Shown: positions 1 through 40,148 of the stretch, in pieces | Layout of the letters: the number at the start of each line of letters is the position of its first letter | How positions within the stretch are numbered: the stretch's first letter is position 1 | NCBI GenBank assembly: GCA_017623605.1 | Contig: JAGAOR010000027.1 | Location: 1 to 40,148, forward strand | Length of the DNA stretch: 40,148 bases | Reading direction: 5' to 3' | From: Clostridia bacterium | Lineage (GTDB): Bacteria > Bacillota > Clostridia > Christensenellales > Borkfalkiaceae | Notes under the pieces: model-generated | What the model was told of the DNA's origin: nothing | What the model saw: the letters and a program-made list of their open reading frames with translations, nothing else | Database searches by the model: none | Position numbers and translations under genes: made by a program

Positions 1-1
1 C

Positions 2-280
2 AAGCAGTATAAAGTGGCGGAAGGCGACGTAGTTCGCGTAGAAAAACTCGCGGCGAACGAAGGCGATACGGTTAGCTTTAAAGTGCTTATGGTTGCAGAC
101 GAAAACGGTATTAAGACGGGCGCGGAAGTTGAAAATGCAAAAGTTTCCGCAACGGTCGTAAAACAAGACAAAGCGAAGAAGATTATCGTTTTCAAGTATA
201 AAGCAAAGAAGAACGAACGTAAGAAGCAAGGGCATAGACAACCCTTCACCGCTGTTAAAGTTGAAAAAATCGAACTTTGA
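2..280 (+). CDS. rplU: Ribosomal protein bL21, 5'-truncated by window edge
   Basis: This is the C-terminal 92 residues of large-subunit ribosomal protein bL21, which binds 23S rRNA. The reading frame is open to the left edge, and the first visible residues KQYKVAEGD match the conserved start region of L21 (usually preceded by a GG), so only about ten residues are missing. The GTG at 14 is internal, not the start. The basic C-terminal segment with [12 protein letters not shown] is the family's rRNA-binding signature. The gene lies 58 bp upstream of rpmA, the standard rplU-rpmA order. The small gene prp (ysxB), which normally sits between them in Firmicutes, is absent. Confidence 0.96.
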
Positions 281-338
281 TAGCAACCGTTTCCTTTAAG
301 GAAACCACACGAATTTTTGATTATAAGGAGAGATAAAA

Positions 339-623
339 ATGATTTTCATCAGTTTATTCGCTCATAAGAAAGGTACGGGTTCTTCCCACAACGGAAGAGA
401 CAGCGAGGCAAAACGCCTTGGCACGAAGCGCAGCGACGGTCAGGCAGTTCTCGCGGGTAACATTCTCGTTCGCCAAAGAGGCACGAAAATTCATCCCGGC
501 ACGAACGTAGGCATCGGCAAGGACGATACCCTCTTCGCGCTTGTTGACGGCGTCGTTCGTTACGAAAGAATGGGCAAAGATAAGAAAAAAGCAAGCGTTT
601 ATCCTGTGGCAAACGCGCAATAA
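339..623 (+). CDS. rpmA: Ribosomal protein bL27 with N-terminal extension
   Basis: The protein is bL27 (94 aa), located near the peptidyl-transferase centre. The conserved core is seen as [20 protein letters not shown] and [10 protein letters not shown]. The start at 339 is fixed by an AAGGAGAG ribosome binding site at about 325-332. This places a short extension, MIFISLF, before AHKKG. Known from the family: many Firmicutes make L27 with such an extension (LxxFA-type site), which the cysteine protease Prp removes so that the mature N-terminus can reach the ribosome active site. The extension here is shorter than in Staphylococcus but keeps F-A before the KKG motif. It is followed by a strong terminator. 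Confidence 0.97.
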
Positions 624-639
624 TTTCAAAAAAAGAATG

Positions 640-672
640 ATCCCGACTGCCTCAAACAGTCGGGATTTTTTT
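640..672. terminator. Intrinsic terminator after rpmA, probably bidirectional
   Basis: A perfect 10-bp stem ATCCCGACTG/CAGTCGGGAT (640-649 and 657-666) with a 7-nt loop is followed by a T-run on the plus strand. An A-run (about 628-634) lies on the other side, so it can also stop the minus-strand gene that ends at 679. Confidence 0.93.
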
Positions 673-678
673 CGTTCG

Positions 679-1878
679 TTATCTCAACGCGTTTACGCGA
701 ATACAACAATCGGTTTCAAACAGTTTTTTCTTTATAATCGCGTCGTTTTCCTCCGTCAAGGCGAACACGCGTTTGCCGTTCGTGTATACGAGCACGGTTT
801 TTCCGTCCTCTTTTACGATACAATAATCGGCAACACCGCGCGCGAGCTCGTATTCTCCAACGTAGTTGCCGCTTTCGTCCTTGATCGGGCGAACAAGCGT
901 CCAATTTTTAGGAATAAAGCCGTATTCCTCCGATTTTTGGTTACGTTTGAGTTCTTTTTCAACGTTGACGAGGTGATTATTTATCCACATTTTTTTTGGA
1001 TCGCCGCCGTTTTTCGCCGTTTCACCGCCGTTTCCGATTGCTCGCGCCGAACCGCCGGATACGAGCGGCTTTTTCGCAAAGCACATCACGAAGGCAGAAA
1101 TAAAACCCACGATTGCCTGTACGATCCGCACGGGTATCATTAAAATTTGTAAAAATACGCTTTCTTCCGTTTTTTCTTCGCTCGGTTTCCGAATACAATA
1201 TAAATTTCCCGCGTCGTCCTCCATCGGCTTTATATACGAATATTTTTCGTCAGAAATAAGAGTTTTTATTTCCAGCGTTTCGGGGTTAATTTGATAAATC
1301 TCCGAGGGCAGGTACGTAATGAACGCGTTATTTTGATCTCTGCCTACTGCATAGGAATTGAACAAAACGTTTCCGTTTTGATCCAACGACGGGTTTTCGT
1401 CAAGACTGTCGCCGCCCGTGAGTGTTTCGTATTCGCTGCCGTCTTTTTTAAAAATCGCGATATTCGAACACACACTATCCGTTTTCACCGCGCCTAGCAT
1501 TTTTCCCTCTTCCGTTATATACAAGCTTAAAAATTCGACGTCGGAAGAGGAAAGCGCGTGCGCTTCCGTCTTTTCTTTATCGTCGATATATTTATAATAA
1601 ATCCCCGACGTTCCTCCCACTGTGAACGAATACGCAAGTTTGTTTTCCTCCGACGTTGGAGAAACGCAATGCACCATAGAAAAAACAGCCGTTTCGTTTT
1701 CCTCTTCAAAATAATATTCGCCTGAGATCATCAAATCCGTTTGTTTTTTCCATTCTTTACTTTTCGCTGCGCGCAAGCAATTTTCCTTATACCGCGTTAT
1801 GTAATGACTCTCGAAAAGTTTTTTTTCACCATTTTCGTAAACGCCGAGTTTTTCCCCGTCGGCAAATCCTATTTTCAT
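679..1878 (-). CDS. Uncharacterised protein, possible beta-propeller with one membrane segment
   Basis: I do not recognise this 399-aa protein. Residues 1-235 contain repeated short beta-strand-like stretches with DENPSLDQNGNVLFNS and QINPETLEIKTLISDEKYSYIKP, which resemble TolB/WD40-like propeller blades reporting stored values. A hydrophobic segment lies at about 243-268 (VFLQILMIPVRIVQAIVGF and onward). A soluble C-terminal part (about 290-399) follows. No signal peptide is visible. It starts 10 bp downstream of the rsmG stop with its own AGAGGTGA ribosome binding site, so it is co-transcribed with rsmG. The propeller call is weak and based only on the pattern of strands. Confidence 0.75.
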   Translation of the reverse strand: MKIGFADGEKLGVYENGEKKLFESHYITRYKENCLRAAKSKEWKKQTDLMISGEYYFEEENETAVFSMVHCVSPTSEENKLAYSFTVGGTSGIYYKYIDDKEKTEAHALSSSDVEFLSLYITEEGKMLGAVKTDSVCSNIAIFKKDGSEYETLTGGDSLDENPSLDQNGNVLFNSYAVGRDQNNAFITYLPSEIYQINPETLEIKTLISDEKYSYIKPMEDDAGNLYCIRKPSEEKTEESVFLQILMIPVRIVQAIVGFISAFVMCFAKKPLVSGGSARAIGNGGETAKNGGDPKKMWINNHLVNVEKELKRNQKSEEYGFIPKNWTLVRPIKDESGNYVGEYELARGVADYCIVKEDGKTVLVYTNGKRVFALTEENDAIIKKKLFETDCCIRVNALR

Positions 1879-1888
1879 ATTTCACCTC

Positions 1889-2575
1889 TCATAAGGGATC
1901 TTTGCGTTCTTTGCCTTGACCTCTAGGGTATTTAGGGGGCGTTCCTTTCACCTTTTTCACAACGGCAAGTGTGCGTTCACCGTAATTTTCGGGCAGGGAA
2001 TAGCCGATTACGTTTTCCAGCTTTCCACCTAAAATTTTATACGCCGTTTCCGCTTCCTTGATCTCCGTTTGGTCTCCGCTTTTATACGCAATAAACGTTC
2101 CGCCTACTTTTACAAACGGTAAACAATATTCACAAAGGGTGTTCATTCTCGCAACCGCCCGCGCGGTGGCGTGATCGTAGCGTTCGCGGAAATTTTTATC
2201 TTTTGCGCACGTTTCCGCCCGTAAGTTATAAATATGCATTTTTGAAAACCCTAATTTATCCACAACTACTTGCAAAAATTCACACTTTTTTCCCACGCTT
2301 TCAAACAGATCAAAGGACAAATCAGGACGCAATATTTTTAATACGATCGAGGGAAAGCCCGCTCCCGAACCGATTTCCGCTACCCGCGCGTTCTCTTTGA
2401 AAAAACTTTCGCCGATCGCGCTATCGAGAAAGTGTTTATACAACATATCTTTCTCTTCTGTGATTGTAGTAAGGTTATATTTTCCGTTATATTCGAGCAA
2501 AAGTGCGCGGAAAGCTTCAAATATCTCCCGTTTTTCATTCTCTATTTCGTTTTGATAAATACGCACGTTTTCCAT
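1889..2575 (-). CDS. rsmG: 16S rRNA m7G527 methyltransferase RsmG
   Basis: The product (228 aa from the chosen start) is RsmG (GidB), the SAM-dependent enzyme that methylates G527 of 16S rRNA. Visible motifs are the N-terminal YNLTTI stretch, HFLDSA, the SAM-binding loop AEIGSGAGFPSIVLKILRPD, and ATARAVA. An in-frame ATG lies 12 codons upstream (2611), but the promoter -10 box sits between the two ATGs, so the start at 2575 is preferred. No ribosome binding site precedes it and the predicted transcription start is at or one base before the ATG, so the mRNA would be leaderless. In many Firmicutes rsmG is near oriC, as here. Confidence 0.95.
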   Translation of the reverse strand: MENVRIYQNEIENEKREIFEAFRALLLEYNGKYNLTTITEEKDMLYKHFLDSAIGESFFKENARVAEIGSGAGFPSIVLKILRPDLSFDLFESVGKKCEFLQVVVDKLGFSKMHIYNLRAETCAKDKNFRERYDHATARAVARMNTLCEYCLPFVKVGGTFIAYKSGDQTEIKEAETAYKILGGKLENVIGYSLPENYGERTLAVVKKVKGTPPKYPRGQGKERKDPL

Positions 2576-2582
2576 AGTCTTT

Positions 2583-2611
2583 ATTATAACACGCTTTTTA
2601 AAAAAGATCAA
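2583..2611 (-). promoter_or_regulatory. Promoter of rsmG, predicted leaderless
   Basis: On the minus strand, TTGATC (2606-2611) and TATAAT (2583-2588) are separated by exactly 17 bp. The expected transcription start (about 2576) falls next to the rsmG ATG (2573-2575), leaving no room for a ribosome binding site. Confidence 0.85.
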
Positions 2612-2935
2612 TCGTTTTCCACCCCTTGGTGGAAAACGGTGTATAACCTATCCACAATGTTTATATCTTCGGTGGACTACTTTTTTATTTGTTATTTTTT
2701 CCTCTTTTTTTATTTTTTATTTATTCTTTCTTCTTTATTCTTTCTCCTCCTTGTCCACCTTTCCACAATTTCTACACTTTTTTATCCACCTTTTTTTCGC
2801 GGTTATCCACCCTTTATTTTATCACGAAAAAGTTAGCTTTTTAAAGGTTTATATCAATCGGAAAAGGGGCTGTCCACAAATCCACAATACTCTACTAATA
2901 CTACTACTCTTATTATTTTAATATATCTATCCTTG
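2612..2935. other. oriC: Candidate replication origin (oriC) with DnaA-trio-like element
   Basis: This gene-free region separates divergent rsmG and the SLOG-family gene. It holds, from left to right: a perfect 11-bp hairpin (2613-2623/2628-2638) whose arms contain TTTTCCACC; one-mismatch DnaA boxes CTATCCACA (2649-2657) and TTATCCACC (2782-2790 and 2803-2811); a long pyrimidine-rich tract (about 2677-2818); and two close box-like sites TGTCCACA (2871-2878) and AAATCCACA (2878-2886). These are followed directly by triplets CTA CTA ATA CTA CTA CTC TTA TTA (2892-2915) and then an AT-only stretch. The last three parts are in the order box, DnaA-trio, AT-rich unwinding element known from the B. 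subtilis origin. No perfect TTATCCACA is present, and dnaA is not adjacent. Confidence 0.72.
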
Positions 2936-2943
2936 GTACACGC

Positions 2944-2971
2944 TTGACAAAAAGAGAATTTTTGCTATAAT
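2944..2971 (+). promoter_or_regulatory. Consensus promoter of the SLOG-family gene, near-leaderless
   Basis: TTGACA (2944-2949) and TATAAT (2966-2971) match the sigma-A consensus perfectly with a 16-bp spacer. The expected start (about 2978) is only three bases before the ATG at 2981, so the AGAGGT at 2972-2977 would not be in the transcript. Confidence 0.9.
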
Positions 2972-2980
2972 AGAGGTATT

Positions 2981-3481
2981 ATGCAACAGACACAAATTGC
3001 TTTTAACAACGAAATTATTAAAAATTGCGCGTTTACGGGACATCGGATTTTGGACGAGGGTTTTTCTAAAGAAAAACTCTGTGAAACCGTGCAAACGCTC
3101 GTGGAAAGAGGCGTTCGTAATTTTTTTTGCGGTATGGCGAGAGGTTTTGATCTTTTTGCCGCGGAAGAAGTGGTTAAGCAAAAGGAGAAAAATGAAAAGA
3201 TAAGGCTAGTGGCTTGCGTGCCTTATTACGGGCAGGAAAAAGGGTATTCAGAAGAGGATAAAAAAAGATACGTTAACATTTTGAGAAAATGCGATATGAG
3301 ATTAACCTTTTGTGAAACGTATTATAAAGGTTGTGAACTCGTTCGCGATCGGTATATGGCGGATCAGGCGGACGTACTCGTGGCGTATTTGAAAAAAGAA
3401 TCGGGTGGAACGGCGTATACGGTAGAATATTTCCAAAAAAAACATAAAGATAGAGAAATTATTTATTTAAACGAAAAGTAA
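2981..3481 (+). CDS. SLOG-family (DUF1273/YpsA-like) protein
   Basis: This 166-aa protein matches the YpsA/DUF1273 branch of the SLOG superfamily, Rossmann-fold proteins related to DprA and lysine decarboxylase-like proteins. The pieces seen are CAFTGHR near residues 16-22, RNFFCGMARGFDLFAAE in the middle (a nucleotide or ligand-binding loop), and ADVLVAYLKKESGGTAYTVEY near the C-terminus. The molecular function of the family is not established; B. subtilis YpsA has been linked to cell division. It lies directly beside the candidate origin under a consensus promoter, and is followed at 17 bp by the YeiH-type gene. Its AT-rich composition resembles that gene more than dnaN. Confidence 0.88.
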   Translation: MQQTQIAFNNEIIKNCAFTGHRILDEGFSKEKLCETVQTLVERGVRNFFCGMARGFDLFAAEEVVKQKEKNEKIRLVACVPYYGQEKGYSEEDKKRYVNILRKCDMRLTFCETYYKGCELVRDRYMADQADVLVAYLKKESGGTAYTVEYFQKKHKDREIIYLNEK

Positions 3482-3498
3482 AAAAAAGGATTTATTAT

Positions 3499-4527
3499 AT
3501 GAAGATTTTAAAGTTTTTTTCAGGAATTTTATTATCCGCAACGGTTGCGGCACTCGCTTTCTTTATTGAAAGCTTATTCCCCGTGCATTTGATAGGAGCA
3601 GCGATCATTGCAATGTTTATAGGTATGATATTAAATAAATTTTTAAAAAATACCGATATTTTCAACGACGGAATTAAATTTACCTCTAAAAAAATATTAA
3701 AATTTGCTATTATTTTATTAGGATTATCGTTAAATATTTCTACCGTTTTACAGGTAGGAAAAACGTCTTTATTGGTAATGATCTTTACGTTATTAACTTG
3801 CTTTGGAGGCGGTTATTTTATCGGAAAAGCGTTGGGGTTGAATTGGAAGCTATCTAATCTCATATCAGCAGGAACGGGCATTTGCGGAGGTTCTGCGATT
3901 GCAGCCATTGCGCCGACGATTGAAGCAGACGACAACGACGTTGCCTACGCTATGTCTGCAACCTTTCTTTTTGATATGGCTATGATTATTCTTTTCCCTA
4001 TCTTGGGAAGATTGATAGGTATGACGGACGAAGCCTTTGGAATATGGGCAGGTACGGCTGTAAACGATACCTCTTCCGTCGTGGCAACGGCGTACGCCTT
4101 TTCCGAAGCGGCTGGTGATTACGCAACGATGGTGAAGCTTACGAGGACGCTTGCTATCATTCCTACCGTCGTTACGTTTACCTTTATACAACTTCGATTA
4201 AAGAAAAAAGAAGCGGTTGAAAACAGTAAAGAAATAAGAGAAATAAAAGCGAATTTTAAATTTACGAAAATATTCCCTTGGTTTATTTTGGGATTTTTAG
4301 CAATGTCTATCGTTGCAAGCGTATTTCCCATTCCTTCCGCTGTCATTTCGGGAACGAAAAATGTGAGTAAATTCCTTATGGTTTGCGCTTTGTCTGCAAT
4401 CGGTTTAAACACGTCTTTTTCTAAAATAAAAAAGGCAGGTATCCGTCCAATGCTACACGGTTTTATCATTTCCGCCTTGGTCGTGATCGTTGCTTTGCTC
4501 GTGGAAATGGCGGTAGGAATCGTATAA
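3499..4527 (+). CDS. YeiH-family putative sulfate exporter / transporter
   Basis: The 342-aa protein belongs to the YeiH family of polytopic membrane proteins (Cons_hypoth698), often labelled putative sulfate exporters, although the substrate is not firmly known. About ten hydrophobic segments are visible. The family signatures are KFAIILLGLSLNIS, LISAGTGICGGSAIAAIAPT, and GTAVNDTSSVVATAYA. A start at 3499 is supported by AAAGGA about 10 bp upstream. Base composition differs from the neighbours: TTA is the common leucine codon and third positions are AT-rich, whereas dnaN and the genes beyond prefer GC-richer codons, which suggests acquisition by transfer. It is probably co-transcribed with the SLOG-family gene. 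Confidence 0.92.
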   Translation: MKILKFFSGILLSATVAALAFFIESLFPVHLIGAAIIAMFIGMILNKFLKNTDIFNDGIKFTSKKILKFAIILLGLSLNISTVLQVGKTSLLVMIFTLLTCFGGGYFIGKALGLNWKLSNLISAGTGICGGSAIAAIAPTIEADDNDVAYAMSATFLFDMAMIILFPILGRLIGMTDEAFGIWAGTAVNDTSSVVATAYAFSEAAGDYATMVKLTRTLAIIPTVVTFTFIQLRLKKKEAVENSKEIREIKANFKFTKIFPWFILGFLAMSIVASVFPIPSAVISGTKNVSKFLMVCALSAIGLNTSFSKIKKAGIRPMLHGFIISALVVIVALLVEMAVGIV

Positions 4528-4590
4528 AAGAAAAAAAAGAATTATTAGTGAAAAAAGGTATGAAATTCTTTCGTTGTCTTGCGTTTTTGC

Positions 4591-4619
4591 TTGCAAAAAA
4601 ACGGCGTATATGGTAAAAT
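4591..4619 (+). promoter_or_regulatory. Promoter of dnaN
   Basis: TTGCAA (4591-4596) and TAAAAT (4614-4619) are spaced by 17 bp, giving a leader of about 26 nt that contains the TAGGAGCG ribosome binding site. dnaN therefore has its own promoter instead of depending on dnaA. Confidence 0.8.
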
Positions 4620-4651
4620 AAAATAAGCGAAAAAATAGGAGCGAGAAAATT

Positions 4652-5761
4652 ATGAAATTCGTATGTAACGGAATGGTTTTATCGGACGCGGCGTTTACCG
4701 TTAGCAAGGCTTGCGCGGTGAAAACGATCACGCCCGTGCTCGAATGTATTAAAATAGAAGCGAAAAACGACGTTTTGACGTTCACCGCTTACGACGGCGA
4801 AATTTCCATTGAAAAGAAGATTACCGCAGAGGTTTTAGAAGAGGGAGAGCTTTGTGTAAACGGAAAATTCTTCGCAGATTTCGTGGGGAAAATTTCTTTG
4901 GACGAGATCGTCGTAAATTCCGACGAGAAAGGCGTTTTGATTCGCTACGGCGAGAGCGAAAGCTATATGCAAACGCTTCCCGCAAGCGATTTCCCTATGT
5001 TTAATTCTTCGGTGGAAAACGAGAATAATTATTTTGAAACGAAAGAATCCGATTTAAAAGAGCTCATTTCAAAAGTGGTGTTCTGCTGCGCGACAGACGA
5101 AAGCCGACCTATTTTAAAGGGTTGTCTTTTGGAAGCGAAAAATGGTAAATTGACGGCGACCGCGCTCGACGGGTTCAGAATGGCGTGCTCGTATTGCGAG
5201 GCAAAATCAGAGGGCGGGGATATGAAGATCGTATGTCCTGCAAGAACGCTCACGGAAATTTCTCGTATGCTCGATAGCGACGAGCCTCTTAAAATTTACG
5301 CCGATAAAAACCGTTTATCCGTTGCGGTGAAAGATACGGTGATCACCTCCCGTTTGTACACGGGTGAGTTCGTGAGAAAGGAAAACATTTATCCTGTCGA
5401 TTTCACAACGGTGGCAAACGTGAAAAAGGCAGCGCTTTTGCAAAGTATTGAACGTGCGGCAGTGCTCACGCGCGGGGATAAGAACAATCTCGTGATTTTC
5501 GATATTAAAAACGGGAAAATCAATATCACCGCCAATTCGGATATGGGTAAGGTGGAAGAAACGATTTTGGCAGAGCTTAACGGAAAGGAATTGAGAATTG
5601 CTATGAACGGTAAATTCCTTGCGGACGCGGTAAAGGCTCTCGAAGAGGAAGAAATTCAGCTTTCCTTCAATACACCCGTTTCTCCTTTCACGGTAGAAAA
5701 TAAAGAGGACAAGCGTTGCCAATATCTCGTTTTACCCGTAAGAACGAGCGCGTCTGCATAA
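4652..5761 (+). CDS. dnaN: DNA polymerase III sliding clamp, beta subunit
   Basis: The 369-aa protein is the beta sliding clamp, a ring-forming dimer that tethers DNA polymerase III and many repair proteins to DNA. It has full length for the family with three repeated clamp domains. Visible signatures include TITPVLECIKIEA near residues 29-41, VVFCCATDESRPILKGCLLE (about 141-160) and TALDGFRMA, and the C-terminal YLVLPVRTSA, where the hydrophobic partner-binding pocket is formed. The gene is preceded by a SLOG and a transporter gene, not by dnaA, and is followed by rpmH, not recF. This is a rearranged origin neighbourhood. Confidence 0.98.
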   Translation: MKFVCNGMVLSDAAFTVSKACAVKTITPVLECIKIEAKNDVLTFTAYDGEISIEKKITAEVLEEGELCVNGKFFADFVGKISLDEIVVNSDEKGVLIRYGESESYMQTLPASDFPMFNSSVENENNYFETKESDLKELISKVVFCCATDESRPILKGCLLEAKNGKLTATALDGFRMACSYCEAKSEGGDMKIVCPARTLTEISRMLDSDEPLKIYADKNRLSVAVKDTVITSRLYTGEFVRKENIYPVDFTTVANVKKAALLQSIERAAVLTRGDKNNLVIFDIKNGKINITANSDMGKVEETILAELNGKELRIAMNGKFLADAVKALEEEEIQLSFNTPVSPFTVENKEDKRCQYLVLPVRTSASA

Positions 5762-5789
5762 AAAAATATATAAAAACGCGTGAAATTGC

Positions 5790-5818
5790 TTGACGGGAAA
5801 AGCCGTTTGCGATATAAT
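5790..5818 (+). promoter_or_regulatory. Promoter of the rpmH-rnpA-yidD-yidC-khpB cluster
   Basis: TTGACG (5790-5795) and TATAAT (5813-5818) with a 17-bp spacer give a leader of about 65 nt before rpmH. It starts only 29 bp after the dnaN stop, and no hairpin terminator is visible between them. Confidence 0.88.
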
Positions 5819-5889
5819 AAAGAACGTTATCGTGGGAGACTAACGAAAAATATAAAAAAAGAGAAAAAAGTCAATATAGGAGAACGATT

Positions 5890-6024
5890 ATGAAAAGAAC
5901 TTATCAACCCAAGAAAAGACAAAGAAGCAAAGTACACGGATTCCGTAAAAGAATGGCGACGACGGCAGGAAGAAAGGTATTAAAACGTCGTAGAGCAAAG
6001 GGTAGAAAAAGACTTACCCACTAA
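5890..6024 (+). CDS. rpmH: Ribosomal protein bL34
   Basis: This short gene encodes the 44-aa, highly basic bL34 of the large ribosomal subunit. The sequence begins [14 protein letters not shown] and continues with [17 protein letters not shown], diagnostic of the family. A TAGGAG ribosome binding site lies 7 bp before the ATG. It is followed 93 bp later by rnpA, the near-universal rpmH-rnpA pairing. The spacer between them contains a pyrimidine tract facing an AAAAGGAGAGGA purine tract that could fold weakly. Confidence 0.98.
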
Positions 6025-6117
6025 CAACCGATTCGACGGATAAAAGCGTTTTAAAAAATACAATTCCTTTCCTTTTTTAAAAGGAGAGGATTTGCGTTTT
6101 TTGTAAAGTGAGGAGAA

Positions 6118-6435
6118 ATGAAATATTTCAGATTAAAAAAACAATCGGATTTTCAAAAATTATTTCAAAAAGGAAACCGAGCGTTTTCGCCCTCGCTTAC
6201 GGTAATTTATCGAAAAGCCGAAAAAATGACGATGGGAATTTCCGTCGGGAAAAAGCACGGGAAAAGCGTGCAGAGAAACCGCATTAAGAGGTTGCTTCGG
6301 GAAGCGTTCCGCTTTGTGCAAAAGGATATGCAGGGCTCTTACGCGATCGTATTGATTCCCAAAGTAAGCACAGAATATTCGTTTCATACGTTTCAGCGAC
6401 ATTTACAATGGATCATCCAAAAAGAGAGGCTTTGA
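6118..6435 (+). CDS. rnpA: RNase P protein component
   Basis: The 105-aa basic protein is the protein subunit of RNase P, which assists the RNA subunit in removing 5' leaders from pre-tRNAs. It shows FRLKKQSDFQKLFQKG at the N-terminus and the RNR box in GKSVQRNRIKRLLREAFR, the conserved RNA-binding helix. A GAGGAGA ribosome binding site lies close upstream. Its 3' end overlaps yidD by 28 bp, so the two are translationally coupled or at least co-transcribed. Confidence 0.97.
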   Translation: MKYFRLKKQSDFQKLFQKGNRAFSPSLTVIYRKAEKMTMGISVGKKHGKSVQRNRIKRLLREAFRFVQKDMQGSYAIVLIPKVSTEYSFHTFQRHLQWIIQKERL

Positions 6436-6734
6436 AAATCAATTTTCTTTCCCTTTGGAAAGGCAATAAAAAGTATTTAAAAAAAACGGTGTTTAAGCCG
6501 TATTTTAAAATGCTTTGTATGCGCTTGATCCTCTTTTATCAAAAGCATTTGTCTCGCCATACTTGTCTGTATCGCCCGACGTGCTCGCAATATACGCTCG
6601 AATGTATCAATAATCACGGCGCAATCGTAGGAATATTGCTCGGCGCTTGGAGAATACTCCGTTGTAACCCCTTTTCCAAAGGCGGCTACGATCCCGCGCC
6701 CGAACGTTTTTTCGTTAAGCGCTGGCTTTTATAG
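6408..6734 (+). CDS. yidD: Membrane protein insertion efficiency factor YidD
   Basis: The protein is YidD, a small membrane-associated factor encoded between rnpA and yidC that helps insertion of inner-membrane proteins. The family core is clear: LILFYQKHLSRHTCLYRPTC then SQYTLECINNHG and GAWRILRCNPFSKGGYDP, including the conserved cysteines. Counted from 6408 it is 108 aa, longer than the usual 70-85. No good ribosome binding site precedes 6408, and in-frame ATGs at about 6510 and 6519 would give a more typical length, so the true start is uncertain. Confidence 0.94.
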   Translation: MDHPKREALKINFLSLWKGNKKYLKKTVFKPYFKMLCMRLILFYQKHLSRHTCLYRPTCSQYTLECINNHGAIVGILLGAWRILRCNPFSKGGYDPAPERFFVKRWLL

Positions 6735-6764
6735 AACGGTAAAAAGCTTAAATAAGGAAAAGAA

Positions 6765-8063
6765 ATGGAACTTTTTAATTTATTAAGCAATGAAGTGGGG
6801 ATTGCTTTGTTTGGCAACACCTACGACATTTCGCTCAACTGGATAGGTATGTTGATTCGCTGGCTCATCACGGGCGTTGGCTCGGTGGGTATCGGCATTA
6901 TTTTGTTTTCGATTATTTTAAAGGTAATTGTGTTGCCGTTCGACGTGCATCAGCGTATTTCTATGCGTAAGCAAAACCTGAAAATGAAAGAAAATCAGGC
7001 GCGTATGGAAAAGCTGCAAAAGCAATATGCAAACGATAAGGATAAATATAATCAAAAGGTTATGGAAATGTATAAGGAGAGTGGCATTTCTATGTTCTCT
7101 TCCTGCCTTCCTATGATTTTGTCCTTGATTATCTTTATCGTGGCAATTAACGCGTTTAACGCCTATTCGCAGTATGCGAACGTGGAAAATTATAACGATA
7201 TGGTGGACGCGTATAACGCCAAAGTGGAAAGCCTTTGCAAGGATTTGGAAACGGACGAAGCGTTCTTACGCTACGACGAAACGCAAAAAGTATATTTCTT
7301 CGACGCGGATAAACTCTATGCGAAAGAAGAAATCAAGTCGTTCGTGGACGGCGCGACGAGCGCGGACGCAAACAAAACGAAAGAATCGGCGATTAAAGAA
7401 TATTTTATGAACGAGGGACAAAAAGCCGTCGTTTCCGCGTATGAAACGGAAGTAGTCAAGCATACGTCTTTCCTCTGGATTAAGAATATTTGGGCGACGG
7501 ACGCGAGCTATAAGCACCCCGTTTTGGAATTCTCGGAATTTAAAATGGAAGTGGAACGCCAAAATTTCCAAGTCGGAGATAAAACGGCGGGCTTTGCCGG
7601 TGTTGCCGAATATACCAACGTTTACGAAGAAGATACCTATAAAATTATTACCCAACAGCTCACTACGCAAAAGAAACAGGCGAACGGTTATTATATTTTA
7701 ATCGTACTTTCAATCGGTACGATCCTGCTTCAACAATGGATTTCGATGCGTGGTCAAAAGGAACAACAAAAATATTCGTCCGTAGACGGGCAGGGCGCGT
7801 CGCAACAGAAAATGACAATGATCATTATGACGGGTATGTTTGCAATCTTCTCGTTTATGTATAGCTCCGCGTTCTCGATTTATATGATTATGAGCAACGT
7901 TTTATCCCTTATATCAACGATCGCGATCAATAAATTAGTGGATATTTCCGAGCGCAAAAAGGAAGAAAAAGCTTTGGTTGAAAAATATAACAAACGTTTT
8001 GCTTATCGCACGGCGCAAGAATCGGGCTCGAAAACGCAAAATAAAAACAAAAAGAATAAATAA
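6765..8063 (+). CDS. yidC: Membrane protein insertase YidC/Oxa1 family
   Basis: The 432-aa product is the YidC/Oxa1/SpoIIIJ insertase that inserts and folds membrane proteins. Visible parts are hydrophobic segments at about 26-57, a cytoplasmic charged helical hairpin (about 62-108) with arginines near 64-68 that may supply the groove charge, a segment at 111-132, FLWIKNIW at 236-243 (the usual FLW motif before the late segments), and three segments between 308 and 395. A Lys/Asn-rich tail follows. Between the 111-132 segment and FLW there are about 100 extra residues absent from typical Gram-positive YidC (about 250-290 aa), giving an enlarged extracytoplasmic loop. No lipobox cysteine is seen. 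Confidence 0.95.
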   Translation: MELFNLLSNEVGIALFGNTYDISLNWIGMLIRWLITGVGSVGIGIILFSIILKVIVLPFDVHQRISMRKQNLKMKENQARMEKLQKQYANDKDKYNQKVMEMYKESGISMFSSCLPMILSLIIFIVAINAFNAYSQYANVENYNDMVDAYNAKVESLCKDLETDEAFLRYDETQKVYFFDADKLYAKEEIKSFVDGATSADANKTKESAIKEYFMNEGQKAVVSAYETEVVKHTSFLWIKNIWATDASYKHPVLEFSEFKMEVERQNFQVGDKTAGFAGVAEYTNVYEEDTYKIITQQLTTQKKQANGYYILIVLSIGTILLQQWISMRGQKEQQKYSSVDGQGASQQKMTMIIMTGMFAIFSFMYSSAFSIYMIMSNVLSLISTIAINKLVDISERKKEEKALVEKYNKRFAYRTAQESGSKTQNKNKKNK

Positions 8064-8108
8064 AAACAAGTGATGTTTCCGCAAACAACGGAAAGGGAGT
8101 TTTGAAAA

Positions 8109-9041
8109 ATGAAATACACGGAATTTACGGGGAAGACGGTCGAGGAAGCGATCGAAAACGGTTTAAGCGAGCTTGGCTTAACCAAAGAAAATGCGGATAT
8201 TCGCGTTTTGGAAGAGGGCAAAAAGAAGTTGTTCGGCTTTGTGAAAGCGCGTGTGGAAATTGCGCCTCTTGAAGAAAACGAGAAAAACGAGGAAAAAAGC
8301 GACGTGGCGGCAAGCGTAAGTGAGAAAACGGACGGCGAAAGAACGATTGCGTTTTTGGAGGGGCTTTTCGAGCTTTTAAACGTTACGGCTTGTACGGAGC
8401 TCGTTTCCGAGGGTGAAAAGATTGAAATTAACGTAACGGCGGCGAATACAAATTCGATAATCGGCAAGCGCGGAGAAACGCTCGACGCGGTTCAAACGCT
8501 TGCGGGCGCGGTTGCGAATACGGGTAGAGAAGAATATAAACGCGTAGTCGTAGATTGCGAAAACTATCGTGAAAACCGCGAAGCAACTTTGAAAAAGCTT
8601 GCGGAAAATCTCGCGCAGAAAGCAACGCGCCTTGGTAAAAAGATTAAGCTTGAACCGATGAACCCTTATGAAAGACGCATTATCCATTCCGCACTTTCAG
8701 AGATTGAGGGTGTAAGAACGGAAAGCGAGGGAAAAGAACCCAACCGCTATATCGTCGTCATTCCCGACAATCTCGAAGATCCTAACGCTCCCGCGTTAGA
8801 AGCGAGAAACGGTCGCGATCGCGACCGTGATCGCAGAGATCGCGGCGCAAGAGGTGGCTATAACAATCGTGATAGAGGCGATCGCGGTGCAAGAGGCGGC
8901 TATAACAATCGTGGCAGAAGCGGTGGAAACCGTAATTTTAACCGCGACGGAAAAGGCTCTTCTTCGGGCGGAACGACGATGAAACCCTCGAGCGATTTCT
9001 TCGGAATTTTCCTTGGCAATAGCGGCAACAAAGACGAATAA
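8109..9041 (+). CDS. khpB: RNA-binding protein KhpB (Jag/EloR) with RGG-like tail
   Basis: The 310-aa protein is KhpB (Jag, EloR), an RNA-binding protein that with KhpA affects cell elongation. Domains in order are: Jag_N (1-52, with KKKLFGFVKARVEI), a linker, a KH domain (about 95-150) with the GKRG loop at 119-122, and an R3H domain (about 160-220) with the R-x-x-x-H pattern at 189-193. Unusually, residues 235-287 form a tail of Arg, Gly, Asp, Asn and Tyr in which DRGARGGYNNR is repeated, encoded by two 42-bp near-identical units (about 8838-8921). The gene is last in the rpmH cluster, 45 bp after yidC, and is followed by a terminator. Confidence 0.95.
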   Translation: MKYTEFTGKTVEEAIENGLSELGLTKENADIRVLEEGKKKLFGFVKARVEIAPLEENEKNEEKSDVAASVSEKTDGERTIAFLEGLFELLNVTACTELVSEGEKIEINVTAANTNSIIGKRGETLDAVQTLAGAVANTGREEYKRVVVDCENYRENREATLKKLAENLAQKATRLGKKIKLEPMNPYERRIIHSALSEIEGVRTESEGKEPNRYIVVIPDNLEDPNAPALEARNGRDRDRDRRDRGARGGYNNRDRGDRGARGGYNNRGRSGGNRNFNRDGKGSSSGGTTMKPSSDFFGIFLGNSGNKDE

Positions 9042-9068
9042 TAAAACGATCAAAATTTAAGCAAAAAA

Positions 9069-9101
9069 ACTCCGACGGAATAAAAAACCGACGGAGTTTT
9101 T
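9069..9101 (+). terminator. Intrinsic terminator after khpB
   Basis: An imperfect 10-bp stem (9069-9078 with 9088-9097: ACTCCG/CGGAGT plus CGG/CCG around one A-A mismatch) is followed by a T-run. It ends the rpmH-khpB transcript just before the queT promoter. Confidence 0.88.
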
Positions 9102-9103
9102 CA

Positions 9104-9132
9104 TTGACAAGTTAGGAGGCGTGTGCTATAAT
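9104..9132 (+). promoter_or_regulatory. Promoter of queT
   Basis: TTGACA (9104-9109) and TATAAT (9127-9132), both perfect consensus with a 17-bp spacer. The predicted start is near 9139, just before the riboswitch. Confidence 0.92.
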
Positions 9133-9141
9133 AATAATCAA

Positions 9142-9186
9142 GCGGAAGGTTTTCGGAAAACACTTCCCGATAAAAAAACCGAGGTA
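9142..9186 (+). promoter_or_regulatory. PreQ1-I-like riboswitch controlling queT
   Basis: The leader folds as an H-type pseudoknot of the preQ1 class I kind. P1 is GGAAG (9144-9148) with CTTCC (9163-9167). The loop contains TCGG (9153-9156), which can pair with CCGA (9179-9182) after an A-rich joining strand (9170-9178). The second pairing strand runs directly into GAGG (9181-9184), the likely ribosome binding site 9 bp before the ATG, so ligand binding should hide it and block translation. The downstream gene encodes a QueT-family precursor transporter, the expected regulon. I identified it by fold and context only. Confidence 0.82.
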
Positions 9187-9193
9187 CAATTTT

Positions 9194-9718
9194 ATGAAAA
9201 ACGTTTTTTCGACCAAACGACTTTGCCGCGCAGGCGTAATCGCCGCGCTATACGTGGCGATCACCTACGCTTTTATGCCCTTTGCTTTCGGACCGTTTCA
9301 GATCCGTCCCGCAGAGGCGCTTTGCATTTTACCCCTCTTTTTTCCCGAAGCCGTGCCCGCGCTTTGGGTGGGGTGTATGCTTTCCAACTTCGCTTCGCCC
9401 TATTTCGTTTACGACGTGTTAATCGGCTCGCTGGCAACCTTGTTTGCCGCGTTCGGTACGTACCTGGTGGGCAGGTTTTTCAAAAAAAACCTTGTAAAAT
9501 TGTTGTTGGGCGGGCTTTTCCCCGTGCTGTTTAACGCCCTGCTAATTCCACTGATTATCGTGTTTTTATGCGGCGGTCTCAGCGGACAGGCAAGCGTTTT
9601 CACCGCGTACGCGTTCTACGTAGGTTCGTTTTTATTAACGGAAACGGTATGGGTATACGGCTTGGGAACACCCCTTTACTTTTTAACGCAGAAATTAGAC
9701 GAGGGCTTTACCCGCTGA
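9194..9718 (+). CDS. queT: QueT-family queuosine precursor transporter
   Basis: The 174-aa membrane protein belongs to the QueT family, predicted S-components of energy-coupling-factor transporters for the queuosine precursor preQ1 or related compounds. The signature FGPFQIRPAEALCILPLFFP (about residues 36-55) is followed by WVGCMLSN. Five or six hydrophobic segments are visible. It is a single-gene transcript with a preQ1-I-like riboswitch in its leader, which agrees with the assignment. Its last 43 bp overlap the tail of yyaC on the opposite strand. Confidence 0.94.
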   Translation: MKNVFSTKRLCRAGVIAALYVAITYAFMPFAFGPFQIRPAEALCILPLFFPEAVPALWVGCMLSNFASPYFVYDVLIGSLATLFAAFGTYLVGRFFKKNLVKLLLGGLFPVLFNALLIPLIIVFLCGGLSGQASVFTAYAFYVGSFLLTETVWVYGLGTPLYFLTQKLDEGFTR

Positions 9719-10344
9719 TATAAAACGTTTGCGATCGCCTCCGATACGATTTCCGACATCGTATAAACGAGATTTAAACGGGTGGTGTTGAGTAGACCGA
9801 AGTTTGCGATCGACTTTTCCGCAACGATCCCCATAATCGAAATATCGCCGATCGAGCCCAAGCGTTTGTTCGCGCCCGCGCCCGGAAACAGAGGGGAATC
9901 GGAAAGCTTCAAAAGTCCCACGTCGCCCTCCGCGCCCACCGCCGCGTCCACGGCGATCACTTGGCTTCCTTTATGCGTTCCTTTCAAAAATGCGCGCAGG
10001 TATTTAATTTCTTTCGCGGTAACGGGAGAAGAGAGTGTGCCGTAGATAAACGCTCGAAGTCCCTGCGTTTTATATTTGAGTATAGAGCCCGTGATCGGAC
10101 CAAGACTATCCCCCACGGCAAGATCGCTCCCGATACAAACGATCACGGGCGGCGCTTCGAAGTCGCCGTTAAAATACTTACAAAATTCGGCGTTTTTTGG
10201 TGTTGAACGCATACCTGCCCCTGTTTTTTCTTGAAAACGCCTCGGCGTGAGTTTGCGCTCCAAATCGTTTTTTAAAAGGGCTTCGAGTGCCATAGCCGCA
10301 CCGTCGGCGGCGAGTTTATTATAAATATGAAAGGTATATTCCAT
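9676..10344 (-). CDS. yyaC: Spore protease-like protein YyaC
   Basis: The 222-aa product matches YyaC, a sporulation protein structurally related to the germination protease GPR and hydrogenase maturation proteases. Key stretches are VIVCIGSDLAVGDSLGPI (about residues 67-84), KGSQVIAVDAAVG, and PGAGANKRLGSIGDISIMGI. The start at 10344 has a TAGGAG ribosome binding site 8 bp upstream. In B. subtilis yyaC is expressed in the forespore under sigma-F. Upstream here, GTTTA, 15 bp, then GTCAATAATT loosely fits a sigma-F promoter, but the sequence is AT-rich and this is weak. The gene converges on and overlaps queT by 43 bp. Confidence 0.92.
   Translation of the reverse strand: MEYTFHIYNKLAADGAAMALEALLKNDLERKLTPRRFQEKTGAGMRSTPKNAEFCKYFNGDFEAPPVIVCIGSDLAVGDSLGPITGSILKYKTQGLRAFIYGTLSSPVTAKEIKYLRAFLKGTHKGSQVIAVDAAVGAEGDVGLLKLSDSPLFPGAGANKRLGSIGDISIMGIVAEKSIANFGLLNTTRLNLVYTMSEIVSEAIANVLYQRVKPSSNFCVKK
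10206..10223 (-). repeat. Recurrent word, copy C
   Basis: CAGGGGCAGGTATGCGTT on the minus strand within yyaC, sharing 16 continuous bp with copies A and B but read in a different frame and orientation relative to the gene. Confidence 0.75.
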
Positions 10345-10436
10345 TGCGCAATCTCCTAATCGTTAGGATAATTATTGACAAAAAGGAATAGGGATAAACT
10401 GTAAAAAAATTTTTTGCCGTTTTTTTCGGATTTTTC

Positions 10437-10465
10437 TTGAAAAACTTGGCTATATGTGTTATAAT
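10437..10465 (+). promoter_or_regulatory. Promoter of cvpA
   Basis: TTGAAA (10437-10442) and TATAAT (10460-10465) with a 17-bp spacer, followed by ACGGAGG before the ATG at 10486. Confidence 0.88.
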
Positions 10466-10485
10466 GAAAAAACGGAGGAAGACAA

Positions 10486-11196
10486 ATGCTTTTTGGATTG
10501 AATGCAAGTTGGGTACATTACGCCTTGGACGGCATCGTGTTGGTTTTAATCGTTGCGTTTGCCGCGTCGAGCGCAAAAAAGGGGTTTGTGGAATGTTTCT
10601 TCGGGTTTATTTCCACCATTCTCGCGATCGTTACGGCATTTTTATTTATGAAAGGCGTACTTTCTTGGACGGGCGGCTTGTTTGGATTACAAGACGTGAT
10701 TGAAAACGCGGTGGTCGGCGGGCTTGGCAAAATTACGGGCTTTGATATAGACGTGTCGGCGGCAGGAATCGAGGCGGCGCTCGCGGATAAAAATTTGCCG
10801 TCGTTTTTGGTAAACGCCGTCATAGAAAGCGTAGGCAATCAAGAATTGCCGCTCGGTACGACGCTTGCAATGGTCGTGGGCGGCTCGATCGCCGAATTTA
10901 CCGCAACGCTGATCGCGTGGTTTTTGGTGTTCTTGCTCGTGAAGCTTTTATTAAAGCTCGTGCAACGCGTGCTTACTTCGATCGTGGAAAATCTTCCGAT
11001 CGTCGGCTCGCTCAATCACCTGCTGGGCTTTGTCGTCGGCGGACTTCAAGGACTTTTAATTGCCTGCGGTGTGATCGCCGTCGTTGCGCTCATTCCCGCA
11101 GAGGGCTTGAACGCCTTTTTCAACGAATGTTTGATCGTCCGTTGGCTGTATAATAGTAATCCCATACACGTCATTTTTAGCTGGATTATCCACTGA
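10486..11196 (+). CDS. CvpA-family membrane protein
   Basis: The 236-aa protein belongs to the CvpA family, integral membrane proteins first linked to colicin V production and more recently to envelope stress and bile resistance; the mechanism is unknown. The family pattern is visible: a first hydrophobic segment followed by KKGFVECFFGFISTIL (about 30-45), two more segments, and the late PIVGSLNHLLGFVVGGLQG motif. It has its own promoter and terminator. Its 3' end contains TTATCCACT (11186-11194), a one-mismatch DnaA box that belongs with the cluster immediately downstream. Confidence 0.88.
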   Translation: MLFGLNASWVHYALDGIVLVLIVAFAASSAKKGFVECFFGFISTILAIVTAFLFMKGVLSWTGGLFGLQDVIENAVVGGLGKITGFDIDVSAAGIEAALADKNLPSFLVNAVIESVGNQELPLGTTLAMVVGGSIAEFTATLIAWFLVFLLVKLLLKLVQRVLTSIVENLPIVGSLNHLLGFVVGGLQGLLIACGVIAVVALIPAEGLNAFFNECLIVRWLYNSNPIHVIFSWIIH

Positions 11197-11744
11197 AATT
11201 TTAAGCGTAACGAAAGGTCGAGGCGCGTTCCTCGACCTTTTCTTTTTGCCAAATATACATTTATACCTCGCCTTATAAATCTCCCCGAATGTGGATAACT
11301 TTTTACTTCTGTGGAAAAGAACGTACGTTTGTGGACAAAATTACACACTTTTATCAAAATCGTTCGCTTTTTTCCGTTTTTTAAGAAAGATTTTGTTCAT
11401 TTTAAAGAGTTATCCACAAAAAAGCTCCCGTTTTTCAGTTGTGCACAAGCCGTTTGTGGACGGGTTATCCACCGATTTTCGCCTGTTTTTGAGTGGTTGC
11501 ATGCGGAATGCCTGACGAATAGAATTTTACGCGCGTTATCCACGGTAAGCTTATCCACATTTTTGCTTCCGGGTAGGTGGACAACCCCGTTTTATCCACA
11601 TTTTAAGTGGATAGGTGGGGAAAAATGGGGGTATGCATAATTTTATAAATTTATTTTTCGACGCTCTTCGACATAACGATAGGGCTTTCGACAAGAAAGT
11701 TTTCCACCACTTAAAAACCGCTGAAAAAAGTTATCCACACCCGT
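11186..11744. other. Second DnaA-box cluster (origin half or DnaA-titration site)
   Basis: About 500 bp without genes lie between convergent cvpA and gerC. I count five perfect DnaA boxes: TGTGGATAA at 11290-11298, and TTATCCACA at 11410-11418, 11551-11559, 11592-11600 and 11731-11739. Variants with one mismatch are TTATCCACT (11186-11194), TTATCCACC (11465-11473), TTATCCACG (11536-11544), TGTGGAAAA (11310-11318) and TGTGGACAA (11330-11338). An AT-rich stretch lies at about 11634-11660. No DnaA-trio-like triplets are seen next to any box. The region is flanked by convergent genes, which is unusual for an active origin. Confidence 0.85.
11213..11246 (+). terminator. Intrinsic terminator after cvpA
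   Basis: A perfect 11-bp stem AAAGGTCGAGG/CCTCGACCTTT (11213-11223 and 11230-11240) followed by a T-rich run. Confidence 0.93.
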
Positions 11745-13067
11745 TCACCGCACGTTTTGAAAGCTTACGGACACGTTCAGGATTACGTTTTTGAGCGCGT
11801 CCTTTTTCAACTCTTCGTAGCGGCGGGTTTCGAATTTTTGTAGTTGTTCGACGATTCCAAACAGATCGCAACCGACCGAGCGGCATTTTTCAAAGGTAGT
11901 TTTAATTTGTCCGACGAGCCGTTTTTTTGCCGCTTCAAACGCACCGCTCGGCACGTCGCCCGCGTCCGCCGCGTTCTCGCGCGGGAATGCTTTGGAATAA
12001 TCGAGTAAGCCCGCCACCAACGAAATATTCACGCGATAAGTCGCTCTGCCGTCCTTACCTACTTTGAATTTCGTTTTGGGGATATTCCGTCGAATATTCA
12101 GCGTACACGTCGCGTTTTCCGTTTCCACCGAATACGCCGCAAGCCGCAATTCGTGCTTCACCGCGTTAAACGCAAACGTTTCCTCGTCCGTTAGCTTACC
12201 AACCCGCTTTCCTCCTACGAATAAAGCCGTTTCACTTGCGCTAAACACGGGCTTATCGTTTGCTTGTCCGCCCCCGGACGAGCCCCCCGACGAGCCTCCC
12301 GAACCGCTTGACGAACCGCTTGACGACGAACCCGATTGTTCACTCGAACCGCCCGAATCACTCGAACTGTTTGAACTGCTCGAACTGCTCGAACCGCCCG
12401 ATTCCCCCGAAGATCCACTTGAACCGCCGTTGTTTTGAGAACCGCTCACGTGTTCTTGTTGGGGTTCTGTTTTAACGATAGGCAAAAACGCGCTTTTGCT
12501 TTCGCCGTAATAACCGATTGCAAATTCTCGCAGGGTAGAGGGGAGCACTGCGCCCACGCGTTCGGCGTGCGGGGAAAGTACCTTTTGCATAGCCACGCTT
12601 CCCGACGGATCGACGAGCGCGGCGACGTTGAGAAGATCTTTTGCCAAGCCGTCGCAGGTAGCGACGAGGCAATTATCGGACATATATTCGTCGAGCAAGA
12701 AAAAATCGAGTGCGTCGAACGCGTTCTCTTGCGCCGCCTTTTCGCCGAGCACGATCAAATGACAAAAGACGAGCTTGGGATACCAACCCGTTTTTGCGTT
12801 GATCTCCTCAAACGCTTCTGCGACCGTACTACCTCGGCTGACGAGCTGTACCGTCTCCGTCGCTTTGCCCTGTTTGGAGGCTTGGGGAATGGCGATTTGG
12901 GAAGTAATGATAAACGTTTCCTCTTCGCGATCAATCCCCACCGCCATAACGATTGCCGTTTTTTGCACGTCGATTAAGCCGAAATCACCCGTGAAGAATA
13001 AAAACGTGAGCGCGAGAATGATTAAAAGATAATAGCGTATGGTATTTTTCTGATGAATTTCACGCAT
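11745..13067 (-). CDS. gerC: Spore germination protein GerC (GerAC family), atypical
   Basis: The 440-aa protein is the C subunit of a GerA-type germinant receptor. The start at 13067 is chosen for its AAGGAGAGGG ribosome binding site; it overlaps the gerB stop by 8 bp. Residues 11-25 are a hydrophobic N-terminal segment, followed by DVQKTAIVMAVGIDREEE, the family's usual opening. The cysteine of the lipobox normally found here (GCWD-type) is missing; the sequence reads FFTGDFGLID. Residues 207-268 form a linker of almost only Ser and Gly, inserted between the N-terminal and C-terminal domains. The C-terminal part (about 275-440) resumes family-like sequence. Confidence 0.9.
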   Translation of the reverse strand: MREIHQKNTIRYYLLIILALTFLFFTGDFGLIDVQKTAIVMAVGIDREEETFIITSQIAIPQASKQGKATETVQLVSRGSTVAEAFEEINAKTGWYPKLVFCHLIVLGEKAAQENAFDALDFFLLDEYMSDNCLVATCDGLAKDLLNVAALVDPSGSVAMQKVLSPHAERVGAVLPSTLREFAIGYYGESKSAFLPIVKTEPQQEHVSGSQNNGGSSGSSGESGGSSSSSSSNSSSDSGGSSEQSGSSSSGSSSGSGGSSGGSSGGGQANDKPVFSASETALFVGGKRVGKLTDEETFAFNAVKHELRLAAYSVETENATCTLNIRRNIPKTKFKVGKDGRATYRVNISLVAGLLDYSKAFPRENAADAGDVPSGAFEAAKKRLVGQIKTTFEKCRSVGCDLFGIVEQLQKFETRRYEELKKDALKNVILNVSVSFQNVR

Positions 13068-14187
13068 ATTCCCTCTCCTTTTTCTTCGTAGTTTTAAGTG
13101 TGAACAGCAATAGCGCGAGGGGCAGAAGATCGGCAAATACCCAAAACACGGGGAAAAGATACTCGCCGAAGAGGGTGTAGATCGCGTTATAATGCTGATT
13201 ACAAAAGAGCGTAAATAAAAGTGCGCCAAGGTTAAACGCCGCCGAAAACCATACCCGACGTTTTCCTCCGCAAACGCGCGTAGTGAGATCGGTGGCGAAA
13301 TGCAGCGGCGTTGCCGTGTAGATAAATAAAACGATACAAAGTAAATATACGAGCAAAAGATCAATTCGTCCGATCACGGTGAGGGCGGGAAAATATTGCG
13401 CGATTTTGGCAAAGGCGTAATGCTCGCGCGCGGCGATCGTGGAATACACGCCGTAAAATACGCCGAGAAACAAAATGGTGAACACGCCGCCAAGTCCGTA
13501 GCCGAGCGCAATCTTTTTACAATCGCCCTTTTGATAGCGTAAATTGCCGATAAGAGGCAAAAGTAAAATCGCGTCCGAAAAATGGGGCGTAGTGTAGGTG
13601 AACGCGGACACGGTATGCTCGAATCGGTGTTGAAAAATAGGCAAAAGGTTGGAAGCGTCCGCCTCGACGAGGGACATAACGAGTAGGGAAACGAAGGGAA
13701 CGAGGAACAAAAATAGTGATAAATCGGCGATTCGACCGAGCGTTTTGATCCCCCGCGCGCACACGTACGCCGAGATCAAAAAGAAAAAGATAAAGGAAAA
13801 AAAGGTGGGGGAGGTGTCGTAGAACGCCGCGTATACGAATTTATCTAAATCGAGAAGAGGCAACACCGCCGCAAAGAGAAAATAGAGCACGTAGAAAAGA
13901 TAGACGGGCGCCGTCCATTTTCCAAGCTTTTTTTCCAAACGCTCAAAAAGCGGCGTTTCCGAGCGGGAAGCGGCGAACAGTAGCGCAAGTAAAACCCCCG
14001 TTTGAAACAGATATTGCAATAATGCGGGCAATAAAAGATCGCCGCCCGTAAAGCGGGCAAGGATCGAGGGTAATTCCAAAAGCTTATAAATCGGCAGGAT
14101 AAACGCCGCGAAAAACGCGATCTGTCTGCCGAGAATACCATCGTTTTCAGGCGCGATAAGCGCGGGAAATTTAAGCATCGGTTTCAC
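13060..14187 (-). CDS. gerB: Spore germination protein GerB (GerAB family)
   Basis: The 375-aa integral membrane protein is the B subunit of a GerA-type germinant receptor. The family resembles amino-acid permeases, and the B subunit is thought to bind the germinant in the spore inner membrane. About ten hydrophobic segments are spread over the whole length, starting at about residues 22-38 and ending with FWVFADLLPLALLLF before a KTTKKKERE tail. Its start overlaps the end of gerA by 17 bp and its end overlaps gerC by 8 bp, a tightly coupled gerA-gerB-gerC operon. Confidence 0.93.
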   Translation of the reverse strand: MKPMLKFPALIAPENDGILGRQIAFFAAFILPIYKLLELPSILARFTGGDLLLPALLQYLFQTGVLLALLFAASRSETPLFERLEKKLGKWTAPVYLFYVLYFLFAAVLPLLDLDKFVYAAFYDTSPTFFSFIFFFLISAYVCARGIKTLGRIADLSLFLFLVPFVSLLVMSLVEADASNLLPIFQHRFEHTVSAFTYTTPHFSDAILLLPLIGNLRYQKGDCKKIALGYGLGGVFTILFLGVFYGVYSTIAAREHYAFAKIAQYFPALTVIGRIDLLLVYLLCIVLFIYTATPLHFATDLTTRVCGGKRRVWFSAAFNLGALLFTLFCNQHYNAIYTLFGEYLFPVFWVFADLLPLALLLFTLKTTKKKEREYA

Positions 14188-15715
14188 CTCCGTTTTGCGT
14201 ATTTTTTTGCGTAGTCTCTTGCGTATTTTTTTGCGCGGTCGAAAGGCGCGTCTTATTTTTCGAACGCAAAATTACAGGGCGTTTGGATAAGCTTTCCATA
14301 CCGTATTTGGCGATCGTATCGCGAAGATCGCCACGGATCAAGGGTGAGAACGGGGCAAGGAGCGGCGTGCCGTAGCTATCACAGGAAACGAGATACACGA
14401 GCAGGAACGTTGATAACAAGACGATCCCGAATGGACCGAGCGAGCCTGCGACGATTAGATACACCCATCGTAAAATACTACCCGTTTCCACGAAATCGGG
14501 CACGGTGTAAAGACAAATCCCCGAAAGCGCGACGACGATGATCGCCGGCGTGGATAAAAACCCCGCCGATACCGCCGTTTCCCCTAAAACGAGCGCGCCG
14601 ACGACGGATAACGACATACCCACGTATTTCGGCATTCGTATACTCGCTTCCTTTAAAATTTCCAAAAGCAATAGTACCACGAACATTTCCATACTCGGTG
14701 AAAGGGGCAATTCCCGCACGCCGCTTGCGATTGTGAGCATTAAGCCAAGGGGCAAAAGCTGCATTTTGAAAAGCTGCGCGGAAACGTAGAACGCGGGCAA
14801 GAAAATGGACACGAAAAGAGCTATAAAGCGCATAGCGCGGAAGATCGTTGCCATAAAGGGAGAAATGAAATAATCCTCGCTACTTTGGAAATCTTCCGTC
14901 AATAAAAAAGGTACGGTGAGGGCGATCGGCGAGCCGTCTACGAGCACGCCCACTCTACCCTCGGAAATTTTTGCAGTGAAAATATCCGGTTTTTCCGTCG
15001 TGCCTACCGAGCGGAACACCGAATGGGTGCGCGGGGCTAAAAATGCGGCGATATACGAGGAATCGGGGATATTGTCAATATCAATCGCTTGAATTTTTTG
15101 CACGATTTCCTCTTTTACTTTATCGCTGGACGTGCCTTGAAGCCAACATATTGCCACAGCGGTGTCCGAGCGTCTGCCCACCTTGATCGTCTGAAAGCGA
15201 AGATCGGGCGTTTTTAAGCGTTTTCGAACGAGCGCCATATTCGTTTTCACGTCCTCGATAAACCCCTCGCGCGGACCTTTCACGGCAATATCCGTAGGCG
15301 GCTCGATTACGGCGCGAACGGGTAAAAGCTTCGCGCCTGCGATAAAGCCCGTGGCGATTTTATCGACGAGTAAAAGCGTGTTACCGTCTAAAATTTCAGG
15401 CAAAATATCTTCGAACGTTTCCGCAGTTTTCAGTTCGGGAAAGCGAGCGGTTGTTTGTATTTTTTGTTCGTTCGTTTTATCCCTGCCCCCCTCGTTTTTC
15501 AAAATAAGAGTGGATAAGGGCTTGGCGATAAGCTCGCCCAAAAGCTCTTTGTTTACCATACCGTCGGCGTAGACGAGGGCGCAAGAAACTTTGTCCTCCG
15601 TTTCAAATTCGTAAGTTAAAATATCCTCCGACGGAAGCAACTTTTTAAGAGTTTGTAGATTTTTTTGTAGGTTAAACGATAGCGTATTCACAATGCAAGT
15701 ATGTGTTTTTGCCAA
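14171..15715 (-). CDS. gerA: Spore germination protein GerA (GerAA family)
   Basis: The 514-aa product is the A subunit of a GerA-type germinant receptor. The soluble N-terminal part carries ADGMVNKELLGELIAKPL and AVIEPPTDIAVKGPREGF, both typical. VGRRSDTAVAICWL follows, and then a membrane domain starting at about residue 290 with LFVSIFLPAFYVSAQLF and PLSPSMEMFVVLLLLEILKE. The longest frame starts at a TTG (15715) without a clear ribosome binding site, so the start is uncertain. The C-terminus contains a short repeat, QKNTQETTQKNTQ, from a 24-bp DNA duplication (about 14194-14236). Confidence 0.94.
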   Translation of the reverse strand: MAKTHTCIVNTLSFNLQKNLQTLKKLLPSEDILTYEFETEDKVSCALVYADGMVNKELLGELIAKPLSTLILKNEGGRDKTNEQKIQTTARFPELKTAETFEDILPEILDGNTLLLVDKIATGFIAGAKLLPVRAVIEPPTDIAVKGPREGFIEDVKTNMALVRKRLKTPDLRFQTIKVGRRSDTAVAICWLQGTSSDKVKEEIVQKIQAIDIDNIPDSSYIAAFLAPRTHSVFRSVGTTEKPDIFTAKISEGRVGVLVDGSPIALTVPFLLTEDFQSSEDYFISPFMATIFRAMRFIALFVSIFLPAFYVSAQLFKMQLLPLGLMLTIASGVRELPLSPSMEMFVVLLLLEILKEASIRMPKYVGMSLSVVGALVLGETAVSAGFLSTPAIIVVALSGICLYTVPDFVETGSILRWVYLIVAGSLGPFGIVLLSTFLLVYLVSCDSYGTPLLAPFSPLIRGDLRDTIAKYGMESLSKRPVILRSKNKTRLSTAQKNTQETTQKNTQNGGETDA

Positions 15716-15733
15716 ATTTTTATCCCGTTTTTA

Positions 15734-15762
15734 TTGACTTTTTCCCGCATAGTTGCTATACT
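15734..15762 (+). promoter_or_regulatory. Promoter of the trmN6-like/rsmI operon
   Basis: TTGACT (15734-15739) and TATACT (15757-15762) with a 17-bp spacer. The predicted start (about 15769) lies inside the AAGGAGG ribosome binding site, so the leader is only about 11 nt. Confidence 0.82.
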
Positions 15763-15779
15763 TAAAAAGGAGGTGGATC

Positions 15780-16448
15780 GTGAGCGAAGTGATCGAGGAG
15801 ATGGGCATAGACGGATTAAAGATCGTGCAGGATACCGCACTGTATCGTTTCACGTCCGATTCCGTACTTTTATCCCGTTTCGCGCGGGCGAAAAACGGGG
15901 ATAAGATAGCGGATTTTTGCGCGGGGAGCGGGATCGTGGCGTTTCATTTCCACGCCTTGAACCGCCAGACGAAAAGAAATCTTTCCTACGTGCTTTTCGA
16001 ATTGCAAACGCCGCTTTTAGAGCTTTCGAAAAAGACGGCGAAGCTCAACGGCTTTACGGAATTTGATTTTTGCGGGGGCAGATTACAAGAAATACCCGAA
16101 AGCTATCGCGAAAGCTTTTCGCTCGTTTTATGCAACCCGCCCTACGAGCGCGGCGGCTTTGAAAACGAGTGCTACGAAAAGGCAATTTGTCGAAAGGAGC
16201 TGACGATTACGCTTGAAGAGATCGCAAAAGCGGCGGCGTTCGCCCTCAAATTCGGCGGCAGACTTGCCATTATAAACCGAGCCGATCGGCTTGCGGAAGC
16301 TTGCTACGTGCTTAAAAAGTATAATTTAGAAGTCAAGCGCGTGCAATTCGTAGCGGGAAAAGCGGGGGCAAAACCCTATCTTATGATGCTTGAAGCCGTA
16401 AAAGGCGGGAAGCCCGCCTCGGAAATTTTACCTACGCTTATCAATTAG
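15780..16448 (+). CDS. tRNA1(Val) (adenine-N6)-methyltransferase-like, TrmN6/YabB family
   Basis: The 222-aa protein is a SAM-dependent N6-adenine methyltransferase of the YabB/TrmN6 family, predicted to modify A37 of a tRNA. Visible motifs are the SAM-binding IADFCAGSGIVAFHF (about 43-57) and the catalytic NPPY (about 121-124, in VLCNPPYERGG). The start is the GTG at 15780, chosen because AAGGAGG lies 6-7 bp upstream; the longer frame to 15753 would begin inside the promoter. It is followed 10 bp later by rsmI, matching the B. subtilis yabB/rsmI neighbourhood. Confidence 0.88.
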   Translation: MSEVIEEMGIDGLKIVQDTALYRFTSDSVLLSRFARAKNGDKIADFCAGSGIVAFHFHALNRQTKRNLSYVLFELQTPLLELSKKTAKLNGFTEFDFCGGRLQEIPESYRESFSLVLCNPPYERGGFENECYEKAICRKELTITLEEIAKAAAFALKFGGRLAIINRADRLAEACYVLKKYNLEVKRVQFVAGKAGAKPYLMMLEAVKGGKPASEILPTLIN

Positions 16449-16458
16449 AGGACAAAAT

Positions 16459-17262
16459 ATGATTTATTTCGTTGCAACCCCGATTGGGAATTTGAAAGAT
16501 ATAACGCTGCGCGCCTTGGAAACGCTGAAAGAAGCGGACGTTATTTTTTGCGAGGATACTCGCCATACGATCAAACTTTTGAACGCGTACGAAATCAAAA
16601 AACCGCTGTTTGCGTGTCATAAATTTAACGAAGCGGAAGCGGCGGCAAAAATTTTAGAGCGCGCGAGGCGGGGAGAGAACGTGGCGATCGTGTCCGACGC
16701 AGGTACGCCCGTCGTGTCCGATCCCGGGAACACCGTTTGTAAAATTTTGCGGGAAGCCGGCGAGCCGTATACGCTTATCCCCGGGGCAAGCGCGTTCGTA
16801 GCCGCGCTCGTCTTATCCGCACTTCCAGCAGACAGGTTCGCGTTCATCGGGTTTTTACCCGACAAGGCGAGCGAGAAAAAAGCAGTGTTAGAGAAATATA
16901 AAGAGCTCGATTTAACGCTTGCGTTCCATAGTGCCCCGCAGGACGTCGATAAGGATATAAAGGCAATGTACGAGGTGTTTGGGGATCGCGAGGCGGCGGC
17001 GGTGCGCGAAATTACCAAATTGCACGAGGAAACCAAACGCTTTACGCTTGCCCAAGGCTTACAGGGCGAGAAGCGGGGGGAATACGTACTCGTCGTGGAG
17101 GGAGCGAAAGAAAGGCAGTCGCCCTTGAACGCGCTTTCGCCAAAGGAGCATATTCAGCATTATATGGCGGCAGGGTTGGAGAAAAAGGAAGCCTTGAAAA
17201 AAGCCGCAAAGGATCGCGGCGTGTCTAAATCCGAACTTTATCCGTTTGCGATTGATTTATAA
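16459..17262 (+). CDS. rsmI: 16S rRNA 2'-O-methyltransferase RsmI
   Basis: The 267-aa protein is RsmI, which methylates the ribose of C1402 in 16S rRNA using SAM. It is recognised by YFVATPIGNLKDITLRALE at the N-terminus, FCEDTRHT, VSDAGTPVVSDPG (about 80-92), IPGASAFVAALVLSALP, and FIGFLPDK. A C-terminal HTH-like segment (KEALKKAAKDRGVSKSELY) is also typical. It is the second gene of the operon. Confidence 0.97.
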   Translation: MIYFVATPIGNLKDITLRALETLKEADVIFCEDTRHTIKLLNAYEIKKPLFACHKFNEAEAAAKILERARRGENVAIVSDAGTPVVSDPGNTVCKILREAGEPYTLIPGASAFVAALVLSALPADRFAFIGFLPDKASEKKAVLEKYKELDLTLAFHSAPQDVDKDIKAMYEVFGDREAAAVREITKLHEETKRFTLAQGLQGEKRGEYVLVVEGAKERQSPLNALSPKEHIQHYMAAGLEKKEALKKAAKDRGVSKSELYPFAIDL

Positions 17263-17300
17263 TCGAAAAACGACGCATATTATAAGTTAAGGAGAAAAAG

Positions 17301-18038
17301 ATGTACGGTTATTATTGGATATTTTTAGGTTTAATTTTGCTTTGCACGATTTTTGCATTTCGGGCAAGCGCGAAAGTGCGTTCGACGTTTGCGGCGTTTC
17401 AGGACGTAGGCACGCGCTCGCGCACGACGGGCTACGATACGGCTGTGAAATTGCTTCGCGCAAACGGGATCAGGGATATTTCGATCGGGCGTGTACGCGG
17501 CGAGCTTTCCGATCATTACCACCCCACGAAAAAGATCGTCAATCTTTCCGAGAGCGTATATGGCAGCGATTCGGTGGCGGCGGTTGCGGTTGCGGCACAC
17601 GAAATCGGGCACGTAGTGCAGAAAAAGAAAGGGTTTTTGCCCTATAAGCTTCGTACGTGGCTTGTACCGATCACGAATATCGGGAGCAGACTTGCGCTTC
17701 CGCTCGTGCTTTTGGGTTTAATTTTGGATTTGTTCGTGGCGACCACGCAAAATTCGAATTTGGGCTTTTATCTTGCGATCGCAGGCGTTGCCTTATACGG
17801 ACTTGCCACGCTGTTTGCGCTCGTAACCTTGCCCGTGGAATTTGACGCGAGTAGACGAGCCAAGCGTATGTTGTTGGAGGAAGGGATTTTGACGGAAGAG
17901 GAATTGACGTATGCAAGCGAAATGCTTTCGGCGGCGGCGCAAACCTACGTTGCCTCGCTTTTAACCTCGCTCGTTTATTTCCTGCGCTTTGCCCTTTGGG
18001 TGTTCCTACTTTTTGGCGGAAGAAGCAGAAGAAGATAA
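17301..18038 (+). CDS. Zinc metallopeptidase, YugP family
   Basis: The 245-aa membrane protein belongs to the YugP-like neutral zinc metallopeptidase family (Zn_peptidase_2). It has an N-terminal membrane segment (about 5-20), the zinc-binding HEIGH motif at 100-104 within AVAAHEIGHVVQKK, further hydrophobic segments at about 120-175, LPVEFDASRRAK (typical of the family, with a likely third zinc ligand), and a C-terminal hydrophobic segment. The physiological substrate is unknown. It lies 38 bp after rsmI with a TAAGGAGAAA ribosome binding site and is followed by a terminator. Confidence 0.93.
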   Translation: MYGYYWIFLGLILLCTIFAFRASAKVRSTFAAFQDVGTRSRTTGYDTAVKLLRANGIRDISIGRVRGELSDHYHPTKKIVNLSESVYGSDSVAAVAVAAHEIGHVVQKKKGFLPYKLRTWLVPITNIGSRLALPLVLLGLILDLFVATTQNSNLGFYLAIAGVALYGLATLFALVTLPVEFDASRRAKRMLLEEGILTEEELTYASEMLSAAAQTYVASLLTSLVYFLRFALWVFLLFGGRSRRR

Positions 18039-18059
18039 ACGACAAGAAAGAATAAAGAA

Positions 18060-18094
18060 GCCCCCGAATTTTCCGAAACGGAAAATTCGGGGGC
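18060..18094. terminator. Bidirectional terminator between yugP-like gene and GH3 gene
   Basis: A perfect 16-bp stem (18060-18075 with 18079-18094, starting GCCCCCGAATTTTCCG) with a 3-nt loop lies between convergent genes. T-tracts on either side are modest. Confidence 0.88.
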
Positions 18095-18123
18095 AGTTTA
18101 TTTGCAATAAAAACGGGTAAGCG

Positions 18124-20112
18124 TTACAGCTCAAACGGGTGCGAATATTGCTCCTTTTGCGGCAGGGCGATTTCGATTTTCCCTGCAAGGCGAATATCTC
18201 GCGAGGACGCGCCCACGTAAATTTCAAACGCGCCGTTTTCCACGTACCATTTGTCTAAAACGGGGGAATAGAAGGCAAACGAGCGAGCGTTCAAGGAAAT
18301 GGACACGCGCTTGCTTTCTCCTGCTTTGAGCGCGGTTTTTGCAAAGCCTTTGAGTTCCTTTTGCGGACGCTCGACGGTGGAGAGTACGTCGCGCACGTAA
18401 AGCTGGGAAATTTCCTTGCCGTCTACGTTTGAAACGTTTTTCACGGTGAACGAAACTTCGTAATCCGTTTCGCTCTTTTTGTCGATCTGTAAATCAGAAT
18501 ATTCAAATTCCGAATAGGAAAGTCCGTGCCCGAACGGGAATAAAACTTCTTTTTCTTTCGTATCGTACCAACGGTAGCCTACGAGCACGCCCTCGGTGTA
18601 GAGTTCCACCGAGCCGTTACCTTGCGTATATCCCGTCGGCGTATCTTCGATACAAAGGGGGAACGTTTCGTTAAGTTTACCGCAAGGATTGGCTTTGCCT
18701 GATAAAATATCCGCCACCGCTTCTTGCGCGCCCTCGCCAAGAAAGCCTGCAAATACGACCGCTTTCACTTTATCAATCCACGCGCTCATATCGACCGCGC
18801 TCCCTGCATAGACTACCACGACGACGTTTTCGTTATATTTCGCGGTATTCAAAATTAATTCTTCCTGTTCGCGAGAGAGACGGATCGTATCAAGATCGTA
18901 GCCCTCCCTTTCGCTGAGCCCTACGCACAAAACGACGGTATCGGAAGCGTACGCTTCGCCAAACACGAAATAGGAGTGCTGGAAATTCGGAGCGTCGCTT
19001 ACGCCGATATAACGCTCGGCAAGCTCTTGGTGCAGGGGGCGAGGTTTATAATCCGTTCGAACGAGCGCCGAACCACCGCCGCCGATTGCAGGCACGATCG
19101 AGAAATCGCCGCGACCGGGCAGATCGGTAAGCGCGAAAATACTACCGACTGCTACGTTGCCTTTTCGAATGGGCAGAATGCCGTCTTCGTTTTTCAAAAG
19201 TACCACACACTCTCTTGCGAGCCGTACTGCCGTTTCGTGGTTTTGTTCTTTCGTATACACCGATTTTCTCTTTTTTTCGGCGTTTACTCTTTTTTCAACG
19301 AGTTCAAGAAGCTTTTCCACACGCGCGTCGATTTCCGCTTCCGTGATCCAACCCTCGTCGAGTCCTTGTTTGAGCTCGTTGTAAGCGTGGGCGTCAAAGG
19401 GCATACGCAGATCCAGCGAAGCTTTCACCGCACGCGCGCTATGATTTACCGCGCGCCAATCGGATACGATCAATCCGTTAAAGCCAAATTCATCACGAAG
19501 TACGCCGCGAAGCAATTTTTCGTTCTCGCTTGCCCATACGCCGTTGACGAGGTTATACGAGCACATCACCGTCCAAGGCTCTGCTTGCAGCGCGATCTCA
19601 AACGCAGGCGAATAAATTTCGCGGAACGTTCTCTCGTCCAATTCACTCGATTGAACGGTTCTGCGGGATTCGCGGTTATTCACCGCAAAGTGCTTCAAGC
19701 AAGCGCCGACACCCTTGCTTTGTACGCCCTCGATATACGCCTTTGCAAGCGTGCCCGCAAGGAGCGGATCTTCGGAAAAATATTCAAAATTCCGTCCGCA
19801 AAGAGGCGTTCGCTTGATGTTCACGCCAGGGGCGAGCAACACGTCCGCTTCCAAGGCGATACATTCGTCCGCAATCGTTTCACCGCTTGCATACGCAAGC
19901 TCGGGATCCCACGAATTTGCAAGCGCGGAAAGCGACGGCATTGCCGTTGCCGCGAGCGTTTCACCGTTTGCCCTTTTTCTCACACCGTGCGGTCCGTCGG
20001 AAAGAAAAAGCTCGGGCAGCTTGCCGTTTGCACTATCCGTCTGCCAGAAGTTTTTACCCGTTAAAAGGTTCAGCTTTTCTTCCAGCGTGAATTGCTTTAA
20101 ATCGTATTTCAT
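18124..20112 (-). CDS. Glycoside hydrolase family 3 beta-glucosidase-like enzyme
   Basis: The 662-aa protein is a family 3 glycoside hydrolase, most likely a beta-glucosidase or related exo-acting enzyme. The GH3 N-terminal domain (about 1-270) shows LFLSDGPHGVRK, KHFAVNNRES, and GLIVSDWRAVN, whose Asp is the expected nucleophile. The C-terminal domain (about 300-530) has VVLLKNEDGILPI and VVVYAGSAVDMS. A fibronectin-III-like domain ends the protein (about 560-655, with ERPQKELKGFAK). No signal peptide is seen, so it is probably cytoplasmic and acts on imported oligosaccharides. The start at 20112 has TAGGAGG upstream. A divergent AraC-type regulator next door probably controls it. Confidence 0.95.
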   Translation of the reverse strand: MKYDLKQFTLEEKLNLLTGKNFWQTDSANGKLPELFLSDGPHGVRKRANGETLAATAMPSLSALANSWDPELAYASGETIADECIALEADVLLAPGVNIKRTPLCGRNFEYFSEDPLLAGTLAKAYIEGVQSKGVGACLKHFAVNNRESRRTVQSSELDERTFREIYSPAFEIALQAEPWTVMCSYNLVNGVWASENEKLLRGVLRDEFGFNGLIVSDWRAVNHSARAVKASLDLRMPFDAHAYNELKQGLDEGWITEAEIDARVEKLLELVEKRVNAEKKRKSVYTKEQNHETAVRLARECVVLLKNEDGILPIRKGNVAVGSIFALTDLPGRGDFSIVPAIGGGGSALVRTDYKPRPLHQELAERYIGVSDAPNFQHSYFVFGEAYASDTVVLCVGLSEREGYDLDTIRLSREQEELILNTAKYNENVVVVVYAGSAVDMSAWIDKVKAVVFAGFLGEGAQEAVADILSGKANPCGKLNETFPLCIEDTPTGYTQGNGSVELYTEGVLVGYRWYDTKEKEVLFPFGHGLSYSEFEYSDLQIDKKSETDYEVSFTVKNVSNVDGKEISQLYVRDVLSTVERPQKELKGFAKTALKAGESKRVSISLNARSFAFYSPVLDKWYVENGAFEIYVGASSRDIRLAGKIEIALPQKEQYSHPFEL

Positions 20113-20189
20113 AAAAATTCCTCCTAATATACGATATGGATTTTCTTTATTATAACACAGAAAAGCTCTCAAAATATACACAAAAACAG

Positions 20190-20218
20190 TTGAAATCACT
20201 CTCATTTTGTGATATAAT
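20190..20218 (+). promoter_or_regulatory. Promoter of the AraC regulator gene, predicted leaderless
   Basis: TTGAAA (20190-20195) and TATAAT (20213-20218) with a 17-bp spacer. The expected transcription start coincides with the A of the ATG at 20225. A TATAAT on the minus strand (20149-20154) with upstream TGTG probably drives the GH3 gene. Confidence 0.86.
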
Positions 20219-20224
20219 ACGAAT

Positions 20225-20989
20225 ATGCGAAGTTATTATGAAAAACACAGGGACGACAAAGAACAGCTACTGTTTGCAAGAAGCAGTAACCATACTTTTC
20301 CACCGCACTTTCATTTGAATTTAGAGCTTTTCGCGCTCGCCCAAGGGGAATACGAGCTCCTGATCGGCGAGCGGCGACGTCGAGTAGTAGGCGGGGAGAT
20401 TGCCGTGATCGACAGCTACGAAGTGCACGCTTATGAGAAGATGGGAGGCGCGGAGCGGGCGGACGATTGCGTATTGCAGATTCCGTATCGGTATTTAAGG
20501 CGATTTAACGTAGCGCGGAGAAATCTTAAAATTGCCGAGCCCGTCGTTCGCGACGAAGCGCTTTGCGCGGAAATTTTATCCCTTGCCGATCAGTATTTAA
20601 AAAAGGACACGGACGAGCGGGTGAAAACGGCGGCGATCGAACTAATTTTAGCCCGACTTGTGGAGCGGTTACAGTTTGAAGAGGTCAAATCCAAAGACGA
20701 GGGCGCGCTTATTCGGCAAATTCTTACCTATATCGAAGAAAATTACCGTGGAGAAATTTCTCGGAAAACGATCGCTCGCACACTCGGCTATACGGAAGCA
20801 CACGTTTCGAGAGTATTTCACCGCTACTTGGGGGTGGGAATCGCCGAATATATCAACGGCTTACGCCTTGCTTACGTGGAGCGACTTCGCGCCGAGGGGG
20901 ACGAGCGCAAGACGATAGAACTTATTTACGAGGCGGGTTTTAATAGTCAGCAGACCTACTATCGTGTGAAACAGGCGCGTAGTGTGTAA
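20225..20989 (+). CDS. AraC-family transcriptional regulator
   Basis: The 254-aa protein is an AraC/XylS-type regulator. Residues 1-95 form a cupin-like sensor domain with SNHTFPPHFHLNLELFAL and GEIAVIDSYEVHAYE. Residues about 155-252 carry two helix-turn-helix motifs: ISRKTIARTLGYTEAHVSRV and YEAGFNSQQTYYRVKQ. It is transcribed divergently from the GH3 beta-glucosidase gene, sharing a 112-bp intergenic region, so it is likely the sugar-responsive regulator of that gene. No ribosome binding site precedes the ATG; the promoter position predicts a leaderless mRNA. Confidence 0.93.
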   Translation: MRSYYEKHRDDKEQLLFARSSNHTFPPHFHLNLELFALAQGEYELLIGERRRRVVGGEIAVIDSYEVHAYEKMGGAERADDCVLQIPYRYLRRFNVARRNLKIAEPVVRDEALCAEILSLADQYLKKDTDERVKTAAIELILARLVERLQFEEVKSKDEGALIRQILTYIEENYRGEISRKTIARTLGYTEAHVSRVFHRYLGVGIAEYINGLRLAYVERLRAEGDERKTIELIYEAGFNSQQTYYRVKQARSV

Positions 20990-21035
20990 AATGTGTGAAC
21001 GTTTGTTAAATATTTGAAATACCTTGCCGAAACGC

Positions 21036-21064
21036 TTGAAAAAGCCGTTACAATATGGTAAAAT
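21036..21064 (+). promoter_or_regulatory. Promoter of ftsH
   Basis: TTGAAA (21036-21041) and TAAAAT (21059-21064) with a 17-bp spacer. It produces a leader of about 100 nt with inverted repeats: CGACGA (21072-21077) with TCGTCG (21131-21136), and inside it ACGGAAA (21078-21084) with TTTCCGT (21094-21100). Confidence 0.8.
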
Positions 21065-21170
21065 AATATAGCGACGAACGGAAAAAGCAAAAATTTCCGT
21101 TTATTTACGGAGGCTTGCGGGTATAAATAATCGTCGTTAGCCGAAAAACTATCAATAAGGAGAACTCGTT

Positions 21171-23126
21171 TTGAATAAAAAGACAAAAACTATCATTTGG
21201 ATCGTCGTTGCCGTGCTTGCGGTGGGGCTCGTCGGCGTACTTTTATCCGATATTTTAGGTAGAGCGACGGAGCTTTCTTTCACCGATTTTATGACGAAGA
21301 TCGCCGAGGGGAAAATTAACGCCCTTTACGTGGACGGCTACGCTTGGCAGGGTATGTTCGTGGAGAACGGCAGAGTGATCGCGTCGTATACCACCGTCGC
21401 ACCCAGCATTTACGATTATGCTTCTTTGACGAAACTCCTCGAAGGCTTTATTTCCGCAGGAGTGAGCGTTAATATCGAATTCGTTGATCCCAACGCCGGT
21501 AGCGTTTGGTCGAGCCTGTTCCCGCTTTTGAGTATCGTGCTCGTTGCCGTGATGTTCTGGTTGATTATGCGTAGCGCGGCGGGTGCGGGTAGCGCGAATA
21601 TGAGTATTAACAAAACCAAAGCGCACGTGCAAAGTAATTTGAAAGTACGCTTCTCCGACGTCGCTGGCGCGGAGGAAGAAAAGGAAGAGCTTGCGGAAGT
21701 CGTCGAGTTTTTAAAATCACCCAAAAAATTTGCCGCGCTCGGCGCGCGGATTCCCTCGGGCGTACTTCTCGTTGGACCTCCGGGTACGGGTAAAACGTTG
21801 TTTGCCAAAGCCGTTGCAGGGGAGGCGGGCGTACCGTTCTTCTCCGTTTCCGGCTCGGACTTCGTAGAAATGTACGTGGGCGTGGGCGCAAAGCGCGTGC
21901 GCGACCTCTTTGATATGGCAAAGAAAAACCAACCCTGTATTATCTTTATCGACGAAATCGACGCAGTCGGGCGCAGACGTGGCGCAGGGCTTGGTGGCGG
22001 GCACGACGAAAGAGAGCAAACGCTCAATCAAATTCTCGTGCAAATGGACGGCTTTGAACCGAACGACGGTATTATCGTGATCGCGGCAACCAACCGTGAG
22101 GATATTCTCGATCCCGCGCTACTTCGTCCCGGTCGTTTTGACAGAAGAATTAACGTGAACTTGCCCGACGTGAAAGGGCGCGAACAGATCCTCAAAGTGC
22201 ACGCGAGAAATAAACCGATGTCCCCCGACGTCAATTTCAAAACGGTGGCGCGGATCACGGCGGGATTTTCGGGTGCGGAGCTTGCCAACCTTTTGAACGA
22301 AGCGGCAATCTTGGCGGCGCGCGCAGGCAAGAAAACGATCGGCAATTTAGAGCTTTACGACGGGATCAATAAGGTGCTTATGGGCCCGCAGAAAAAGAGT
22401 CGCGTCGTAACGGAATCGGATAAACGCTGTACGGCGTATCACGAGGCAGGACACGCGGTGCTCGCTTGTCTTTGCAAGTATTGCGATCCCGTACACGAGG
22501 TTTCGATTATTCCCCGCGGCAGGGCGGCGGGTTACACGATGACGCGTCCTGAAACGGACGATAACGACGTTTCGTATAATAAGCTGATTGATAATATCTG
22601 TATGTCGCTCGGCGGCAGAGTGGCGGAAGAGCTCGTCATTCAAGACGTTACGACGGGCGCGAGCGCAGACTTGCAACACGTTTCCGAACTTGCGCGCAGA
22701 ATGGTTACGCAATGGGGTATGAGCGATAAGCTCGGGCTCGTGGCGTACGACTCCGATCAGCCCGTGTTTATGGGTATGGAATACGGCAACCAAAGCCGCG
22801 GCGGCTATTCGCAGGAAACGGCGGCGACGATTGATTCGGAAATTCGTAGACTTATCACCGAAGCGCACGAGCGGGCTACCAAGCTTTTGAAAGAGAACCG
22901 CTCGATTATGGATAATATGTCGCGCGTGCTCGTGGAGAAAGAAACGATCTACACCGAAGAAGTGCAAATGCTTATGAAAGGCGCGGATTATAAAGAGGTG
23001 ATTGCGGCTATGGACGAAAAGGACGGCGTTCGCCGCGACAATCCTTTCTTGACGATGACCACGCCCTCCCCTGAACACTTGGTGAAAGAGGACACGGAAG
23101 ATCAAGAAACGGACGAGAAAGAATAA
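21171..23126 (+). CDS. ftsH: ATP-dependent zinc metalloprotease FtsH
   Basis: The 651-aa protein is the membrane-anchored AAA+ protease FtsH, which degrades misfolded membrane proteins and unstable regulators. It has two N-terminal membrane segments (about 8-26 and 112-133) flanking an extracytoplasmic domain, Walker A GPPGTGKT at 202-209, Walker B IIFIDE at 257-262, the second region of homology with RPGRFDRR at about 319-326, and the zinc site HEAGH at 424-428. The start is TTG at 21171, supported by TAAGGAGA 7-8 bp upstream. It is transcribed from its own promoter with a structured leader. Confidence 0.98.
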
Positions 23127-23134
23127 AACGAACA

Positions 23135-23156
23135 CGGGGCGCGATTTTGCGCCCCG
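23135..23156 (+). terminator. Hairpin after ftsH, weak terminator
   Basis: A perfect 8-bp stem CGGGGCGC/GCGCCCCG with a 6-nt loop is followed by only three Ts, so it may attenuate rather than stop transcription into the ParB-like gene. Confidence 0.6.
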
Positions 23157-23187
23157 AATTTGTATGGGTAAGATAAAAAGGTAGTAT

Positions 23188-24021
23188 ATGAAAAAAACGA
23201 AAAAGCGTAAGATAGCGGCAATGGAATTTACGAGGCGACAAATGCCCATTTCCTTGATCGACGCCTCCCTCCCAGAGGAAGATTTCGATAAAAAGGAGCT
23301 GAAAAACCGTGCGGCGTATTTTCTTTTGAACGGCGAACCCGAGCTTTCCGTCAACGATACGGGAAACGGCAGATATGCCTTGCTTGCCGCCGAGCGGGAT
23401 TTCTACGCGTTGAAGGCTTCGGGTGTGCGGGAAATTCAGGCACGCGTGTACGCGTTTACCGACGAGCACGCGGAAGCGTTCTCGATCGTGGAAAAGCTGA
23501 AAAACGAACGCTTGGGCGCAATGGAAGAGGGGTATTTAATGAAGCGGCTAATTTCCGATCACGCGTTCACCCAAGACGACGTTGCGGCATTGATCGGCAG
23601 ATCCCGCCCTGCCGTTGCCAACACCTTGCGCCTTTTAACGCTTGACGCGCAGGTGGTGGGCTTGATCGAAAGCGGCAGACTTTCGGCAGGGCATGCGCGA
23701 ACGCTTGTAAAAGTCCCCAAAGAAAAACAGCTTGCCTTCGCCGAAGAAGCTATTCGCCGTGATTTTTCCGTGCGGGAAATGGAACGCGCGGTGAAAGCGT
23801 TTTTAACCCCGCCTGAAATTTTACAAAAAGAAAAGGAAGCAAAAGCGGCGGCAAAAAGCGAGGAGCTTAAAGCACTCGTCGAGCGTATGCGCGCGGTGCT
23901 TGGAACGAAAGTTTCCTTGATCGGCAATGCAAAAAAGGGGCGCATTTATATTGACTATTATTCTCCCGAAGATTTATATCGCTTTGAAGAATTTTTAGAA
24001 ATCATAGAAAACAATCGGTAA
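23188..24021 (+). CDS. ParB-like DNA-binding protein with degenerate nucleotide-binding motif
   Basis: The 277-aa protein aligns in layout with ParB/Noc/Spo0J proteins. Residues 101-121 (VEKLKNERLGAMEEGYLMKR) match the box after the N-terminal domain. A helix-turn-helix lies at about 127-152 (FTQDDVAALIGRSRPAVANT), followed by SAGHARTLVKVP, another hallmark. A charged linker and C-terminal domain end it. The CTP-binding box GERRxRA is degenerate here: residues 68-74 read AERDFYA, and the first N-terminal box is not recognisable. No parA is adjacent and I found no parS-like palindrome. It may be a chromosome-segregation or nucleoid factor that has lost CTP switching. It has a terminator downstream. 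Confidence 0.85.
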   Translation: MKKTKKRKIAAMEFTRRQMPISLIDASLPEEDFDKKELKNRAAYFLLNGEPELSVNDTGNGRYALLAAERDFYALKASGVREIQARVYAFTDEHAEAFSIVEKLKNERLGAMEEGYLMKRLISDHAFTQDDVAALIGRSRPAVANTLRLLTLDAQVVGLIESGRLSAGHARTLVKVPKEKQLAFAEEAIRRDFSVREMERAVKAFLTPPEILQKEKEAKAAAKSEELKALVERMRAVLGTKVSLIGNAKKGRIYIDYYSPEDLYRFEEFLEIIENNR

Positions 24022-24027
24022 AAAGCA

Positions 24028-24052
24028 AACGCGACTTTGTCGCGTTTTTTCT
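24028..24052 (+). terminator. Intrinsic terminator after the ParB-like gene
   Basis: Stem AACGCGAC/GTCGCGTT (24028-24035 and 24039-24046) with a 3-nt loop and a T6 run. Confidence 0.9.
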
Positions 24053-24086
24053 TATAAAATTCTTTCAATTTCCGCAAACTGAAACT

Positions 24087-25481
24087 ATGAAGGAAAAAGT
24101 GAAAAAGAGATCGTTTCTAAAAGGTGCGGCGCTGATCGCGGCGGGCGGATTTCTCGCCAAAATCATAGGCGCGCTCTATCGCATACCTCTCACCAACTTA
24201 ATCGGTGGGCACGGAATCGGACTTTATCAACTCGTATATCCCGTGTATTGTTTGCTACTCACCGTGTCGGCAACGGGCATACCCTCGTCGATTGCCAAAC
24301 TCACCGCAGAAAAGCTGGGGCGGGGGGAATCGGACAAGCCGCTTTTTAAAACCGCGCTTCGACTGTTTTTATGGATCGGCTTGATCGGTACGCTTCTTAT
24401 GGTCGCGCTTGCGCCTTTGCTCGCTTCCGCGCAAGGAAGTCGGGAGGTTTTGGGTGGCTATTTCACGCTCGCGCCCTCCGTTTTGCTCGTGTCCGCAATC
24501 TCCGTGCTCCGCGGCTGGTTTCAGGGTAGAAACGATATGTTTCCCACCGCCATATCCGAAGTAATTGAACAGGCGGTGAAAGTGGCGTTCGGCTTGTTTT
24601 TTGCGTATATTTTCCGCGACGATATTCCCAAGGCCGTGGTATTTTTACTGCTCTCCGTGTCCATTTCCGAGCTCGTCGCACTCCTCGTTATGATCGCCCT
24701 TTACAGACTATCTCCCGCGCGCAAGGAAAGGGGAAAGGACGGGGGCAGGGTTGCGATGAAGTCCATTTTACACACGAGCATACCCGTTACGCTTTCCGCG
24801 CTTTTGATCCCTCTTTCCACGCTGATTGATAGCGTGGTTGCCGTGCGGCTTTTAGGGGCTTACGCCGCCGATCCCGTGGCTTTATACGGTCTGTTTGCGG
24901 GCGGCGCGGTAACGGTCATCAATCTGCCCGTGTCCGTTTGCTACGGCGTTGCGGCGGCAAGCATACCCGCCGTTGCTACGGCGAAAGCGCAAGCGGAAGA
25001 GGGGGGGCGAGAGGAAAAAAGTGGAAAAAGAGTAAGCGTAAGAAAGAAGATATTTTTTTCACTTGGGATCACCGTACTCGTCAGCGTACCTGCGGCGGTG
25101 GGGTTGTATTATTTCGCCGAGCCCGTGTCGCAAATGATTTTCCGAAGCTTAAAAGGAGAAGAATTACAAACGCTCGTTCAGCTTATCAAAGTGTTTGCGT
25201 TGAGCGCGTTCACGCTCTCCTGCGCGCAGACGCTTTCCGCGTGCTTGACGGCGCAGGGCAAACCGCAATACGCGGCAATTTCCATGGCGATCGCTATGGC
25301 GGTGAAAACCGCCGTATACGCCGTTTTGCTTAAAAATGCGGAATTTTCCGTTTTTGGACTTGCGTATGCGACGAATATCGGTTATTTGGTTGCTTTTTTA
25401 CTCAATTTCGTGTATAATTTAAAGGTATCGAAGAGAACAAGGAGCAAAGCAAATGATAACGGTAATCGGCTTGGGCAATGA
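24087..25481 (+). CDS. SpoVB/MurJ-like polysaccharide flippase (MATE-like MOP family)
   Basis: The 464-aa membrane protein belongs to the MOP flippase superfamily, closest to the SpoVB/YabM group, which exports lipid-linked cell-wall or cortex precursors. About 12-14 hydrophobic segments are visible. The N-terminus FLKGAALIAAGGFLAKIIGA and LYRIPLTNLIGGHGIGLYQL are typical. The ATG at 24087 lacks a ribosome binding site; the GTG at 24099 has AAGGA just upstream and could be the real start. Its 3' end overlaps the yabN-like gene by 29 bp, matching the yabM-yabN order of B. subtilis. Confidence 0.92.
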   Translation: MKEKVKKRSFLKGAALIAAGGFLAKIIGALYRIPLTNLIGGHGIGLYQLVYPVYCLLLTVSATGIPSSIAKLTAEKLGRGESDKPLFKTALRLFLWIGLIGTLLMVALAPLLASAQGSREVLGGYFTLAPSVLLVSAISVLRGWFQGRNDMFPTAISEVIEQAVKVAFGLFFAYIFRDDIPKAVVFLLLSVSISELVALLVMIALYRLSPARKERGKDGGRVAMKSILHTSIPVTLSALLIPLSTLIDSVVAVRLLGAYAADPVALYGLFAGGAVTVINLPVSVCYGVAAASIPAVATAKAQAEEGGREEKSGKRVSVRKKIFFSLGITVLVSVPAAVGLYYFAEPVSQMIFRSLKGEELQTLVQLIKVFALSAFTLSCAQTLSACLTAQGKPQYAAISMAIAMAVKTAVYAVLLKNAEFSVFGLAYATNIGYLVAFLLNFVYNLKVSKRTRSKANDNGNRLGQ

Positions 25482-26877
25482 ACGCGGCGATTTAACGAGG
25501 CGCGGCGAGGAAGCGATTTTACAGGCGCAAAAAGCAGGCGAAAAGATCGTCGTGCGCACGGCAAATACCCGTTCCTATCAATCGGTTTTGGATTTGGGCG
25601 TGGAGCATATTTGTTTAGACGACGTATATAAAAAGAGCCGTAATTTTAATAGTTTGAATAAAAATCTGGCAAGCGCGGTACTTGCTTGTGGGGAAAATTG
25701 CGTATATCTCGTGGACGGCTCGGCGGGTGAGGATAATTCCGTAAAAGAGCTTTTGCGCAGAAAACGCGGCAAACTGCAAATAATCGGCGGCGTGTCGAAA
25801 ACTACCGCGATCGTGGAAAAGGCGGGCTTTTCCGGTTGCGCGTATACGGCGGTTTCCGCCTACGAGCTAATCGAAAACGCGGGCGAGCTTTCCTTGCCGT
25901 TGATCGTGTACGATATAGACGATAGCGCACTTGCAAGCGATTGTAAGCTGATTTTAGGCGATTTGTTCGGCGAAGAAACGCGCGTGCGGTTCGTTTCCGG
26001 TGGTAGCACGAAAGAAATTGCGCTTTTTGAACTCGATCGGCAAGTCGTTTACGATTACACGACTGCCGTGGCGATTGAAAAACTCGACCTTTTGGAGAAA
26101 AAACGTTTCACGTTAAACAATTTGAAAGAAATTCTGCTTCGACTTCGCGCACCCGACGGTTGTCCTTGGGATAAGGTGCAAACGAGCGAAAGTATTAAAA
26201 TGTCGGCGATTGAAGAGGCGTACGAGCTCGTGGACGCGATTGATCAAGGGGACGACGAAAAAATACTTGAAGAAACGGGAGATTTATTGTTGCAGGTGAT
26301 GTTCCACGCCGTTTTGAAAGAGGAAACGGGGGCGTTCAACCTCACGGACGTGCTTTCGGGTATTTGCACGAAGCTCATTTCCCGCCATACGCACGTATTC
26401 GGAACGGACGGCGCAACGGACGAAAAATCCGCTCTATCCGTTTGGGATAAAAATAAAATGACGGAAAAGCACCAAGAAACGTTTGCCGATTCGGTGAACG
26501 ACGTGCCCAAGTGCTTCCCTGCGCTTATGCGGGCGCAAAAGGTGGGCAAGCGCGCGGGCAAGGCGGGTATGGATTTTGCAAGCGTGGAGGCGGCGGCGAA
26601 GCGACTTCAAGAAGAGCTTGCAGAATTTTTCGCTGCAAAAACGCAGGAAGAGAAAGAAAAGGAGTTGGGCGATCTACTGTTTGCCGCGGTGAACGTAGGC
26701 AGAAAGGCGGGTGTAGACTGTGAAAAGGCACTCAAAGAAAGCGTCGAACGCTTCGCCGCCCGTTTCACCCTCGCCGAGAAGAAAGCACTTTTGGAGGGTA
26801 AGAACGTAACGGAGCTTTCCGAATCCGAATGGGATGAATATTATTTACAAGCAAAAGAAGAACTCAAATGCAATTAA
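25453..26877 (+). CDS. YabN-type methylase-like / MazG nucleotide pyrophosphohydrolase fusion
   Basis: The 474-aa protein is a two-domain YabN-type enzyme. The N-terminal part (about 1-220) begins MITVIGLGNERGDLTRRGEE and resembles tetrapyrrole (SAM-dependent) methylases. The C-terminal part (about 225-474) is a MazG nucleoside-triphosphate pyrophosphohydrolase: LRLRAPDGCPWDKVQTSES, EEAYELVDAI, and EETGDLLLQVMFHA supply the acidic metal-binding residues, repeated in degenerate form near the end. MazG proteins remove aberrant NTPs. ACAAGGAG precedes the ATG, which lies inside the end of the flippase gene, and it overlaps dusB by 10 bp. Confidence 0.95.
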   Translation: MITVIGLGNERGDLTRRGEEAILQAQKAGEKIVVRTANTRSYQSVLDLGVEHICLDDVYKKSRNFNSLNKNLASAVLACGENCVYLVDGSAGEDNSVKELLRRKRGKLQIIGGVSKTTAIVEKAGFSGCAYTAVSAYELIENAGELSLPLIVYDIDDSALASDCKLILGDLFGEETRVRFVSGGSTKEIALFELDRQVVYDYTTAVAIEKLDLLEKKRFTLNNLKEILLRLRAPDGCPWDKVQTSESIKMSAIEEAYELVDAIDQGDDEKILEETGDLLLQVMFHAVLKEETGAFNLTDVLSGICTKLISRHTHVFGTDGATDEKSALSVWDKNKMTEKHQETFADSVNDVPKCFPALMRAQKVGKRAGKAGMDFASVEAAAKRLQEELAEFFAAKTQEEKEKELGDLLFAAVNVGRKAGVDCEKALKESVERFAARFTLAEKKALLEGKNVTELSESEWDEYYLQAKEELKCN

Positions 26878-27806
26878 ATCCCCTTAAAATCGGCAATTTT
26901 ACCGCCGAAAATAACGTGTTTTTAGCCCCGCTTGCGGGGTATACGAATTACCCGTTCCGTCGCCTTTGTAAGGGCTTGGGCGCGGGGCTTTGCTATACGG
27001 AAATGGTGAGCGCAAAGGGTTTGAAATACGGCAGCGAGAACACCGCCGATCTTTTATATACCGACGAAAACGAGGGGATTGCGGCGGCGCAAATTTTTGG
27101 GAGCGATCCCGAAATTATGCGGGCGGCGTGCGAGCACGAAAAGCTTGCGCCCTTTCCGATCGTCGATATAAATATGGGCTGTCCCGTACCGAAAATTTAT
27201 AAAAACGGCGAGGGGAGCGCATTGCTCGAAAATCCCTCTCTTGCCGAAAAGATCGTGAAAGCGTGCGTCAAAAGCGGGAAAATAATCACCGTCAAATTCC
27301 GTATCGGCGTGCGTGAAAACGAATATATTACGAAAGAATTTGCCAAACGTATGGCAGGGGCAGGTGCGAGTCTACTCACGGTTCACGGCAGAACGCGGGA
27401 TAAAATGTACGCGGGGCAGGTGCATTTCGACGAGATCGCGGCGGCAAAAAAAGCAGTCGCTATTCCCGTGATTGCCAACGGCGGCGTGTTTTCGAACGCG
27501 GACGCGGAGGAGCTTATGCGTGAAACGGGCGCAGACGGCGTTATGATCGCACGCGCCGCGCTTTTTGATCCGCAAATTTTTTGCGATTTAACGGGAAAAG
27601 CGCGGGAGAGTAAGCTTTCAATCTTTGAAAAACAATTAAAATGGACGGAGCAGGTATTAGGCGAACGCTTTACAACGGTATTTATGCGAAAAATGGCAGC
27701 GTTTTACGTAAAAGGCGAGAGAGGCGCGGCGGCGGCAAAAGAACGGCTATTTCGCGCTACGAGCCCAAGCGAAGTTTTGGCGATAGCAAAAGAGATTTGG
27801 GAATAG
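26868..27806 (+). CDS. dusB: tRNA-dihydrouridine synthase, DusB family
   Basis: The 312-aa flavoenzyme reduces uridines to dihydrouridine in tRNA. It is recognised by FLAPLAGYTNYPFRRLC at the N-terminus, INMGCPVPKIYKNGEGSALL with the catalytic cysteine at residue 105, LLTVHGRTRDKMYAG, and VIANGGVFSNADAEE with the FMN-phosphate loop region following. It is the last gene of the flippase-yabN-dusB run, overlapping yabN by 10 bp. It has a short C-terminal domain typical of bacterial DusB. Confidence 0.96.
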   Translation: MQLNPLKIGNFTAENNVFLAPLAGYTNYPFRRLCKGLGAGLCYTEMVSAKGLKYGSENTADLLYTDENEGIAAAQIFGSDPEIMRAACEHEKLAPFPIVDINMGCPVPKIYKNGEGSALLENPSLAEKIVKACVKSGKIITVKFRIGVRENEYITKEFAKRMAGAGASLLTVHGRTRDKMYAGQVHFDEIAAAKKAVAIPVIANGGVFSNADAEELMRETGADGVMIARAALFDPQIFCDLTGKARESKLSIFEKQLKWTEQVLGERFTTVFMRKMAAFYVKGERGAAAAKERLFRATSPSEVLAIAKEIWE

Positions 27807-27836
27807 AAAAAACTTTGAAAAACCCCCTTTATTCGA

Positions 27837-27865
27837 TTGCTTTTTATCGAAAAAAAAGTTATAAT
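27837..27865 (+). promoter_or_regulatory. Promoter of fba
   Basis: TTGCTT (27837-27842) and TATAAT (27860-27865) with a 17-bp spacer; the leader of about 33 nt carries TTGGAGG. Confidence 0.82.
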
Positions 27866-27904
27866 AAATAACGAACAAAAAAAGTTTTGGAGGATTTATA
27901 CAGT

Positions 27905-28840
27905 ATGCCTTTAGTAACAACTACCGAAATGTTTAAAAAAGCGTATGCAGGCAAATATGCAATCGGCGCATTCAATGTGAACAATATGGAAATGATCCAA
28001 GCGATCGTGGAAGCGGCGAACGAAGAAAGATCGCCTGTTATTTTGCAGGTATCCGCAGGCGCGAGAAAGTATGCAAACCCCGTATACTTAAAGCACCTCG
28101 TGCAAGCGGCGGTGGAAACCAACGATATTCCCGTTGCAATGCATTTGGATCACGGTGCAGATTTTGAAATTTGTAAAGCTTCGATCGACGGCGGATTTAC
28201 GTCGGTTATGATCGACGCTTCGTCCCACCCTTGGGAGGAAAACATTGCAATCACGAAGAAAGTCGTTGAATACGCGCACGACCACGGCGTTGTGGTAGAA
28301 GCAGAGCTTGGTAAGCTTGCGGGTATCGAAGACGACGTGAACGTATCGGCGGCGGACGCGCAATTTACTTCCCCCGACGAAGTGGAAGAATTTACGCAAA
28401 GAACGGGTATTGATTCGCTTGCGATCGCAATCGGAACGAGCCACGGCGCGTATAAATTCAAACCGGGGCAAGATCCCAAGCTCCGTTTGGATATTTTGGA
28501 AGAGATCGGCAAACGACTTCCCGGCTTCCCTATCGTTTTGCACGGCGCTTCGTCCGTTCCCCAAGACAAGGTTGAAATCGTCAATCAGTTCGGCGGACAT
28601 ATGCCCGACGCGATCGGTATTCCCGAATCGGAACTTCGTAAAGCGGCGCAAATGGCGGTTTGCAAAATCAATATCGACTCCGACCTTCGCGTAGCGTTCA
28701 CGGCGGCAATCCGTAAGCATTTCAGCGAGCAGCCCGGGCATTTCGATCCCCGTCAATACCTTGGCGACGCACGTGCTATGATGAAAGAAATGGTAAAACA
28801 CAAAATCGTCAACGTACTCGGCTCGGCTGGTAAAATTTAA
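27905..28840 (+). CDS. fba: Class II fructose-bisphosphate aldolase
   Basis: The 311-aa enzyme cleaves fructose-1,6-bisphosphate to two triose phosphates in glycolysis. The class II zinc-dependent type is clear from VAMHLDHGADFE (His80, Asp82 and His83 among the metal and catalytic residues), EAELGKLAGIEDDV, IGTSHGAYKF, and PIVLHGASSVP. KINIDSDLRVAFT, near the phosphate-binding site, follows. The start is the ATG at 27905 with TTGGAGG 10 bp upstream; a longer frame from the TTG at 27887 would include the ribosome binding site. A strong terminator follows. Confidence 0.98.
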   Translation: MPLVTTTEMFKKAYAGKYAIGAFNVNNMEMIQAIVEAANEERSPVILQVSAGARKYANPVYLKHLVQAAVETNDIPVAMHLDHGADFEICKASIDGGFTSVMIDASSHPWEENIAITKKVVEYAHDHGVVVEAELGKLAGIEDDVNVSAADAQFTSPDEVEEFTQRTGIDSLAIAIGTSHGAYKFKPGQDPKLRLDILEEIGKRLPGFPIVLHGASSVPQDKVEIVNQFGGHMPDAIGIPESELRKAAQMAVCKINIDSDLRVAFTAAIRKHFSEQPGHFDPRQYLGDARAMMKEMVKHKIVNVLGSAGKI

Positions 28841-28860
28841 TCGGTTATAAAAAGTAAAAT

Positions 28861-28900
28861 AAAAACGCGGTGCAAGAGAATATAGCACCGCGTTTTTATT
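28861..28900 (+). terminator. Intrinsic terminator after fba
   Basis: A 13-bp stem (28861-28873 with 28885-28897, core ACGCGGTGC/GCACCGCGT) ends in T5. The A5 on the other side makes it potentially bidirectional. Confidence 0.94.
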
Positions 28901-28903
28901 TTG

Positions 28904-29030
28904 GAGTGAATTGAAACGCTTCGCGTTTCGTTATAGAATGATTGCCACAACGCACGCCACTGCGTGCAACTTATTGAGCGTGAGCGAAAATTCACGGCGC
29001 AAGCCAATTCACGCCCAAAGGGCAATTCAT
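28904..29030. repeat. Palindrome-rich element, possible miniature interspersed repeat
   Basis: This non-coding stretch between the fba terminator and the lipid kinase gene is packed with short palindromes: GAAACGC-TTC-GCGTTTC (28913-28929), GCACGC-CACT-GCGTGC (28952-28967) and GCCC-AAA-GGGC (29013-29023). It is bounded by an inverted pair, GTGAATTG (28906-28913) and CAATTCAC (29005-29012), with a further CAATTCAT close by. No reading frame is present. Only one copy lies in the window, so calling it a repeat is inference. Confidence 0.45.
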
Positions 29031-29037
29031 TAAAATC

Positions 29038-29880
29038 TTACTTTCTCGCCGTGTACTCGGAAACGTTTACAATCGTTTCTCCGTCGATTTGCAAAGCGCG
29101 TGGCTCGTCGTAGCGTACGGTAATTTCATTGCCCGAAAGTACGGTAACGTTCTTGACTTTTTTCACGTGCTCGCCCTTGAAAATGGAGGGAAAAATGAGT
29201 AGCGTTTTCAGCTTCCCCGAACCGTGAAAGAGCATAAGCGAAAGCTTCGCGTCTTGTCGCCGCTGATCGGGCGCGGGTAACATACCGCCGCCGTAGTAGC
29301 GTCCGTTCATCGTCGGCGCGAGCCATACCTTTTTAAAACGGTATTCCTTGCCGTCTACGATTACCGTCGCGTCCACGGGCTTATAATGAAAGAGTAATCC
29401 CTTGATTGCGATGCTCGTGTAATTGATCGCTTCGCCCGGTTTTTGCATACGGAGCTTATCGCCCACTTCACAACAATAGCCGTCGATACCGTAGCCCACG
29501 CCGTTCAAAAACGCATATTCCTTGCCTTGCACCGATACGGTAGGCAGGTTTTCAAGGTAGGGGGCAAGCGATACGAGCCCGTTATCGTGTTCCACGTCGC
29601 GCAGGAAATCGTTCCCGCTTCCGCAAGCAAAATAATATAACGGATTTTCTATTTTTAAGCCTCTTATATCGTTCACGAACCGATTGAGCGTGCCGTCGCC
29701 ACCGCAAACGATTACGTCCAAAGCTTGATCTAACTGCGCGAAAAAATCTCCGTAATTTTCAATTTCCCGCACGTCGCAAAGCACGAGATTGTCCCCGCCA
29801 AACCGCTCCGCAAGCTGTTTCGCTTGCAGTCTCCCGCTTCCGTTCCCTGCTAAGGGATTGTATAAAATGTATTTCTTCAT
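29038..29880 (-). CDS. Diacylglycerol kinase-family lipid kinase
   Basis: The 280-aa protein belongs to the DAGK catalytic-domain family (DgkB/YegS-like lipid kinases). It begins YILYNPLAGNGSGR, has the nucleotide-binding GGDGTLNR at 60-67, then ACGSGNDFLRD (about 85-95), and NGVGYGIDGYCCEVG. The C-terminal beta-rich domain ends with RALQIDGETI, typical of the family. Its substrate cannot be read from sequence: diacylglycerol or another lipid. It stands alone on the minus strand. Confidence 0.93.
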   Translation of the reverse strand: MKKYILYNPLAGNGSGRLQAKQLAERFGGDNLVLCDVREIENYGDFFAQLDQALDVIVCGGDGTLNRFVNDIRGLKIENPLYYFACGSGNDFLRDVEHDNGLVSLAPYLENLPTVSVQGKEYAFLNGVGYGIDGYCCEVGDKLRMQKPGEAINYTSIAIKGLLFHYKPVDATVIVDGKEYRFKKVWLAPTMNGRYYGGGMLPAPDQRRQDAKLSLMLFHGSGKLKTLLIFPSIFKGEHVKKVKNVTVLSGNEITVRYDEPRALQIDGETIVNVSEYTARK

Positions 29881-29930
29881 TCTTTGGTTTTCCTTATGTC
29901 ATAAAATTATATGACAATTATATAAAAAAA

Positions 29931-29953
29931 TTCACCGCTTGTCAAGCGGTGAA
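29931..29953 (-). terminator. Intrinsic terminator after the DUF898-like gene
   Basis: A perfect 11-bp stem TTCACCGCTTG/CAAGCGGTGAA with a 1-nt formal loop (in practice fewer pairs form) is followed on the minus strand by T6-7. Confidence 0.85.
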
Positions 29954-29993
29954 CAATGATCAATTACAAATTTAGACAAAATTTTTAAAGAGT

Positions 29994-30656
29994 TTAGTTT
30001 TCCTTTTTATTTTGCGCGTTCCCGTAAGGATAAGGGGGATAGGGCGGGAAATAAGGATAGGGCGGAAAATAGCCGATCGGAAGTTGTCCTTGTAAAGGTT
30101 GCCCCTGCGCGTTGCATTGCCCTTGTTGTATAGGCGGGAAATAAGGATTTGCAGGGGGCAGGTATGCGTTCATTGCATTCTGTTCGGTGTTTTTTTCTGC
30201 TTCGCTTTCCACCGTTTCTACGTTAGAAAGCACCCATTTTTTCATTTTAATCCAAACCCAAAGCCCGTAGATCAAAAGGGTGAGAACGGTGAGGAAGAAC
30301 CATTTTAAAAAATTGCCCCAAAGCTCGCCTTTTTTGCCTTTGAAGGAGAGCCGTTTGCCGTCTATTACGGTATGGCGGTATTCCCAGCGGAGAGAAATCA
30401 CGGTTGCCCAAGCCAAGCCGAGCCAAAGCATAAAGAACGCGAACACACCGATAGCGACGTAGATTGCGATTAAAAGTTCTTTGGAAAGATCGGCAAAGAG
30501 CGTAAGCGCGACCGCCGCCAAGCCGCCCGCGGGAAGAAGAGGGATTAAAAGCGCAAAGAGCGCCAAAATACTCGTACCGATTTGTCCTGATAATTTACCG
30601 TCGAAAAAAGTCGCGGTTTTCGTTTCCGCGTTTTGAATTTTCCGTTTCTTTGCCAT
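29994..30656 (-). CDS. Small membrane protein, DUF898/YjgN-like, with Pro/Tyr-rich tail
   Basis: The 220-aa protein starts at 30656 (TAGGAG upstream). Two hydrophobic segments lie at about 28-50 and 60-90, and a third at about 130-150. The stretch RWEYRHTVIDGKRLSFKGKK followed by LTLLIYGLWVWIKMKKW resembles the DUF898/YjgN family, whose function is unknown; I am only moderately sure. The last 50 residues are rich in Pro, Tyr, Phe, Gln and Asn, ending with YFPPYPYFPPYPPYPYG, a low-complexity tail probably facing the cytoplasm. The DNA of this region contains one copy of the recurrent 20-bp word (30151-30170). Confidence 0.82.
   Translation of the reverse strand: MAKKRKIQNAETKTATFFDGKLSGQIGTSILALFALLIPLLPAGGLAAVALTLFADLSKELLIAIYVAIGVFAFFMLWLGLAWATVISLRWEYRHTVIDGKRLSFKGKKGELWGNFLKWFFLTVLTLLIYGLWVWIKMKKWVLSNVETVESEAEKNTEQNAMNAYLPPANPYFPPIQQGQCNAQGQPLQGQLPIGYFPPYPYFPPYPPYPYGNAQNKKEN
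30151..30170 (+). repeat. Recurrent word, copy A
   Basis: GCAGGGGGCAGGTATGCGTT on the plus strand, inside the minus-strand DUF898-like gene. It is identical over 20 bp to copy B. Confidence 0.8.
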
Positions 30657-30788
30657 AAAAATTACTCCTAAAACCATTATTAATCATATTATACAACAAA
30701 AAAAAGGCTTTGTCAACGGTGCGGAGAACGGAAAAACGGGAAAACGGGAAAAAAAGAAAATAATTTTGCGAAGTATTGCTCAAAATTA

Positions 30789-30817
30789 TTGACGAAAGAA
30801 AAAAAGTGTGGTAGAAT
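30789..30817 (+). promoter_or_regulatory. Promoter and long leader of gapA
   Basis: TTGACG (30789-30794) and TAGAAT (30812-30817) with a 17-bp spacer. The leader (about 30824-30940) is about 117 nt, longer than needed, and I see no known riboswitch or strong hairpin in it; TTGGAGG precedes the ATG. Confidence 0.82.
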
Positions 30818-30940
30818 AGTACACGGACGAAAAGGAAGAGCCAAATTTTTCCGCTCGCCCTAATCTTGTCGGGTTCGCCTCTCGTCAGGTTAAAAAAAGA
30901 AAATCTAAAATAAATTTTTCATACTTGGAGGAACTCTATT

Positions 30941-31960
30941 ATGGCAAACGTAAAAGTTGCAATCAACGGTTTTGGTCGTATCGGTCGTCTTGCGTTCAGA
31001 CAAATGTTTGGTGCAGAGGGCTACGACGTAGTTGCGATCAACGACCTCACCAGCCCCTCGATGCTCGCGCATCTTTTGAAGTACGATTCCGCGCAAGGCA
31101 GATACGCGCTTGCAGACACGGTTTCGGCGGACGATGAAGCAGGCACGATCACCGTAAACGGCAAAACGATCAAGATCTACGCGGAAAAAGACGCGGTAAA
31201 CTGCCCTTGGGCGGCGCTCGACGTAGACGTAGTGCTTGAATGTACGGGCTTCTACACGTCCAAAGCGAAGAGTGAAGCGCACATCAAAGCAGGCGCGAAG
31301 AAAGTTGTTATTTCCGCACCCGCGGGCAACGATCTTCCTACGATCGTTTATAGCGTAAACGAAAAGACGCTCACCAAAGCGGACACGATCATCTCGGCGG
31401 CTTCCTGCACCACCAACTGCCTTGCTCCTATGGCAAACACGCTCAACAAGCTTTCCAAAATTAAGAAAGGCTATATGACGACGATTCACGCGTTCACGGG
31501 CGATCAAATGGTACTCGACGGACCTCACAGAAAGGGCGACTTCCGTCGTGCGAGAGCGGCTGCGGTGAACATCGTTCCCAACTCGACGGGCGCGGCGAAA
31601 GCGATCGGGCTCGTTATCCCCGAACTCAACGGCGTACTCGACGGTTGCGCGCAACGCGTTCCCGTTCCCACCGGTTCGCTTACCCAACTCGTTGCAATCT
31701 GCGAGGGCGAAGTTGACGCGGCTACGGTAAACGCGGCAATGAAAGCGGCGGCTTCCGCTTCCTTTGGATACACGGAAGAAGAAATCGTATCGTCCGATAT
31801 TATCGGCATCACCTACGGTTCGCTCTTCGACGCAACGCAAACGAAGTGCATGCCCATGGGCGACGGCACGACGCTTGTTAAGGTTGTGTCTTGGTACGAC
31901 AACGAAAACTCGTACACGAGCCAAATGGTTAGAACGATTAAATACTTCGCAGAACTTTAA
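30941..31960 (+). CDS. gapA: Glyceraldehyde-3-phosphate dehydrogenase
   Basis: The 339-aa enzyme is NAD-dependent GAPDH of glycolysis. It has the dinucleotide-binding [13 protein letters not shown] at residues 8-20, the active-site SCTTNCLAP with the catalytic Cys at 156, THTH-like TIHAFTGDQ, and [32 protein letters not shown] ends the catalytic domain. The codons are strongly biased to a preferred set (GCG, AAC, CTC, CTT), as expected for a highly expressed gene. It is monocistronic between a strong promoter and a terminator. Confidence 0.98.
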
Positions 31961-31979
31961 TCGACAACAAAAAGAAAAC

Positions 31980-32009
31980 GAGCTCCGAATTTTTCGGGGC
32001 TCTTTTTTT
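31980..32009 (+). terminator. Intrinsic terminator after gapA
   Basis: A 10-bp stem GAGCTCCGAA/TTCGGGGCTC (31980-31989 and 31993-32002, one T-G pair) with a 3-nt loop and T7. Confidence 0.92.
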
Positions 32010-32021
32010 GCGCAAAAGAAC

Positions 32022-32047
32022 CGCCCCTTGCGAGCTCGCAAGGGGCG
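32022..32047 (-). terminator. 26-bp perfect palindrome, probable terminator of glyS
   Basis: A perfect palindrome with arms CGCCCCTTGC and GCAAGGGGCG around GAGCTC. On the minus strand it is followed by GGTTCTTTTGCG, a weak T-tract. It lies 18 bp past the glyS stop. Confidence 0.75.
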
Positions 32048-32065
32048 TAAAACTTTTACATTTGA

Positions 32066-33466
32066 TTAAAAGTCAATCTTTTCTTCGATATACTTAATCG
32101 CTTCGTCCACGGAAACGCGGATTTGTTCCATCGTGTCGCGATCGCGAACGGTAACCGTACCGTTTTCCAAGGTATCGAAGTCAATCGTTACGCAGAACGG
32201 CGTTCCGATTTCGTCCTGACGGCGATAGCGTTTGCCGATCGAGCCCGTAATATCGTAGGTTGCGGGAAATTTTTTAAGCATTTTCGCGTAAATCTCGTCC
32301 GCCTTTTCCGCAAGGTTCTTCTGCAAGGGAAGAACCGCGCATTTATAAGGCGCAAGCGCGGGGTGCAAACGGAGAACCGTGCGAATATCGTTCTTTTCCG
32401 CATCTACTACTTCTTCGTCGTACGCGTCGGTAAGGAATGCAAGTACGACACGATCCGCACCGAGCGACGGTTCGATCACATAGGGCACGTAACGTTCGTT
32501 GGTTACGGAATCAAGATAATCAATGGGCTTTCCGCTCTCTTTTGCGTGTTGGGTTAAATCGTAGTCCGTTCTGTCGGCAACGCCCCAAAGCTCGCCCCAG
32601 CCGAACGCGAAATTGTATTCAAAGTCGGTCGTGGCTTTGGAGTAGAAGCAAAGCTCTTCGGGGGAATGATCGCGGAGGTGTAAATTTTCCGCTTTCATAC
32701 CAAGCGATAACAGCCAATCGCGGCAATAATTTTTCCAATATTCAAACCATTCGAGATCGGTGCCGGGTTTGCAGAAAAATTCCAATTCCATTTGTTCGAA
32801 TTCGCGCGTACGGAACGTGAAGTTTCCGGGCGTGATTTCGTTTCGGAAGGATTTACCGATTTGCCCAATACCAAACGGCACGCGCATACGCGTTGCGCGT
32901 TGTACGTTTTGGAACTGCACGAAAATACCTTGCGCCGTTTCAGGACGGAGATATACGGTGTTCGCGCTATCCTCCGTTACGCCTTGGAACGTTTTGAACA
33001 TAAGATTGAATTTACGGATCGAAGTGAAATCGGAATTGCCACAAACGGGGCAAACAATTTTGTGTTCGGTGATGAACGCTTCGAGCGCGTCGTTGTCCAT
33101 AGCCTCCACTTTCACGTCCAAATTCTTTTTCGCAACGTACGCTTCCACGAGGTTATCCGCGCGGTGGCGCGCTTTACAGCTCTTACAATCCATCAAGGGA
33201 TCGGAAAAGCCGCCAAGGTGTCCCGAAGCTTTCCAGGTGCGCGTGTTCATCAAGATCGCACAATCCACGCCCGTGTTATAGGGGTTTTCCTGCACGAACT
33301 TTTTCCACCACGCCTTTTTCACGTTATTTTTCAGCTCTACACCGAGAGGACCGTAGTCCCACGTGTTGGCAAGTCCGCCGTAAATTTCACTGCCGGGGAA
33401 AATAAAGCCCCTGTTTTTGCAAAGGGAAACAAGCTTTTCCATTGTAACTGCTCTTTTTTCTGCCAT
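32066..33466 (-). CDS. glyS: Glycyl-tRNA synthetase, single-chain type
   Basis: The 466-aa protein is the class II homodimeric GlyRS (eukaryote/archaea-like alpha2 type also found in many Gram-positives), charging tRNA-Gly. It has [20 protein letters not shown] near the N-terminus, a Cys-x2-Cys zinc-like pair ([12 protein letters not shown]) and [23 protein letters not shown] (motif 2 region), [19 protein letters not shown], and [17 protein letters not shown] (motif 3). The start at 33466 has TATGGAGAAC upstream; in-frame ATGs further upstream lie before the promoter -10. Confidence 0.97.
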
Positions 33467-33502
33467 AAGTAGTTCTCCATAAATAAATTCTTTATCTCGT
33501 CT

Positions 33503-33532
33503 ATTATACGACATTTTCCGCCTACAAGTCAA
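33503..33532 (-). promoter_or_regulatory. Promoter of glyS
   Basis: On the minus strand TTGACT (33527-33532) and TATAAT (33503-33508) with an 18-bp spacer. The leader is about 30 nt, so no T-box is present, in contrast to many clostridial aminoacyl-tRNA synthetase genes. Confidence 0.82.
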
Positions 33533-33612
33533 TCGAAAGAAAGAAAATTTACGCAAAAAGATAAAAAAATTAAAAAAATTACGGGAGAACTATTCCCTTT
33601 TTTTGAAATATG

Positions 33613-33621
33613 TGGTATAAT
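33613..33621 (+). promoter_or_regulatory. Extended -10 promoter of fhs
   Basis: TGG followed by TATAAT (33616-33621) is an extended -10 element. No good -35 box lies 16-18 bp upstream; TTGAAA at 33603-33608 is too close to serve. Confidence 0.65.
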
Positions 33622-33655
33622 AAGGTGAATAAATTTTTATTACGGAGAAGAATGT

Positions 33656-35311
33656 ATGCTTTCGGATATTGAAATTGCGGAAAGCGCGGAGCTTAAAGAT
33701 ATACGCGACGTGGCGAAAACGCTCGGTTTAACGGAAAACGAGCTAGAATTATACGGCAAATATAAGGCGAAAGTAACCTTGCCCAAAAATGCAAAGCGTA
33801 AGGCGAAATTGATCTTGGTTACGGCGATCAATCCCACCGCCTCGGGCGAGGGGAAAACGACCGTTTCCATCGGGCTTGCCGACGGGCTTTCGAAAATCGG
33901 AAAAAAGGCGTGCCTTGCCCTTAGAGAACCGTCGCTCGGACCTGTGTTCGGGATCAAAGGCGGCGCAGCGGGCGGCGGGTATGCACAAGTCGTGCCTATG
34001 TCGGAAATCAATTTACATTTTACGGGCGATCTGCACGCGATCACGGCGGCGAACAATCTTTTATGCGCGCTTATGGATAATCATATTTTCCGCGGTAACG
34101 AGCTGAAAATTGATACGAACAATATCTATTTCCATCGTTGTATGGATATGAACGAGCGGCAGCTTATCAATATTACGATCGGCGGTAAGGGCAGAGGCGT
34201 GGAAAGAGAGGATCATTTCGACATCACGGCGGCAAGTGAGATTATGGCGGTTTTGTGCCTTGCTACGGACATAGATGATCTGAAAAAACGGCTGGGTAAT
34301 ATTATCGTGGGCTTGAATACGGACGGCGATTTCGTGCGCGCAAAGGATATTCCGGGCGCGGTGGGCTCTATGGCGGTACTTTTGAAAGAGGCAATGAAAC
34401 CCAACCTCGTGCAAACGCTTGAGCACACCCCCGCCTTTATCCACGGCGGACCGTTTGCAAATATCGCGCACGGCTGTAACAGCGTGCAAGCGACGTACGC
34501 GGCAATGAGTCTTGCGGACTACGCGGTTACGGAAGCGGGCTTCGGCGCAGATTTAGGCGCGGAAAAATTCCTCGATACGAAATGTCGCGCGGCGGGAATC
34601 GAGCCCGATTGCGTCGTGATCGTCGCAACGGTGAAAGCGCTTAAATTACACGGCGGCGCGGCGAAAGAAACCCTCTCGCAGGAAAATTTAGACGCGCTTG
34701 AAAAGGGTATGCCGAATTTATTAAAACATATCGAAAATATCACGCAGGTTTATAAAAAGCCCGTGGTGGTGGCAATGAACCGATTCTTCACCGACACGCA
34801 AGCAGAAACGGATTTCGTGATTGAAACGGTGAAAAAGGCGGGCGCAACGGCGGTGTTTACCGACGTATTCTTAAAAGGCGGCGAGGGTGGCAAGGAGCTT
34901 GCCAAGGAAGTGGTAAAAGCTTGCGAAATTCCCTCCAAACTCTGCCACCCGTACGAACTTGACGAGGGTGTTTGCGAGAAGATCGAAAACGTTGCGAAGA
35001 AAATTTACGGTGCAGACGGCGTAGATTTTTCGGAGGAAGCGCTAGCCAAAATCAAAACGATCGAGGAAAAGGGCTGTGGAAATCTGCCCGTGATTATCGC
35101 GAAAACGCAGTATTCTTTATCCGATAACGCGGAGCTGCTCGGCAGACCGACGGGATTTAGAATTGCCGTTCGGGATATAGTGCTCAAAGGCGGCGCAGGC
35201 TTTATCGTTGCCATTTCAGGTAAGATAATGCTTATGCCCGGACTTGGGGCGCACCCTGCGGCGGAGAAGATTGATCTTCTTTCCGACGGAAGCATCGTTG
35301 GGCTTTCGTAA
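33656..35311 (+). CDS. fhs: Formate-tetrahydrofolate ligase
   Basis: The 551-aa enzyme makes 10-formyltetrahydrofolate from formate, THF and ATP in one-carbon metabolism and, in acetogens, the methyl branch of the Wood-Ljungdahl pathway. The family signatures are [20 protein letters not shown] with the ATP-binding loop (about 60-69), [20 protein letters not shown] (about 89-108), and [28 protein letters not shown] lies close to the C-terminus. Length is normal. It is followed at 45 bp by glnS. Its presence alone does not show acetogenesis; no other pathway gene is in the window. Confidence 0.98.
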
Positions 35312-35356
35312 GAAAAGTGAATTGCGTTTTAACGGAAAGAAAATAAGGAAATGATT

Positions 35357-36991
35357 ATGAACAAAATAGAAGCAACGAATTTCATTGAACAAATTATTAA
35401 CGAGGATATTGAAAACGGTAAAATTTCTGCCGTGCAAACCCGTTTCCCGCCCGAACCCAACGGGTATTTGCATATCGGGCATATCAAAAGTATGCTCGTC
35501 AATTTCGGTACGGCGAAAAAGTACGAGGGCAAATGTAACCTCTTTTTCGACGACACCAACCCGTCCAAGGAAAAAACGGAATTTGTAGACGCGATCCGCA
35601 AGGACATCGAGTGGGTAGGCTATCAATGGGCAAAAGAAGTATACGCTTCCGATTTCTTTGATATTATCTACGAATATGCGGAAAAATTGATCCAAGACGG
35701 TAAAGCGTTCGTTTGCGATCTCTCTCCCGAAGAAATTTCCGCGTTCCGCGGTACGCTCACAGAGGCGGGCAAGGAAAGCCCCTATCGCAATCGTTCGGTG
35801 GAAGAAAATCTCACGCTTTTCCGTGAAATGAAAGCGGGAAAATATCCCGACGGTAGTAAATGTCTGCGCGCGAAGATTGATATGGCTTCGCCGAATATGA
35901 ATATGCGCGATCCCGTCATTTACCGCATTCTGCGCGCGACGCATCACCGTACGGGCGATAAGTGGTGTATTTATCCTATGTACGACTACGCGCACCCGAT
36001 CTGTGATTATTTGCAAGGGGTAACCCATTCTCTTTGTACGCTCGAATTTGAAGATCACCGCCCGTTATACGATTGGGTAGGGATCAACCTTGGCTTTGAA
36101 CCCAAGCCCCGTCAAATCGAATTTGCGCGGCTTGCGGTAACCAATACGGTGATGTCCAAGCGGTATTTGAAAAAGCTCGTGGAAGAGGGGCACGTGCACG
36201 GTTGGGACGATCCCCGTATGCCGACGGTGGCGGGCTTGCGTAATCGCGGCGTACCTCCCGAAGCCCTTTTGGATTTCTGCACGAAAATCGGGATCGTGAA
36301 AGCCAATTCCGAATGTCAGCTTTCCTATTTGGAAGCGTGTATTCGCGATAATCTCAACGAAAACGCCGAACGCGCTATGGCGGTGTTAGAACCACTTAAA
36401 GTAACGCTCACCAACTACGAGGGAGAAGAAGAGCTTGAAACGGCGTTGCACCCCTTAAAGAGTGAGCTTGGCGTAAGAAAAGTGAAGTTCTCGAAAACGG
36501 TGTATATCGACAGATCGGATTTCTCGCTCAATCCCCCGCCTAAATATCAACGCCTCAAAGCGGACGGCTACGTGCGTCTCAAAAACGCGTATATCATTCA
36601 TTGCGACGAGGTCGTGTTAGGCGATAACGGCGAAGTACAGGAGCTCAAATGCTCGTACGTCCCCGAAAGCCGTTCGCCTTTCGATACGAGCGGTATTAAA
36701 GTGAAAGGCACGATTCAATGGGTGGACGGAAATACGGGCGTAGACGTAGAAATCCGTCGCTACGGCGTTTTGTTAAAGGATGCCGAATATGCAGGGCAGG
36801 ATTTTGGCGAGCGAATGAATTTGGATAGCGAGTATATCTATCACGGCAAAGCCGAGCCGTACCTTGCTGCGTGCGAAGACGGAAAGCAATTCCAGCTTAT
36901 GCGCGTGGGATATTATAAAAAATGTACGAACGCTTCGGGCGGGCTCGTTCTTTCCGAGATCGTTTCGCTCAAAGATAATTTCAACAAATAA
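35357..36991 (+). CDS. glnS: Glutaminyl-tRNA synthetase
   Basis: The 544-aa class I enzyme charges tRNA-Gln directly. GlnRS rather than GluRS is indicated by TRFPPEPNGYLHIGHIKSML, with HIGH at 39-42, ASPNMNMRDPVIYRI, HSLCTLEFEDHRPLYDW, and TVMSKRYLKKLVEEGHVHGW (KMSKS-type loop). The beta-barrel anticodon-binding domain follows. The ATG at 35357 is preferred over 35351 because AAGGAA lies 6 bp upstream of it and abuts the other. Most Firmicutes use GatCAB instead, so this gene marks a subset of Clostridia that acquired GlnRS. Confidence 0.97.
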   Translation: MNKIEATNFIEQIINEDIENGKISAVQTRFPPEPNGYLHIGHIKSMLVNFGTAKKYEGKCNLFFDDTNPSKEKTEFVDAIRKDIEWVGYQWAKEVYASDFFDIIYEYAEKLIQDGKAFVCDLSPEEISAFRGTLTEAGKESPYRNRSVEENLTLFREMKAGKYPDGSKCLRAKIDMASPNMNMRDPVIYRILRATHHRTGDKWCIYPMYDYAHPICDYLQGVTHSLCTLEFEDHRPLYDWVGINLGFEPKPRQIEFARLAVTNTVMSKRYLKKLVEEGHVHGWDDPRMPTVAGLRNRGVPPEALLDFCTKIGIVKANSECQLSYLEACIRDNLNENAERAMAVLEPLKVTLTNYEGEEELETALHPLKSELGVRKVKFSKTVYIDRSDFSLNPPPKYQRLKADGYVRLKNAYIIHCDEVVLGDNGEVQELKCSYVPESRSPFDTSGIKVKGTIQWVDGNTGVDVEIRRYGVLLKDAEYAGQDFGERMNLDSEYIYHGKAEPYLAACEDGKQFQLMRVGYYKKCTNASGGLVLSEIVSLKDNFNK

Positions 36992-37015
36992 CGGAAGGAG
37001 AAAGGAGCAAAGGAT

Positions 37016-38302
37016 ATGATACCATTCTATGCGATATTGACGAATACGGAAGTCTCCGATCCCTTGCAACAGTTGCCTATGCTCGTAGGCGCGGTTGCTT
37101 TGGCGGTTCTTTTGATCGCGTTCTTTATCGGTTTTGCCAAGGGCTTCCGCAGGGTAAGCTGGGGAGGCTTCGTTTGGGTTGCCGCGAGCGCGGGATATTT
37201 TCTGTTGGAATATTTTTTAGGCGCAGAAAATCCGTTAAAGCCCTTCGTTACAACGTTCATAGCCGACGAGGCGACGGCGAATTTCTTGTCCTCGTTCGCG
37301 TTCGTGCTTGCTTGTATTTTGGTTGCGTTACTGTTGCAAGGCGTTTGCAGTCTGCTTTTCCGTCCGCGTGTCAAACTCGTCAATCGGGACGGCGACCGCT
37401 TCACCGTGGACGAAAACGGAATTGAATACGACGACGAAGACAAGGATTATGACGACTATGAGGATTATCGTCCGCGTAAAATGCTCGTGCGTAAAGGCTG
37501 TCGCAGACCTAATCTTTTCGGGCGACTTATCGGCGGTTTGATTTGCGCGATTAACGCGGCGGCGGTGCTGGTTGTGATCGTATCGTTCGCGCTGTTCGTC
37601 GTTTGCGCTACGCCGTTGAAAGAGGGTGCGCTCGCACCTATGTTTTCAAACGAATATATGCCGCTCGTGCAAGAATACGCGTTTAAGTATGCGTTCGATT
37701 TCTTAATGATCGGGGTGATCTTAAAAATCGCGCGCAAGGGCTACGAGAAAGGCTTTATGGAAAGCTTGCGCTCCTTAATCGTGGGCGTGGGTAGGCTCGT
37801 AGGTATCTGCGTGGCTTTTTATCTTCCCTTCTCGCAGTTCGTTCTGCCCGTAGAAGAGGGCGGCGTGGAAATTTTACATTCGTTCGTATACCGTTGCGTA
37901 GACGCGGCAACGATGATGGGCTTGCCTGAAACGTTTGCGCCCATTGTGGGGCAGATTTTGGCGGGCTTGTTGTTGTTCGTGCTCGTGCTGCTCGTGTTCG
38001 CGCTTTTAAATTTCATTTTAAAAAAGCTTGCCGAGGGAATTGAGGGCGTTGGTTTCTTCCGCACGATTGATAGTACGCTCGCTTGCCTTGTGTATTTGCT
38101 CGTGGGCGTGGCGGTTTGCTTGCTCGTTTGGGTGGCGTTCTACGTGGTTGGTTCGTATGGAATTTTCGACGTGAACACGTTGCTTGCAGAAGGTAGCCTT
38201 GCCAAGAAATTACTCGATACCTGCGCGGTATATATCCAACCAGCGCTTGATAATTTCAACGCGATTCTCGCGGGTTTGGTCGCGCCCGCGCCTGCGCCTT
38301 AA
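37016..38302 (+). CDS. Large membrane protein with two CvpA-like halves
   Basis: The 428-aa protein has about eight hydrophobic segments and looks like two CvpA-like modules in one chain. The first (about 22-200) has GFAKGFRRVSWGGFVWV after its first segment and RPNLFGRLIGGLICAIN later. The second (about 228-380) has RKGYEKGFMESLRSLIVG and GFFRTIDSTLACLVYLLVG in corresponding places. Between them is an acidic loop (about 136-152, DDEDKDYDDYEDY). Its ribosome binding site is strong, with GGAGAAAGGAG before the ATG. It follows glnS by 24 bp. Function is unknown; the CvpA assignment rests on motif layout. Confidence 0.78.
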   Translation: MIPFYAILTNTEVSDPLQQLPMLVGAVALAVLLIAFFIGFAKGFRRVSWGGFVWVAASAGYFLLEYFLGAENPLKPFVTTFIADEATANFLSSFAFVLACILVALLLQGVCSLLFRPRVKLVNRDGDRFTVDENGIEYDDEDKDYDDYEDYRPRKMLVRKGCRRPNLFGRLIGGLICAINAAAVLVVIVSFALFVVCATPLKEGALAPMFSNEYMPLVQEYAFKYAFDFLMIGVILKIARKGYEKGFMESLRSLIVGVGRLVGICVAFYLPFSQFVLPVEEGGVEILHSFVYRCVDAATMMGLPETFAPIVGQILAGLLLFVLVLLVFALLNFILKKLAEGIEGVGFFRTIDSTLACLVYLLVGVAVCLLVWVAFYVVGSYGIFDVNTLLAEGSLAKKLLDTCAVYIQPALDNFNAILAGLVAPAPAP

Positions 38303-38306
38303 CGAT

Positions 38307-39041
38307 TTAAAGCGTACCCGTTAAATAGTTCTTTGCAAAAACCTCGCGAGAAAGCGGGGTTTTCTCTTTGATTGCGCGGCAAAATTCTTCGCATAAGCAC
38401 GCGCCCTGCTCAATCGCTTGCGCGTATAAAACGTTTGCTTGCTCGGAAAGGGCAAGCCCAAGCGAGGAGCTTCTCACGGAGAAGAGTTTAGATGCAGGGG
38501 GCAGGTATGCGTTGAATAAGCGAATGGCGCGGAAAAACGCCTTTTGATCGAGCGGCGGAAAGCCGACGCGCGCGGAGATCGCGGCGTAGAGTAAAAATAG
38601 TTCCTTTTTGTCGGCAGAAGAAAGCTTTGCGCGGAAATATTCCGTTTGGGTTTTATCACTCTGCGTTTTGAAATACGCGTCGAGTGCGTTTTCCATACGC
38701 GTGTGTTTAAGCGGCGATTTGCCCGCTTTTTCGTAGATAAGAGGGTGAAAAAGGGTGTCGGCGGCGTAGTGCGTGATATAGCCGAGTGAATAGGCAAGGA
38801 GGGGGGTTTGCGTGGAAAAGCTTTTGCAGACTGTAAACGCGGAAAAACCGCCTCTACGGTGTAGATAAGAGCCGAGATTTTTTGAAAAACCGCCTAAAAT
38901 AGGATAGAAAAAACAAAAATCCGCGCCTTGCGCTCCGAAATAGTAGAGCGGAAGTCGTGGCTGTATTTTTTTTCTTATGGCAGGCGGAAGAAGTGCGAGC
39001 GTTTTTTGCGCGATCAGATAATGAGTGTAGGCGGCAGGCAT
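38307..39041 (-). CDS. Zinc-dependent phospholipase C-like protein
   Basis: The 244-aa protein resembles the zinc-dependent phospholipase C / S1-P1 nuclease fold family (Zn_dep_PLPC). Its histidine-rich start MPAAYTHYLIAQK, FGAQGADFCFFYP (about 35-47), and LGYITHYAADTLFHPLIYEK (about 85-104) supply the expected metal-binding His and Asp residues. No signal peptide is visible, which is common in this clostridial subgroup of unknown role. The start is chosen for the conserved N-terminus; no ribosome binding site is evident. The DNA contains one copy of the recurrent 20-bp word (38494-38513), and a related copy lies just upstream (39068-39081). Confidence 0.9.
   Translation of the reverse strand: MPAAYTHYLIAQKTLALLPPAIRKKIQPRLPLYYFGAQGADFCFFYPILGGFSKNLGSYLHRRGGFSAFTVCKSFSTQTPLLAYSLGYITHYAADTLFHPLIYEKAGKSPLKHTRMENALDAYFKTQSDKTQTEYFRAKLSSADKKELFLLYAAISARVGFPPLDQKAFFRAIRLFNAYLPPASKLFSVRSSSLGLALSEQANVLYAQAIEQGACLCEEFCRAIKEKTPLSREVFAKNYLTGTL
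38338..38366 (+). terminator. Terminator hairpin embedded in the 3' end of the convergent gene
   Basis: A 10-bp stem AAAACCTCGC/GCGGGGTTTT (38338-38347 and 38354-38363, one T-G pair) followed by CTCTTT. It should end the plus-strand transcript but lies within the coding sequence of the minus-strand gene, since only 4 bp separate the two stops. Confidence 0.78.
38494..38513 (+). repeat. Recurrent word, copy B
   Basis: The same 20 bp as copy A, inside the minus-strand phospholipase-like gene; both genes read it as NAYLPPA. Confidence 0.8.
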
Positions 39042-39067
39042 ATATGTAGCGGACAGGTTGGCGGTTC

Positions 39068-39081
39068 AACGCATACCTGCC
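39068..39081 (-). repeat. Recurrent word, copy D
   Basis: GGCAGGTATGCGTT on the minus strand in the non-coding gap (39042-39132) between the phospholipase-like gene and spoVT. It shares 14 bp with the other copies. Confidence 0.75.
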
Positions 39082-39132
39082 ATAGTCGTTTGCGCAAAAA
39101 GCGAAGCTTGACTAAAACGGTTTTATTCAAAT

Positions 39133-39678
39133 TTATTCAAATTGATTGGCTAAAATATCCGCAGTAAGACGTGCAAGATTCATATCGCCGCCGTCCATTT
39201 TTGCACCGTCCTCTTTGGAGAGTACGGCAACCGCGCCAAGACAGTCCCCGCCCGATACGATGGGCACGATCACCTGCGCCGTTACACCCTCTTCACGGGA
39301 AGAGGTGAGGGGGAGAATGTCCCCGCCCTCGGCGGCGTTGGCGATATAGCTGCGCCGTTCCTTTAAAATCTTGTCCATATCCTCGGATAAGCTTTTGCCG
39401 TCGAGATCCTTTTTACCGTCGCCAAAGGCGTGTAAAACGCCGTCGGTGTCGCAGATGACGGCAAGCTTGCCGCTCAAATCGTTTAAGGAGCGTGCAGTCG
39501 CCTTGCTGAACCGTTCAAGCGTTGCGATCGGCGAATATTTTTTAAGCATAAGCTCGTCGCGATCGGTGAAAATTTCAAGGGGATCGCCCTCTTTGATGCG
39601 GAGGGTGCGGCGGATCTCTTTTGGAATCACGACGCGCCCGAGCTCGTCTATTCTTCTAACTATTCCTGTTGCTTTCAT
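39133..39678 (-). CDS. spoVT: Stage V sporulation protein T
   Basis: The 181-aa protein is SpoVT, a forespore regulator of sigma-G-dependent genes. The N-terminal AbrB-type swapped-hairpin DNA-binding domain (1-50) reads MKATGIVRRIDELGRVVIPK then RRTLRIKEGDPLEIF. Residues about 55-181 form the GAF-like ligand-sensing domain. ATGGAGG lies about 9 bp upstream of the ATG. A sigma-G-like promoter is visible further upstream. Its presence, with yyaC and ger genes, shows the organism makes endospores. Confidence 0.96.
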   Translation of the reverse strand: MKATGIVRRIDELGRVVIPKEIRRTLRIKEGDPLEIFTDRDELMLKKYSPIATLERFSKATARSLNDLSGKLAVICDTDGVLHAFGDGKKDLDGKSLSEDMDKILKERRSYIANAAEGGDILPLTSSREEGVTAQVIVPIVSGGDCLGAVAVLSKEDGAKMDGGDMNLARLTADILANQFE

Positions 39679-39699
39679 AAAAATGCCTCCATTTACAAA

Positions 39700-39728
39700 T
39701 ATTGTGCGCGGAAGCGGAAATATTATGC
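39700..39728 (-). promoter_or_regulatory. Candidate sigma-G promoter of spoVT
   Basis: On the minus strand, GCATA (39724-39728) and CACAATA (39700-39706) are 17 bp apart. They match the forespore sigma-G pattern (GMATR, CATNMTA) with one mismatch. B. subtilis spoVT is a known sigma-G target. Confidence 0.6.
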
Positions 39729-39787
39729 AATAGAGTACGCGGAAACGAAAATTTTTAAATTTTTTTTAAAAGAGTAATGAAAATGAG

Positions 39788-39816
39788 TTGACAAAAGTGT
39801 GCAGGTGATATATAAT
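39788..39816 (+). promoter_or_regulatory. Promoter of tRNA-Leu
   Basis: TTGACA (39788-39793) and TATAAT (39811-39816), both perfect with a 17-bp spacer; expected start near 39823, seven bases before the mature tRNA. Confidence 0.92.
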
Positions 39817-39829
39817 AATGTTCGTTAAT

Positions 39830-39914
39830 GCGGTCGTGGCGGAACTGGCAGACGCGCAAGACTAAGGATCTTGTGGGTAACTCCATGCAGGTTCAATTCC
39901 TGTCGACCGCACCA
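39830..39914 (+). tRNA. tRNA-Leu, anticodon AAG
   Basis: An 85-nt type II tRNA with encoded CCA. The acceptor stem GCGGTCG pairs with CGACCGC; the anticodon stem CAAGA/TCTTG encloses the loop CTAAGGA, giving anticodon AAG (CUU codon). A variable arm TGGG-TAAC-TCCA and a T arm GCAGG-TTCAATT-CCTGT follow, with discriminator A as expected for leucine. An A34 leucine tRNA needs deamination to inosine to read CUC and CUA as well; this is uncommon in bacteria but known in some Firmicutes. CTT and CTC are heavily used in the neighbouring genes. Confidence 0.95.
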
Positions 39915-39916
39915 CG

Positions 39917-39967
39917 AAAGGGTGATAATTTTGATACAAAAAGTATCGAGATTATTGCCCTTTTTGT
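39917..39967 (+). terminator. Intrinsic terminator after tRNA-Leu
   Basis: AAAGGG (39917-39922) pairs with CCCTTT (39958-39963), extended inward through two G-T pairs and ATAAT/ATTAT, with a nested GATAC/GTATC hairpin (39933-39937 and 39943-39947). T-rich sequence follows. Confidence 0.85.
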
Positions 39968-40067
39968 TGCTTTTAGGGGTATTTTCACCTTATTTTCGGC
40001 TTTTGACGGGAGTTTTGACCGTTGAGAGCCGATTTTTGGTTGCGCCTACTTTTTTTACCCATCCTCA

Positions 40068-40142
40068 AATCGTTAAAATTATGCGGTAATCGTTAAAATT
40101 ATGGGTAATCGTTAAAAAGATACCCTAATCGTTAAAATTATG
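40068..40142. repeat. Iteron-like tandem repeat at the right edge
   Basis: AATCGTTAAAATTATG occurs at 40068-40083, 40088-40103 and 40127-40142, with a diverged copy AATCGTTAAAAAGATA at 40107-40122. Spacing between copy starts is 20, 19 and 20 bp, about two helical turns. The 39968-40067 stretch before it holds no gene that I can recognise. The array may continue beyond the window. Confidence 0.8.
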
Positions 40143-40148
40143 TAGGTA

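What the first reader, a model, noticed from the sequence alone, without database searches (positions are those of the whole stretch)
2870..2935. DnaA-trio-like unwinding element beside rsmG, without dnaA
Two abutting box-like sites (TGTCCACA and AAATCCACA) are followed at once by in-register triplets CTACTAATACTACTACTC, TTATTA, and then an AT-only stretch. This is the order of the basal unwinding element described for B. subtilis oriC, where DnaA loads from boxes onto trinucleotide repeats. Divergent flanking genes (rsmG left, SLOG gene right) and dnaN 1.7 kb away fit an origin. The surprise is that dnaA is not here and the boxes are all imperfect.
Basis: partly seen in the sequence, partly recalled or inferred. 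Interest (0 to 1): 0.75.

Follow-up and report, generated by a model that had tools for sequence, protein, structure and literature searches.

The report
Replication origin that left dnaA behind
This stretch is very probably the place where an uncultured gut Clostridia bacterium starts copying its chromosome, far from the gene for its starter protein DnaA, and about 9 kb away sits a second, strictly spaced array of DnaA binding sites that may help control when copying starts.

Summary
Two imperfect DnaA boxes (2870-2886), a 5-bp spacer, nine in-register NTN triplets (2892-2918) and AT-rich DNA meet the published sequence rule for a basal unwinding system (BUS). The module sits 5' of rsmG in 28 of 30 genus loci and 17 of 18 rsmG-bearing dnaN neighbourhoods (overlapping sets). 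The cumulative GC-skew minimum lies 64-71 bp from it in three relatives, inside the homologous region in a fourth, 5.4 kb away in a fifth; a sixth gave no clear signal. In one relative dnaA lies 288 kb away on the same contig, with no skew switch there. So this is almost certainly oriC. In the rest of the order dnaA is mostly within 1 kb of dnaN; in this family it was at least 4.9 kb away in all 16 genomes with both on one contig. Its spacing is conserved in most genus members although it flips and moves; measured distances from rsmG are 7.6-19.6 kb. A trio origin near dnaN, apart from dnaA, has a precedent in Synechococcus elongatus. The geometry-locked array is the newer part. Nothing was tested experimentally.

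The parts
2573..2980 (.). rsmG-SLOG intergenic region, proposed oriC
   Evidence: 10 DnaA-box-like sites (<=2 mismatches) in 408 bp; window cumulative GC minimum at 2932; homologous region at the skew minimum in four relatives and 5.4 kb from it in a fifth
2615..2656 (.). rsmG-proximal box group: TTTTCCACC (+) facing TTTTCCACC (-), TTATACACC (-), CTATCCACA (+)
2751..2811 (+). middle box group: TTGTCCACC, CTTTCCACA, TTATCCACC, TTATCCACC
2870..2886 (+). tandem DnaA boxes of the BUS (CTGTCCACA, AAATCCACA), counterpart of the TTGTCCACA-ATTCCACn pair common in relatives
2887..2891 (+). 5-bp spacer ATACT between boxes and trios (GC-richer in many relatives)
2892..2918 (+). DnaA-trios, nine in-register NTN triplets (read 3'-NAN-5' on the other strand)
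2891..2930 (.). proposed DNA unwinding element: among the least stable 40-mers of the window (ranked second, tied)
2944..2971 (+). TTGACA-16-TATAAT promoter-like site firing away from the BUS into the SLOG gene
   Evidence: read in the sequence; not scored against chance
1889..2572 (-). rsmG (gidB), left flank
   Evidence: PF02527
2981..3481 (+). YpsA/SLOG-family gene, right flank
   Evidence: PF06908
4652..5761 (+). dnaN
   Evidence: PF00712, PF02767, PF02768
11186..11739 (.). satellite DnaA-box cluster (DBC) between the 3' ends of cvpA and gerAC; 10 boxes with <=1 mismatch, 5 perfect
   Evidence: flanking genes
11290..11600 (+). geometry-conserved core of the DBC (sequence-profile match 11288-11604, 189.9 bits; this copy is in the training alignment)
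11318..11338 (+). conserved left-arm motif AGAAC-GTAC-GTTTGTGGACAA: dyad abutting box B3
11577..11600 (+). conserved right-arm motif GTGGACAACCC + TTATCCACA

Best explanation
Positions 2573-2980 are the chromosomal replication origin (oriC) of this Clostridia genome, and 2870-2930 is its unwinding module. Inferred mechanism, from the B. subtilis system: DnaA-ATP made from a distant dnaA gene binds the array of weak boxes and the tandem pair. The pair loads a DnaA oligomer onto the trios of the opposite strand, which stretches and opens the AT-rich DNA toward dnaN so that helicase can load. dnaA left the origin in or before the ancestor of the family, while the oriC2-type module stayed on the dnaN side. 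About 9 kb away a geometry-locked array of strong boxes (11186-11739), one strong copy per genome where searched, most likely holds DnaA and damps re-initiation, being duplicated soon after the forks leave. Shown by computation: the sequence module, its conservation, the skew switch in relatives, separation from dnaA, conservation of array geometry. Inferred: unwinding, helicase loading, the history of dnaA, and the array's regulatory role.
For: BUS sequence rule met (rule; sequence). Not chance. In the rsmG 5' region in 28 of 30 genus loci, the window included (the 30 best of 50 matches in 49 of 57 genomes). Top-ranked BUS hit (by number of CTA, then run length) of 11-18-kb neighbourhoods in 17 of 18 rsmG-bearing loci; 12 of the 18 are of the same genus, 6 of four other genera. 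Cumulative GC minimum vs BUS: 71, 64, 65 bp in G095, G088, G049; inside the homologous region in G120. No skew switch on own contig C15 or at dnaA in G095. In 30 dnaA loci (best 30 of 56 genomes with a match) no cluster of 3 or more boxes and no BUS of >=4 trios with >=2 CTA. Trios resemble B. subtilis CTACTATTACTTCTACTA and C. difficile CTACTACTATTACTACTA. Array.
Against: The window's own contig has only 3 kb left of the site, so its skew switch cannot be tested in this genome. In G002 the skew minimum is 5.4 kb from the BUS; in G095 a least-squares change point (not the minimum) falls 21 kb away; G007 gave no clear signal. G120 has an interrupted trio run, G142 a weak one without CTA; G049 has only three trios, G046-type hits such as L046 only three with one CTA. 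The genomes of named relatives are all MAGs; there is no read depth, no footprint and no unwinding assay. One review holds that the B. subtilis clusters play no significant role in initiation, which weakens the analogy used for the array.
Confidence: 0.9

Rival explanations
1. The true origin is the strong box array at 11186-11739, and the trio site is secondary.
For: It holds five of the window's seven perfect boxes and its geometry is conserved.
Against: No BUS of >=4 trios with >=2 CTA in any of 30 cvpA-side loci, 25 of which hold an array. In G088 and G049 the array lies on the other side of the BUS (about 8.5 and 14 kb) and the skew minimum stays at the BUS. The array moves and flips.
Confidence: 0.03
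2. The origin is beside dnaA (contig C15), as in most bacteria.
For: General rule; dnaA sits with mnmG and recF.
Against: No cluster of 3 or more boxes and no BUS in 30 of 30 dnaA loci examined; one skew sign across the 51.6-kb dnaA contig and around dnaA in G095.
Confidence: 0.01
3. The trio run is a by-product of an AT/pyrimidine-rich divergent promoter region.
For: The region is T- and C-rich and both flanking genes start there.
Against: Shuffles that keep dinucleotide content do not give it. The in-register CTA/ATA core, the paired boxes and the spacer recur across species.
Confidence: 0.02
4. The array at 11186-11739 is not a titration or inactivation site but the distant, displaced half of a bipartite origin (an oriC1-like enhancer) that must loop to the BUS.
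For: C. difficile unwinding in vitro needs both oriC1 and oriC2; the array was 7.6-19.6 kb from rsmG in all 22 of 30 genomes where both were on one contig and an array was found; arm spacing is about 250 bp with variants near 240 and 263, i.e. steps of about a helical turn.
Against: Distance, side and orientation vary; published bipartite halves are usually separated by dnaA alone; no array was found in G143, though only its cvpA locus and its perfect boxes were examined.
Confidence: 0.2
5. The array regulates transcription of cvpA or the ger operon.
For: DnaA is also a transcription factor; the array adjoins cvpA in 25 of 30 loci.
Against: In the window it lies between convergent 3' ends (cvpA ends 11196, gerAC ends 11745); it flips, and in G120 it lies about 9.5 kb from cvpA with geometry intact.
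Confidence: 0.04

Closest known systems
Bacillus subtilis incC / basal unwinding system (BUS)
   Same: Boxes, short spacer, CTA-rich trios, AT-rich unwinding DNA; between dnaA and dnaN there, on the dnaN side here
   Different: dnaA is not adjacent; this copy's boxes have two mismatches each; strong boxes are about 9 kb away
Clostridioides difficile oriC2
   Same: Trio sequence CTACTACTATTACTACTA (passage) differs by one base from CTACTACTAATACTACTA in three genus copies (G133, G135, G139); both lie upstream of dnaN
   Different: There oriC is bipartite around dnaA; here dnaA is elsewhere and a SLOG gene and a YeiH-like gene lie between module and dnaN
Synechococcus elongatus oriC
   Same: oriC near dnaN at a skew shift point; [quoted passage not shown] its BUS was functional in vitro
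   Different: Unrelated phylum; no satellite array was looked for there
B. subtilis DnaA-box clusters (DBCs); E. coli datA
   Same: Clusters of DnaA boxes outside the origin; removal of six B. subtilis clusters gives early initiation; datA is close to oriC and depends on site spacing
   Different: One strong array per genome in the genus sample, with box geometry that survives inversion and relocation; conserved AAC-RNNY-GTTTG dyad; no biochemical function known

Membership tests
Basal origin unwinding system (DnaA-box + DnaA-trio), PMC8287927 | Box with <=2 mismatches (pair: <=2 and <=4) | tested here: met
   CTGTCCACA and AAATCCACA, 2 mismatches each
Basal origin unwinding system (DnaA-box + DnaA-trio), PMC8287927 | Spacer 0-16 bp, then >=3 trios with conserved middle A on the bound strand | tested here: met
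   Spacer 5 bp; nine NTN triplets, four CTA
Basal origin unwinding system (DnaA-box + DnaA-trio), PMC8287927 | Located in the chromosome origin (skew switch) | tested here: met
   Tested in six relatives, not in the window's own genome: within 71 bp in three, in the homologous region in one, 5.4 kb off in one, no clear signal in one (G007)
Basal origin unwinding system (DnaA-box + DnaA-trio), PMC8287927 | DnaA-dependent strand separation needing boxes and trios | not testable with these tools
   Needs a strand-separation assay
Classical oriC of Firmicutes | dnaA adjacent to oriC/dnaN | tested here: not met
   dnaA on C15; in the family 4.9-287.6 kb from dnaN in 16 same-contig cases of 121 genomes
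Bipartite origin (B. subtilis, C. difficile) | Two box clusters that act together in unwinding | tested here: inconclusive
   Two clusters about 9 kb apart exist; joint action cannot be tested
oriC-proximal DnaA-box cluster (DBC) | Dense DnaA boxes outside oriC, near oriC | tested here: met
   10 boxes <=1 mismatch in 554 bp, 8.9 kb from the rsmG start
oriC-proximal DnaA-box cluster (DBC) | Deletion causes early initiation | not testable with these tools
   No experiment
datA | IHF-dependent DnaA-ATP hydrolysis | not testable with these tools
   No IHF-site search was made; only the spacing constraint and closeness to the origin resemble datA

The most novel reading that the evidence does not exclude
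The array at 11186-11739 is a geometry-locked DnaA machine of Clostridia. About a dozen boxes, two arms held near 250 bp apart with variants a helical turn shorter or longer, and a conserved dyad for an unknown partner form one nucleoprotein complex. That complex converts or delivers DnaA to a dnaA-less origin 8-20 kb away: a Gram-positive counterpart of datA/DARS, or a long-range half of the origin, rather than a passive sink.
Probability: 0.35. Interest if true: 0.75.

Novelty: new variant of a known kind. Interest (0 to 1): 0.55.

Why it matters
It gives a sequence-exact candidate origin for a family of uncultured gut Clostridia and shows the BUS persisting apart from dnaA, in an order where most sampled genomes of other families keep dnaA beside dnaN. 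That makes a natural experiment on whether dnaA adjacency matters. The satellite array is a ready test of whether Gram-positive DnaA-box clusters are passive sinks or structured regulators, because its geometry predicts that spacing changes of half a turn should break it and whole-turn changes should not.

Tried and rejected
Tried: (1) origin beside dnaA: rejected by uniform skew and lack of boxes. (2) Array as origin: rejected. (3) Conserved dyad in the array as a LexA box: the LexA consensus I had in mind is recalled, and the literature search for it found nothing. 17 GAAC-RNRY-GTTY sites in 797 kb vs 2 in one mononucleotide shuffle, but several of the 17 are the array's own motif, and one of these lies in overlapping stretches and is counted twice. 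Two other sites that looked closest lie near an integrase gene and near Vsr/replication-protein-like genes. Left open. (4) Okumura 2012 is not held, so its result is taken from passages of other papers. One search also says the B. subtilis clusters play no significant role in initiation. (5) A geometry-score null made of dnaA loci and distant stretches is too easy; I replaced it by re-placing each cluster's own boxes at random. 0 of 200 re-placements reached the observed score in 25 of 39 loci, 1 of 200 in 5 more, and 5 to 200 of 200 in 9. Those 9 are five cvpA loci with no array beside cvpA (L094, L095, L100, L112, L116) and four arrays that depart from the template (L097, L103, L105, L119). 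The nine-box template was drawn from L091, L092 and L099; L099 is among the 39, and L152, L154 and L156 repeat scores of other rows and are probably the same species. (6) Weak matches of the array model in other genera (best 50.8 bits, next 37.6) were not counted as arrays; some lie at origins.

Full report
WHAT IS THERE. Between rsmG (- strand, start 2572) and a YpsA/SLOG gene (2981 +) lie 408 bp with ten DnaA-box-like sites of at most two mismatches. The last two, CTGTCCACA 2870-2878 and AAATCCACA 2878-2886, are followed by ATACT and by CTA CTA ATA CTA CTA CTC TTA TTA TTT (2892-2918), then AT-rich DNA. By the published search rule (box <=2 mismatches, spacer <=16, at least three trios; PMC8287927, methods section read) this is a BUS. 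Dinucleotide shuffles do not reproduce it: 0 of 2000 for the intergenic region at >=4 CTA in a run of >=6, and 0 of 100 for the whole window at >=4 CTA; 5 of 2000 gave a run of nine NTN of any kind. The DNA at 2891-2930 ranks second among the least stable 40-mers of the window, tied after rounding.

WHOSE GENOME. The window is contig C46 of a 47-contig, 81%-complete genome without a name. The nearest named relatives by DnaN (up to 89% identity) are MAGs called Clostridia bacterium from deer, sheep and goat guts.

IS IT THE ORIGIN. Only 3 kb lie to the left of the site in this contig, so I used relatives. I fetched dnaN neighbourhoods from 20 family members (chosen among the 117 genomes with a match in 121 searched). 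Eighteen contain rsmG: 12 of the window's genus and 6 of four other genera. In 17 of the 18 the top-ranked BUS hit (by number of CTA, then run length) of the whole 11-18-kb stretch lies in the rsmG 5' region. The exception is G120; some hits are short (three trios in G049 and in L046). In the genus, 28 of 30 loci, the window included, have at least four trios with at least two CTA there; these are the best 30 of 50 matches in 49 of 57 genomes and overlap with the 18. G142 has a weak run and G120 an interrupted one. The common pattern is TTGTCCACA-ATTCCACn, 4-6 often GC-rich bases, then CTA/ATA trios such as CTA CTA ATA CTA CTA, then AT-rich DNA.

GC skew. Six relatives were looked at. In stretches of 60-120 kb around the site the cumulative minimum falls 71 bp (G095), 64 bp (G088) and 65 bp (G049) from the BUS box and inside the homologous region in G120; in G002 it is 5.4 kb away. 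A least-squares change point agrees in G088, G049 and G120, repeats the 5.5-kb offset in G002, and is 21 kb off in G095. G007 gave no clear switch in 4-kb bins. The own dnaA contig (51.6 kb) has one sign in all 13 bins of 4 kb. In G095 dnaA sits 288 kb from dnaN, in a 40-60-kb stretch whose ten 2-kb bins are all negative, the weakest (-0.006) at 46-48 kb. Within the window the cumulative minimum is at 2932, with little weight because of the short left arm.

WHERE dnaA WENT. Of 121 sampled family genomes, 16 have dnaA and dnaN on one contig, with gaps of 4.9-287.6 kb; in the rest the two were on different contigs or one was not found. In the order outside this family, 61 of 74 same-contig cases have a gap under 1 kb, 8 have 1-10 kb and 5 have more. 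So adjacency is most simply ancestral, and dnaA left the origin in or before the family ancestor (inference; no tree was built). The module that stayed on the dnaN side is of the C. difficile oriC2 type: its published trio CTACTACTATTACTACTA (passage) differs by one base from the copies in G133, G135 and G139. B. subtilis has CTACTATTACTTCTACTA (passage).

THE SECOND CLUSTER. The window's strongest boxes are elsewhere: ten with at most one mismatch, five perfect, in 11186-11739. They lie between the 3' ends of cvpA and gerAC in the window, so a promoter role is unlikely here. Seven of the genome's 22 perfect boxes lie in the first 12 kb of this window. Of 30 cvpA loci in the genus (the best 30 of 52 matches in 51 of 57 genomes), 25 carry a cluster of 8-13 boxes beside cvpA. 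In four others three to eight perfect boxes cluster about 2-10 kb from cvpA (G120; G130, G151, G163); the profile below confirms G120 and G151. None was found in G143, where only the cvpA locus and perfect boxes were examined. In 22 of the 30 the array and rsmG share a contig and are 7.6-19.6 kb apart; in 7 they do not share a contig or rsmG was not found. G088 and G049 have it about 8.5 and 14 kb off on the other side of the BUS.

Its geometry is conserved. Box order and spacing (20-20-51-29-55-71-15-41 bp in the window, one position being a degenerate box) recur in both orientations relative to cvpA, and in G120, where the element has left cvpA. With each cluster's own boxes re-placed at random, 25 of 39 loci were never matched in 200 trials, 5 were matched once, and 9 were matched 5 to 200 times. 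Those 9 are five cvpA loci with no array beside cvpA and four arrays that depart from the template. The 39 include one template source (L099) and three probable repeats of species. In 15 elements chosen for good fit, box columns are 81% identical and spacers 45%, against 28% by composition. A sequence profile built from 16 elements finds a strong match (56-195 bits, 225 or more of 322 positions) in 17 of 19 genus genomes. At least 7 of these 17 were in the training set; the other 10 score 56-134. G020 and G122 have only weak matches. In 132 genomes of other genera the best score is 50.8 and the next 37.6. In 21 of 38 loci scanned that keep both arm motifs exactly, the arms are 248-254 bp apart in 17, 239-241 in 3 and 263 in 1. 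These look like steps of a helical turn, but relatedness among the species is not corrected for. A dyad AAC-RNNY-GTTTG abutting one box is kept in 16 of 16 aligned elements.

HOW IT PROBABLY WORKS. Origin: as in B. subtilis, DnaA loads from the tandem boxes onto the trios and opens the AT-rich DNA toward dnaN (inferred). The basal reaction is shown for other species in PMC8287927 (two sections read, one in part) and PMC6669920 (discussion read). Satellite array: most likely a DnaA sink or inactivation site that doubles soon after initiation and lowers free DnaA-ATP. Precedents are the B. subtilis clusters, whose joint deletion gives early initiation (passages), and datA (passages). Against this, the review also states that the B. 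subtilis clusters play no significant role in initiation. The conserved geometry says more than a passive sink is likely. A long-range half of a bipartite origin remains possible: C. difficile needs both halves for unwinding in vitro (passages).

NOVELTY. A trio origin near dnaN apart from dnaA is not new in kind: S. elongatus oriC lies near dnaN while cyanobacterial dnaA and dnaN are separate (passages), and its BUS works in vitro. My searches for a relocated dnaA in Clostridia (one paper) and for box clusters in Gram-positives (12 of 15 listed, 8 of 21, 8 of 91) listed no paper whose title or abstract start described this. I read only passages of a few, and the library lacks most subscription journals. 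I file the origin as a BUS member on sequence and position, with its activity untested, and the whole as a new variant because of the geometry-locked satellite.

Noticed in passing
11318-11331 and A1 alignment: Conserved dyad AAC-RNNY-GTTTG abutting DnaA box B3 in 16 of 16 aligned arrays; resembles a Gram-positive LexA box (consensus recalled), partner unknown.
   Followed up: partly
G000:C15 (L001) and G095:C2:45577-46908: dnaA lies on the strand opposite to the leading-strand sense implied by local skew in both genomes, i.e. probably head-on to the fork.
   Followed up: partly
L035 (G036): rsmG and the BUS are inverted together relative to dnaN, so the BUS there points away from dnaN.
   Followed up: no
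2944-2981: TTGACA-16-TATAAT ends 9 bases before the SLOG start codon, suggesting a leaderless or near-leaderless transcript starting at the edge of the origin.
   Followed up: no
2613-2638: Perfect inverted repeat CGTTTTCCACC-CCTT-GGTGGAAAACG made of two facing DnaA-like boxes at the rsmG end of the origin.
   Followed up: no
G143 (L112, L192): Genus member with no satellite array found beside cvpA or among its perfect boxes, but four perfect boxes inside the origin itself: a possible replacement.
   Followed up: no
G040:C18:6800-7023: A 50.8-bit match to the array profile in another genus, perhaps a divergent relative.
   Followed up: no
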